Positions 1-64,000 of a DNA stretch of 64,000 nucleotides are shown here, one piece after another (positions within the stretch are counted from its first letter, which is position 1; every line of letters starts with the position of its first letter). A program made the position numbers and the translations under genes. The notes under the pieces are model-generated. The model ran no database searches. It was not told the origin of the DNA and saw nothing but the letters and a program-made list of their open reading frames with translations. The stretch is from assembly GCA_964036045.1 (NCBI GenBank), contig OZ038402.1:2309257-2373256 (forward strand), read 5' to 3'. The DNA is from Eutreptiella sp. 'Long Island Sound 2002' (Eukaryota; Euglenozoa; Euglenophyceae; Eutreptiales; Eutreptiaceae).

Positions 1-110
1 CCAGTGGTGCGCTCACCTTTGGGGCTGCCGTTGGGGGGCCCGGGGCTTTTACCCGGACCTCCGGCCCTCCCTGGCTGTTGGCCGGAGGCGTACATTATAC
101 AATATTGTGG
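1..110 (+). repeat. End repeat, inverted copy at 9999-10085
   Basis: The first ~90 bases (starting CCAGTGGTGCGCTCACC) recur in inverted orientation at 9999-10085 with roughly 80% match by eye. The pair encloses 10 kb of arrays and a host gene. It may be the ends of a dispersed element, but no coding capacity or target duplication ties the two ends together. Confidence 0.5.
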
Positions 111-164
111 TTCTTTCAGTGACGTACGTACATTACTTGATACATACACATCGAAGACATATAA

Positions 165-660
165 GCTCCTGGGGGGATGGCGCCCCCCCTTGGTTCCATA
201 GACGGGTGAAAATCATTGAACCCATAAAACCTTCGTACTGTGCCAGCTCCTGGGGGGGATGGCGCCCCCCCTGGTTCCTTCGACGGGTCGTGACAAATAA
301 GTTGGGGCATGGGGGGCCTCCCCTTAGTTCATCTTTCCTCCCCACGTGGGATTCCCGGTCGTGGGGTGACATCGGGGGGCCTCCCCTTCTTTCAAACGTC
401 CTCAAATGTGGTTGCGCCTACGGCGGCGCACCCCTTCTTTCACACACTCGTCGAAGTGGAAAAAGGCACCGGGGGACCTCCCCTTCGTTCAGGTCACTGG
501 GAGGGGATGGCGCCCCTCCGCGATTAAGACCGGGGGGCCACCCCTTCTTCCATAACCATTTCCGGGCACCAGGGGGGAAATGACTCCCCTCCGCGGCGCA
601 GTCTCCCCTTACTCCATCTCCATGTTTCCCATGTCCAGGGGGTCTCCCCTTATTTCAAGG
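165..660. repeat. Degenerate GC-rich repeats
   Basis: Imperfect repeats of about 60-80 bp built around a G-run and C-run pair (GGGGGGATGGCGCCCCCC) that can fold back on itself. Open frames across it are repeat artefacts. No gene is seen from 661 to 1140. Confidence 0.5.
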
Positions 661-1145
661 CGCAGCCGAAACCAGAAGAAGGTACCCTAGCCCCGGCGCA
701 GTGAGCACCGTAGCGGTAGGCGCGGGACCCTCCCCCGGTCTCGGTGCGCAAAATCCTCGTAGTCGCCGTCCGAGGCATTGAGGATTAACCCCAGGCCCGG
801 CTGGGCGTTCCCGTCCGCGGTCCCCAGCCGTGATGAATCTGTGCAAAGACACACGGCGTCATGGGTTGGGGCAAAAGGGGGAAACACATGTGCCCCTGAG
901 AGGGCTGGGCCGCAGGGAGACCCGGGACTCTCTTGCTTACCGCCACCCCCCGGTGGAGCCCGCCCTGTGCCATCGTGGCTGACCCACGGTGGCCGGCGAG
1001 GGGTGGGGCGCGTGATCCCGTGACCCGGCCGCCGCGGCTGGACCAGGTCAACCCCCAGATTGCGTGTTAGCCCGGGGGGACCCCCCCCCTGGTTTCACCC
1101 CCACACCACGGTGAGGTCACGCGCCCCTGGGCAGCAGTGGGGGCA

Positions 1146-1687
1146 CCAACACCAACATCAACACCAACACCAACACCAACAAGAACACCAACACCAACAA
1201 GAACACCAACACCAACACCAACACCAACACCCACAACACACAACACCAACACCAACATCAACACCAACACCAACACCAACACCACACAACACCAACACCT
1301 ACACCAACACCATCATCAACACCAACACCAACACCACACAACACCAATACCAACAGGAACACCAACACCAACACCAACAACACACAACACCAACATCAAC
1401 ACCAAAACCAACACCAACACCAACACCAACACCAACAAGAACACCAACACCAACACCAACACCAACACCAACACCAACAAGAACACCAACACCAACACCC
1501 ACAACACACAACACCAACACCAACACCAACAAGAACACCAACACCAACAAGAACACCAACACCAACACCAACACTAACACCAACACCAACACCAACACCA
1601 ACACCAACACCAACACCAACACCAACACCAACACCAACACCAACACAGCACAGCACAGCACAGCACAGCACAGCACAGCACAGCACA
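1146..1687. repeat. (CCAACA)n hexamer array, (CACAG)n tail
   Basis: About 500 bp of hexanucleotide CCAACA with scattered AAGAAC and CAACAC variants, ending at 1645-1687 in a pentanucleotide CACAG block. The apparent Thr/Asn/Gln-rich and Val/Leu-rich proteins in both strands are array translations. Confidence 0.9.
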
Positions 1688-2026
1688 GGGGTCTATAGGT
1701 TCCACATTTACTCCGCTCACTTGCAACAAGTTTTCCTTCACAACTTTGCAGCTGGGCAGCTTAACGTTGGTGGTGGCGGCCGTACTCCTCTAGTTCCAGG
1801 GATTGTCCAGAGCCCCACAGGCAGACACAGCAATTCCCATCCCGTGACACACTTTTGCGGGCTTGAGAACTGCCGATGGTGCTTTGGTTGCTTTGGGCTT
1901 GAGGTCCACTTCTTTGGGCTTCTCATTCAGGGATCCTTCTTTGGGCTTCTGATTCAGAGAGCCTGCACATCCTAAAGGCAGAGGCGAGTGCACAGGCCAG
2001 AGGGGAGCGAGAGGGTCTGAACAGGT

Positions 2027-2386
2027 CTCCACACCCCCCCACACCCCTCCACACCCCTCCGCACCCCTCCACACCCCTCCATCCCTCCAAAACGATCCAC
2101 ACCCCTCCACACCCCTCCACACCCCTCCACACCACACCACACCCCTCCAAAACCCTCCTAAACGCTCCACACCCCTCCACACCCCTCCACACCCCTCCAC
2201 ACCCCTCCACACCCCTCCACACCCCTCCACACCCCTCCACACCCCTCCACACCCCTCTACACCCCTCTACACCCCTCCAAAACGCTCCACACCCCTCCAC
2301 ACCCCTCCACACCCCTCCACACCCCTCCACACCCCTCCACACCCCTCCACACCCCTTCACACCCCTCCACACCCCTCCACACGTTC
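2027..2386. repeat. (ACACCCCTCC)n decamer array
   Basis: About 35 copies of a 10-bp unit ACACCCCTCC with a few variant units (AAAACGCTCC, AACGATCC). From 2387 to 4720 I see no supportable gene, only GC-rich sequence with several G or C runs of 10 or more bases (for example 3070-3090, 3205-3220 and 3371-3381). Confidence 0.9.
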
Positions 2387-4724
2387 CAGCCGAAGCTGCC
2401 GATGCGCATGCCGATGCAATGGCACGGGGCCATGCGGGGAGGAAAGGTGGTAGGGCATCGCCGCTCGGGGGGTAGCTGGACCGCGCAACCTGTCGTGCGA
2501 GCAAATCGTTCGGTCCCCGCTCCCTTTACCAGTTCCTTTGGCGGCGACAGGCGTTCACCCCCGACAGTACGGGGTCAGCCCCGACGCCGGTGATTGGAGG
2601 GGGCGATTCATCGCCGGCAACGGGCACGGACCGCGCAAAGGAGGGGCGGCGTGCCGCACCGGGACGGGGGGAGGTACCTGCAGCCCCGTTGCCCTCCGCT
2701 TTGGGGCCTGGCGGAGGCTCCTGTGGCTTGGGGCGACCGCACTGCGTGTCCGCCAGCGTCTGCATATCTGCACGAGGGGAGGGTGCGGGATACCGCCCAA
2801 TGCCTCACCGCCGGGGACGACCCCCCACAAGACGACGCGCCGCAGCCCAACGGCTCGACGACAACCTCCACACCTCTCACGACAATCCTACCCAACAATG
2901 CCCCGCAACGCTCGACAAACCCTGACACACCTGCGGGGAAGGATGTATTAGAGGAGAGGAGGGGGGGTGGGGGAGGGGGGTCTGAGACCCAAAAGTGTGT
3001 GTACCAAAAATGGCCCGACCAGATTTTCCCGATGATAAATTTCGTTTTGTCCCGCGATGGTCACTTTGGTCTGGGGGGGGGGGTCCAGAGGGGGGGGGGG
3101 GGTGACCTAACTAAAAAATAGACAAATGTAAACCAGAGGTAGTGCACTCCACAGTCAGGCATAAGTGCATCTTTATTCTCTATGCCAAACCTGGTCCAGA
3201 GGGTGGGGGGGGGGGGGGTCCTCCTGTGGTTGTCAGCCGTTCTGCTGCATCCTTGCCTGCGGCACAACCGTACATAACCGCCCGCCGTCCTGCAACCCAT
3301 CCTTCGCCACCCCCCACAACCCCCAACAACCACTCGGGCTGTCATGCTCGTGCCGCACAGACCAGGCGCCCCCCCCCCCCCAAAAGCCCATGCTCAGGGT
3401 CCACATCGGCCCCATCCCCTACCTGCCAGACGACGATGAACCCCAATCCCTGTTCTCTACCGCTCGGGGAGCGCCTGCAGGGCGCGCTTGCGACAGCCAC
3501 GGCGTCAAGGCCTCGCTGCTGCTGGCAACCCGACCCAGGACCGCGACTTGCGACTCAAAAGTGGCGCATCTGAGCCGCGAAAGATGTGAACAAGGACCAG
3601 CGGCTGAGTCGCAGCGACGACGTTCCGCAACAGACTGTCGCGTGCGCCCCGCCACGCCCCCTCCACCGGGCGGCTGGAAATCCGCAGCACGAAACTGACG
3701 GAAAGTGGCGGTCCTCAAAACCGTGCAGTTCCAAACGCCTCCTTCTCCCGGCAAGCGCAAGCCGCAGACTTCCACGTCTGCAGCACATCTGCGCAAAGCA
3801 GTCTACCGTCGCCGCATCTGTTCACGGATCGTTTTGTGGTCAGAGCACCGCCGCGTCACATTCGCGAACCCCTTTTCCTCCAAACACAAGGGCCTGGGGG
3901 GGAGCACGGGACGCAGCGCGCGCGCGCGCGGCGCACAACTATCGGGGCAACCGCGGGCAGGCGCACAGGTGCGTTCTGCCTGCTGTCTTTGATGCCCCGC
4001 AGTGTGTTCTTGCGGGGAGGGGAGGGGTGTGATTCGGCCAGTCCCGGGATCATCACCTGAAGAGGTGTGCGTGGTGTGCGCGCGGGGCACGTACTCCCCC
4101 AATGTGCGCTGCCCGTGTCCACCCGTCTCCCCCGATGTCCGGCAGGAGTCACCGAGTTTCCTTTGGAACCACCTCCCCGGACCAGGCACCACTCAGAAAT
4201 ACCCGCCCCTCTCACCTGCTGCCCTCAGTAGGACGCACAACCCAATGGAACGCAAACCCCACGCGATCATGCCCGACCTGCTGGACACAGGCTTATCCTT
4301 GCGCCCAGCCCCAAGCAGACCTTCAGGCGGTGCGACTGCGTGTGCGCTTGAAGTCACACTTTTTGGTCATGGGACTCACACATGTTCACACAGTTTTTTT
4401 GTAACATGGGATGCACATGACACACACAACCGCGCAGGTCCACGTGCACAAACCGACATGCCAACGAAGGTTGATCTGTTGACACCATCGCTCCAATATG
4501 GAGACGACGGCCCCGGCTCAGCCAACAAAGCGTGGCACAGAATCACACCGTGCGGCTGTGGTAAGGGGAGGGTCGCTAAGCCCCGTCAGGTGGTGCAGCA
4601 GAGGCCCGGTACTGCCCACCATCTCCATCCCCCGTGGAGTGGCTCACCACTACTTCGTTATCGAGGATGTTGACGTTGGAAGAGAGGGGCCATATGTCAA
4701 AGTGTTGAGGCGCAAGTGCACGCA

Positions 4725-4905
4725 CGACCACAACCACAACCACGACCACAACCACAACCACAACCACAACCACAACCACAACCACGACCACAACCGCAAC
4801 CACAACCACAACCACGACCACAACCACAACCACAACCACAACCACAACCACAGACCACAACCACAACCACGACCACAACCACAACCACAACCACGACAGC
4901 CACCA
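4725..4905. repeat. (CCACAA)n hexamer array
   Basis: About 30 copies of a hexanucleotide with CGACCA variants. It lies downstream of the last recognisable exon of the minus-strand gene at 5078-8850. The translated Pro/Gln and Val-rich frames are artefacts. Confidence 0.85.
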
Positions 4906-5077
4906 CAATCGAACATGAATTTGACGGTCATCACATGTGCGCACGCTTGTCATTTGCGGGGTTCACACGTGTTCAAACTTTTCGTTTGTGGGATGCAACG
5001 GATTCACAGAGGCAAAATAGTGGGATGCGCGCTAACTGCAAGTCCGGCCCCAACTCTCCGCTCTGCAGCCAGCATAC

Positions 5078-5874
5078 CATTCCCTGACTCGTCCTCGCGG
5101 TCCACCGTCACTGTGTGCTTCAGGATGGTCTTGCGGCCCATGATCCGCTTCAGCGCCGTCGTTGTGCGGACCTCGATGCGCGCGGTCTGCAGGTTGTTTG
5201 GGCCTGCAACACGATGGGGCGTGACGCACGGTGCTGGCCGGTGCCGGTGGTTGCCACTCACCGCCACTCACCGCCACGGCGGCCAGGGCGGATTCTTGAC
5301 ATACCCTCGACCAACACGGTCAATGAGCTCCTTGGGGAGCTGAACTTCCACGTGGGCGGCTCCTGCACGCCTCCTACAGCGAGGATGAGCTCGTGCCGTG
5401 GCTAGTGAGCAAGATTCCTAAGCCCCTGTGGACAGAATGCCGCTCAACAGAGCAGGAAAAAACCCGCACCCACACCTACGCGGATCTGGCACTCCTCCCA
5501 TGCCCGTGCCCCTTTTGTGCAGCGGCCGTTGCTGCTTGGGTCGCTGGCCGGGTGCTGCTTTGTGCAGCGGGCATCGTTCATTGGCGGATCCGGTGGGATT
5601 CATTGCGAGGCCCTCCATTGCCGGATGGTGGTTGGTTTTGTTTTGTTTGGCCAGCCACGCGTGGGCGCACCACATGGAGGACGAACGAAGGGAAGGGATG
5701 CCACCTTAAGAGAAGATCGGTGGTGTCCTGGGGGCACCAGTACAACCCTGGCCAAAGTGTCTCGTACAAAACAAAACAACACAAAATCAGGCCTGTGCCA
5801 TGCCCACACCCACGCCCACGCCCCCCCCCCTCATGCCCATGACCACACCGATGCCCATGCCCATGCCCCCGCCT

Positions 5875-5925
<51 letters not shown>

Positions 5926-6660
5926 TAGCGCCCCTTAGCGCCCTGCACTGGCTGTGCAGGAGCGAATTGTCAAGCCATGTCGTCGGGAGAGTCCGGTATA
6001 TGAGGTACTGATACCCCAGGGAAACAAAACAGGGTTGGCGCCGGGATGGAAACCCTGAGGGTCAACAATGCCTATGGCGGCTCTGTTTTGTTTTCAAGGA
6101 GAGCTGGACTGCCTAAGCACACCACACGACCATCACAGCAGGTCCTAGGCCGAGCAGCAAGTAGGCCCCTCAGGTGAAGAACCCCCACGAGGCAGGAGGC
6201 AGTTAGTGACGGCACGAAACCCAAGGGTTTCCCTAGCAACTAGGCTAGGGCGGCTTGTGAGGCTACAAAGCGTTCAAGTAGGATGCCCGTAGCCAGAGGC
6301 CCAGGTGGCACCGACCCGGTAGGTGGTAATGGGCCTGACATTGGCACCTACCATAGGTGCAAACTATGGAGATCCTCTAAACCCACCGACCAAGTAGAGG
6401 GGGACAAGGCCAGAGTGGAGAACAACCCCCAAACAGGATTCCCAGAAACCTAGAGAGGGAGTCAGCGCCCATGGAGGTAGTACCCCCCGATGTCACTCCC
6501 CAGCCACAAGCTGAGAAAGGAAGTACATGAACTCATACCCACAGGTGTGGATGCCCCATGGCAATGGGATGCGAGCTTTGAGAGCTCATGCCCACGCCCC
6601 CCCTCATGCCCATGCCCATGTGCCCCCCCTCATGCCCATGCCCATGCCCATGCCCCCCCT

Positions 6661-6709
<49 letters not shown>

Positions 6710-8850
6710 CCCCTCATCCCCGTGTCAATATCTTACCCACTGTCAACCGCCATCAGTTCATCGCGCATCGTCGACTGCCGTTGAGGGCCTGCCCCCAACG
6801 AAACAGAAGATAAAGAGAGCCACCGCGTGTTCCGGACCCCCCCCCACACGGGGGCTGAAGGCACACCGGTTGTCATCACCAAGTCTCCTGAGCGAACGGG
6901 GTCCTTCGTGTACGTCAGGTGCCGCGCCAGGCAGACCCGCGACACGCCCTCTCCGATGCCTTTCATAATGAGGAACTGCGGCTTGACAAAGACGGTGGCT
7001 GGGTCAGGGGGCTCGTCATCGGACACGGGCACCTGTGCAGCATTGCAAGCACACCTCAACACACAAACACGCACATAACCGACAGTAACCGCCCCCGACC
7101 GCTTCAGCAACCTCCTCCAACCGCCTGTCTAACCGCCTCTAAGGTCCCTTCCCTTCTAGTGCACCCCACCCCCCCCCCGTTGCACACAGGGGCGCTCCTA
7201 ATAGAGTGACCCCGCCCACGCACGGACCACTGCCTCCTCCACGACCGCAAAGGCCTGTCAGGCCCCTTGTTACCCCCGTACCTCAAACACATGCCCGGCG
7301 GATGTGGTCAAACACGGAGGAGGAGGAGCAGGAGGCATAGCACACCGGGCCCTGCACCCATCATGGGCACCAGCTCTGTGTCTCACTTGTGGCCACGGGT
7401 GTCCCCAGATGTGTGTCATGGTGGCCCCCTTCTGCGTCAGTCAGCAAGCGCCACCGAGGGTGGGTGCTTCCTGCGCGCCGCAGGGGACGAAACGCCGTGG
7501 AAAATTTGTTCAGCCCTGTTGGCGGGATGATCCCCAGACCACTATCTGCCAGAACCCTGGGGGGGGGGGGGGCTGCCCCCCTGACAACCCTGGGGGGGAG
7601 GGGGGACTGCCTGGGGACTGCATACAAAGACCCACACCACCCTGCACACTTGGCACACCTTCTTCTCCCGCTTCTCCTTCTCCTCTGCTACAATCTCCTT
7701 TTCCTCTTTGGCAAGCGCCTCAGGCACAGCCCTCACCCGCTGCACCACCTCCTGAAGGTCAGCCTTCCATCCCAGCTGCTCCGCCAATTGCTGCACCACG
7801 TCGTCACAGCGGCCTGTGGCAAGACACGTCTTCGGATTACGGTGCGTGGGCTGGGCTGGGGTGGGGTGTGCTGTGGTGTGGTGTGCTGTGGTGTAGTGAG
7901 TGTGATGCCAGGTCGGGTGGTGTGGAGGAGGAGGAGGAGGAGGAGCGCCTGCCGCGGTCCCATGGATGATGGGCCTTGGCGTCGTCCCCCGGGGGTCCCG
8001 CGCAGACCAGCCAAGGGAGTCCTCCGTCTTACCTCCGCAAGAGCAAGACGGATCTCACCGCACACCTGAGGACGGGGTGGTGTGGTGTGGTGTAGGGTGG
8101 GGTGGGGTGGGGTGGGGTGGGGTGGTGTTTGGTGGTGTGGGGTGGGGTGGGTTTGTGGTGTTTGGTGGGGTGGGGCGGGGTGGGATGGGGTGGGGTGGGG
8201 TGGGGTGGGGTGGGGTGGGGTGGGGTGGGGTGGGGTGGTGTTTGGTGGGGTGGGGTGGGGTGGGGTGGTGTTTGGTGGTGTGGGGTGGGGTGGGGTGGGG
8301 TGGTGTATGGTGGGGTGGGGTGGGGTGGCGCCCATTAGGTGCCCATTAGGCGCCCATTAGGTGCCCATTAGGCGCCCATTAGACACCCTCTAGGCGCCCA
8401 TTATGTGCCCAAAGAGGGCGCCAAACCAGGCGCCCAACGGGTGCCTAATGGGCGCCTAATGGGCGGTTGGGGTGGGGTAGTGTTTGGTGGTGTGGGGGTT
8501 GGGGTGGGGCGGGGTGGGGGTGCCCAAAGCGGTGGACAACCAAGGAGACTGCCGCCGTTGGTGGTAGTGGTGGTGATGGTGTTCATGCCGGGCGAGGGTG
8601 GCATTGTTGTCAGCCCGCATCGTTCACGACCCACAGTGACACAAACCTGCCTTCCCAACCCTCAGCTGCACACACCTTTCTCCACAACCATTGGGTGGAT
8701 CATGGCCTCTTCCTGCATTGACGGACTGCACTTCTCCCACACTTCTTTTTCCAGGCCACAGAATTGCTCCACTGCCTCATCGTTGATCAGCAGACAGGGT
8801 ACACTGTGCAAATGGCGCCGCAGATTCACCACGCAGACCACCACCGCACC
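5078..8850 (-). CDS. Unrecognised spliced host gene, five in-phase exons
   Basis: Five minus-strand exons fit together with GT-AG borders and matching phases: about 8850-8676 (phase 1 end), 7813-7659 (ends phase 0), 7032-6880 (51 codons), 5362-5305 (ends phase 1) and 5203-5078 (ends phase 1). The first exon reads LRRHLHSVPCLLINDEAVEQ. The second is charged and coiled-coil-like (Glu/Lys-rich end). The third contains VFVKPQFLIMKGIGEGV. The fifth contains RIEVRTTTALKRIMGRK and HTVTVDREDES. I do not recognise the family. The five-way phase agreement across unrelated intron lengths is the main argument that this is real. The 5' and 3' ends are not found: a pentanucleotide array precedes exon one, and a hexamer array follows the last exon. 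Introns carry a MITE fragment (7076-7172), GGGGT arrays and a 660-bp insert in a CCCATG array. Confidence 0.55.
5806..6717. repeat. (CCCATG)n arrays split by a ~660-bp insert
   Basis: Hexamer CCCATG arrays at 5806-5925 and 6580-6717 flank about 660 bp of unrelated non-repetitive sequence (5926-6580), as if one array had been interrupted by an insertion. The insert has no open frame of note and no clear terminal repeat. It may be a fragment of a non-LTR or other transposon, but nothing in it identifies the class. It lies inside an intron of the minus-strand gene at 5078-8850. Confidence 0.55.
7076..7172 (-). mobile_element. MITE fragment (copy 4)
   Basis: Partial copy, in reverse orientation, of the ~215-bp element seen complete at 29882-30096 and 32235-32449. 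It shares the stretch around GGCGGTTGGAGGAGGTTG and GGTTACTGTCGGTTA, plus one degenerate terminal repeat (CCTTCTAGTGCA). It lies in an intron of the minus-strand gene, ending 42 nt upstream of the 3' splice site at 7034-7033. Confidence 0.6.
8094..8330. repeat. (GGGGT)n pentamer array
   Basis: Pentanucleotide GGGGT interrupted by GTGTTTGGT variants. The Gly/Trp-rich frames are artefacts. It lies in the first visible intron of the gene at 5078-8850. Confidence 0.9.
8331..8466. repeat. 11-bp repeats in opposed orientation
   Basis: Tandem copies of CGCCCATTAGG/TGCCCATTAGG at 8331-8375 are followed at 8440-8466 by inverted copies (CCTAATGGGCG). The two blocks could pair as a long hairpin with about a 65-nt loop. 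No gene lies within. Confidence 0.6.
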
Positions 8851-8869
8851 TCACTACCCCACCCCACAC

Positions 8870-8992
8870 CACACCACACCACACCACACCACACCACACC
8901 ACACCACACCACACCGCACCGCACCGCACCGCACCGCACCGCACCACACCACACCACACCACACCACACCACACCACACCACACCACACCCT
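8870..8992. repeat. (CCACA)n array with a CCGCA block
   Basis: Pentanucleotide array in which the unit changes from CCACA to CCGCA (8921-8944) and back to CCACA. From 8993 to 9998 no gene can be supported; the sequence is GC-rich with a long C run at 9276-9290. Confidence 0.85.
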
Positions 8993-10504
8993 GAGTACTC
9001 CCCAGCTCTACCCATGGGCTGGGTGCCGGGTGCGAAGCCCCGGACGACAGGGCCCGGGCACTGCCAATAGGCGGTGTACTAACAGTGTCGGGTGCGCGCA
9101 CGTCCCAGTGCCAAGCACCATCCCCAGGGACCCCGCGGCCCCTAGTACCGGCCGCCTTGGCCCTGGGAACGGTCAGCGACCCCCAGTAGAGGACGGCTGA
9201 CCTAGCCTCCCCCTCCTCTCCTCCCCTACGCGCCCGCCCATGCACCGGGCCCACACTGGAGCCCAGACATGCGCCCCCCCCCCCCCCCCGCGCACCTGCC
9301 CCAGCCCCCCCACAGCCGCCCCTGCGCGCGCCCCGGTGGCCCATCCCCCCTGCGCCGCCTCCTCTCCTCGCCCCCTGCTGCCGCACCCGCCCCAAAACCC
9401 TCCCTGCCCATGCCCCTCTCACAGGCTGGCAGCGCCCGTGCGGCGCGCCTCCAGGGCCCCGCATCGGCGGCCGGCCGCGTGAACAACTGGGCCCGGAGGC
9501 GCCACCGAGGAGGCTCCAGTGCGGGGTCTTCATGGCAAGCGTCCAGGTGTGCAGGTGGGAAGGGCCCCGGAGGGTGCATGTGGGGGCCCCCGCCCTAGCA
9601 GAGGCGCGGTGCCTGGAAGCTGGCCTGGGGGTCCCGGGGCCACAGGAGCAGAGGAGCAGGTCAAAGGCACTGCAGATGCAGTCACTTTCAGAAAGAGTCC
9701 ACAATGTGCAGGCTGGACCTGCTGACTGGTTCTGCGAGGTGACTACTGCCCAGTGCACTGACTGTCAGTGCAAAGAGATTAAGAGATTTGGCCAAGCGTG
9801 GGTAAACGGCAGGAGCGACTATGACACTCTTGAGGTAGCTGAATGCCTCGCCGACTGATTTTTAACGCACACGAATAGAAGCAGAGGATAGACGAAAATT
9901 GGATTGAGAATGCCCCCCAGGGCACCCGTCCGGCTGGACGCCCCGGTAAGGGTATCCAACATCCTTTGAGGTACGGTATAAGGCCCCCCGGCCACCACCC
10001 CGGCGCCAACACCAGGGAGGGCGTCCGGGAGGGGTAATAGCCCCCGATCCCCCAAAGGCAGCCCCAAAGGTGAGCGCACCACTGGAGGGGCATGTCTGCG
10101 GGGTAAACAAATGCGCTGAGTAAAACCCTAATGTAATAATTAGTGCCTACTGCCATAAGTAATGCTTAACCGGGTAAAACGGCCCTCTCCCGGTGCCGGT
10201 TTAGTGCGCAGCCCCCAGAGCCGGACCCGACCGGCCGTACTGAGGCGAGCCCAGAAATGGGTATGGCAGGCCAGACTTTAAGTGCTGGTAGCCACGCCTC
10301 AGTACACTCCGTGGGCTCATAAGGCCCACGGGGGCCCCAAACACCGTTACGTTCGGGAGTTAAGCCCCGGCGGTGTTTGGGGTTGTTCCTGGTTAAGAGG
10401 ACTCACGTTGAGTCCCAGATACTGTTACCCCGGGGTTATGACCCCCGGTACTGCCTGCTTACTTGCCTGCTGCTGCTAAGAGGTAGGAGGGAGTACCCAC
10501 GGGT

Positions 10505-13500
10505 CCTGCCGGAGGCTCCGAACACCCCCTGGGCTGGGCTCCCCGTCTCCCCCAGGCCGGTGCGCCCGGTTCTCCGAAGATACTGGCCCCCCACTGGCCT
10601 TGCAGGAGGCTCCGAACACCCCCTGGGCTGGACTCCCCGTCCCCCCCAAGCCGGTGCGCCCGGTTCTCAGAAGAAGATGCCCCCCAATGGCCAAGCAGGA
10701 GGCTCCGAACACCCCCTGGGCTGGGCTCCCCGTCCCCCCCAGGCCGGTGCGCCCGGTTCTACGTCCCCACGGGCCCTGCAGGGCGCTCCGACCACCCCCT
10801 GGGCAGGACTCCCCATCCCCCCAGGCCGGTGGGCCCGGTTGTCTATCCCCGCAGGCCCTGCATGACACTCCGACCACCCCCTGGGCTGGACTCCCCATCC
10901 CCCCAGGCCGGTGTGCCCGGTTCTACGTCCCCACAGGCCCTGCAGGACGCTCCGACCACCCCCTGGGCAGAACGCCCCATCCCCCCAGGCCCGGTTGTCC
11001 ATCCCCGCAGGCCCTGCAGGAAACTCCGACCACCCCCTGGGCTGGACTCCCCATCCCCCCGGGCCGGTGTGCCCGGTTCTACGTCCCCACAGGCCCTGCA
11101 GGACGCTCCGACCACCCCCTGGGCAGGACTCCCCATCCCCCCGGGCCGGTGTGCCCGGTTCTACGTCCCCACAGGCCCTGCAGGACGCTCCGACCACCCC
11201 CTGGGCAGGACTCCCCATCCCCCCAAGCCGGTGCGCCCGGTTCTGCGTCCCCACAGGCCCTGCAGGGCGCTCCGACCACCCCCTGTGCTGGACTCCCCAT
11301 CCCCCCAGGCCGGTGGGCCCGGTTGTCCATCCCCGCAGGCCCTGCAGGAAACTCCGACCACCCCCTGGGCTGGACTCCCCATCCCCCCGGGCCGGTGTGC
11401 CCGGTTCTACGTCCCCACAGGCCCTGCAGGACGCTCCGACCACCCCCTGGGCAGGACTCCCCATCCCCCCAAGCCGGTGCGCCCGGTTCTGCGTCCCCAC
11501 AGGCCCTGCAGGGCGCTCTGACCACCCCCTGTGCTGGACTCCCCATCCCCCCAGGCCGGTGTGCCCGGTTGTCCATTCCCGCAGGCCCTGCAGGACACTC
11601 CGACCACCCCCTGGGCAGGACTCCCCATCCCCCCAGGCCGGTGGGCCCGGTTGTCCATCCCCGCAGGCCCTGCAGGAAACTCCGACCACCCCCTGGGCTG
11701 GACTCCCCATCACCCCAGGCCGGTGGGCCCGGTTCTACGTCCCCACAGGCCCTGCAGGACGCTCCGACCACCCCCTGGGCAGGACTCCCCATCCCCCCAG
11801 GCCAGTGGGCCCGGTTGTCCATCCCCGCAGGCCCTGCAGGAAACTCCGACCACCCCCTGGGCTGGACTCCCCATCCCCCCAGGCCGGTGTGCCCGGTTCT
11901 ACGTCCCCACAGGCCCTGCAGGACGCTCCGCCCACCCCATGGGCACACTCCCCATCCCCCCAGGCCGGTGGGCCCGGTTGTCCATCCCCGCAGTCCCTGC
12001 AGGAAACTCCGACCACCCCCTGGGCTGGACTCCCCATCCCCCCAGGCCGGTGTGCCCGGTTCTACGTCCCCACAGGCCCTGCAGGACGCTCCGACCACCC
12101 CCTGGGCAGGACTCCCCATCCCCCCAGGCCGGTGTGCCCGGTTCTACGTCCCCACAGGCCCTGCAAGACGCTCCGACCACCCCCTGGGCAGGACTCCCCA
12201 TCCCCCAAGGCCGGTGGGCCCGGTTGTCCATTCCCGCAGGCCCTGCGGGAAACTCCGGCCACCCGCTGGGCTGGACTCCCCGTCCCCCCAGGCCGGCGTG
12301 CCCGGTTCTACGCCCCCACAGGCCCTGCGGGACGCTCCGACCACCCCTTGGGCAGGACTCCCCGTCCCCCCAGGCCGGTGGGCCCGGTTGTCTATCCCCG
12401 CAGGCCCTGCAAGAAACTCCAACCACCCCCTAGGCGGGACTCCCCATCCCCCCAGGCCGGTGTGCCCGGTTCTACGTCCCCACAGGCCCTACAGGACGCT
12501 CCGACCACCCCCTGGGCAGGACTCCCCATCTCCCCAGGCCGGTGGGCCCGGTTGTCCATCCCCGCAAGCCCTGCAGGAAACTCCGACCACCCCCTGGGCT
12601 GGACTCCCCATCCCCCCAGGCCGGTGTGCCCGGTTCTACGTGCCCACAGGCCCTGCAGGACACTCCGACCACCCCCTGGGCAGGACTCCCCGTCCCCCCG
12701 GGGCGGTGTGCCCGAATCTACCTCCCCACAGGCCCAGCAAGACACTCCGACCAACCCCTGGGCAGCACTCCCCATCCCCCCAGGCTGGTGTGCCCGAATC
12801 TACCTCCCCACAGGCCCTGCAGGACACTCCGACCACCCCCTGGGCAGGACTCCCCATCCCCCCGGGCCGGTGGGCCCGGTTGTCCATCCCCGCAGGCCCT
12901 GCAGGAAACTCCGACCACCCCCTGGGCTGGACTCCCCATCCCCCTAGGCCGGTGGGCCCGGTTCTACGTCCCCACAGGCCATGCAGGACACTCCGACCAC
13001 CCCCTGGGCAGAACTCCCCGTCCCCCCGGGCCGGTGTGCCCGAATCTACCTCCCCGCAGGCCCAGCAAGACACTCCGACCACTCCCTGGGCTGAACTCCC
13101 CATCCCCCCAGGCCGGTGTGCCCGAATCTACATCCCCACAGGACCCGCAGGACGCTCCGCCCACCCCCCGGGCAGGACTCCCCATCCCCCCAGGCCAGTG
13201 GGCCCGGTTGTCCATCCCCGCAGGCCCTGCAGGAAACTCCGACCACCCCCTGGGCAGGACTCCCCATCCCCCCAGGCCGGTGTGCCCGGTTCTACGTCCC
13301 CACAGGCTCTGCAGGACGCTCCGACCACCCCCTGGGCAGGACTCCCCATCCCCCCGGGCCGGTGTGCCCGGTTCTACGTCCCCACAGGCCCTGCAAGACG
13401 CTCCGACCACCCTCTGGGCAGGACTCCCCATCCCCCAAGGCCGGTGGGCCCGGTTCTCCATTCCCGCAAGCCCTGCGGGAAACTCCGGCCACCCGCTGGG

Positions 13501-14555
13501 CTGGACTCCCCGTCCCCCCAGGCCGGCGTGCCCGGTTCTACGCCCCCACAGGCCCTGCAGGACGCTCCGACCACCCCCTGGGCAGGACTCCCCATCCCCC
13601 CGGGCCGGTGGGCCCGGTTGTCCATCCCCGCAGGCCCTGCAGGAAACTCCGACCACCCCCTGGGCTGGACTCCCCATCCCCCCAGGCCGGTGTGCCCGGT
13701 TCTACGTGCCCACAGGCCCTACAGGACACTCCGACCACCCCCTGGGCAGAACTCCCCGTCCCCCCGGGCCGGTGTGCCCAAATCTACCTCCCCACAGGCC
13801 CAGCAGGACACTCCGACCAACCCCTGGGCAGCACTCCCCATCCCCCCAGGCTGGTGTGCCCGAATCTACCTCCCCACAGGCCCTGCAGGACACTCCGACC
13901 ACCCCCTGGGCAGGACTCCCCATCCCCCCAGGCCGGTGGGCCCGGTTGTCCATCCCCGCAGGCCCTGCAGGAAACTCCGACCACCCCCTGGGCTGGACTC
14001 CCCATCCCCCAAGGCCGGTGTGCCCGGTTCTACGTCCCCACAGGCCCTGCAGGACACTCCGACCACCCCCTGGGCAGAACTCCCCGTCCCCGCGGGCCGG
14101 TGTGCCCGAATCTACCTCCCCGCAGGCCCAGCAAGACACTCCGACCACTCCCTGGGCTGAACTCCCCATCCCCCCAGGCCGGTGTGCCCGAATCTACATC
14201 CCCACAGGCCGTGCAGGACACTCCGACCACCCCCTGGGCAGAACTCCCCGTCCCCCCGGGCCGGTGTGCCCGAATCTACCTCCCCGCAGGCCCAGCAAGA
14301 CACTCCGACCACTCCCTGGGCAGAACTCCCCATCCCCCCAGGCCGGTGTACCCGGTTCTACGTCCCCACAGGCCCAGCAAGACACTCCGACCAACCCCTG
14401 GGCAGGACTCCCCATCCCCCCGGGCCGGTGTGCCCGATTCTACCGCCCCGCAGGCCCTGCAGGACACTCCGACCAACCCCTGGGCAGGACTCCCGTTCCC
14501 CCAGGCTGGTGTACCCGGTTCTACAGCCCCACAGGCAACGCAGGACACTCCGACC
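10505..14555. repeat. 82-bp satellite array, ~49 copies
   Basis: Tandem array of an 82-bp GC-rich unit containing GACCACCCCCTGGGC, ACTCCCCATCCCCCC and TGCCCGGTTCTACGT segments. Variant blocks recur: GTCCATCCCCGCA in place of CTACGTCCCCACA, and CCGAATCTACCTCCCC towards the end. Because 82 is not a multiple of three and the unit has almost no stop codons, frames of over 1,000 codons exist on both strands. They cycle through all three phases every three units and are not evidence of a protein. The region 10,110-10,504 just before it contains nothing I recognise. Confidence 0.9.
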
Positions 14556-17500
14556 ACTGACCGCTGCCCACTGCCCCCAGGCAGTGAGGCAGAGCATTGC
14601 AGGAATTCCACTGCCCACTGCCCCCAGGCAGTGAGGCAGTGCATTGCAGAAGTTGCACTGCCCACTGCCCAGGGCAGTGGGGCAGTGTAGTGCAGGAGTT
14701 GCACTGTCCACTGCCCCCAAGCAGTGGGGCAGTGCATTGCAGGAGTTGCACTGCCCACTGCCCCCAGGCAGTGGGGCAGTGCACTGTAGGAGTTGCACTG
14801 CCCACCGCCCCCAGGCAGTGGGGCAGTGCATTGCAGGGGTTGCACTGCCCACTGCCCCCAGGCAGTGAGGCAGTGCATTGCAGGAGTTCCACTGCCCACT
14901 GCCCCAAGGCAGTGAGGCAGTGCATTGCAGGGGTTCCACTGCCCACTGCCCCCAGGCAGTGAGGCAATGTATTGCAGGAGTTCCACTGTCCACTACCCCC
15001 AGGCAGTGAGGCGGTGCATTGCAGGAGTTGCACTGCCCACTGCCCCCAGCCAGTGAGGCAGTGCATTGCAGGAGTTGCACTGCCCACCGCCCCAGGGCAG
15101 TGAGGCAATGCATTGCAGGGGTTGCACTGCCCACTGCCCCCAGGCAGTGAGGCAGTGCATTGCAGGTGTTGCACTGTCCACCGCCCCCAGGCGGTGAGGC
15201 AGTGCATTGCAGGAGTTGCCCTGCCCACTGCCCCCAGGCAGTGAGGCAGTGCACTGCAGGAGTTGCACTGCCCACTGCTTCCAGGCAGTGAGGTAATGCA
15301 TTGCAGGGGTTGCACTGTCCACTGCCCCCAGGCAGTGGGGCAGTGTATTGCACGAGTTCCACTGCCCACTGCCCCCAGGCAGTGAGGCAGTGCATCGCGG
15401 GAGTTGCACTGCCCACTGCCCCCAGGCAGTGAGGCAGCGCATTGCAGGAGTTGCACTGCCCACTGCCCCCAGGCAGTGGGGCAGAGCATTGCAGGAGTTC
15501 CACTGCCCACTGCCCGCAGGCAGTGAGGCAGTGCATTGCATGAGTTGAACTGCCTGCTGCCCGAGGGCAGTGAGGCAGTGCACTGCAGGAGTTGCACTGC
15601 CCACTGCCCCCAGGCAGTGAGGCAGTGCATTGCAGGAGCTGCACTGCCCACTGCCCCCAGGCAGTGCGGCAGTGGATTGCAGGAGTGGCACTGCCCACTG
15701 CCCCCAGGCAGTGAGGGTGTGCATTGCAGGAGTTGCACTGCCCACTGCTCCCAGGCAGTGAGGCAGTGCATTGCAAGGGTTCAACTGCCCACTGCCCCCA
15801 GGCAGTGGGGCAGTGCATTGCAGGAGTTGCACTGTCCACTGCCCCCAGGCGGTGGGGCAGTGTATTGCAGGAGTTGCACTGCCCGCTGCCCCCAGGCAGC
15901 GGGGCAGTGCACTGCAGGAGTTGCACTGCCTACTGCCCGAGGGCAGTGAGGAAGTGCATTGCAGAAGTTGCAGTGCCCACTGCTCCCAGGCAGTGCGGCA
16001 GTGTATGGCAGGAGTTGCGCTGCCCACTGCCCCCAGGCAGTGGGGAAGAGCATTGCAGGAGTTGCACTGCCCCCTGCCCCCATGCAGTGAGGCGGTGCAT
16101 TGCAGGAGGTGCACCGCCTACTGCCCGAGGGCAGTGAGGCAGTGCATTGCAGGAGTTGCACTGCTCACTGCCCCCAGGCACTGGGCCAGACCATTGCAGG
16201 AGTTCCACTGCCCACTGCCCCCACGCAGTGAGGCAGTGCATTGCAGGAGTTGCACTGCCCACTGCCCCCAGGCAGTGCGGCAGTGTATGGCAGGAGTTGC
16301 GCTGCCCACTGCCCCCAGGCAGTGGGGCAGAGCATTGCAGGAGTTGCACTGCCCCCTGCCCCCAGGTAGTGAGGGTGTGCATTGCAGGAGTTGCACAGCC
16401 CACTGCTCCCAGGCAGTGAGGCAGTGCATTGCAGGGGTTCAACTGCCCGCTGCCCCCAGGCAGCGGGGCAGTGCATTGCAGGAGTTGCACTGTCCACTGC
16501 CCCCAGGCGGTGGGGCAGCGTATTGCAGGAGTTGCACTGCCCGCTGCCCCCAGGCAGCGGGGCAGTGCACTGCAGGAGTTGCACTGCCTACTGCCCGAGG
16601 GCAGTGAGGCAGTGCATTGCAGAAGTTGCACTGCCCACTGCCCCCAGGCAGTGAGGCAGCGCATTGCAGGAGTTGCACTGCCCACTGCCCCCAGGCAGTG
16701 GGGCAGAGCATTGCAGGAGTTCCACTGCCCACTGCCCGCAGGCAGTGAGGCAGTGCATTGCATGAGTTGAACTGCCTGCTGCCCGAGGGCAGTGAGGCAG
16801 TGCACTGCAGGAGTTGCACTGCCCACTGCCCCCAGGCAGTGAGGCAGTGCATTGCAGGAGCTGCACTGCCCACTGCCCCCAGGCAGTGCGGCAGTGGATT
16901 GCAGGAGTGGCACTGCCCACTGCCCCCAGGCAGTGAGGGTGTGCATTGCAGGAGTTGCGCTGCCCACCGCCCCCAGGCAGTGAGGCAGTGCATTGCAGGG
17001 GTTCAACTGCCCACTGCCCCCAGGCAGCGGGGCAGTGCATTGCAGGAGTTGCACTGTCCACTGCCCCCAGGCGGTGGGGCAGCGTATTGCAGGAGTTGCA
17101 CTGCCCGCTGCCCCCAGGCAGCGGGGCAGTGCACTGCAGGAGTTGCACTGCCTACTGCCCGAGGGCAGTGAGGCAGTGCATTGCAGAAGTTGCACTGCCC
17201 ACTGCCCCCAGGCAGTGCGGCAGTGTATGGCAGGAGTTGCGCTGCCCACTGCCCCCAGGCAGTGGGGCAGAGCATTGCAAGAGTTGCACTGCCCCCTGCC
17301 CCCAGGCAGTGAGGCGGTGCATTGCAGGAGGTGCACTGCCCACTGCCCCCAGGCAGTGAGGCGGTGCATTGCAGGAGGTGCACTGCCCACTGCCCGAGGG
17401 CAGTGAGGCAGTGCATTGCAGGAGTTGCACTGCCCACTGCCCCCAGGCAGTGCGGCAGTGTATGGCAGGAGTTGCGCTGCCCACTGCCCCCAGGCAGTGG

Positions 17501-20500
17501 GGCAGAGCATTGCAGGAGTTGCACTGCCCCCTGCCCCCAGGCAGTGAGGGTGTGCATTGCAGGAGTTGCACAGCCCACTGCCCCCAGGCAGTGAGGCAGT
17601 GCATTGCAGGGGTTCAGCTGCCCACTGCCCCCCGGCAGAGGGGCAGTGCATTGCAGGAGTTGCACTGTCCACTGCCCCCAGGCAGTGGGGCAGAGCATTG
17701 CAGCAGTTGCACTGCCCGCTGCCCCCAGGCAGTGAGGCAGTGCATTGCAGGGGTTCAACTGCCCACTGCCCCCAGGCAGTGGGGCAGTGCATTGCAGGAG
17801 TTGCACTGTCCACTGCCCCCAGGCGGTGGGGCAGTGTATTGCAGGAGTTGCACTGCCTACTGCCCCCAGGCAGCGGGGCAGTGCACTGCAGGAGTTGCAC
17901 TGCCTACTGCCCGAGGGCAGTGAGGCAGTGCATTGCAGAAGTTGCACTGCCCACTGCCCGCAGGCAGTGCGGCAGCGTATGGCAGGAGTTGCGCTGCCCA
18001 CTGCCCCCAGGCAGTGGGGCAGAGCATTGCAGGAGTTGCACTGCCCCCTGCCCCCAGGCAGTGAGGCGGTGCATTGCAGGAGGTGCACTGCCTACTGCCC
18101 GAGGGCAGTGAGGCAGTGCATTGCAGGAGTTGCACTGCCCACTGCCCCCAGGCAGTGGGCCAGACCATTGCAGGAGTTCCACTGCCCACTGCCCCCAGGC
18201 AGTGAGGCAGTGCATTGCAGGAGTTGCACTGCCCACTGCCCCCAGGCAGTGCGGCAGTGTATGGCAGGAGTTGCGCTGCCCACTGCCCCCAGGCAGTGGG
18301 GCAGAGCATTGCAGGAGTTGCACTGCCCCCTGCCCCCAGGCAGTGAGGGTGTGCATTGCAGGAGTTGCACTGCTCACTGCCCCCAGGCAGTGCGGCAGTG
18401 TATGGCAGGAGTTGCGCTGCCCACTGCCCCCAGGCAGTGGGGCAGAGCATTGCGGGAGTTGCACTGCCCCCTGCCCCCAGGCAGTGAGGGTGTGCATTGC
18501 AGGAGTTGCACTGCCCACTGCCCCCAGGCAGTGGGGCAGAGCATTGCGGGAGTTGCACTGCCCCCTGCCCCCAGGCAGTGAGGCAGTACATTGCAGGAGT
18601 TCCACTGCCCACTGCCCCCAGGCAGTGAGGCAGTGCATTGCAGGAGTTGCGCTGCCCATTGCCCCCAGGGAGTGAAGTAGGGCATTGCAGGAGTTGCGCT
18701 GCCCCCTGCCCCCAGGCAGTGGGGCAGAGCATTGCAGGAGTTGCACTGCCCCCTGCCCCCAGGCAGTGAAATAAGGCATTGCAGGAGTTGCGCTGCCCCC
18801 TGCCCCCAGGCAGTGGGGCAGAGCATTGCAGGAATTCCACTGCCCACTGCCCCCAGGCAGTGAGGCGGTGCATTGCAGGAGTTGCACTGCCTACTGCCCG
18901 AGGGCAGTGAGGCAGTGCATTGCAGGAGTTGCACTGCCCACTGCCCCCAGGCAGTGGGCCAGAGCATTGCAGGTGTTCCACTGCCCACTGCCCCCAGGCA
19001 GTGAGGCAGTGCATTGCAGAAGTTGCACTGCCCACTGCCCCCAGGCAGTGCGGCAGTGTATGGCACGAGTTGCGCTGCCCACTGCCCCCAGGCAGTGGGG
19101 CAGAGCATTGCAGGAGTTGCACTGCCCCTTGCCCCCAGGCAGTGAGATAGGGCATTGCAAGAGTTGCGCTGCCCCCTGCCCCCAGGCAGTGGGGCAGAGC
19201 ATTGCAGGAGTTGCACTGCCCCCTGCCCCCAGGCAGTGAGATAGGGCATTGCAGGAGTTGCGCTGCCCACTGCCCCCAGGCAGTGAGGCGGTGCATTGCA
19301 GGAGTTGCACTGCCTACTGCCCGAGGGCAGTGAGGCAGTGCATTGCAGGGGTTCAGCTGCCCACTGCCCCCAGGCAGTGGGCCGGAGCATTGCAGGAGTT
19401 CCACTGCCCACTGCCCCCAGGCAGTGAGGCAGTGCATTGCAGGAGTTGCACTGCCCACTGCCCCTAGGCAGTGAGGCAGTCAGTGCATTGCAGGAGTTGC
19501 ACTGCCCACTGCCCCCAGGCAGTGAGGCAGTGCATTGCAGGAGTTGCGCTGCCCACTGCCCCTAGGCAATGAGGCAGTCAGTGCATTGCAGGAGCTGCAC
19601 TGCCAACTGCCCCCAGGCAGTGTGGCAGTGTATTGCAGGAGTTGCACTGCCCCCTGCCCCCAGGCAGTGGGGCAGAGCATTGCAGAAGTTGCGCTGCCCC
19701 CTGCCCCCAGGCAGTGAGATAGGGCATTGCAGGAGTTGCGCTGCCCCCTGCCCCCAGGCAGTGGGGCAGAGCATTGCAGGAATTCCACTGCCCACTGCCC
19801 CCAGGCAGTGAGGCGGTGCATTGCAGGAGTTGCACTGCCCACTGCCCCTAGGCAGTGAGGCAGTGCATTGCAGGAGTTGCACTGCCCACTGCCCGCAGGC
19901 AGTGGGCCAGAGCATTGCAGGAGTTCCACTGCCCACTGCCCCCAGGCAGTGAGGCAGTGCATTGCAGGAGTTGCACTGCCCACTGCCCCTAGGCAGTGAG
20001 GCAGTCGGTGCATTGCAGGAGCTGCACTGCCAACTGCCCCCGGGCAGTGTGGCAGTGTATTGCAGGAGTTGCACTGCCCCCTGCCCCCAGGCAGTGAGAT
20101 AGGGCATTGCAGGAGTTGCGCTGCCCACTGCCCCCATGCAGTGGTGCAGAGCATTGCAAGAATTCCACTGCCCACTGCCCCTAGGCAGTGAGGCAATGCA
20201 TTGCAGGAGTTGCGATCCTACTGCCCGAGGGCAGTGAGGCAGTGCATTGCAGGAGTTGCACTGCCCACTGCCCCAAGGCAGTGAGGCAGTGTATTGCAGG
20301 AGTTCAACTGCCCACTGCCCCCAGGCAGTGAGGCAGTGCGTCGCAGGAGTTGCACTGCCCACTGCTCCCGGGCAGTGAGGCGGTGTACTGCGGGAGTTAC
20401 AGTGTCCACTGCCCCCAGGCAGTGAGGCAGTGCATTGCAGGAGTTGCGCTGCCCACTGCCCCTAGGCAGTGAGGCAGTCAGTGCATTGCAGGAGCTGCAC

Positions 20501-23480
20501 TGCCTACTGCCCGAGGGCAGTGAGGCAGTGCATTGCAGAAGTTGCACTGCCCACTGCCCCCAGGCAGTGCGGCAGTGTATGGCAGGAGTTGCACTGCCCA
20601 CTGCCCCCAGGCAGTGGGGCAGAGCATTGCAGGAGTTGCACTGCCCCCTGCCCCCAGGCAGTGAGATAGGGCATTGCAGGAGTTGCGCTGCCCACTGCCC
20701 CCGGGCAGTGGGGCAGAGCATTGCAGGAATTCCACTGCCCACTGCCCCCAGGCAGTGAGGCGGTGCATTGCAGGAGTTGCACTGCCCACTGCCCGAGGGC
20801 ACTGAGGCAGTGCATTGCAGGAGTTGCACTGCCCACTGCCCCCAGGCAGTGGGCCAGAGCATTGCAGAACTTCCACTGCCCACTGCCCCCAGGCAGTGAG
20901 GCAGTGCATTGCAGGAGTTGCACTGCCCACTGCCCCCAGGCAGTGCGGCAGTGTATGGCAGGAGTTGCGCTGCCCACTGCCCCCAGGCAGTGGGGCAGAG
21001 CATTGCAGGAGTTGCACTGCCCCGTGCCCCTAGGCAGTGAGATAGGGCATTGCAGGAGTTGCGCTGCCCCCTACCCCCAGGCAGTGGGGCAGAGCATTGC
21101 AGGAATTCCACTGCCCACTGCCCCCAGGCACTGGGGCAGTGCATTGCAGGAGGTGCACTGCCCGCTGCCCCTAGGCAGTGAGGCAGTGCATTGCAGGAGT
21201 TGCACTGCCCACTGCCCCCAGGCAGTGGGCCAGAGCATTGCAGGAGTTCCACTGCCCACTGCCCCCAGGCAGTGAGGCAGTGCATTGCAGGAGTTGCACT
21301 GCCCACTGCCCCTAGGCAGTGAGGCAGTGCATTGCAGGAGTTGCGCTGCCCACTGCCCCCAGGCAGTGGGCCAGAGCATTGCAGGAGTTCCACTGCCCCC
21401 TGCCCCCAGGCAGTGAGGCAGTGCATTGCAGGAGTTGCACTGCCCACTGCCCCTAGGCAGTGAGGCGATCAGTGCATTGCAGGAGCTGCACTGCCAACTG
21501 CCCCCAGGCAGTGTGGCAGTGTATTGCAGGAGTTGCACTGCCCCCTGCCCCCAGGCAGTGAGATAGGGCATTGTAGGAGTTGCGCTGCCCACTGCCCCCA
21601 GGCAGTAGGGCAGAGCATTGCAGGAATTCCACTGCCCACTGCCTCTAGGCAGTGAGGCAGTGCATTGCAGGAGTTGCACTGCCTACTGCCCGAGGGCAGT
21701 GAGGCAGTGCATTGCAGGAGTTGCACTGCCCACTGCCCCAAGGCAGCGAGGCACTGTATTGCAGGAGTCCCACTGCCCACTGCCCCCAGGCAGTGAGGCA
21801 GTGCGTCGCAGGAGCTGCACTGCCCACTGCTCCCGGGCAGTGAGGCGGTGTACTGCGGGAGTTACAGTGTCCACTGCCCCCAGGCAGTGAGGCAGTGCAT
21901 TGCAGGAGTTGCGCTGCCCACTGCCCCTAGGCAGTGAGGCAGTCGGTGCATTGCAGGAGCTGCGCTGCCCACTGCCCCCAGGCAGTGTGGCAGTGTATTG
22001 CAGGAGTTCCACTGCCCACTGCCCCAGGGCAGTGAGGCAGTGCATTGCAGGAGTTGCACTGCCCACTGCCCCCAGGCAGTGAGGCAGTGCATTGCAGGAG
22101 TTGCACTGCCCGCTGCCCCCAGGCAGTGAGGCAGTGCACTGCAGGAGTTCCACTGCCCACTGCCCCAGGGCAGTGAGGCAGTGCATTGCAGGAGTTGCAC
22201 TGCCCACTGCCCCCAGGGCAGTGAGGCAGTACATTGCAGGAGTTGCACTGTCCACTGCCCCCAGGCAGTGAGGCAGTGCATTGCAGGAGTTGCACTGCCT
22301 ACTGTTCAAGGGCAGTGAGGCAGTGCATTGCAGGAGTTCCACTGCCCACTGCCCCCAGACAGTGAGGCAGTGCATTGGAGGAGTTGCACTGTCCACTGCC
22401 CCCCGGCAGTCAGGGAGTCAGTGCATTGCAGGAGTTGCACGGCCCACTGCCCCCAGGCAGTGAGGCAGTGCATTGCAGAAGTTGCACTGTCCACTGCCCC
22501 CAAGCAGTGAGGCAGTCAGTGCGTTGCAGGAGTTGCACTGCCCACTGCCCCCGGGCAGTGCGGCAGTGTATTGCAGGGGGTCCGCTGCCCACTGCCCCCA
22601 GGGCAGTGGGGCAGTGCATTGCGGGGGATGCACTGCCCACTGCCCCCAGGCAGTGAGGCAGTGCGTTGCAGGAGTTGCACTGCCTACTGCCCGAGGCCAG
22701 TGAGGCAGTGCATTGCAGGAGTTGCACAGCCCACTGCCCCCAGGCAGTGCGGCAGTGTATTGCAGGAGTAGCACTGCCCATTGCCCCCAGGCAATGAGCA
22801 GTGCATTGCAGGAGTTGCACTGCCCGCTGCCCCCGGGGCAGTGAGGCAGTGCATTGCGGGGATTCGACTGCCCACTGCCCCCAGGCAGTGCGGCAGTGTA
22901 TTGCAGGAGTTCAACTGCCCCACTGCCCCCAGGCAGTGGGGCAGTGTGTTGCAGGAGTAGCACTGCCCACTGCCCCCCAGGCAGTGAGGCAGTGCATTGC
23001 AGGAGGTCCACTGCCCACTGCCCCCAGGCAGTGGGGCAGTGCGTTGCAGAAGGTCCACTGTCCACTGCCCCCAGGCAGTGAGGCAGTGTATTGCGAGAGT
23101 TCCACTGCCCACTGCCCCAAGGCAGTGCGGCAGTGTACTGCAGGAGTTCCACTGCCCACTGCCCCCAGGCAGTGGGGCAGTGTATTGCGGGAGTTGCACT
23201 GTCCACTGCTCCCAGGCAGTGAGGCAGTGCATTGCAGGAGATCCACTGCCCCCTGCCCCCGGGCCGTGGCGCAGTGTGTCGCAGGAGTTCCACTGACCAC
23301 TGCCCCAGGCACGGCGGCAGTGTATTGCAGGAGATGCCCGGCCCACTGCCCCAAGGCAGGGAGGCAGAGAATGGCAGGAGTACCACTCCCCACTGCCCTC
23401 AGGCAATGCGGCAGTGTGAAGCAGGATTTCCACTGCCCACAGCCCCCAGGCGGCGTGGCAGTGCGTTACACTGCCCACTG
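14556..23480. repeat. 47-bp hairpin satellite, ~190 copies
   Basis: Tandem array of a 47-bp unit, roughly GCAGTGAGGCAGTGCATTGC followed by AGGAGTTGCACTGCCCACTG and CCCCCAG. The segment CACTGCCCACTGCC-CCCA-GGCAGTGAGGCAGTG is a near-perfect inverted repeat with a 4-nt loop, so each unit can fold. Marked variants recur at multiples of 47 bp (for example 658, 564 and 752 bp apart at 15771, 16429, 16993 and 17745), showing higher-order repeat structure. Cys-rich frames on both strands are artefacts. Copies degrade after about 22,400. Confidence 0.9.
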
Positions 23481-23724
23481 CCCTCTGCCCACAACAACCG
23501 TGCAGCAGGGCACACACAGTGCAGTGTAGTGCACAGCACCAAGCAGTGCGGCACCACACAATAAGCACTGATGGTGCAGCGCGGCACGCAGGGTGCAGTG
23601 GGCCCACGAGACCCTGTGTGACTGCGCGCAGGCGTCGGCAAGGCAGTGTCGGCCAAGTGCGAGAGTGCACTGGTCCGGCTATGCCACAACACAATTACAC
23701 ACAGCGCGCACACAACACACACAG

Positions 23725-23998
23725 CCCAGCCCGTTTACCTGTACCCGTGGGTAGACATCCCGGCCTTTGCCATTTGGTAATAGCGCCTTCGGCACACCAC
23801 ACCACACCACACCACACCACACCACACCACACCACACCACACCACACCACACCACACCACACCACACCACACCACACCACACCACACCACACCACACCAC
23901 ACCACACCACACCACACCATACCACACCACACCACACCACACCACACCACACCACACCACACCACACCACACCACACCACACCACACCACACCACACC
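23725..23998. repeat. Conserved leader plus (CCACA)n array
   Basis: A non-repetitive leader (23725-23795, containing CCCGTTTACCTGTACCCGTG and GCGCCTTCGGCA) runs directly into about 40 copies of CCACA. The same leader precedes the separate array at 27494. The Trp/Cys/Gly and His/Thr frames are array artefacts. Confidence 0.85.
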
Positions 23999-24219
23999 CC
24001 TGGTCCCCTCGCGGGCGACCCCAGCGAGCTCGGCCCACGTTGGGCAGGGCTTGGGGGTAGCTGTTACGCGGGGGGTTACCGGCAGCCCGCCCGCGAGTAG
24101 CTCCGCGAGGCGGTGGGGCAGCCCCAGGCAGGGCCCTCGTTGAGGCCCTGCCGGTTGAACGGGGTGTGTGTCCGGCCAAAATGGGCCAGAAACTGCACAC
24201 GAGCTACCCCCCCCCCCCC

Positions 24220-24306
24220 CCCGCCACCACAGCACAGCACGGCACAACACAGCACAGCACAGCACAGCACAGCACAGCACGGCACAACACCACATAGCAT
24301 AGCACA
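24220..24306. repeat. (CAGCA)n block
   Basis: Short pentanucleotide array CAGCA with CGGCA and CAACA variants, preceded by a run of C (24209-24224). No gene is seen between 23,999 and 24,540. Confidence 0.8.
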
Positions 24307-24540
24307 CCCTCCTGCCCTAAATTCAGCCCACAACCCTTCCCAGCTCTCTCTCCTTCTGCCCCTCCTGCCTTGCCCAGCGCTCCCACCCACCGCCCCTCCT
24401 GCCCTAAAACCAACCCACAACCCTGCCAGCACTCCCTCCCTCCACCCCTCCTGCCCTAGATCCAGCCCACAACCCTGCCAGCACTCCCTCCCTTGTCCCC
24501 TCCTGCCCTAGATCCAGCCCACAACCCTGCCAGCACTCCC

Positions 24541-26228
24541 TCCCCCCGCCTCTCCTGCCCTGAAACCAGCCCGTAACCCAAGCCACCTCTCCCCCTTTCT
24601 CTCTCTCCCTCTGCCCCTCCTGCCTTGCCCAGCGCTCCCACCCACCGCCCCTCCTGCCCTAAAACCAACCCACACCCCTGCCAGCACTCCCTCCCTTCGC
24701 CCCTCCTGCCCTAGATCCAGCCCACAACCCTGCCAGCACTCCCTCCCTCCGCCCCTCCCGCCCTAGATCCAGCCCACAACCCTGCCAACACTCCCTCCCC
24801 CCGCCTCTCCTGCCGTAAAACCAGCCCGTAACCCAAGCCACCTCTCCCCCTTTCCGCCCCTCCTGCCCTACATCCAGCCCGCAACCCTTCCCACCTCTGC
24901 CCAAGGAGGATGCCCTGCCTGGTGCAGGATGCCCTGCCTGGTGCAGATGCCCTGCCTGGTGAGGGAGGACCTGCCTGGTGCGGGATGCCCTGCCTAGTGC
25001 AGGATGCCCTGCCTGGTGCGGGATGCCCTGCCATTGCAGGATGCCCTGCTTGCTGCAGGATGCCCTGCCTGGTGAGGGAGGACCTGCCTGGTGCAGGATG
25101 CCCTGCCTGGTGCAGGATGCGCTGCCTGGCGCGGGATGCCCTGCTTGCTGCGGGATGCCCTGCTTGCTGCAGGATGCCCTGCCTGGTGAGGGAGGACCTG
25201 CCTGGTGCGGGATGCCCTGCCTAGTGCAGGATGCCCTGCCTGGTGCAGGATGCCCTGCCTGGTGAGGGAGGATATGCCTGGTGCAGGATGCCTTGCACGG
25301 TTCATGGTGCAGGATGCCCTCCCTCCCTCCCTCCGCCCCTCGTGCCCTAAGTCCAGCCCACAACCCTACCCAACTCTCCCTCCCCCCGCCTCTCCTGCCC
25401 TGAAACCAGCCCGTAACCCAAGCCACCTCTCCCCCTTTCTCTCTCTCCCTCTGCCCCTCCTGCCTTGCCCAGCGCTCCCACCCACCGCCCCTCCTGCCCT
25501 AAAACCAACCCACACCCCTGCCAGCACTCCCTCCCTTCGCCCCTCCTGCCCTAGATCCAGCCCACAACCCTGCCAGCACTCCCTCCCTCCGCCCCTCCCG
25601 CCCTAGATCCAGCCCACAACCCTGCCAACACTCCCTCCCCCCGCCTCTCCTGCCGTAAAACCAGCCCGTAACCCAAGCCACCTCTCCCCCTTACCGCCCC
25701 TCCTGCCCTACATCCAGCCCGCAACCCTTCCCACCTCTGCCCAAGGAGGATGCCCTGCCTGGTGCAGGATGCCCTGCCTGGTGCAGATGCCCTGCCTGGT
25801 GAGGGAGGACCTGCCTGGTGCGGGATGCCCTGCCTAGTGCAGGATGCCCTGCCTGGTGCGGGATGCCCTGCCATTGCAGGATGCCCTGCTTGCTGCAGGA
25901 TGCCCTGCCCGGTGAGGGAGGACCTGCCTGGTGCGGGATGCCCTGCCTAGTGCAGGATGCCCTGCCTGGTGCAGGATGCGCTGCCTGGCGCGGGATGCCC
26001 TGCTTGCTGCGGGATGCCCTGCTTGCTGCAGGATGCCCTGCCTGGTGAGGGAGGACCTGCCTGGTGCGGGATGCCCTGCCTAGTGCAGGATGCCCTGCCT
26101 GGTGCAGGATGCCCTGCCTGGTGAGGGAGGATATGCCTGGTGCAGGATGCCTTGCACGGTTCATGGTGCAGGATGCCCTCCCTCCCTCCCTCCGCCCCTC
26201 GTGCCCTAAGTCCAGCCCACAACCCTAC
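24541..26228. repeat. Tandem ~840-bp duplication with 19-bp minisatellite
   Basis: The segment 24541-25380 is repeated almost exactly at 25381-26228. Landmarks are offset by 840 bp until the second copy gains one more 19-bp unit. Each copy contains CT-rich sequence and a minisatellite of the 19-bp unit GGATGCCCTGCCTGGTGCA with variants. Confidence 0.8.
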
Positions 26229-26344
26229 CCAACTCTCCCTCCCTCCGCCCCTCCTGCCCTAACACCAGCCCGCAACCCTACCTAGCTCCCCCTCCCCCCG
26301 CCTCTCTTGCCCTAAATCCAGCCCACAACATGACCCAGCACTGT

Positions 26345-27390
26345 CGGCACCAGCACAGCACAGCATACAGCACAACACAGCACAGCACAGCATAGCACAA
26401 TACAGCACAGCACAGCACGACACAGCGCGGCGCAACACACAGCACAGTACACAGCACAACACAGCACAGCACAGCAAAGCACGGCACAACCGCCGCCACC
26501 GCCGAGGACATCCCCAAGAGCCCTGCCAGTGTGAGGCCCCTACCCATGCAGGATGCCCTACCTGGTGCAGGATGCCCTGCCTGGTGCAGGATGCCCTGCC
26601 TGTTGCAGGATGCCCTGCTTGCTGCAGGATGCCTTGCCTTGTGCAGGATGCCCTGCCTGGTGCAGGAAGCACACTCGCACACAGCGTGCGCGCAACACAC
26701 ACAGCCCTGCCTGGTGCAGGATGCCCTGCCTGGTGAGGGAGGACCTGCCTGGTGCAGGATGCCCTGCCTCGTGCAGGATGCCGTGCCTGGAGAGGGAGGA
26801 CCTGCCCGGTGCGCGATGCCCTGCCTAGTGCAGGATGCCCTGCCAATGCACGATGCCCTGCACGGTTCATGGTGCAGGATGCCCTCCCTCCCTCCCTCCG
26901 CCCCTCCTGCCCTAACACCAGCCCGCAACCCTACCCAGCTCCCCCTCCCCCCGCCTCTCTAGCCCTAAATCCAGCCCACAACCTGACCCAGCACTCTCGG
27001 CACCAGCATAGCACAGCACACGGCACAGCACAACACAACACAACACATCACAACGCAGCACAGCACAACATGACACAGCGCGGCACAATACACAGCACAG
27101 CACACAGCACAGCACAGCACAGCATAGCACAGCGCAACACGGCACAACCGCCGCCGCCGCCGAGGACAATCCCAAGAGGGGCCCTGCCCATGGAGGATGC
27201 CCTGCCTGGAGCAGGATGCCCTGCCTGGTGCAGGATGCCCTGCCTGGTGCAGGATGCCCTGCTTGGTGCGGGATGCCCTGCCATTGCAGGATGCCCTGCT
27301 TGCTGCAGGATGCCCTGCCTGGTGAGGGAGGACCTGCCTAGTGCAGGATGCCCTGCCTAGTGCAGGATGCACTGCCTGGTGAGGGAGGAC
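26345..27390. repeat. Alternating CAGCA arrays and 19-bp minisatellite
   Basis: CAGCA/CAACA pentamer blocks (26350-26490 and 27005-27150) alternate with further blocks of the 19-bp GGATGCCCTGCCTGGTGCA minisatellite (26540-26880 and 27190-27390). No gene is supported. Confidence 0.8.
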
Positions 27391-27420
27391 CACAAACTGT
27401 GCGCACGCACACAACACACA

Positions 27421-28009
27421 CAGCCCAGCCCGTTTACCTGTACCCGTGGGTAGACATCCCGGCCTTTTGCCCTTTGGTAACAGCGCCTTCGGCACACCAC
27501 ACCACACCACACCACACCACACCACACCACACCACACCACACCACACCACACCACACCACACCACACCACACCACACCACACCACACCACACCACACCAC
27601 ACCACACCACACCACACCACACCACACCACACCACACCACACCACACCACACCACACCACACCACACCACACCACACCACACCACACCACACCACACCAC
27701 ACCACACCACACCACACCACACCACACCACACCACACCACACCACACCACACCACACCACACCACACCACACCACACCACACCACACCACACCACACCAC
27801 ACCACACCACACCACACACCACACCACACCACACCACACCACACCACACCACACCACACCACACCACACCACACCACACCACACCACACCACACCACACC
27901 ACACCACACCACACCACACCACACCACACCACACCACACCACACCACACCACACCACACCACACCACACCACACCACACCACACCACACCACACCACACC
28001 ACACCACAG
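27421..28009. repeat. Leader plus 515-bp (CCACA)n array
   Basis: Second copy of the leader (27421-27493), nearly the same as 23725-23795, followed by about 103 copies of CCACA with a single 2-bp slip near 27815. The array is otherwise essentially perfect. Confidence 0.9.
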
Positions 28010-28434
28010 CCTGCAACGCTCACGGACTGATTGCAACCCAGCCCAATGTCAAGTGCAGGACCTGCTGACGCAGCAGATTTACCATATCTAAATCTCTCAC
28101 GCCAGACCCAACACGATTGGCAACACACAGATACGAAAACAGGGTGCCGCATCACAATCCATTGCCGTGTATCACCAGCCTGAGGTCATGCACACCCGGC
28201 CAGTGAAGCCGTGTACCTCACCTACACTCCACCTTGTGTCCTACGTCGCTCACCCACACCCAGCCTCACGCCATGTGTGCCCTACCAACAGCTAGCCTCA
28301 TCTCATGCGGGCCTCCCAACGCCCCCTTTCATATTGTACGTGCCCCCACCCTGTCGTGCATGCCTGACCAACACCCACCCCGACCTCATTCAAGGTAGGA
28401 CTCACCCACATCTGTTTCCATACCTCGGACTGAC

Positions 28435-31400
28435 CAGGTTAATCATCTCCGACACCGGGCTCACATTCAAAGAAGTCCCCATCACGATCAGGAGCTGACA
28501 TGCCTTGACGTCCTGGCACGTGGGAAGACACATGCGACACGCAGACAGGGGCACAGTGCCAGCCGTGCAAGGGGGTTGTGCTACCACCGCACGGCGGACC
28601 TCAGTCCCACCTCCAGTCCACCTCCAGCCCCACCTCGAGTCCCATCTCCAATCCCACCTTCCGTTCCACCCCGAGTCCCATCCCCAGTCTCATCTCCAGG
28701 CCTGCTTCCCAGTCCACCTTGGGAAACCGGGAGGGGGTTGAGATTCTGCGGACAAGGGGCACCCTCTGAGGGGGTGGGCTATGAAGCATGTGCACGGTTT
28801 ATTAGCAATTCGGGGGTTGCTGTGAAGAATGGAGGGGCAGTGGTGCTCTACAGTGAAGGCTCTGAAAACGGAACCCCTCCCCGGGGTCCAGCCCCGCCTG
28901 GTGGTCCAACAGAAGACCTGTTGGGGAAAAATCAAATCTTGTACAAGGAGAAATTTTAGACTGCCAGGGGAGGGGGCGATTGGGAACACGCGAAAATTGG
29001 AATTTTTTGGGAGGTGAAAAGATTTTGGGGGGAAAAAAAAGGCGAAAATTGGATGAGGAGAAAATTTGGCACCACTTCTAAATACCACGGCAAAATCTGG
29101 TACAAATCCCCAGACTGTGGCACAAGAACAGGCACAGACTGTGAACGGTGGTTGTTATTTCCTACGGGCCTTTGGTTGGTTGCTGGTATTTCTTACAGCT
29201 TCTGCATGGGTGCTTGGATGGTTGCACTTATGTCCTGGAGGCTGCGGGGCACACTGGCAGTGCGCATGCCGGGAGCGCTAAAAGGGACACCCAGAAAACA
29301 GGCTTCGGACCTTCCAATACCGCGGCATAATTTTGCACACTTTTGTTGTGCCAAATGTTGCCATTCCAAAGTTCGCCTGCTCCTGATCCCCCCCCCCCCG
29401 GTACTCTAAATACAAAGCATCTCAGAGCACCCGCCCCCCCCAGCCCCTCTCAGGCGTCCCTGGGAAGGGGTTGGTTTTACGCATGAAAAAGACACCTTTT
29501 CCCGGAGGATGCCCCCGGCCCCCGAACTTGTGAGGCAGTGCTCAGGGCTGCTTTTGTAGACGGGGGAGACCCCAAACCCCCTGCAAACCCGCGGGAGGGG
29601 ACGCAGGCCGTGGGAGACCCGGGGCCCGTGCGCACGACCTCCCCTCCTCCGACACACCTTCTCCACGTTGTTGTAGAAGCGCATCGGCAGCTCCTCCCCG
29701 TAGAACACGACCCGGGGCTTCAGGAGGCCGCCGCACTCGCACTTGCAGAGCCGGCTCCGCACGACCTTCTTCTTGAACTCCGCCAGGGTCTTGGTGTCCT
29801 CGCAGCGCAGGCACATGCTGGTGTCGAAGGAGCCGTGGGCCTGGATCAGGGTCTTGTCGGAAATGCCCGCCGCCCTGAGGGCAGGGACGCATTAGAAGGA
29901 AAGGGGCCCCGGAGGCCGCCCCAGAGGCGGTTAGACGGGCGGTTGGAGGAGGTTGACAAAGCGGTTGGGGACGGTTACTGTCCGTTACCAATGCCAGTGA
30001 AGCTGGCGCTTGGCATCAGGGAGACGGTGGCTGGGCATAGGCTGGGCGCCCTCGAAGGGGGGGGGGGGGCTCCCCCCGTTCCAATGCATCCCTGCCGGAG
30101 GGTGTGCAGCGGCGGAGGCGGTCCGCAGGCGGGGGCGAGGCGAGGGCGGGTGCCCGGGCGATCCCCGTGCTCCATTCCCCGACGGATGTCCGCGTGCGGG
30201 ACGGACAGCCACCCTCGTCGGCGGTTTTACCCCTAAAAACCTCCCAATACAAATGGAGCGCGGAGTGCCACGTGTTGTGCCCACCGATGCCGTGTAGGCG
30301 ATGCACAACATCCGTCCGGACGCCCGCGTGACGGCACCCTTCGTCCCTCGCAGCCGCGGGGGTCACCGACACCCGAACGCCCAGGACAACCGTGGACTCG
30401 GGGAACATTGAAAAGCGGGAGGGGGGCGGGCTTGGCACCCCTTTTCTAGACCCCCCCCCCCTTTTGGAGGGGGGGCTCCAGGGGCAGGCGGCCAATGGGG
30501 CCCGTTTTTGTGTAGCCCCCCCTTTCCCGTGCTGATGGGGCGATGGATGTACAGCCGTTCTGACACTTCCCTGGCCCTTGGAGCCCTTCTGGGGCACACA
30601 TCGTGAGGAATTGGCCTTGCGGCCCTTTGCAGCCCCTTTTCCCGACCCCCCCATAAATTTTTTCGGGGCTCCAAGCCCCCCTCCCCCTCCCCCCCTAAGG
30701 GCCTTTCAATTTGCCACCGGCCGCGTGTTTCCGCTGACCGGGTTCGAGCCGGGTACCTCCAGGTCAGGCGTCAGGTGCATGACGGCTGTGCTGCGCAGCC
30801 CCTTCAGGAGGCACAAGGGAAGGGTACCACCGCCGTGTCATGCCCTGCCCTCGTGCCCCCCCCCTCTGCCCCTCCTGCCCTGCCCTGCCCTGCCCTGCCC
30901 TGCCCTGCCCTGCCCTGCCCTGCCCTGCCCTGCCCTGCCCCGCCCTGCCCTGCCCTGCCCTGCCCTGCCCTGCCCCGCCCCGCCCCGCCCCGCCCCGCCC
31001 CGCCCCGCCCCGCCCCGCCCCGCCCCGCCCCGCCCCGCCCCGCCCCGCCCCGCCCCGCCCCGCCCCCCCCGCCCTGCCCTGCCCTGCCCTGCCCTGCCCT
31101 GCCCTGCCCTGCCCTGCCCTGCCCTGCCCTGCCCTGCCCTGCCCTGCCCTGCCCTGCCCTGCCCTGCACTGCCCTGCGACACCCTTCGCCCTGCCTTAAC
31201 GCAGGGGAGGGGGAAGGGCAAAGGCAGGGCGGGGCATGGCCAGGCAGGTATGGGACAGTCGGGGAGGTGCCCCAGCGTTTTGGGGGTTGCATCGGCGCAG
31301 CCTCCCTCACGTACGCACGCCCCGTGTTGGGCCGAGGCCACCTCAGGCGTCTGTGGGGGGGGGGGAAGGTTGCCGTAAAGGCTGAGTCGGTGTGCCGGTC

Positions 31401-33208
31401 GGTGCTTGACTTGGTGTACGCACTGGCTTGGGGGTTTTCGGGAATAAATTGTGTGCACCGCTTGTCCAAAGCCCCAGGGGAAAAGTGTATTCAATCGGCG
31501 AGTGCGGGGCAGTCAGCCCTCCGCTGACATGTGCTGCTGCTGCCCCTTGGCGCCCCCCCCCCCCCCCCGCAGGCGCCGGCAATGCCCCACATTCAAGACC
31601 GTGAAGTTCGGAGGGTGCTCCCCACCCCATCCCAACACAGGGCCCGGGGGGTGACAGTCGTGGAGAGGGGAGAGGGGGGGGGGTGAAGTTCGGAGGGTGC
31701 TCCCCACCCCATCCCAACACAGGGCCCGGGGGGTGACAGTCGTGGAGAGGGGAGAGGGGGGGGGGCTGAAGTTCGGAGGGTGCTCCCCACCCCATCCCAA
31801 CACAGGACCCGGGGGGGTGACAGTCGTGGAGAGGGGAGAGGGGGGGGGTGAAGTTCGGAGGGTGCTCCCCACCCCATCTGATGTGGGAAATGCGACACAG
31901 GGCCCCGGGGGTTCCGGATCACCGAGGGTTACCCATTGGGGGGGGCACAGCAGGACCCGGCGTTGTGCCATGGGTGGGGGGCGCGGGGTTTGCGTGAGCT
32001 GGGCACCCCCGTCCACGGTCCCCTTGTTCTTGCCCGTGCCCGTCAAGCGCCGCGCTGCACCGAGGGTGACGTGTGTCTCGTGTGCCGTTGTCCTGTCGGT
32101 GGTCAGGGTGGAGCTGTGTGGGCAGCCCGGGGCTGCCGCCGCTGGTGGCCGCCGCTGCATAGGGGTGTTGCTGCCTTGGGGCTACGGCCGCTGGAGGCGA
32201 CAGCCTCCCTGGACTGGCTGTGGATGCCAAGGGGCAGGGATGCATTCGAAGGGAAGGGGCCTCAGAGGCGGTCCCAGAAGCGGTTGGACGGGGGGTTGGA
32301 GGAGGTTGCCGAAGTGGTTGGGGGCGGTTACTGTCGGTTACAAATGCCATTGAGCCTGGCACTTGCCGCGAGGGAGATGTAGCCGGGCATAGGCTGGGCG
32401 CCCTGGAGGGGGGGGGGGGTACCTCCCCCCCTTCCAATGCATCCCTGCCAAGGGGTGCTTCTGCCTTGAGGGTGCTGCTGGAAGCTGCTGCTGCCTAGGG
32501 GTGCTTGGCAGAGCAGGGCAGGGCAGGGCAGGCATTACCCCTACCCACGCCCCTGATCCCCTGATCCCCTTGCCTGCTACACCCATTCCCGATTCACCAC
32601 CGCCCGTCGTGCCCCGTCACATACTTCTCCAGCATATCGATGTTTTGAGTGTACAGTCGCTTCAGGAGCCCTTTGTCCTCCAACAACTTCAGGAAACAGT
32701 GGGCGACTGTCGGCTCCGCACCGCTGGTGAGCAGTTCCCGGGCAACGTCGTAGAACGCCATCTGCGCCTCTTTGGAGGCCCGGAAGGAATCGATGCTGAA
32801 CACGTCCTGCGGCTGCAGACACGATGGAGTGCGTGTACTGAGCCCACCGCACTTCATAGCTCAAGCGCAACCGGTGCACCAATGAAGCAGAGCAGCAGAG
32901 TAGGCAGAGCAGTTCCCCAAGGCGCTCTTGGTACACACAGCCTTCCCACCGCGGCCCTTCGTTTGGTCTCCCACACACACAGGCGCTGCGACGCAAATAG
33001 TCATACACACGTGCTCTCCTCTTCCCCCCTTCGTCTTCTCTCTCTGGCTCGCATGGGTTACGCGCACGCGTTCCGCACACACCCTCACACATCCGTTTCC
33101 TAAACACCCTCAAACACACAAAGACATACTCATGAGCAATGGGCGTACTTCCTGCACTTCGCATACGCCAACATCCCTCATGCACCACAAATACACATGC
33201 AAAGATAA

Positions 33209-33260
<52 letters not shown>

Positions 33261-33693
33261 GCACACGTTCCGCACGTGATCTCTCTCTGCGGTGTCCCTC
33301 CCACCTCTGTGTCATGTTTCTCACAGGGCCACTCACATACACATAAAACGAATACAAAGAAACACACATCACTCCCGCGCCCTCGCAAACACACGTATCA
33401 CCAACCTCCTCCACACACCCGTCCCATGCACGGACACATTAAAGCCTCACGTACCCATGTCTTCACGCGCGCGCAGAAAGCAGACAAACAGAGCGACAAA
33501 GCGGTTGTCTGACTGTTGGTATGCCTCGTCAGGCCGCAATAACACCACCACCACCATCACCATCACCATCACCACAACAACAACAACAACAACAACAGCA
33601 ACAACAACAACAACAACAGCAACAACAACAACAACAACAACAACAACAGCAACAACAACAACAACAACAACAACAACAACCACAACAACGACC

Positions 33694-33772
<79 letters not shown>

Positions 33773-33965
33773 CCACAACAACAACGACCACAACAACAAC
33801 AACAACGACCACAACAACCACAACGACAACAACAAAAAAACCTCGCCCAGGGACACAGCACCTTTACGGTTGCTGGCAGGGCTACAAACAAGTGGAGACA
33901 GTAGCGACCCAAAGCCACCAACCGGCCATGCATGCACGGCACAAAGTGCGCTGTGGTGAACAACA

Positions 33966-33996
<31 letters not shown>

Positions 33997-34092
33997 AACA
34001 ACAATAACAACAACAACAAGAGCAGTGACACAAGAATACTCCATAGGAGCTGCAGACCAGCCCTGGACGTCTTTCGTTCTGTGGTAGAAAAG

Positions 34093-34126
<34 letters not shown>

Positions 34127-34562
34127 ACAACACCTCACACACACACATTCGGACACGTCTCTTACAAGCTTTGCACGCCCTCAAACGCGTCCCCTCATAG
34201 GGCCCTACAGCGTGGAACCCACAGCACCTGTGCAATGCATGGGTATTTCTGGCGGATCTTATCAAACAGCTGCCCCGCCCCTCGAAATGCCGGGACCCCA
34301 GCTCAGCTGCGGTGCTGATGCCGGCCCCTGTGACCACAACTACACCCCCAGCCACCGACTGCTCGTGCAGCCGCCTCAGCACTGATACGACGGAGGCCAG
34401 GCTTTCGCCGTGCGGAAGAGCCTCGGTGCGGCTCTGTACCAGAGCCCGCCGCCGGTCCGGCCACACGGCACGCTCCATGGGCACAAAGCGATCGCGCAGG
34501 CCCCCCTCGGTCCCGCCAGTCCAACCCATGGCGTAGCACTTGGCCGGCATGTCCTCCACAGT
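28435..34562 (-). CDS. Sirtuin (Sir2-family NAD-dependent deacylase), exons
   Basis: Four minus-strand exons form the Sir2 core, with GT-AG borders and matching phases: 34562-34228, 32806-32625 (ends phase 2), 29874-29658 and 28512-28435. Visible motifs, in order: the NAD-binding GAGIS (exon 1); TQNID (exon 2); catalytic His in LIQAHGSF; zinc-type CxxC (CLRC) and CxC pairs (LCKCEC); GGLLKPRVVFYGEELP (exon 3); LLIVMGTSLNVSPVS (exon 4). Sirtuins remove acyl groups from lysine using NAD. The 5' start and the last exon(s) are not found; exon 1 begins at an acceptor, so upstream exons must exist, perhaps among those at 35.9-38.3 kb. Exon 1 has a 5-bp insertion (about 34300-34308) directly after GAGISTAA. 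Without it the next residues would read GVPAFRG and the exon would be exactly 110 codons. This is either a broken gene or an assembly error. Introns reach 2.75 kb and hold microsatellites and MITEs. Confidence 0.8.
28590..28705. repeat. Imperfect CCCACCTCCAGT repeats
   Basis: About ten degenerate copies of a ~12-bp C/T-rich unit, just upstream (in gene direction) of the sirtuin exon at 28512. The rest of 28,706-29,650 holds no gene I can support. Confidence 0.5.
29882..30096 (+). mobile_element. MITE copy 1
   Basis: About 215-bp element bounded by inverted repeats: AGGGACGCATTAGAAGG at the left and the complement of CCAATGCATCCCTG at the right. It is non-coding and contains GGCGGTTGGAGGAGGTTG and a C/G run. 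It lies in the sirtuin intron; its left end stops 7 nt before the 3' splice site at 29876-29875, so its terminal repeat forms the pyrimidine-rich tract read on the minus strand. Confidence 0.7.
30865..31170. repeat. (CCCTG)n / (CCCCG)n array
   Basis: Pentanucleotide array in three blocks: CCCTG, then CCCCG (about 30970-31060), then CCCTG again. It lies inside the sirtuin intron between 32624 and 29875. The Ala/Pro/Cys and Gly/Arg/Ala frames are artefacts. Confidence 0.9.
31603..31875. repeat. ~82-bp tandem repeat, 3.3 copies
   Basis: Units start with GAAGTTCGGAGGGTGCTCCC at 31604, 31685, 31768 and 31849 and end in G-runs. They are unrelated in sequence to the 82-bp satellite at 10.5 kb and lie in the sirtuin intron. 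Confidence 0.85.
32235..32449 (+). mobile_element. MITE copy 2
   Basis: Same family and orientation as 29882-30096, with clear terminal inverted repeats (AGGGATGCATTCGAAGGG and CTTCCAATGCATCCCT) and a long internal G run. It lies in the same sirtuin intron, near its 5' end. Confidence 0.75.
33208..33256. repeat. (GA)n dinucleotide
   Basis: About 24 GA units in the first sirtuin intron. Confidence 0.95.
33575..34125. repeat. (CAA)n, (CAG)n and (CA)n microsatellites
   Basis: A CAA trinucleotide array (33575-33836, with CAG, CGA and CCA interruptions), a CAG run (33961-33990) and a CA run (34095-34122) sit in the first sirtuin intron. The poly-Gln/Thr/Val/Cys frames here do not connect to any exon. 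Confidence 0.9.
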
Positions 34563-34705
34563 CTGGGACAGAGAGTGAGGGGATCTAGCGTGGCAAACAG
34601 GACACAATCTGAAACACAACACGCCACAAGACAAAACAACACGGCACCAATACCAACACAACATGACGCACGCGACGTAACACAAACACAAACACAGGCA
34701 CAAAA

Positions 34706-35535
34706 ACAAACACCAACACAACACAACACAACACAACACAACACAACACAACACAACACAACACAACACAACACAACACAACACAACACAACACAACACA
34801 ACACAACACAACACAACACAACACAACACAACACAACACAACACAACACAACACAACACAACACAACACAACACAACACAACACAACACAACACAACACA
34901 ACACAACACAACACAGCACAGCACAGCACAGCACAGCACAGCACAGCACAGCACAGCACAGCACAGCACAGCACAGCACAGCACAGCACAGCACAGCACA
35001 GCACAGCACAGCACAGCACAGCACAGCACAGCACAGCACAGCACAGCATAGCACAGCACAGCACAGCACAGCACAACACAACACAACACAACACAACAAC
35101 ACAACGCAACGCAACGCAACACAACACGACACAACACGACGCGACACGAAACGACACGACACGACCCAACACCACACCACACCACACCACACCACACCAC
35201 ACCACACCACACCACACCACACCACACCACACCACACCACACCACACCACACCACACCACACCACACCACACCACACCACACCACACCACACCACACCAC
35301 ACCACACCACACCACACCACACCACACCACACCACACCACACCACACCACACCACACCACACCACACCACACCACACCACACCACACCACACCACACCAC
35401 ACCACACCACACCACACCACACCACACCACACCACACCACACCACACCACACCACACCACACCACACCACACCACACCACACCACACCACACCACACCAC
35501 ACCACACCACACCACACCACACCACACCACACCAC
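34706..35535. repeat. Pentamer megaarray CAACA-CAGCA-CAACA-CCACA
   Basis: One continuous pentanucleotide tract changing unit in phase: CAACA (34706-34910), CAGCA (34911-35070), CAACA with CGCAA and CGACA variants (35071-35168), then CCACA (35170-35535). It lies just upstream of the first visible sirtuin exon, probably in its preceding intron. Confidence 0.9.
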
Positions 35536-35699
35536 ACTACACGACAGTGCATCTCGTCTCCCGTATTGCCTACACCGCGGTGCCTCCGATGGACATTGTG
35601 GACACCACGACCAATGCTCAGCCAAAAGCACTCCCAATGCACCGCCGATCAGCCAAACATGCGTTGCCAATCTGCGCCCAAAGCTCCACAAATGCACTT

Positions 35700-35954
35700 G
35701 GGATGCCCAGCGTCGCGACTGTGCAGCCAGTACATTCACGGCCAAAACACCAGCGATGCGCGAAGGGGACAGCTGTAGTTACGGGGTAGGGTACGACCGG
35801 GAATGGTGCCCACAGCAGCCTGCCAGAACCACGCAGCATACAACGAACATGAGAGCCGGGAGCCCTCCAATTCCTCTGCTCTCTGCCTCATCTGTTTTTC
35901 GACTTGATCGGGGCTCGGGGTTGCATTGGGATTCAGGCTTGTAGCCTCAGCTAC
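35700..35954 (-). CDS. Possible exon, unrecognised
   Basis: After an acceptor-like border at 35955, the minus strand reads VAEATSLNPNATPSPDQVEK and a charged stretch. The 3' border is unclear. It could belong to the same transcript as the exons at 36547 and 38298 or be the 5' part of the sirtuin gene. Phase with the next upstream exon does not match under my borders. Confidence 0.25.
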
Positions 35955-36291
35955 CTGAATCCTGGAGGCGGACATCGGCCTGCTCCCAAGGGTGCGATCA
36001 GGGGCCCAGCCGCCATTGGACCCCGGAGCCCCGCCCCCCCCCCCCCCCACCCGGCCCGGCATCTCTCGATCCCATTGACCACGGGGGGGGGGGGTGGAAC
36101 ACGTGGAATACGGCATGCGGAAGGACAATGGTTGGGGGGATAGGAGGATAGCGATGGCAAAGGACACCACCAGGTCAGCGGGGACTGGCAGTTGGCGGTT
36201 GGCCAACGGCAGTTGGTAAAACTGCCGTCCGGTGGCGGTTGGCGGACACAAGGTCGACCGGAGCAACCGCGTTCAAACGTGCAAAAAACAC

Positions 36292-36547
36292 CCGTTGCCT
36301 CTGCCCCGCAGAACTGTGTTGCTGCTCCAACTTCGTACAATTCCCATGGCAAGCCACGGAACACAGGGGACAACACCTTCTGCCGCTCTGGGCGCCGCTG
36401 TTCCACCGAGGCCAACATGTCATGATAGTACACCGGGATTGGGTCCACAGAAGTAGCAAGGTACACATGGAAGTCGCGTTTGTAGAGGAGCACCCAGTGG
36501 ACGAGCAGCAACCAGGAGGGCGGGGACTGGATGACGGCTGCCAGATC
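36292..36547 (-). CDS. Possible exon, unrecognised
   Basis: The minus-strand exon candidate begins after CTCAG at 36548 with DLAAVIQSPP, then LLLVHWVLLYKRDFHVYLAT and SVDPIPVYYHDMLASVEQ. The composition is protein-like and unlike the surrounding repeats. I do not recognise the domain, and its 3' border (GTGTTT) is weak. Confidence 0.35.
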
Positions 36548-38028
36548 CTGAGCGGAGCCACGGGAGAAAAAGGCGGGAAGAAAATTGCTCTGGGGGACGG
36601 GGGGATGGCACGGAAGCCCATTTGCTCAACCACAGATTTAAACCCCTTTAAACCCAAGTTTAGACCCCCTGCGCCTCCTTTCTCAGTCTCAATTTTATTT
36701 TCGCACCGGCCGGCATGGGCTTCAATATGCCAGCCAAGGCTACCCGAAAGCAGATGACGTTGATTGCAGTAGCTCAGTGCATGTATTGCAGGGACGGTTC
36801 AGGGCAGGGAGGTTGAGGGACACTGACGACACTGCCACACTCTAAAACCCCCCCCAAAAGCAATTTTTGGGTCGCCAAGGAAGAGTGCCTGCACCCACCT
36901 ACATCTCCTTGCATTCCTCCCCAGCTGTTCTAGAGGTTGCCTGTGGTTGGTGCTGGTCATTGGCCTGGCGCCGAGGCTGCGGTAGCAAATCAAGAAACAA
37001 AAAACAGACAACACAGTCTCCCCTCGTTACTGTGTCTATGCCGCCTCCTCGGCCTGGCTGTCAGCTTGGTGTTGACAATGCGCTCACAGTCGGAAGGTGC
37101 CCCCCTGTGTGACATATAGTCCATCGGTGGTTTTTTTTACGGGGCCCTGGGCAGTCCCCCGTTTATTCTTCACCGCATGACGCAGTGTCGATCCTCTCCC
37201 GAAGGTCCGCCACGCTGCTGTCCTGACCCCACCATTTCTGTTTCTCCATCGGCGGCGGGTTGTGGTGGTCAAGACATGCCCCCCCCCCCCCCCCTTGTCC
37301 AAACAACCGTAAGTTCAAAAAAGTTGCGGAACACCTCGCCTTGTTTGGACAAAGGCGTTGTCTGCGCACGCCCTCAGAAGATGTAAGTTGTGAAAGGAAA
37401 GGGTACATCATTGACGTCGAGACATTCATGTCTGTGTCACAATCTGTCAACAAGGCCCACAGTTGGGGCACTGCAGCCTGCAGGAAAACATACAAATGCT
37501 GAAAATGCTCAGCTGTGAAGCCCTTGCCTGTGGAGCGGGTGGAATACAAAGCCATCCCTAGTTTTATCCAGGGCATGGTGCACCTGCAATTAGAAAACGG
37601 GAAAGGTGCAGGAAATTGGGATCCGATGGAGTTTGGATGAAGCCGGCTCTGATGGCACACAACACAGCAAACAAGATCTACGAAAGACAACCACCCCTGG
37701 CCCAAAAATCGCAGGAAAATGTAGACAGTCACCCAAAACCAGAAGATGGAGCCGCCGAATTCAACGCTTCCAAAAGAAACAACACCTCGCATTGTTTGGA
37801 CATGGGTGTTGTTTGCGCAAGGCCTCAATATGGTCAGGTTGCAGTATCCGCATTAGGCTCTGGCCGCGCCTGCCCTGCGACTGTCATGGCCTTCTGTTCT
37901 TGGTGCTAATGTTCAGCGCTTCCGCTGAGCGTTCGGCGAGCTAGTGCTCATCCCTTGACCCTGCCTCCACTAACTACACTGCGCAAGGGGGGGGGGGGTT
38001 GGTGGGGGGTGCACGCAGCAAGACACAC

Positions 38029-38298
38029 CTCAATCCGGAGGCCTGTCACTTTGTGGAACCTGTCCACCGCATCCCACAACTGCCGCATGTGCTCCTGCAG
38101 AATGCCTCTGAGCAGCTGCTGGAGGTCTGCCGTTGGGCGCCACCCCATGATCTCCAGGAGGGCGCTGAGTATGCTCGTTGGGGCTTCCTCATCGGTGGGC
38201 ACTGCGACGGACATGCACGCGGCACACGGGTGGTGCCGGAGGCGGGTGCTGTCTTCAGGGCCGCATATGGCGTGCGTGTTGAAGGCCTCCTTTACGCC
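38029..38298 (-). CDS. Exon of unrecognised host gene (90 codons)
   Basis: Clean exon of exactly 90 codons: acceptor GTGTGCAG before 38298 and donor GAG|GTGTGT after 38029, phase 0 at both ends. It reads GVKEAFNTHAICGPEDS, HHPCAACMSVAVPTDEE and LLEIMGWRPTADLQQLL, ending VTGLRIE. The middle looks alpha-helical. The family is unknown to me. A possible next exon lies near 37584-37400 (after a TTCTAATTGCAG acceptor), but no frame fits convincingly. A MITE terminal repeat lies about 40 nt upstream of the acceptor. Confidence 0.5.
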
Positions 38299-38731
38299 CT
38301 GCACACGGAGGGAGGGAGGGAGGAGGAGAGGTGGGTGGGGATGCATTGGAAGGGGGGCAGGTACCCCCGAGCGCAGAAGGAGGAGAAGGAAAGGAAAAAC
38401 GGGAAAGAATCATTGTGGTTGTTAAAAGCCCCTGTCAGAGAAATTATCCTGCAGATGCACACCCCAGCGTGCACAAGTCACTGCTGGAGTCGGCAAACCC
38501 AGCATGGACTCGGAGTGTGCATCTGGATGCCCCTGGTCAACGGCACGGGCAACACCCCGTCTCCGGGACGGCCGACCCCTGGAGTAGTCAAACAGGACAA
38601 GTCATCCGGGGGCTCTGGTGACTCAACCAAAACACATGCGTTCGGGCCCACAGAGGGTCAGAATGAGCAGTGGCGAGAGGCCAATAGGCGTCGCCAAAGG
38701 CAAACAATCAGATTCCGAGGCCTTGTGCCAA

Positions 38732-38906
38732 CCCCCCCCTCCCCTTTCAGGGCGCCCAACCTATGCCCAGCCACTATCCCCCTGACGAGTGCCAGCTTCA
38801 ATGGCATTTGTCACCGACAGTAACCGCCCCCCAACCGCTCTGGCAACCTCCTCCACCCGCCTCTGGGGCCGCCTCTGAGGCCCATTCCCTTCTAGTGCAT
38901 CCCTGG
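38732..38906 (-). mobile_element. MITE copy 3, one end truncated; solo end at 38337
   Basis: Reverse-oriented copy of the ~215-bp MITE with one terminal repeat (TTCTAGTGCATCCCT) and the internal ACCGACAGTAACCGCC segment; the other end is missing. A separate fragment of only the terminal repeat (GGGATGCATTGGAAGGGGGG) is at 38338-38357. From 38,907 to 40,440 I see no certain gene, only G/C runs (39411-39427 and 39596-39610). Confidence 0.6.
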
Positions 38907-40452
38907 GGGGAGGGGGGCAGAGGCATGCACCACTCCCCAGCCCTCAGAAGAATACTGACGCCTACCCCACCCCGCCATTGCTTGGCAGGGGGGTCCCAGC
39001 CTGATCCAGGTGTGCAGGTGTGCACTTGAGGGGGGGTCACAAGGTAGCGCGCCAAGCGCTTGGCTACCTGGGGCCATGGTTGGTAAAGCGGTTGGCAGTA
39101 GTCGCTTAGCAAGACAGGGCGGAGGGGGGTCAAACCGCCTCTGTTGGGGACCATCCACCCAATCTAAGACCCACCGACCCTAGTCCCCCCCCAGCACCAC
39201 CCCCGGGCAGAATTCATTTGCAGAACTCCAAAAAAAGGCAAACAGAAAGAAGCGGAAGCTTTTTGCACGGATCCACAGGTCTAATGATGGCAAATAGGTG
39301 CGCTTTCGGTGCATTTCAAAGAATTCTGTGATTGCCCACCCATCTACTCTGCCACTTGAGATGGCACCTGAAGGGCTGTCCACAGCCCCCCAAACCACCC
39401 ACCGTCATAGCCCCCCCCCCCCCCCCTTTACGTTGTGTAGGCGATTAGGGACATTTCCCACCCACCCTGGCTGATACCCGCCCCTCCCTGTGGGGTGGTC
39501 CCCACCTTCAGCAAATTACTCATTGGAGGCGCGGCTGCAAAACCATTGCAGCCGCAGCTGGAGTTTGAAGGATGCAGCATAACTGATATGGGGGGAGGGG
39601 GGGGGGGGGTTGCCAGAAAGGCTGAGTAAGTGTGTCGGTTGGCAGATGGTGTACATAAAGGTCTGACTTTTCAGAAATAAATTGTTTTCAATAGCTTGTC
39701 CCTGTGCTCACAACTGTTGCTTCTGCCCCTTGTTCCTCCAATGCCGGCGCTGGCATGCTTCACACAGCGTCTTTCCCAAGTAGTCAGGTTGTGTGTTTGC
39801 TGCCTTCTGAGTTTCAGGTTGTGGAGGTGAATTGTGTGATTTTACACATCGGCACAAGAACTGTACGGACCACATGTGCTTTTTTGAGTGCAGAAAGCCC
39901 CATCACTCCTTTGCTGCAGGCCTGTCTTTGCTTAAGGTTTGTTTGCCTGTGTTTGCTTAAGGACTTGACCCACAATGCACGTAAGACCAGCGAGGAGGAA
40001 CAGCTGATTCAATGGCGTTGCGATCCCTTGCTACTCAGCCAATTTCCGTCGTTCCTGGTGGTATCACTGGGAGTTGACTGGTGTGTGTGTTTGGAGGGGA
40101 GGGGGCACTGCCTCTTCTTCAAGCACAGGCCTGCCCCACCCCCCCAACCCTGCCCCACCACACCCACCCAGCCCCCTTTGGGGAGCGATGGACCCACAGG
40201 CAATGGTCCACAAAGCATGCAACTGCAATGACGCGGCAAACCTCTCTCATGGTCCCACCAAAGGTGCAGATACCTGTCCCTAATGATGCGCATGCACACT
40301 CAGCCTTTATGGCACACACACCCTGCACACCACTGATGGGTAACACTTGGTGATCCGGAACCCTTGGACCTGTGTTACATTTCCCACATCAGCACAAACC
40401 AAAATCCCCTGTCTGAGCGCACACAGTTGTGAGAATGGGGCCCGATTCTCAC

Positions 40453-41250
40453 CTGAATGGTGTGAATTAGGCAGTTGCCGCGAAGTCGAACCACTCCTCC
40501 ATGGATGGTGCTCCTCAACAGCGGCAAAGCCGCCTTGTCATCTTGCACCATCGAGGTGACCACAAGAATGCCAAAGAAAAACTGTGTGATGTTGCGGAAT
40601 GCAGTGTTTTGAAGGAGAGAGCATGGGGGGCACAAGCAAAACATTGCTCACAAATCCATGAAGCCGCAAACAACAGCAAGCGACTCCTCCTCCTCCTCCT
40701 ATCTAGTAAGGGAACACAGCCACCAGGACATCAAAAGAATACATTTGGAGGATGCATGTCTGCATGTCACAAACCCATTCCTGACCAAACACTTCGATCC
40801 ACAACTTTTCAACCAATAACTTGCTGAACCTCACTCTTCTCACTCATGTTACGGTAAATGGTCCACCGATTGTTGATCCATGGGGGCAAAAGGTGAAATT
40901 CTTGTAACGTGTGCCTCTTTGATTAACCTCTTCTTCCACATGGGGGACTAGGCCCCGAATCAGGTTTGTGGACCCCCCCCCCAATGGATCAGGTCACAGA
41001 TTGGACATGGCAGTGAACCCCCCCCCCTTGCCTATACTCCCAAAATGGATCAAAGCCCAAAAAATCGCCGAAACCACCGCGTTTACTACCATGGGAGCCC
41101 CAACGATCTCCCGCCAACCTTCCAATGCAGAGCCACATGCAAGATACAGGCACACAACAAAGCAAATACAAATTATTGACAATGCCCAATGCACAAAGAA
41201 GTTGCAACGGCATTTTGGACTTTTGATCGAAACAAGACATGGGGATGAAC
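40453..41250 (-). CDS. Exons of unrecognised membrane-protein-like gene
   Basis: Exon 40581-40453 (43 codons, phase 0 at both ends, acceptor ATCACACAG, donor CAG|GTGAGA) reads FFFGILVVTSMVQDDKAALP and then IHGGVVRLRGNCLIHTIQ. Upstream, around 41230-41020, a frame reads KCRCNFFVHWALSIICICFV and continues through a second hydrophobic stretch (VVNAVVSAIFWALIHFGSIG), resembling two membrane segments. A weak next exon may start at about 40249 (VCRVIAVACFVDHCLW). I do not recognise the family, and grouping these into one gene is a guess. Confidence 0.35.
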
Positions 41251-41817
41251 AAGGTGCAACGCTTCCTTTTCAATGTCCTATTCCCCAAGGTATGTTTACT
41301 GGGGAGATGGACCTTTGGCGATATGTTTATGTACCGAAAGCCCGCCATCTTGTTGATTGTGATACATGAAATAGTCAGGCATAGGCAAGCGATGAAAGGT
41401 GGCGCATGCGAGCAAGGAGAGGTAGGGGAACAATGAGAGGGTGATAGGCACATCATGATACCGTGGACTGCAGTGAACCCGGTGGCGTGAATTCTTTTGT
41501 ACACGGAAGCTAAACCATGGTAAATGAGCAAGCCATTGTATGTGCATATGCGACCTGAACAATGTTTGTCAATGCCCCACACTCATCCGTACTCTCGAAG
41601 CCGATGGCCGGCCACTACGGATTGTGCTTGCTCATGGGGTTTGGCTCCACAATCACTTCACCACGTCTAGCAACACGGGAACAACAACCCATCCAAACAA
41701 TGCCATTGCCCCCACTACCTCTGCATAGTAAACTGTGTTGCCATGGATTTACGAAATCCCCACTACGAAGAGAACACGCATGATGTGGTGGACAATAGCC
41801 CTAGTTACCGGAGGAGC

Positions 41818-42157
41818 ATAGTTGTCCTTTTCCTAGTTGCCTCAAACATGGACTTGAGTGAATGCAACGTAGGGGTGGTGTGTTGTGTGTCACTTGTCAC
41901 CGCATGGGGTAGTAGAAATTTCGTATTTGCACTTTCGTCACTTGCATCGACTGGTGGTGGTCCCTTTCCTCCGTCAATGCAAGGCACAACTATGGGGCTT
42001 AGCAAGCAAGCATTGGCACTAAAAACACTCAGCAGATGTATATGAGGTTGCAGAGGGTGCATGATGGGTCCAGGTGTGGTCCCTACAGTGACGCTTCAGT
42101 ACCCTGTGTCGCCGTCCCTTTGTATCCATATACTACATGTGTGAACCCATGGTGTTG
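41818..42157 (+). repeat. Direct repeat DR, left copy (5' part)
   Basis: This ~340-bp stretch is repeated at 62755-63094 with one visible base difference (T/C in CCCTTTGTATCC). The left copy is cut at 42157/42158 by the 16.2-kb element; its remaining ~50 bp resumes at 58378-58429. Confidence 0.9.
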
Positions 42158-42359
42158 CGTACCTGCGGCTCACTTGGAAATGTGAAGTTGGGGCTCAATT
42201 GGGGCTAAAACGGCTCATTTGGGGCTAAGTGGTGTTTTTCAAGGGGTTTAATGTGAAAAGTTGTGGCTTTCGGGGGTGGGTTGGGGTTTTGGAATGTCCC
42301 CAAAGGGACACCAATCCCTAGGCCAAGAGGATTTGACCGGGGGGGTTTCTTTTTTTCGA

Positions 42360-42492
42360 CGGCTCAGTTGACTGAGCGCCCCGACTGAGCCGTCACTGAG
42401 CCCTCACTGAGCTGGCTCACTGAGCGCTCAGTGAGCGCTCACTGAGCGCGCCAAATGGCTCGGTGAGCGCTCAGTGAGCGCTCACTGAGAGC
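42360..42492. repeat. Palindromic CACTGAGCGCTCAGTG cluster, left end
   Basis: Cluster of TGAGCGCTCA-type palindromes, including the perfect 16-bp palindrome CACTGAGCGCTCAGTG and spacer GCGCGCCAAATGGCTC. The same cluster is at 54535-54675, 56033-56072 and 58040-58165. Confidence 0.85.
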
Positions 42493-43386
42493 TAATTGGG
42501 GGCTCACTCAGGGCACACTCGGGAGTTTATCCCCCTTTCCGCCCTCTCTTCCCACCCTTGCTGGCCCACACTTCACCCTTTTCACACCAACATTGGTCCG
42601 CAGTTCTCACCACGTCTTTTCTCCAAGAACTTGAGCGTGCATGCACACATACATACTTGCATACATGTACCCGTGGCAACAAACACACAAACATCCAAAC
42701 ACACACACTTCGTCAGGGACACAAATATCCAAACACATACACACACATACACCATACACACGTCCACACACACATGCACATGCACAAATTGACAACCACA
42801 TTCATTCTTGTGTGCAATTATCTTGCGTGTACATAAACACATGGCCACATTGAACCATGTGAAGTGAAGGGCTAGGGAGAGATGGTTACGGGGTTGGGGT
42901 TCGGGGATATGAACCTAACCATTTGCGAGGGTGTTCCTTGTTGCCTCATGAAAATGGCACCCCCCCCCCATACACACACACACACACACCATGAAGCACA
43001 AATAGGGCACAAAGGACATTGCTCACTTTTGTGACGTTGATCATACAACCATCTTGACCTACACCATGACACGTTGATCCCCCTCCCTCCTTATCCCCTC
43101 CCCTCCCCTTTCGCTATGCTGTGTTCCCCCGCTTCCCTCGTGCGTAGCCCTTCTGTTCTCTTGCCTGTCCCGTCCCCTTTGTCCTACCTTTCCTATTTTT
43201 TGGCCATGGCATCACATGCATGATGGTGGCGGCAAGGACGATGACCTTTGCAGGTATGTTGTGCTATTATGTGTGTGGGTATGCGTGTGTGTGCTTGCAT
43301 GCGTGTGTAGTTGTGCCCATGCGCATGTGCGCAGCTGTAGATGGTTTGTTCGTTCTTGGTTTCTCTCATTTAGTGTGTTTGTATGT

Positions 43387-43485
43387 TGCACTGCAGCAGC
43401 CAATACCAACAGACAGGCACGACACCACAAATGGCTGGACCTCGGAAAAACTCCCATCGGTACAAAAGTGGCGTATGAACACCCC
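43387..43485 (-). repeat. Split direct repeat B2 (3' end)
   Basis: 99 bp, identical by eye to 43723-43821. It forms the 3' terminus of the retrotransposon and abuts host arm sequence ending GTATGT. Confidence 0.9.
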
Positions 43486-43607
43486 ACCAGGCCTGAATGG
43501 CTCTGGCGGATAATTATAGGCCTGAAGACCCAGGGCGACACAGCGGTCGCCCTGGCGAAACTGATGGCGTGAAAAAACAAAGGCGGAGCAAGTGGGTGGC
43601 GGCGGGC
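43486..43607 (-). other. Spacer between A2 and B2 with perfect hairpin
   Basis: 122-bp unique segment between the internal A2 repeat and terminal B2. It contains a perfect 10-bp stem, CCAGGGCGAC (43530-43539) with GTCGCCCTGG (43546-43555), and a 6-nt loop. Confidence 0.75.
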
Positions 43608-43722
43608 AACAAAAACAACAATGGGTAGCTCAGGCTACAATGGAGAAAGGGAAAAAACCCTTCACCTGAGCGTGAAGGAACAACAGAGGTGGGCGTGCAA
43701 GCTATAATAACCTATAAGCTGT
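43608..43722 (-). repeat. Split direct repeat A2 (internal)
   Basis: 115 bp, identical by eye to A1 at 52046-52160. It contains three short hairpins (GTAGC/GCTAC, GGG-A6-CCC and CTTCAC/GTGAAG). The junction with B1 (TGT at 43720-43722) reproduces the sequence of a joined circular intermediate. Confidence 0.9.
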
Positions 43723-43821
43723 TGCACTGCAGCAGCCAATACCAACAGACAGGCACGACACCACAAATGGCTGGACCTCGGAAAAACTCCCATCGGTACA
43801 AAAGTGGCGTATGAACACCCC
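43723..43821 (-). repeat. Split direct repeat B1 (internal)
   Basis: 99 bp, identical to the terminal B2 repeat. It follows the pol stop codon by about 90 bp. Confidence 0.9.
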
Positions 43822-43913
43822 CCGCACACATAAGCCAATGTTAAATAAAACTGCAACCAACCCCCAGGCACCCAGAGGTTCACAAACCCGGCCTGCCCAC
43901 AGGCGCCAGGCAC

Positions 43914-46900
43914 TCAGACGCACCACCAGGGGCGCGCCCTGGGCTGCAGAAACGGGTGAAAAAAGGCAGCCAACGGGGGAAATTGCATGTGAAAAACTTC
44001 CTTAACAATCTGCGGGCTGCCCAAGCGGGCAGCGCGCGATGGCGCGTCGGCAATGTTCTCCGGTCCCTCGACGTAAAATACAGCGGCATCAGGGCTGAAG
44101 GAGTACAGGGCCCTGAAAAAGGAATTCAGGTGGTAGGCCAGGGAGAACCCGCCCGTGGCGGAACCGGGCCGAAGCTGACCATGACACATGGCGCCGTGGT
44201 CAGTCACCACCGCAATCCGAGCGCCTCGCGGCAGGCGTCCCCGAAGCCACTCCACGATCTTGAGCCCCCCGATGGGCTCAGCCCACGCTGAGTGTCGCAG
44301 GTGACCATGCCAACCTCCCATGACCTCAAAGATGCGACCATCCGTAAAGCGGACATACGCCCCATACCCCGTGCCGCTGGCGTCCACGATGGCCACCGCC
44401 GCGTAGTCGTCGTCCACCAGAGATGGCAAGGGCGGGCAGTGCGGTACAACGGGCTGGTTGGCGGCCAAAACAGTGTACAGCGGGGTCAAGACGTCGAGGA
44501 CACGGGGCGTGACGGGGAGCTGCATATCCCAGCTACCGACCTGCTGGGCCACACGGGAGAACAAGCGGAGTACGTCCCAATGCTCCCTCAGCGAGACGTT
44601 GAGGGTGTTCGCCATCCACGAGCACAGCCCCACAAAGGAGGCCAGCTGACGTCGCGTCACCACAACCCGGGGGTCGTCGCAAGCATCCCGCATCCGAGCA
44701 AAGGCGGCCATCAGCTTGGCGACCTTGCGCGGCTGATTCCGTACCCGGCTGCCCACATACTCCTCCCCCAAGAAGGCGGCCGGCCCGGAGCCGAGCTGTG
44801 CGCCCAGGCGCAGAATATCGTCCGGATCGGAGGGCACGGGCACCTTGCGGCCCGCGACTTCGATGTCGTTCAGATCGGCGGAACACCGCTGTGCGCGCGT
44901 CAGGTAAAGCCGCACGGCCTCCACGAAACGGTCCGGCTCGTTGGAGCAGATGATGACGTTGTCGACCATGGAGGTAACGAACACCCCATCCATCCGTATG
45001 ATGGGCTCCATGAGCGCCCATGTGGTCGTGTTGGCGACCCCGCAAGACTGCGTGGCACCCATGGGGAGTCGCTCCAGACAAAATAGCTCATGTTCCGCAT
45101 TGTCCCACCGGATAGGCATGGCGGAGCGCACGACATGGTAGCTGCCCACGCCCAGTAGGGGAAACTGGTCGAACCAGGCGAAGTGGTCGAGCTCCAGCCG
45201 GTATGTGTAACCCGAAATGCAACGGCGGCGCTCGACGCGGGAGGGATAGGACAGCGGGGGAACCAGCGACTGCTGGAAGAAGGGATTGTAAAGAGTCTCA
45301 AAGACGGGGCGCCAGCGCCGCTTGGCAGGCTGGGGCACGGCGAACCCACGCACGCCGGAGCGAATCTCCTGACCCCCCAGGGGCCGTATTTTACCCACCT
45401 CCAGGAATCGGGTCCACTGCTCGTGGGTGAACTTGGAGACGGGTACTTGCGACGCGGTGAGGAGAGGGCGATCAGCAATCCCATAGCACCCGGCGCTCTG
45501 AAGCAGACTGACAGCCCCGTCAAAGGCTGCCCTGAGGTCATCAGACTCGATGGAGGCGCGCACTGCCGGCAAGTTGACGGTGGACACGGCATGGGCGTGG
45601 AGGGTCCAGTCCTTGAACGCATCCTGGGTCCCATCATAGTCATCCTGCAGTCCTAACTCAGATGACGGCGGCGCCTGTCGCGGGAACAGAGACGGTGGGG
45701 CCCGCACACGACGTCCACGCTCCCCGTTGAACCCCGACCAGCGCCCCATCTTCATCGGTGCGGCAACATCCCCGCCCATCGGGGTGACTGCCCGCGAGAG
45801 TTTGGTCGCCCTGGAGGCGGCCGCGCCCGCCGCTTCAGTGCTCTCATGCCCCCAGCCGAGGTAGCGGAGGAGGGTATCCCGGCGCTTGTGACCGGACAGC
45901 AACTGGAGCTCGGCGTCAGTGGCCCCGGCCCTAGCGTTGCAGACCAAGGCCCCACGGCGTATGCTGCGGCAGCTGTGATCGGGGAACCTGCCCAAGGCCA
46001 CCGACAGCTCACGCTGGGCAGTCTGGGAGAAGGCGTGATAGGGGGCGTCGCCCGGGTCCCGCTGCGGGGAAGTGCGCCGCGCCGCTTGCCGCCGCTCGTG
46101 GAAGAACGCCTTCAGCTGCTTGGCCACGGGGGCAGGCATAGTACTGTGAATGGTGTACGGCCCCCAAAAGAATGCACCTTTGCCCTCGGTGAACAGGGCC
46201 TCGACCGCGACGTTGCCATGTGCACCCGCGGCGTCCGCGATGCGCACGTTCTCCGGGTCGAGGCGGCGTGTGTCGCCGACGCGCGCTGCCAGGTGCCAAG
46301 CCAGTTGCAGTAGGTACCAGGCATCGCTCCCCCGGAGCTGGGACTCAAGCACATCAAAGTCGGCGTAGCTCAGAGGGGCTGACTTCTGCGGGCGCAGTGC
46401 GGTGACCCGTGCCTTGCGTGTGGCATGGGACGCCGCCCCGCGGAAATAGGGGTCCGTCCGAATGTCGATGACGGCCCCGTTGTAGGACGGAACGTAGTAC
46501 TGGAGGTCACGCAGGGCGGACGCCACCGTGGACAGCGAGGACGAAATGGTGCTCCAGGCCCAGTGGCGCTTCCTGGCCTCCCTCAGAACCATCTCGACCA
46601 CCGCCTTCGGTAGGGGCGTGTTGTTGAATTCGTCCGGCAGATGGCGGATACGGTGAATCCACCGTAGGTGGGACTGGCGTGTCTTCGGTGACATGCCGGA
46701 CCACACGAGGGGATGCACATGGCGAGGACACTCCAGCGCCTTGCCCAGCGGGTGCCACCGCTTGGCATCCAGGACCCTCCAGGTGCCCGCGGGGGCGCTG
46801 TCCATGGATGCGAGCGTAGCGCGCGCCGGATCGTCGAGCTGGTTGTGCAGGGCATCGACCTCGGATGGATCCGCGGCCTCGTCGCCGTAGTCGCTCCCCA

Positions 46901-49736
46901 CGTCGTCGTCGTCCTCATACCCACAGCTCGACGCGAACTCCGGGAGAGCCTGAACGCGGCCGAGGGTAAAGTAGGTGAAGTCAGGGTCCGGGAGTTGAAG
47001 GTAGGCCGGATCCTGAGACTCAAATTGACAGCACTTGTCGCACCAGCGCGCGAGGACCTCGGCCTCGCCCAGGGCCGACCGAGCAGGGGCCCGCAGAAGC
47101 CGCGCCACACACTGGACCCGATGGGCCCCACGGCGCGCCATGGAGAGGCGGATATGCGACCCCCGCGGCACGTCACGGAGCGCACGCTCCACTTCATTGT
47201 GACGCATGGCTGGCGCGCCTTCCCGCGGGGCGAAAAGCACCGTGTCGGCGGACGGTCCCGTAGGGCATGTGTCCCCCGTAGAAACCGCGTCCCACTGCGG
47301 CTCCCCCTCGGGATCGAGGACGCGGAGAACGGCGTGCCGCTGGGCCAAAGACGCATGGACCCAGCAGGTGTGTACCCCCGCGATTTCCAAGGCTGGTAGG
47401 CGGCAACCCCGGCGCATGGTAGTAGCGCACCCACAGCGTCGATCCGTTCCCTTAGTGGTCTCGAGAATGGCGGGGTGATGCCAGTGGCAGAAACCCCCGC
47501 ACACGTGATTGGGTGACCGGGGGTTCGAGCAGTCCCGGCATGTCCCGCGGGGCGCGACCCGAGCCGACCCGGGCCCAGGGGCGCCATCCCGGGGCGCGGC
47601 GGACAGCGTCGTACCCAGCGATGACGGTTCCGTCGCCGACGTCGGGGAGGTAGAGGCCCGCGCGTGAGTCGCTGCGGGCGGGGTCACCTCCCTGTGGGTG
47701 ACCGGGTCAGGGGAGGGGACAACCGTTCCTTGCCGAGTCCGCGTCACCTGCGACTGCTCCGCAGCGGACAGTGCAGGGGGAGGGCGACCAGGCCCCACCT
47801 CGGGCAGAGAAACCAGCCCAGGCGGACACGTCGCTTCCGCAGAAGGCACCGGCACGGAGGGGACGGACGGATCGGGTACAGGGGACAGCTCCCGCGTAGT
47901 CGGGGCACAAGACGGCAACACGGACCAACGGAAGCTCGGGCGATCCGCCGGCTCCACTCTTGCCCGCGAAAGCCCCAGATAGAAGTTGTGGGCCTCACGA
48001 ATGTGGGCCCTAGTCAGGGTCCCTGGCTCGGTGAGCGCGTAGATGGTCTGGAGGGTGTTATTCACGGCCTCGACCCCACACTCCGTCTCCTGCTGGCGTC
48101 GACAAGACGCGTACACAGCCTCGGGCTGAACGGGCAGGCCGCAGTGGCGACGGAGAAAGGAGGCGAAGACTCCAGCCCAGCGCAACGTGGCTTCGCCGTA
48201 GGCGGCCCCCCGAGCATCAAACCGCGCGCCCGTCGCGCCCGCCCCGTGCCAACTGTCCCGCACCACAATGGCCCCGCCCGCGTAGGCGAAGGCCACGAAG
48301 TGCTGCTCCGGTGCGATGTGCGCCACCGTAGCGACCTTGCTGGTAAGCGTGCCCGGGTCCCACCCGATGCCAGCGGGCAGGGTACAGCGTCCCTCCCACC
48401 AGGTGAGGGCCCTGCAGGGCAGATAACTCCATCCTGTAGCCGGTGGGTCACGAAAGACGGCGTCCAGGATTGGGGCATCCACGGCGGTGTCGGTTAAGTA
48501 CGTGTGCCGTTGAAAGGCACGGTAGGCCATGTGCAGCTTATCCTCCTGCGCGGCGGCTCGGGCCCTCACCGAGGCCACAATCTGGGTTGCACAGTCACGG
48601 AAAAGGCGGAGTAGAGGGCGGTCGGAGCGACAACCGCCTCGGGACGCCCAGAAAACCGAATCGGCGGTGGCCGAAGTGAGCCGGGCAAGGCTGACGGTCG
48701 CCTGCTCCCCCCCACCGGGATCGCAGTGATGGTAGAACTCGCGGACGAGGGCAACAGTCGCCCCGCTCAGGCCGGCGGACGCGGCCCTGGAGAGGAACCA
48801 CGACAGGGGCACGGGCGTCTGCACAACGAACTCCTCGGTCAAACTCGCCGGGTCGAAAGTGGCTGCCGCGGCCCGCTGAGCGTCGGCGTCGTGCGCCGAG
48901 CGCCGCGCGCGCGTGCGATGGGCCACAGGTGGAGCCTCCTCAGGTACGTCGAGGGAATAGCGCACCGGGCCGAGCCCCAAGGCCCCCTCAGGTCCGTCTG
49001 CAGGGGGCGACAGGGGAATCGCAGCGGACGTCGGGGCCCCACCGCGCACGACGTCGTCAAAGCCGATCATGGAGGCAAAGTCGGGACACGCGGCGGCGAG
49101 GAGCGCCGTGAGATGCTGAGTCAAGGGGCGGCACTCCGTCAACAGCGCCCGCCACGCGTGAAGGGAGACGTAGCGCGGGGGCGTCAACTGGGCCTGTGGT
49201 AAGGGCCTGGTGCCGTACGCGGCCCAGGCGCCCACGAAAAAGACATGGAGGCCGCACTCGGCGGACCCCCGGAACTGCTTGGCGTGCGCCACAATCACCG
49301 GCCGTGCGAGGCCGAGATCGCGCGTGAAATGGGAGGTGATGTCCCTGGCGGTGGCCGGATGCCGGGCGGAGTCGTAGACGACGGTGGTCAGGCGCCCAGC
49401 AACCCGGCGGACAACCGCCGTAGTCCAATGATACCGAACGTGCACTGGCATAATAGCACACGAGTGCCTCTCCAAAATCGAGAGGAGCCGCGCGACCAGG
49501 TCACGTGCCAGCCCCCGGCGGATCGACGGACGCTCCTCCGTCCGTACCCGGTAGAACAAAGCGGCGGGCACGTAGTTGGGGAAGGCGGGGGCCATCCGCA
49601 AATCCAAATCCATGTCACTCAACTCGGCATCGAGGGACCCGCCCCGTAGGTCGCCAGGGCGGAGCCTGCCGCACCCGGCCGAAGCTGGCCCCCTGTTTTG
49701 ATTCACGTCCTCTGGAGAGCCAAGAGGACCGCTCAA
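43914..49736 (-). CDS. pol: Pol: two Ulp1-like proteases, Cys/His region, tyrosine recombinase, RT, RNase H
   Basis: 1,940 codons with no ATG at the start; expression is expected by -1 frameshifting from gag. Domains (approximate residues): Ulp1/C48-like protease 1, H103, D122, Q154, C161 (AECGLHV); protease 2, H479, D494, Q548, C553 (ETECGVE); Cys/His-rich region 733-791, with another CxxCC at 899; tyrosine recombinase 1010-1300 with R1152, H1254-x-x-R1257, H1283 and Y1292, the complete catalytic set; reverse transcriptase about 1440-1640 (D1517 in [18 protein letters not shown], and VDN at 1591-1593 where VDD is usual); RNase H 1775-1905 with D1785, E1820, D1846 and D1897. Recombinase before RT resembles the VIPER order rather than DIRS. 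No aspartic protease is seen. Two Ulp1-like domains are unusual and pair with the ubiquitin in Gag. No internal stop: the copy looks intact. Confidence 0.9.
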
Positions 49737-49742
49737 AAACCC
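49707..49742 (-). promoter_or_regulatory. -1 ribosomal frameshift signal, gag to pol
   Basis: Read on the minus strand, gag ends ATG GGT TTT TGA. The heptamer G-GGT-TTT (49742-49736) fits the X-XXY-YYZ slippery rule. A 6-nt spacer follows, then a perfect 7-bp hairpin GTCCTCT (49729-49723) / AGAGGAC (49713-49707) with a 9-nt loop. Slipping back one base gives GGG TTT TTG AGC, which is exactly the pol frame. Confidence 0.85.
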
Positions 49743-52042
49743 ATCTGGGTCGAGGGATCGGTGGGCGCGCCATCGTCGGTCACGCCACGGGGCACAAGGG
49801 CGGTAGCGTCGTCCGCACTGCCACCAGCAGGACCCCCGCGAGGCTGGCGGCGCCGGGCCGGGAACTCAGGCGCTTGCCCAGGCTGTTGGTCCCGACGGGC
49901 CTTCCCGCTCCGATCGGTGGGCCCAGGTGGGCCACCGGGCTTGGGTTGCGGCACAGCTGCGGGTTTAGAGGCAAGCTGGACGGCCTTACGGAGTCCATCG
50001 ATCTCCGCACGTTGCTGCTTCACCTGGGCCTGCAGATTGGCAACAGCGTCACTAGCGGGGCCCATATCCACTGCATAGCGCCCCCTGGGGTCCGGCCCTT
50101 CAACGAAGAAATATGGCTCGCCACCCTGGACCGGCGGACGGACGGAGACCCGAAAGGACGCCCCCAAAGACACCGCGCGCTTGTAGGCCATGGGAAGCCG
50201 CATGCCGCCGCCGCCGCTGATGCGCCCCTCTGCACTGTCTGGAACATGGTCCAGAATATCCTGGTTCAACCGGACGAATTCCTCACAGACGGGCGGCAAG
50301 AGGGGAAAGGGACACGCAAGGATCTTCGGCAGGTTCCGAGCCTTGAACTGGGGATGTCGATCCTTGTGGTCCTCCTCCATCATTTCGGTAACTACGACGT
50401 TGTGGGCCCGAATGCGTGACGGCAGGTCCCTGTAGCGGAGCAGAATCGCGGCGTAGACCTGTGGGCTATCGGCCCAGACCAGGTGGGAGTAAAGGAGGAC
50501 GTCCTCGATGACCAACTCACCCTTCTCGGCCCACCATATGATCTGGGTCTTCGCCTCGTCGGCCGAGTAAGTATTGATGATCCCCCCCCGCCTGGGGTGC
50601 CCCGTGGGATAACGCGTATTGCCGTAGAGGTGCTCGAAGACCTCCATGTAAGCCTTCTTGTGCGCCGTGTCGAGATCCGCCTCCCTCTCGAGGCGTCGTC
50701 GCTCATCGGCCGTGCGCTGGCGTTCCTCCTCACGGCGCTCGCTCTCCAACTCGAACTGCCTTTCGAGGGCCCGTGCCAGCTCCAAAGTGGACCGGCCCGA
50801 AGCGGGGTTGTCCAGGCCGGCCTCTCTGAGATCGTACTGCCGCGCCAGCGTCTCGATGCGCTTGTTCTTGAACTCCTCGCTCCCGGGCCCGGCACGGATG
50901 GCTGCAGCGGCCGCGTCAACCGCGGGGTCCTGCCCCAACGTGGACCAGTCATTGAGCACGCCACCACGCAGCCGCAGGACCAAGTCCAGCGTGGACTCCC
51001 TCTGAACGTTGTAGTCGGCGAGAGTACGGCGGGCCTCCAACTGTTTGCCCGCATACAGCAACCTCTGCGAACCAGGGGGAACGCGCACCTTGGCCTGGAC
51101 CCGCAGCATCACGGTCGCCACTGAGTCGGCGGACCTGACATCCAGGGTCACCGTCGTCCCAGACAAAGTCGTCACGAAGATCTGCATACGGGCCCCAGGC
51201 GAACGCGTACTGAGAGAGTCCTGCTCGGAGTCCGCAGGCCCCCAGTGGTCCGTACCATCCGCCATATTGGGCCTGTCCACCAGCGTACTGCAGCCAGGCC
51301 CCCAGTGGTCCGTACCCTCCGTTATATTGGACCGGCCCATCAAAGTACTGCAGCCAGGCCCCCAGTGGTCCGTACCCTCCGTTATATTGGACCGGCCCAT
51401 CGAAGTACTGCAGCCAGGCCCCCAGTGGCCCGTACCCTCCGTGATATTGGACCTGCCCACCGAAGTACAGCAGCCAGACCCCCAGAGGCCCGTACTCTCC
51501 ACTGAAGTAACGCAGCAGGTCGTGGAGGACACACGCGGCACACAGCACCACAGCCGGCAGCCCTCGACAGCCAAAAGGCCAGAGGGCCGCCCAGCTCTGG
51601 CCCCAGGAGCCGATGCGCTGCACCCCCTGTCACTGTAGTCGGACAACGTGCACGCAGCGGTCGTCAGGACCAACAATTTCTGGTCCACCCGGTACCGCGG
51701 CGTGGTCAGCATCATGGGCTGGATGGTCTGCAGCATGTGGTAGATGGTCTGCAGCACTCTCTGCATCAGGACCCAGGTGTCGTCCGCCATACTGTGCAGT
51801 ACCCAGACAGCCTGCTGGCTCAGTGTCAGGCCGAAAGCCGGCGGCGCCAAAGACTGGAGTCCGTGCCGCGAGGCCCCGCAGTTGCTGGCCCCCCCATCGG
51901 TGGTCGAGACCGGGGCCAGCGTGTTGTTGCTGTCGATGTACACCAGGCCCAGTAGTGGGCAGCGGAGCGCCGCGCGTATGGCGAAGGGGTCGACGTCACG
52001 GAGCTCCATCCGGTCCTGCGGGGCAATCGTGCTCCGGAACAT
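49733..52042 (-). CDS. gag: Gag-like protein with an embedded ubiquitin
   Basis: 769 codons from the ATG at 52042, 3 nt after repeat A1. Residues 1-140 are unrecognised ([20 protein letters not shown]). Residues 180-270 come from a 60-bp tandem repeat. Residues 286-361 are a complete ubiquitin ([10 protein letters not shown] to LRLRGG). Next comes a helical, charged region ([20 protein letters not shown]), then a conserved-looking Gag-like core ([33 protein letters not shown]) and a basic Pro/Arg/Gly-rich tail. No zinc knuckle is visible. The ubiquitin Met (51187) could instead be the true start: all three minus frames are open across 51190-51620. Cleavage after Gly-Gly would release a product beginning VLNDW. 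Calling it Gag rests on position and composition. Confidence 0.8.
50960..51187 (-). other. Ubiquitin domain within gag
   Basis: 76 codons beginning MQIFV and ending LRLRGG, aligned without gaps to canonical ubiquitin; 46 of 76 positions agree in my manual alignment. AGKQLE, TLADYN and ESTL are kept. Of the seven standard lysines only K33 and K48 remain; positions 6, 11, 27, 29 and 63 are T, T, M, R and R. I44 is Leu and H68 is Asp. The processing end (R72, R74, G75, G76) is intact. Confidence 0.95.
51235..51510. repeat. 60-bp tandem repeat, 4.5 copies
   Basis: Units begin CCCAGTGGTCCGTACC at 51241, 51301, 51361 and 51421, with a partial unit at 51481. As 60 is divisible by three, all frames stay open. 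In the gag frame the unit reads [19 protein letters not shown]; in another frame it reads a Gly/Tyr-rich [20 protein letters not shown]. Confidence 0.9.
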
Positions 52043-52045
52043 CAA

Positions 52046-52160
52046 AACAAAAACAACAATGGGTAGCTCAGGCTACAATGGAGAAAGGGAAAAAACCCTT
52101 CACCTGAGCGTGAAGGAACAACAGAGGTGGGCGTGCAAGCTATAATAACCTATAAGCTGT
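52046..52160 (-). repeat. Split direct repeat A1 (5' end)
   Basis: 115 bp forming the 5' terminus of the retrotransposon, identical to 43608-43722 and directly followed by the gag start. Any promoter must lie here or be supplied by A2. An AT-rich stretch (TATAATAACCTATAAG on the plus strand) is present. Confidence 0.9.
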
Positions 52161-52752
52161 CTGCTTGTGTGTGTGTGGGGGGGGGGGGGCTTGCTTGGAT
52201 CGATGTGTGAGTGAAGGTGGCTTTGTGCGTGAGTGGTTGTGAGTGTGTGACTGCGTTCTTTGGTTTCTCGTTGCCTAGGTTCGTGCGTGTATGTGGATTC
52301 GTGAATGTGTGTACGCGCAGGTGTGTGTGTGTGTGTGTGTGTGTTGCAGCTGTTGTTTTGGATGTTGTTGTTGGTTTTGGTGTTGTGTGGCATAGGCTTT
52401 GATTGTGTGCGCATAACATTGTGTTTGTGGCTGCAGACGCAGGTATGTTTGTGTTTGTGGTTGTAGCTGTGGTTCTGGGCTTGCGTACGGTTGTTGCCAT
52501 GGCTGTTGTGGTAGCTGTCGTTCTTGGTGTGGTTATGGTAGTGGCTGTGGTTGCGGCTTTGCTTGTGGGTGTGGGTGTGGGTGTGGGTGTGGGTGTGGGT
52601 GTGGGTGTGGGTGTGGGTGTGGGTGTGGGTGTGTTTCTGCAAGCTGTGTTGTGTGTGGATTTGGTTGTGGTTGTGTCAGTGTGTGTGGCCCTGGCTGTGG
52701 CGAAGGCTGCAGTTGCAGCTTTCACTGTGGCCGCAGCTGTTCGTTGGGTTCA

Positions 52753-54069
52753 GGCTGTAGCTGTGGGTTGGGTTGGGTTGGGTGAAGGCCTCACCTGGTC
52801 GCCTACCCGCGGTCCGCGCCGCCTTCCCTGCCGGACCCGACCGGGCGGCTGTACCAGGGTGTCCGGTCACAAGGCCTACCGGACTGCTGACCGCCCCCAG
52901 ACCCCGCGGTGGCGCTCGCGGGCGGGAGATGCCGCCGTGCCTGTGTGTATGTGCCCTTGTGTGTTTGTGGAGGGGGGGGGGGGCTGTGGCACACCTGCTT
53001 GCTCCATTGTTGTTCGGCGTTGGCGCACATGGTGCGGGGAAGTGTGTGCCTGGTGCTCCAGGCCCCGGCAGGGAGGCTGGAGAGCCTGACTCTGAGCCCG
53101 CCGGGGGAGATGTGGGCCTGGGCTCGCAACCTCCACGTCACTAGGACATGCTACCCAACCACTCCACGACTGCCTGTTGGCACGGGAAGGCGGTGGTACG
53201 TGGCACGACTGGGGTCAGACCCGCACTCCTTGACTGCCTTAGGCACAGGTGGTGCTGCCACGCGGGCTGGGTCCGGCTCCCCACGGCCGAGGGCGTACCG
53301 CGGGCAGGTGGAGGGGCACCAGGGCGCAAAGAGTGCTTCCCTGCCCTGGGTGCCACCGGTGCTGGCTGCACTGGCTGCGGCGCTACAGCCCGCGTAGACG
53401 AGGGGGCCCAGAGGGCACCACACCCGAATGGCCTCTCCGTTGAGGAAGGGGGGGGGGGGGCAGGGGTCGGCAGGTGGCTGTCTGGCCTCCAGGGGTCGCC
53501 CGCAACTGCACTGGAGTGCACGGGGCTGTGCTGGCCTAGGCGTCTGTGATGAAGTTGGAGGGGCACGCGCACACCTGGAGGTTCCCTGTGCAGGTCGCTC
53601 AAGGGATACCCACAGCGGTCAAGCTGTGAGCCCTTCACAGCCTCCACTTTTTAGGCCCTGAGGGCGCCGACTCCGTGCACCCCTCCCGTCGGGGGCGCAG
53701 GCTGGGGGGGGGGGGGGGGTTAGTGGTGGATGGGTCTACCTGCTCACTTGTTTGGGAGAGGAGGACCACCTGCTGGGTTACCATGCGGGTCCCAGATCCC
53801 AACATACTCGTCGTTCGGCGTCCGCTCCCTGTCCGTGAGGGGTGGGACCTCGATCACCATGTGACGGCCTGCAGTGAGGGTGCGAGGGCATGCTGGGGGG
53901 GGGGGGGTGCTGGGCCTGCTTTCGGTCCGGCCCCATTTCTGTTGGGGGGGGTAGGGGCAGCAAAAGGTCTGCTCCCCTATTTCCTGGTCCCCAAGGGGAA
54001 CCAGCCCACGGCCTGCACCCTCGCTTTATGGTGGCTGAAATTTGGGCCGACTGGGGCTGTAGCTGTGGG
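52753..54069 (-). mobile_element. 1.3-kb retroposon-like insert with 15-bp target duplication
   Basis: GGCTGTAGCTGTGGG occurs at 52753-52767 and 54055-54069 flanking 1.29 kb absent from the matching right arm, where this 15-mer occurs once. Read on the minus strand, the insert ends in a (CCCAA)3-type tail before the duplication, as for target-primed retroposition. It is GC-rich with several G runs. The longest minus frame (about 53647-53141) is Pro/Arg-rich and unrecognised. Confidence 0.7.
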
Positions 54070-54129
54070 GGGGGGGGGGGGTAAAGGACTGCAAAGAGGG
54101 GGGCTCAAATCACCATCCACCCCCTCCCA

Positions 54130-54535
54130 AAAAAGACCGCACCAAGTTTACAGACAGTGTACAGTGACAGTGTACAATGACAGTGTATAGTGAGAGCATA
54201 CAGTGAGTGTAGAGTGACAGTGTAGAGTGCTAGTATAGAGACTTGGGCGTCGTGGCGGACGTACTGTGTGTGGGGATACATTCTATGAGACCTTGGGGAG
54301 TACAGTGTACAGTGTACAGTGTACAGTGTACAGTGTACAGTGTACAGTGTACAGTGACAATGTACAGTGACAGTGTATAGTGACAGTGTGCAGTGGCAGT
54401 GTGCAGTGTGCAGTGACAGCGTACAGTGCCAGAATACAGTGTACCATGTACAGTGACAGTAGACAGTGACACCATTGACAGTGTACATGGACAGTGTGCA
54501 GTGACAGTGTACAGTGACAGTGAACCATGAGTGAG
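54130..54535. repeat. ACAGTGTACAGTG-type satellite, left inner arm
   Basis: Short degenerate repeats of ACAGTGTACAGTG and ACAGTGACAGTG, the inverted counterpart of 56070-56450. These lie at the inner ends of the two arms. Confidence 0.8.
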
Positions 54536-56072
54536 CCCTCACTGAGCGCTCACTGAGCCATTTGGCGCGCTCACTGAGCGCTCACTGAGCGCTCAGTGAG
54601 CGCGCGAAACGGCGCAGTGAGCGCTCAGTGAGCGCGCCAAATGGCTCAGTGAGCGCTCAGTGAGGGCTCACTCATGGTTCACTGTCGCTGTACACTGTCA
54701 CTGCACACTGTGTATTGCACACTGCACGCTGCACACTGTGTATTGCACACCGCACACTGCATACTGTGTATTGCACACTGCACACTGCACACTGCACACT
54801 GTGTGTTACAAATTACACACTGCACACTGTAATGCACACTGCACACCCTGTAATGCACACTGCGCACTGTGTATTGCACACTGCACACTGAGCGCCCGAA
54901 CGCTTGCACTGTACGGTGTGCAGTGTGCATGACACAGTGTGCAGTGTGCATTACACAGTGTGTAGTGCGCAGTGTACACTGCGCACTGCGCACTGTGTAC
55001 TGCACACTGCACACTGCACACTGTGTATTGCACACTGCACATTGTGTATTGCACACTGCACACTGTAATGCACACTGCACACTGTGTATTGCACACTGCA
55101 CACTGCACACTGTGCATTACAAATTGCACACTGCACACTGTAATGCACACTGCACACTGTGTATTGCACACTACACACCGCACCCTGCGTAATGCACACT
55201 GGGTATTGCACACTGCACACGGTGCACTGTGCAATACCCAATGTGCAATACACAGGGTGCAGGGTGTAGTGTGCATGACACAGTGTGCAGTGTGCATTAC
55301 ACGGTGTGCCGTGTGGATTACATCACACACGGCATACTACACCCTGTGTAGTGCACACTACACACAGTGTGCAGTGTGCAGTGTGCAATACACAGCGTGC
55401 AGTGTGCAGTGTGCAATACACAGTGTGCAGAGTGTATTACACAGTGTGCAGTGTGCATTACAGTGTGCAGTGTGCAATTTGTAACATACAGTGTGCAGTG
55501 TGCAGTGTGCAATACACAGTTTGCAGTGTGCACTGTGCAATACACAGTATACAGTGTGCAGTGTGCAATACACCGTGTGCAGTGTGCATTGCAGTGTGCA
55601 GTGTGCAATTTGTAACACACGGTGTGCAGTGTGCAGTGTGCAATACACAGAGTGCAGTGTGCATGACAGCGTGCTGTGTGCAGTTTGTAATGCACAGTGT
55701 GCAGTGTGCATGACACAGTGTGCAGTGTGCATTACAGTGTGCAGTGTGCAATACACAGTGTGCAGTGTGCATTACAGTGTGCAGTGTGCAGTACACAGTG
55801 TGCAGTGCGCAGTGTACACTGCACACTACACGCTGTGTAATGCACACTGCACACCGTGGATTACAGTGTGCAGTGTGCATTGCAGTGTGCAGTGTGCAAT
55901 TTGTAACACACAGTGTGCAGTGTGCAGTGTGCATTACACAGTATGCACTGTGCAGTGTGCAATACACAGTGTGCAGTGTGCAGTGTGCAATACACAGTGT
56001 GCAGTGACAGTGTACAGTGACAGTGAACCATGAGTGAGCCCTCACTGAGCGCTCAGTGAGGGCTCACTCATG
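54535..56072. repeat. Central loop: CACTGCACACTG repeats between palindrome clusters
   Basis: TGAGCGCTCA palindrome clusters at 54535-54675 and 56033-56072 bracket about 1.36 kb of GCACACTGTGTATTGCACACTG-like repeats. Their orientation flips several times (near 54905, 54970, 55225, 55815 and 55860). There are no genes. Confidence 0.85.
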
Positions 56073-58375
56073 GTTCACTGTCACTGTACACTGTCACTGT
56101 ACACTGTCACTGTACACTGTCCATGTACACTGTCAATGGTGTCACTGTCTACTGTCACTGTACATGGTACACTGTATTCTGGCACTGTACGCTGTCACTG
56201 CACACTGCACACTGCCACTGCACACTGTCACTATACACTATCACTGTACATTGTCACTGTACACTGTACACTGTACACTGTACTCCCCAAGGTCTCATAG
56301 AATGCATCCCCACACACAGTACGTCCGCCACGACGCCCAAGTCTCTATACTAGCACTCTACACTGTCACTCTACACTCACTGTATGCTCTCACTATACAC
56401 TGTCATTGTACACTGTCACTGTACACTATCACTGTAAACTTGGTGCGGTCTTTTTTGGGAGGGGGTGGATGGTGATTTGAGCCCCCCTCTTTGTAGTCCT
56501 TTACCCCGCCCCCCCCCCCCCACAGCTACAGCCAGAACCCAAAGAACAGCTGCAGCCACAGTGAAAGCTGCAACTGCAGCCTTCGCCACAGCCAGGGCCA
56601 CACACACTGACACAACCACAACCAAACCCACACACAACACAGCTTGCAGACACACACCCACACCCACACCCACACCCACACCCACACCCACACCCACACC
56701 CACACCCACACCCACACCCACACCCACACCCACAAGCAAAGCCGCAACCACAGCCACTACCATAACCACACCAAGAACGACAGCTACCACAACAGCCATG
56801 GCAACGACCTCACGCAAGCCCAGAACCACAGCTACAACCACAAACACAAACATACCTGCGTCTGCAGCCACAAACACAATGTTATGCGCACACAATCAAA
56901 GCCTATGCCACACAACACCAAAACCAACAACAGGATCCAAAACAACAGCTGCAAAAGCTGCAACACACAGACACACACACACACGTTGGCACACACACAC
57001 ACACACCTGCGCGTACACACATTCACGAATCCACGTACGCACACAAACCTAGACAACCGGAAACCAAAGAATGCAGTCACACACTCACAGTGACGCACAA
57101 GGACACCTTCACCCTTGCATCGATCCAAGCAAGCCCCCCCCCCCGACTCCCACACAAACATACATACAAACACACTAAATGAGAGAAACCAAGAACGAAC
57201 AAACCATCCACACTTGCGCACATGCGCATGGGCACAAGCACACACCCGCGAACACACACACTAGCACAACATACCTGCAAAGGTCATTGTCATTGCCGCC
57301 ACCATCATGCACTCGATGCCATGGCCAGCAAATAGGGAAGGCATGGCAAGGGCAGGGCAAGGGGACGCGACAGGCAAGATAAGAGAAGGGGTTGGCATGG
57401 GGTAAGCGGAGGGATCAGGCATGGCAAAAGGGGACGGGAGGGGATAAGGAGGGAGGGAAATGAGTGTGTCATGGTGTAGGTCACGATGGTTGTATGATCA
57501 ACCTCACAAAAGCGAGCAATATCCTCTTTGCCCTATTTGTGCTTCATGGCGCGCGCGCCCGTGTGTGTGGGGGGGGGGGGGGGGTGCCATTGTCATGAGG
57601 CAACAAGGAACACCCTCGCAAATGGTTAGGTTCATATCCCCGAACCCCAACCCCGTAACCATCTCTCCCTAGCCCTTCACTTCACATGGTTCAATGTGGC
57701 CATGTGTTTATGTACACGCAAGATAATTGCACACAAGAATGAATGTGGTTGTCAATTTGTGCATGTGCATGTGTGTGTGGACGTGTGTATGGTGTATGTG
57801 TGTGTATGTGTTTGGATATTTGTGTCCCTGACGAAGTGTGTGTGTTTGGATGTTTGTGTGTTTGTCGCCACGGGTACATGTATGCAAGTATGTATGTGTG
57901 CATGCACGCTCAAGTTCTTGGAGAAAAGACGTGGTGAGAACTGCGGACCAATGTTGGTGTGAAAAGGGTGAAGTGTGGGCCAGCAAGGGTGGGAAGAGAG
58001 GGCGGAAAGGGGGATAAACTCCCGAGTGTGCCCTGAGTGAGCCCCCAATTAGCTCTCAGTGAGCGCTCACTGAGCGCTCACCGAGCCATTTGGCGCGCTC
58101 AGTGAGCGCTCACTGAGCGCTCAGTGAGCGCTCAGTGAGCCGGCTCAGTGACGGCTCAGTCGGGCGCTCAGTCAACTGAGCCGTCGCCAAAAAAAGTACC
58201 CCCCACCTTGAACCTCGACCAAGTGAGTATCTAAAACTTCTAAAAACATTAAGTGCACACTACCTAGCATGCAAAACGCACAACAAACAAGCACAAAGAC
58301 ATCGCAATGGACAACTGAGCCCCAAATGAGCCCCAACTTCACATTTCCACTTAGCCACCAGTGAGCCGCAGGTAC
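56035..58375. repeat. Right arm of the 16.2-kb palindromic element
   Basis: Inverted counterpart of the left arm without its two insertions. It includes (CCCACA)n at 56650-56735 (left counterpart (GTGGGT)n at 52560-52632), a near-identical block 57680-58060 matching 42490-42870, a palindrome cluster at 58040-58165 and the terminal GTAC inverted repeat. Identity is high in most blocks but visibly lower around 57330-57460. Confidence 0.8.
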
Positions 58376-58559
58376 ATGGTGTGTGGAGCTGGACAAGGCT
58401 TGACATGACATATCTTTTGAAAAAGATCCTTTGGCTACTATATGCGAATATTTTCACAACCGGTCCACCGGTCTTTGTTAACGCACCGTTTTGGCTAGGC
58501 AAAATCACCAACTGTTCAGTTGAGACCGTTTCGCACCACTTTAGCTTTCTGTAACCAAC

Positions 58560-58625
58560 CGGTTAGTTCGGGGAGACCGGTCGGACCGGTCCGACCGGTC
58601 TTTGCAAACTGAACGGACCGGACCA
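58560..58625. repeat. GACCGGTC palindrome repeats
   Basis: Subterminal cluster of GACCGGTCGGACCGGTC-type palindromes with GTCTTTGCAAACT. Related copies are at 60225-60330 (two 73-bp tandem units), 61130-61245, 62250-62335 and 62555-62590. The spacing and symmetry suggest protein-binding sites. Confidence 0.7.
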
Positions 58626-58772
58626 CTTTAGCACACTTTGGAGCACCTTGTGATGTGTGTGTAGTGTGTGTGTCCGCATGTGTGTGTTGTGTGTGTGCGT
58701 GTGTTGTGTTGTGCGTGTTCACACCTTTGCACAGACATTGCAATGCATGGGAGTCAATCCTCAATTCATGGT

Positions 58773-60134
58773 TCATTCATGATGGTCCGCAAAACATTCG
58801 ACGTGTAGATAGCACCCACATGCTTTGCACTTGTATCGAGTGGTGCCCATCCCACAATGTACACAAGCGCCCCGCTTCCCAACCACTATTGGTACATGCT
58901 TGTCCACCACCTCAATTTGCCTTGCCGGAAAAATGTATCTCATCAACCTCCATTGCCAGTCAAACATTGTTTCACCCCCCGGACTAAGGCGCAACGCTTG
59001 GCATGACGTAAATGCATTTGTTGCCGCTATCCTTAACACCATCCCCCCAAGTGCCTTCCACCATGATTGAAAACGGTGCTCTTCCCGGTGTAGTAAGCAC
59101 ATTTGGTTAAACGTATCCACCCCCGGGGCAAACCTACGGTAGTTGGCAATTATCCCCGGTAGGTGGTATCGTCCACTTCGGTGTGGGAGCGAACCTCCGG
59201 TCAAGCAATTGGTTAGTAGTGGTACCACCTTTGCCGGCTTGCGCCCCACTTTGGGGTTTTTGTATACCGAGAGTGCATACCCATGTTCCTTGTGTACCAC
59301 CGTGTTCACATCCCCCGGGTCTAATCCAACGTTCCCATCTTGCACCAAAGCACTTGTGGAAGTGAGCATCAAGAACGGACGCTCTTGTGCACTTAGCATC
59401 GCCGCCGCATCATGAGACCCAAAGAATGAGTCCGCCACAAGCACCTTTCCGGGTGGAGTCACATCATTCCAAAGTTGCACGATCTCAAAAGCATTGTAGT
59501 GGCCTGCAAACCGGCTCCGGGACTCTGGACCCACACGAGGGGCTGCACCACGGTACAAATACACATGCCAAATGTAATGGCTTTGTGCGTCGCACACCGC
59601 GTACAGTTTCACACCGGTGCTGTGAGGCTTGCGCGGTATGAACTGGCGGATTACAAATAACCCCTTGTGGGGGACCACGGTCTCATCCCCGCACACCACG
59701 TCACCTAGTTCCCATCCGCCTTGCCAGTGCATCGTGCACAACTCAATCAACGCATCTGCATCCGGGTCCGCAAGTCGCTGCAGCACATAAAACTGTCGCC
59801 TGCTAGGAAACAGTTCCGCCATGCATGCATTGTAGTGCATACTCTCTTTGTCCCACACATCATCTATTCTGCGCGGCTGCATCATGCCCAAGCCAACTCG
59901 AAACAGCACGTACTGCGGAAGAAGGTCCACTAGGTCTACCCGGTTGGCCTCTTCCAAACACAGCGTCATGGCCTCCAAAATTGGCTGGAACATGAAGTTC
60001 CAGACGGCAACGGGGGTCTTGCCATCCTCGGTGCCCTCCAGGAGGCTGCGCCCTTTGCGGAGTTCGTCTCCAAAATCCCATCGGGCCTCTAGGGGGGCCA
60101 GGGGTCTTGGTTCCCATGGTGGAGCAGCAGGCAT
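58773..60134 (-). CDS. piggyBac-like transposase (DDE_Tnp_1_7 type)
   Basis: 453 codons from the ATG at 60134, which follows a good 3' splice site (TTTTTTTTCAG). The exon may therefore continue from upstream exons. DDD residues are visible: D150 (DETVVPHKG), D235 (VADSFFGS) and D340 (APGVDTFNQM). KPHSTGVKLYAV and the C-terminal Cys/His cluster (CVHCG, CKACGCYLHVEC, HH) fit the family. These enzymes cut and paste DNA at inverted repeats. The known moth piggyBac protein is 594 residues, so this N-terminus is short; the missing part could be in the gene at 60550-62221. No internal stop or frameshift: the catalytic domain looks intact. Confidence 0.85.
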   Translation of the reverse strand: MPAAPPWEPRPLAPLEARWDFGDELRKGRSLLEGTEDGKTPVAVWNFMFQPILEAMTLCLEEANRVDLVDLLPQYVLFRVGLGMMQPRRIDDVWDKESMHYNACMAELFPSRRQFYVLQRLADPDADALIELCTMHWQGGWELGDVVCGDETVVPHKGLFVIRQFIPRKPHSTGVKLYAVCDAQSHYIWHVYLYRGAAPRVGPESRSRFAGHYNAFEIVQLWNDVTPPGKVLVADSFFGSHDAAAMLSAQERPFLMLTSTSALVQDGNVGLDPGDVNTVVHKEHGYALSVYKNPKVGRKPAKVVPLLTNCLTGGSLPHRSGRYHLPGIIANYRRFAPGVDTFNQMCLLHREEHRFQSWWKALGGMVLRIAATNAFTSCQALRLSPGGETMFDWQWRLMRYIFPARQIEVVDKHVPIVVGKRGACVHCGMGTTRYKCKACGCYLHVECFADHHE

Positions 60135-60549
60135 GCCTGAAAAAAAAACAGAATACAAGCTTTTGCTGACCAGTCTTGGCAAACTACCCTAAACCGTTCA
60201 GACCGCTTCACTTTAGATCACTTTATCCACAGACCGGTCGGACCGGTCTTTGCAAACTACTCTAAACCGTTCGGACCGCTCCACTTTAGCTCACTTTGTC
60301 CACAGACCGGTCGGACCGGTCTTTGCAAACTACTCTAAACCGTTCGGACCGCTCCACTTTAGTACACTTTAGACTTTCTTTGAGTTAGCTACTACTTTCT
60401 GCTCCCAAACCGAGTTAGGTGCACCCGCCAAACCAAACACGCAGCAGAAATCATGGAATCATGCAATCCTGGAATCATGTCGCTGGTGTCCCATCAAGCA
60501 CATGCACAGACACCGTGGGAAACGCCGCAGCGAACTCGCCACTGGCATT

Positions 60550-62221
60550 TCAACCAACAACGGCTTGGATTCTTTCCTCCTCTTGTCGTTCAAACTCCTC
60601 GCGCGCCTCTTCTTCCTCGACCAACCTCATCCTCTCCGTTTGTTCACGGAACCAAGCGACTGTCCGCATGTCTTCAATCTGCTCCCCCAACGTCTTGGTT
60701 TCGGCGTGTGGTTCATGCCAATCACTTGTAGGAAGGGTACCCCCACAGACATGAAAGTGGCACGTCAAAGGGGGGAGCGAGTTGCACACACAACCCCGAA
60801 CGGCCATTGGGTGCTCCATACCGTTACGAGCTCGAATTCGGTGCGTTGCAATTCCCGTTTGAGGGCCATGAACTTCTCGCGCAGCTGTGGAGTTGTGAGC
60901 TGGTCCATGGTCTACACGTGCATCGGCATTTCCGGAGGAACGGTCCTTGCGGTGGGTTGGGGGATGGCGAGCTGGCGCGCTGCGGGCCCGGCGGGCAGGG
61001 CGGGCATGTCCATGTCGGGCTCATCCTTGATCCCCAAGCACCTCGGACACGTTGCAGCCCCCTGCAAGACCTTCTCTGTGGAGAAATGGAATAAAGTGTG
61101 CTAAAGTGAAGCGGTCCGAACGGTTTACGACAGTTTGCAAGGACCGGTCCGACCGGTCTTCGTATGAAGTGTGCTAAAGTGGACCGGTCCGAACGGTTTA
61201 CGACAGTTTGTACAGACCGGTCCGACCGGTCTTCGTGTGAAGTGTGCTATTATTAAATTGGTTAATTAATTAATTAATAAAGTGAAGCGGTCCGAACGGT
61301 TTACGACAGTATGCACAAACCTGCGTATTCCTCGTATTGGGGACCACCGGCTTGACGAAGGGGCTCCATACACTTGCGCTGCGCCACGATGTAATCCGAC
61401 CGAATGCACAGAGGACCACGAAGAATGCTGTTCGGGCACTCGAACATCAACTGCAGCGCTGCCGCCAAAAGTGTCTTGGCGCCGGGTTGGCCACGGAGAC
61501 ATTGCCGTACGTGTTGCCCAAGCCTTGGCAAGGTGGTGCCATACGCCTCCAACGCGTTGCCCATGCGCACCTCTTCCGCCGACCTCTCTTCGTCCTCGGT
61601 GGAGGCCTTCCTGCCTTTCTTGCTTGCGCGGGGCGACGAGGCGGACTCACTGCCCTCGGCTTTGATTTCCTTGAAAAATGGGACCGGCAACCGTCTTTTG
61701 GTGGGTTGCTTCTCCTTCGCCGGCTTCTTCTTCTTCCTCTCTTTCTCTTCCTCCTTTGCCTCTTCTTCCGGGATCTCCATCACGCTTTCTCGCTCCTCCT
61801 CCTCCTCGTCTTCTTTGTCCTCTTCTTCCTCGTCCTCGTCTTCGTCTTCGGACTCCTCGTCCACTTTCCTTTTGCGGGACTGCGCTGCTCGGGCCGCAAT
61901 CCTCCGCCCCGGAGTAGATGTCTTCGCCTCCGCGATCACCCAACATCCGATCACGTCCTCGGTGACGAAGTCAAGGTCGCCTTTGCTGATACTGCGCTTC
62001 AAATTGCCGGTCTTCTGGTCCTCTGTGAAGTACATTGTCCCGGATAGGGACATTTTGCCAGACCCTTGCGACTCGCACTTGCCGGTGTAGCGGCCGCCGT
62101 GCGAGCCCTTCAGCAGCAGCACCACGCGGTCTCCGGCCCGTACCTTCTTGAAGGACGTGGGCACGGGCGTCTCACCATCCTTCACGCCAGGGATCTTGGA
62201 GCCGGGCCCTGAAATAGGCAT
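60550..62221 (-). CDS. Spliced acidic/coiled-coil gene in the piggyBac-like element, with in-frame TAG
   Basis: Exon 1, 62221-61321 (300 codons + 1 nt): N-terminal part with RAGDRVVLLLKGSHGGRYTG, then a long Glu/Asp-rich acidic tract, a Lys-rich block (nuclear-signal-like) and a helical end. Exon 2, 61075-60822: acceptor TTTCTCCACAG, phases match; it contains CPRCLGIKDEP and then an in-frame TAG (60914-60912), followed after one codon by MDQLTTPQLREKFMALKREL. Exon 3, about 60693-60550: coiled coil (MRLVEEEEAREEFERQEEER) ending at a stop. The frame is continuous through TAG, so it is either a nonsense mutation (possibly from CAG) or two overlapping products. The function is unknown; it may be the N-terminal part of the transposase or an accessory protein. 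Confidence 0.55.
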
Positions 62222-62754
62222 TACAGAACACTAAGCAACAAAGCAGGGAAGAGCGGTCTGACCGGTCCTGTGAAAAGGCAGCAGGAAGTAGGGGACCAGG
62301 AGCGAGGTTCGGAAGACCGGTCTGACCGGTCTGCATGAAACTGTTTGAACCGATCTATTTTCATGCTAATGGTGCATCCCACCCATCATGCATCGTTGAA
62401 ACACCCAAGAGGACATGGGAAGCAAAGTCTGTGTATGTGTGTGTGGTTTGTGCATGGTGTGTGGTGGCGTGCATGCTGCAACGAGCGCGCAAAGGTCGGT
62501 TTGGGAGGCAAGTGTAACAAAGTGCTCCAAAGTGTACTGAAGTGGTCCGGTCCGTTCGGTTTGCAAAGACCGGTCCCACCGGTCTCTGAAACTGGTCTTA
62601 CTGTTTTTCTCTAAAATACTATTGAGTCTAAGAAAACCACCAAAACCATCATTTCCGCCACGTTCAAAAACCCTTGACCCAATCCTTAGCCAGAAAGCGA
62701 TGATTTTCCCCACAAGACCAGACCGGTCCTCCGTCCGGTCTGGTAGCCAAAGGA

Positions 62755-63147
62755 ATAGTTGTCCTTTTCCTAGTTGCCTCAAACATGGACTTGAGTGAAT
62801 GCAACGTAGGGGTGGTGTGTTGTGTGTCACTTGTCACCGCATGGGGTAGTAGAAATTTCGTATTTGCACTTTCGTCACTTGCATCGACTGGTGGTGGTCC
62901 CTTTCCTCCGTCAATGCAAGGCACAACTATGGGGCTTAGCAAGCAAGCATTGGCACTAAAAACACTCAGCAGATGTATATGAGGTTGCAGAGGGTGCATG
63001 ATGGGTCCAGGTGTGGTCCCTACAGTGACGCTTCAGTACCCTGTGTCGCCGTCCCTTCGTATCCATATACTACATGTGTGAACCCATGGTGTTGGTGTGT
63101 GGAGCTGGACAAGGCTTGACATGACATATCTTTTGAAAAAGATCCGA
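62755..63147 (+). repeat. Direct repeat DR, right copy (uninterrupted)
   Basis: Intact ~393-bp copy of the sequence that in the left copy is split between 41818-42157 and 58378-58429. It serves as an empty-site reference for the 16.2-kb element. It starts at the piggyBac-like element's right end. Confidence 0.9.
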
Positions 63148-64000
63148 AACACAAATGCCAGGCTTTGTATACATGCGGCACAGAGTACAATAACAAAACC
63201 TGGGCCCAGCCGGGGGCTTTCTGTAGCAAACAGCTGGAGTAGTGGGTGGGTGCACAGCACATGGCACGGCCATACGCTCCTCTGCACGCCCGTTCACGAA
63301 GGTAAAATGGAGAAGCAGTCACGTACCAGGCAAATAGGGGAGTTGAAGTTCTGTGACGTGCTGCCAGTGCACACCATTGGCAGGAGACAGGGGTTGCGTG
63401 GGAATCAATATAACGGTCAGCAAAGGACACCCAGCGATTGTGATGCGATGTGTGCATTCACTAACATAACACACTACCGGGACGCTCGGCGGCACTCCAC
63501 GGTTGCAGGTTGACTCCCGGAGTTGCGGCGCGGAGTGCTACCGATATGCGGGCACCACGGCCAGTAGCTGGTAGCCATGCGCATGGGTCTCGTACTGTCC
63601 ACCGACATCAAATGCTGGTGATGAACGACAAGTGTGTAATCGCAACACAACTTGTCTGGAAAGGTACAACCTGTCCAGCCTTGCTGCCAACTTTTGCGCT
63701 TTGTATTACAATTTGTCGTAGCAAAATAATATGATAATAATTGTTACATGTACACCACATAGGGTTGGTAAATGGACCATGTTGAACCCTACAGACGATC
63801 AAGTAGACTCATGTTGTCAAAAGCTTTGAGCACTATGGAGTGTTCCATACCAAAAAAAAAACAACAATGGCGTCATCCGGGCGAAAAAGTTGGTTGTCCG
63901 GCTTTGGACGCGGCTGCGGTACTTGGTGTTTTGAATGGCATGCAATGTCTCTAGGTTGTCTGAGAGGCAATTTGAACACCAGGTGTGCAGCATCTTTTGT
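63148..64000. other. No feature recognised
   Basis: Non-repetitive sequence of lower GC. Short open frames on both strands show no recognisable motif, and no splice-consistent gene could be assembled. Confidence 0.5.

What the first reader, a model, noticed from the sequence alone, without database searches (positions are those of the whole stretch)
49733..52160. Ubiquitin built into the Gag of a tyrosine-recombinase retrotransposon whose Pol carries Ulp1-like proteases
The sequence shows a gap-free 76-residue ubiquitin with an intact LRLRGG end inside gag, and two Ulp1-like cysteine protease domains in the pol of the same element. Ulp1/C48 enzymes are known to cut after the Gly-Gly of ubiquitin-like proteins, and no aspartic protease is present. 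I infer that ubiquitin serves as a cleavage site or maturation tag in the polyprotein and that the element supplies its own processing enzyme. I do not know of this arrangement in a DIRS/Ngaro/VIPER element.
Basis: partly seen in the sequence, partly recalled or inferred. Interest (0 to 1): 0.95.

Follow-up and report, generated by a model that had tools for sequence, protein, structure and literature searches.

The report
Retrotransposon Gag carrying built-in ubiquitin
A jumping gene, probably of a single-celled eukaryote, carries its own copy of ubiquitin inside its coat protein and its own ubiquitin-protease-like enzymes, which suggests that it matures its proteins by cutting after paired glycines, as some viruses do.

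Summary
Window 43384-52160 (minus strand) is a full-length tyrosine-recombinase retrotransposon with identical A1-ORFs-B1A2-B2 repeats and an empty site elsewhere in the window. Its Gag contains a gap-free 76-residue ubiquitin (50960-51187, PF00240 9.4e-20, LRLRGG end) directly before the Gag body. Pol carries two domains of predicted Ulp1/CE-clan fold with His-Asp-Gln-Cys, then recombinase, RT and RNase H. Ubiquitin is no one-off: 5 of 7 Gag hits have it, including a lineage 59% identical; two lack it. The first protease-like domain is wider than ubiquitin: catalytic residues are invariant in 16 of 16 aligned Pols and present in a Leishmania TATE-like protein. Three related Pols carry a USP deubiquitinase domain. 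Gly-Gly or Ala-Gly precedes the protease (14 of 14 that cover it) and recurs in the variable recombinase/RT linker (20 of 20 read). Best reading: the polyprotein matures by adenovirus-protease-like di-glycine cuts, and ubiquitin was captured as a ready-made cleavable unit. Cleavage is inferred; whether the element's enzyme or a host deubiquitinase cuts ubiquitin is open. The source genome could not be searched.

The parts
43384..52160 (-). whole retrotransposon, 8777 bp, A1-ORFs-B1A2-B2
   Evidence: split direct repeats; ACA at both ends and at the B1/A2 junction; paralogue at 56495-57744 aligns across the joined flanks
52046..52160 (-). A1 repeat (115 bp)
   Evidence: 100% identical to A2
43720..43821 (-). 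B1 repeat (102 bp)
   Evidence: 100% identical to B2
43608..43722 (-). A2 repeat, overlaps B1 by ACA
43384..43485 (-). B2 repeat
49733..52042 (-). ORF1: leader-ubiquitin-Gag, 769 aa
51188..52042 (-). leader upstream of ubiquitin (285 aa), ends in a 60-bp tandem repeat
   Evidence: codon-usage signal in the Gag frame for its first 150 aa, not for the repeat part; open in relatives P0003, P0004, P0009
51235..51534 (-). 60-bp tandem repeat inside the leader
50960..51187 (-). ubiquitin, 76 residues, LRLRGG end
   Evidence: PF00240 9.4e-20; 46/76 identical to human
49736..50959 (-). Gag body, begins VLNDW right after LRLRGG
   Evidence: aligned with ubiquitin-less Gags P0007/P0008, which begin 14-19 residues before this point
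49820..49825 (-). Gly-Gly in the variable Gag tail (PAGG|SA), candidate cut site
   Evidence: GG in 7 of 8 Gags; the eighth, P0009, lacks the tail
49736..49742 (-). candidate -1 frameshift site G GGT TTT just before the Gag stop TGA; a short hairpin follows at 49707-49729
   Evidence: sequence and frames; folding of the 68-nt stretch is no better than shuffles, z -0.60
43914..49736 (-). Pol ORF (1940 codons) in the -1 frame of Gag
49638..49643 (-). Gly-Gly before protease-like domain 1 (LRGG|SLD), candidate cut site
   Evidence: GG in 12 of 14, AG in 2 of 14 sequences that cover it, tallied by eye; lies in the model's low-confidence tail 1-34
49122..49637 (-). Ulp1/CE-clan protease-like domain 1 (H103, D122, Q154, C161)
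47922..48548 (-). Ulp1-like protease domain 2 (H479, D494, Q548/Q549, C553)
47457..47540 (-). Cys/His-rich zinc-finger-like motif
   Evidence: pattern read
45837..46739 (-). tyrosine recombinase (HxxR, GHK, catalytic-type Tyr 1292)
   Evidence: alignment; weak PF00589 in 3 of 9 members, best 0.024
45771..45776 (-). Gly-Gly in the recombinase/RT linker (PMGG|D), candidate cut site
   Evidence: GG, GAG or TAG in 20 of 20 linkers read
44637..45449 (-). reverse transcriptase
   Evidence: RVT_1 matched in 7 of 9 Pols at E up to 1, best 4.5e-10; window Pol 0.042
44022..44414 (-). RNase H-like region
   Evidence: conserved acidic pattern, read by eye in the alignment
56495..57744 (+). paralogous segment with the empty insertion site

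Best explanation
This is a full-length, recently inserted TATE/VIPER-like tyrosine-recombinase retrotransposon. Its Gag is made as leader-ubiquitin-Gag, and Pol probably follows by a -1 frameshift. The ubiquitin is a vertically kept processing cassette: a cut after LRLRGG releases a Gag body that begins with Val, a stabilising N-terminal residue (N-end rule of yeast, recalled). In place of an aspartic protease, Pol brings CE-clan (Ulp1-like) cysteine protease domains that most likely cut Gly-Gly|X or Gly-X|Gly sites in the Gag tail, before the protease itself and between recombinase and RT, as adenovirus protease does in its virus; some relatives add a USP deubiquitinase. Shown: the sequence anatomy, the conservation of ubiquitin, of catalytic residues and of the glycine sites, and a predicted fold. 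Inferred: that cleavage happens, which enzyme does it, and that the frameshift works.
For: Ubiquitin in 5 of 7 Gag hits, in two lineages 59% identical over the Gag region searched. In 6 of 6 ubiquitins read, length is gap-free and LRGG is kept; LRLRGG in 5 of 6. Residues 1-70 of P0001 and P0005 share only 33/70, the tail 6/6, and the leader 64/269 in a gappy alignment. None of the seven classical lysines is kept in both lineages. Ubiquitin-less Gags P0007/P0008 start 14-19 residues before the cut point. P0005/P0006 carry a second, free-standing LVLRLRGG|D in the leader. H-D-Q-C of domain 1 invariant in 16 of 16. Fold: domain 1 nearest XopD-ubiquitin, also NopD-ubiquitin, RickCE, OtDUB, SseL, pox I7L, ASFV pS273R; domain 2 nearest Ulp1, SENP5, NEDP1. 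Linker: GG 13 of 20 against 3.1 expected on shuffling; [MILV]xGG or [MILV]xGxG 12 of 20 against 1.0, in lineages mostly near 40% identity with at least five changes of site type on the tree. In nine aligned Pols only three GG positions are shared by five or more, two of them the borders named. Adenovirus protease motifs (M/I/L)XGX-G and (M/I/L)XGG-X, and PLpro LXGG identical to the ubiquitin end: PMC7464072, passages. USP in P0023, P0026, P0028 with Cys and His boxes.
Against: No cleavage was observed. The residue after ubiquitin is Val, whereas the other sites favour Asp/Glu/Ser, so that junction may be cut by host enzymes. Two of the window's own candidate sites, PAGG|S and PMGG|D, do not have M/I/L at P4; nor do the linkers of P0011, P0012, P0016 and P0029. 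Conserved glycines can be structural: the third shared GG of Pol lies inside RNase H, and the Gag body has further shared GG positions inside conserved sequence (RRGG|I in 8 of 8, VxGG|E in 7 of 8, a GGG stretch), so GG alone proves nothing. The site before domain 1 may belong to the domain's edge. Ubiquitin-less relatives show it is dispensable. P0004 has LQLRGG. Shuffle tests ignore relatedness. Profile E-values for Ulp1 homology are marginal. No selection test on DNA was possible.
Confidence: 0.55

Rival explanations
1. Host deubiquitinases alone cut the ubiquitin off during translation, and ubiquitin works as a folding and expression partner of Gag, as in ubiquitin-ribosomal protein fusions. 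The Pol proteases do other jobs.
For: The ubiquitin end and the residues L8, R42 and V70 are kept (sequences; their role in deubiquitinase contact is recalled). Val after ubiquitin differs from the mostly acidic or small residues at the other sites. The first Ulp1-like domain occurs in relatives far outside the ubiquitin-bearing Gags.
Against: A long leader precedes ubiquitin, unlike host fusions. In P0005/P0006 Met1 is replaced by Trp, and an extra LRLRGG without a ubiquitin domain stands in the leader, which host deubiquitinases would not be expected to use (inference).
Confidence: 0.3
2. The protease and USP domains act on ubiquitin or SUMO of element or host proteins (counter-defence or repair), and the conserved glycines are flexible hinges.
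For: Ulp1, OTU and related deubiquitinase domains occur in DNA transposons and Helitrons, where roles in repair or in sparing transposition proteins from degradation were proposed (PMC2836005 passages; PMC9741609 passages). Domain 2 is closest in fold to SUMO/NEDD8 proteases.
Against: Glycine pairs recur at two borders in otherwise unconserved sequence, with swaps between GG and GAG, as expected of protease sites. Viral enzymes often do both jobs (PMC7464072, PMC9741609), so both readings can hold.
Confidence: 0.25
3. Ubiquitin stays attached and recruits host machinery (ESCRT or proteasome) to Gag.
For: Ubiquitin on Gag matters for ESCRT-driven retroviral budding (titles and abstracts in the listing only).
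Against: An uncleaved domain would not need its LRGG end, which is kept in 6 of 6; I44 is Leu and H68 is Asp in the window copy.
Confidence: 0.1
4. Artefact: chance insertion of a host ubiquitin gene, or misassembly.
For: None found.
Against: Ubiquitin is only 46/76 identical to human and is present in a lineage 59% identical in Gag; repeats are identical and an empty site exists.
Confidence: 0.02

Closest known systems
TATE and VIPER retrotransposons of kinetoplastids (PMC6681497; passages and one section read)
   Same: Gag-like, recombinase and RT/RNase H; A1-B1A2B2 split direct repeats. A Leishmania braziliensis TATE-like protein (P0031) aligns over recombinase (30%, 8e-32) and over the Ulp1-like domain (26%, 4e-6)
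   Different: 'protease' and 'ubiquitin' do not occur in that paper's main text; the N-terminal region of the TATE recombinase protein was given only a low-significance SPOR label; P0031 shows one Ulp1-like motif and no ubiquitin
Ngaro elements (PMC8547959; passages read)
   Same: Split direct repeats A1-[ORFs]-B1A2B2, tyrosine recombinase
   Different: Ngaro order is RT-RNase H, then recombinase; 'ubiquitin' does not occur in that paper
Adenovirus protease and coronavirus PLpro polyprotein maturation (PMC7464072; passages read)
   Same: Cysteine proteases that cut XGG-X / XGX-G or LXGG sites and also act on ubiquitin-like proteins
   Different: Viruses of other genome types; ubiquitin is not a part of the polyprotein (recalled)
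Cytopathogenic pestiviruses with inserted host ubiquitin (recalled; only a search listing with abstracts seen)
   Same: Ubiquitin inside a polyprotein provides a cut site
   Different: Recent host captures, cut by host enzymes (recalled); here ubiquitin is diverged and shared by two lineages
Transposons with Ulp1, OTU or other deubiquitinase domains: Ginger1, Mutator, oomycete Cryptons, Helitrons (PMC2836005, PMC3212892, PMC9741609; passages read)
   Same: Transposon-borne Ulp1 or deubiquitinase domains
   Different: DNA transposons; no ubiquitin-Gag; the roles proposed there are not polyprotein processing

Membership tests
TATE/VIPER-like tyrosine-recombinase retrotransposon | order Gag - recombinase - RT/RNase H | tested here: met
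TATE/VIPER-like tyrosine-recombinase retrotransposon | A1 at 5' end, B1-A2-B2 at 3' end | tested here: met
   pattern described in PMC6681497
TATE/VIPER-like tyrosine-recombinase retrotransposon | recombinase groups with TATE/VIPER in a tree with DIRS, PAT and Ngaro | not tested
   only pairwise similarity to a Leishmania protein; no reference set was fetched
TATE/VIPER-like tyrosine-recombinase retrotransposon | host is a kinetoplastid or other euglenozoan | tested here: inconclusive
   host of the window unknown; named relatives come from EukProt PhM_4 (a euglenozoan as I recall) and Leishmania
Ngaro | RT-RNase H upstream of recombinase | tested here: not met
   recombinase lies upstream of RT
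DIRS1-like | inverted terminal repeats (recalled) | tested here: not met
   no inverted pair in 41000-54200 at minimum length 40 and seed 14
Ulp1/C48 (CE-clan) proteases | catalytic His-Asp-Gln-Cys | tested here: met
   invariant in 16 of 16 for domain 1; motif for domain 2
Ulp1/C48 (CE-clan) proteases | fold | tested here: met
Ulp1/C48 (CE-clan) proteases | Pfam PF02902 above its cut-off | tested here: not met
   not seen in the window Pol; below cut-off in the relatives whose scores were shown
ubiquitin | 76-residue domain ending LRLRGG | tested here: met
   pLDDT 73-89 over this part of an otherwise poor model
ubiquitin | conjugated to other proteins | not testable with these tools
   only K33 and K48 remain in the window copy
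adenovirus-protease-like maturation | sites of type [MIL]XGG-X or [MIL]XGX-G at domain borders | tested here: inconclusive
   widened to [MILV], met in 12 of 20 linkers by script; in the window met by LRGG|S and LRLRGG|V but not by PAGG|S and PMGG|D
adenovirus-protease-like maturation | cleavage at those sites | not testable with these tools
   needs biochemistry

The most novel reading that the evidence does not exclude
A lineage of tyrosine-recombinase retrotransposons uses, in place of the aspartic protease of other retroelements, a di-glycine maturation system: a CE-clan protease, sometimes joined by a USP deubiquitinase, cuts GG|X and G-X|G borders of Gag-Pol, and one lineage domesticated ubiquitin itself as a modular cleavage cassette inside Gag, so that one element encodes both ubiquitin and its protease.
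Probability: 0.4. Interest if true: 0.92.

Novelty: new variant of a known kind. Interest (0 to 1): 0.82.

Why it matters
How DIRS, Ngaro, VIPER and TATE elements mature their proteins was not explained in the passages read here; PMC12440569 says that the retropepsin domain is not found in DIRS. The finding offers a concrete, testable answer for one branch, extends virus-style di-glycine processing to cellular retrotransposons, shows a retroelement that owns ubiquitin and carries ubiquitin-protease-type enzymes, and points to a Ulp1-like domain in a Leishmania TATE-like protein that PMC6681497 does not name.

Tried and rejected
Own-genome search for copies and ubiquitin genes: 19 calls with the same request did not complete, so copy number, dN/dS and host ubiquitin are untested. 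Viral-contig scans with P0007, A2 and P0023 gave no relative; the genome-contig scan gave one locus, L001, of 71 stretches. The ubiquitin-Gag model is poor outside ubiquitin (mean pLDDT 44) and was not used for a fold search; the PDB profile search with Gag showed only ubiquitin-type matches in the 60 listed of 423, so a capsid fold of Gag is untested. No Rfam family at gathering score and no tRNA in the window. The hairpin after the frameshift site is not better than shuffles. Host identity from ten other ORFs: no clear host gene, only a piggyBac-type transposase and weak hits. Considered and rejected: ubiquitin as recent host insertion; DIRS1 or Ngaro membership.

Rows dropped. Of 23 Pol-type proteins (P0002, P0010-P0031) the linker count used 20: P0010 duplicates P0002, and P0024 and P0031 showed no recombinase Tyr motif to my pattern (P0031 ends after the recombinase, P0024 was not looked into). 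In one search the pattern cut P0014's linker short; its VRGAG was read by eye, so GG-or-GAG is 17 of 20 by script and 18 by eye, and the script's [GA]G for P0014 was counted at a wrong place. P0021 has both GAG and GG and is counted under GG. The site before domain 1 was tallied by eye on 14 of 24 sequences (23 Pols plus L001); the other 10 (P0010, P0011, P0012, P0019, P0020, P0021, P0024, P0025, P0027, P0028) start downstream of it or, in the case of P0010, are a copy.

Full report
What is there. On the minus strand of the window lies one element of 8777 bp (43384-52160). Two repeats, A (115 bp) and B (102 bp), occur as A1 at the 5' end and B1-A2-B2 at the 3' end, each pair 100% identical. 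B1 and A2 overlap by the triplet ACA, and ACA stands at both ends of the element. A paralogous segment elsewhere in the window (56495-57744, 87% and 85% identical to the two flanks) aligns across the joined flanks and shows the empty site, with ACA at the expected place in a CA-rich stretch. The element is therefore a real insertion; no target-site duplication is visible, as expected for a tyrosine recombinase, and identical repeats suggest a recent event.

Gag. ORF1 encodes 769 aa: a leader of 285 aa, a 76-residue ubiquitin and a Gag body. Ubiquitin matches PF00240 over its whole length at 9.4e-20, is 46/76 identical to human ubiquitin without gaps, and ends in LRLRGG-V. The first 150 residues of the leader have codon usage like Gag and Pol in this frame (0.14 bits per codon; the best of 300 control stretches, which were longer, reached -0.11); the part with the 60-bp repeats does not (-0.13 in this frame, about 0 in another). 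Gag stops at TGA directly after G GGT TTT, a possible -1 slippery site, and the Pol frame is open through that point; the RNA fold downstream is unremarkable (z -0.60), so frameshifting is inferred.

Relatives of Gag. A search with the Gag body found 7 proteins among 7995 scored candidates; 5 carry ubiquitin and 2 do not. P0003, P0004 and P0009 are close; P0005/P0006 (near copies of each other) are 59% identical and also carry it, with Trp in place of Met1, so there ubiquitin cannot start translation. Between P0001 and P0005, ubiquitin residues 1-70 share 33/70, the tail 6/6 and the Gag body 166/240, while the leader shares 64/269 in a gappy alignment. All six ubiquitins read keep LRGG and the exact length; five keep LRLRGG and P0004 has LQLRGG. 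Lysines are mostly lost: K33 and K48 remain in the window copy, K6 and K27 in P0005. P0005/P0006 also have a free-standing LVLRLRGG-D in the leader. The ubiquitin-less P0007/P0008 Gags begin 14-19 residues before the point that follows LRLRGG in the others; they lie on contigs of about 2.2 kb whose DNA I could not read. With three groups and no root, gain in one line and loss in another cannot be told apart.

Glycine sites. In the nine-Pol alignment only three GG positions are shared by at least five sequences: before domain 1, in the recombinase/RT linker, and one inside RNase H. Before domain 1, 12 of 14 sequences that cover it have GG and 2 have AG (by eye). In the linker, 13 of 20 have GG, 5 more GAG and 2 TAG (by eye; GG or GAG 17 of 20 by script because one linker was cut short). 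Shuffling each linker gives 3.1 expected for GG (P about 4e-8), and 1.0 expected against 12 observed for [MILV]xGG or [MILV]xGxG (P about 1e-12). Relatedness makes these P values too small, but most Pol pairs are only about 40% identical, and the tree needs at least five changes between site types; 9 of its 17 inner branches are unresolved. The Gag tail has GG-S or GG-D in 7 of 8 Gags, the eighth being truncated; the Gag body also has shared GG inside conserved sequence, which is no evidence of cutting. The sites resemble the adenovirus protease motifs (M/I/L)XGX-G and (M/I/L)XGG-X and the PLpro motif LXGG, which equals the ubiquitin end (PMC7464072, passages read). Of the window's four candidate sites, LRLRGG-V and LRGG-S fit this strictly; PAGG-S and PMGG-D lack M/I/L at P4. 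PMC9741609 notes that viral deubiquitinases often process polyproteins at di-glycine sites (passages read).

Mechanism. I think it most likely that the element matures its polyprotein by cutting after Gly-Gly or before Gly with its own CE-clan protease, and that ubiquitin was captured before the two ubiquitin-bearing lineages parted, as a folded unit with a perfect Gly-Gly end that frees the Gag body from the leader. Shown: anatomy, conservation, predicted fold. Inferred: cleavage, enzyme, frameshift. Against a single enzyme for all sites: the residue after ubiquitin is Val in both lineages, elsewhere mostly acidic or small. A host deubiquitinase could cut ubiquitin while Pol cuts the rest.

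Place among known elements. Order of domains and repeats fit TATE/VIPER (PMC6681497, passages and one section read), not the Ngaro order (PMC8547959, passages) nor DIRS1 inverted repeats. A Leishmania braziliensis protein (P0031) has an N-terminal part in the Gag position, WGG-D, a Ulp1-like domain with HW, Q and DCG, and recombinase; that it is TATE is my inference from host and similarity. 'Protease' and 'ubiquitin' do not occur in the main text of PMC6681497. Searches of an open-access library listed no report of ubiquitin in a Gag or of Ulp1 in these elements; several of those lists were capped (for example 15 of 206, 12 of 127), most subscription papers are not held, and the reviews by Poulter and colleagues cited in the papers were not seen.

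Limits. The host is unknown, its genome could not be searched, no DNA of relatives except L001 was available, and no experiment was possible.

Noticed in passing
window 44958-44969 (Pol 1590-1593) and P0011-P0018: The RT motif C reads M(V/I/L)DN: Asp1592 is followed by an invariant Asn1593 in all nine aligned Pols instead of the usual second Asp.
   Followed up: no
P0031 (Leishmania braziliensis, 1356 aa): A TATE-like protein carries a Ulp1-like motif set between its N-terminal part and the recombinase, not named in the passages of PMC6681497 read.
   Followed up: partly
P0023, P0026, P0028: Related Pols carry USP deubiquitinase domains with recognisable Cys and His boxes.
   Followed up: partly
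window 51235-51534: 60-bp tandem repeat in the leader; the number of repeats differs among relatives, and another frame reads a tidy Gly/Tyr/Trp repeat.
   Followed up: partly
window 52162-52791 and 56495-57160: Inverted segmental duplication (87%) on both sides of a low-complexity stretch; one copy holds the element.
   Followed up: partly
window 58773-60182: piggyBac-type transposase ORF (PF13843, 5.1e-20) on the minus strand.
   Followed up: no
L001 (NVUB02000040.1): Contig filed in a bacterial MAG (Ectothiorhodospiraceae) that encodes a relative of this element, probably eukaryotic contamination.
   Followed up: partly
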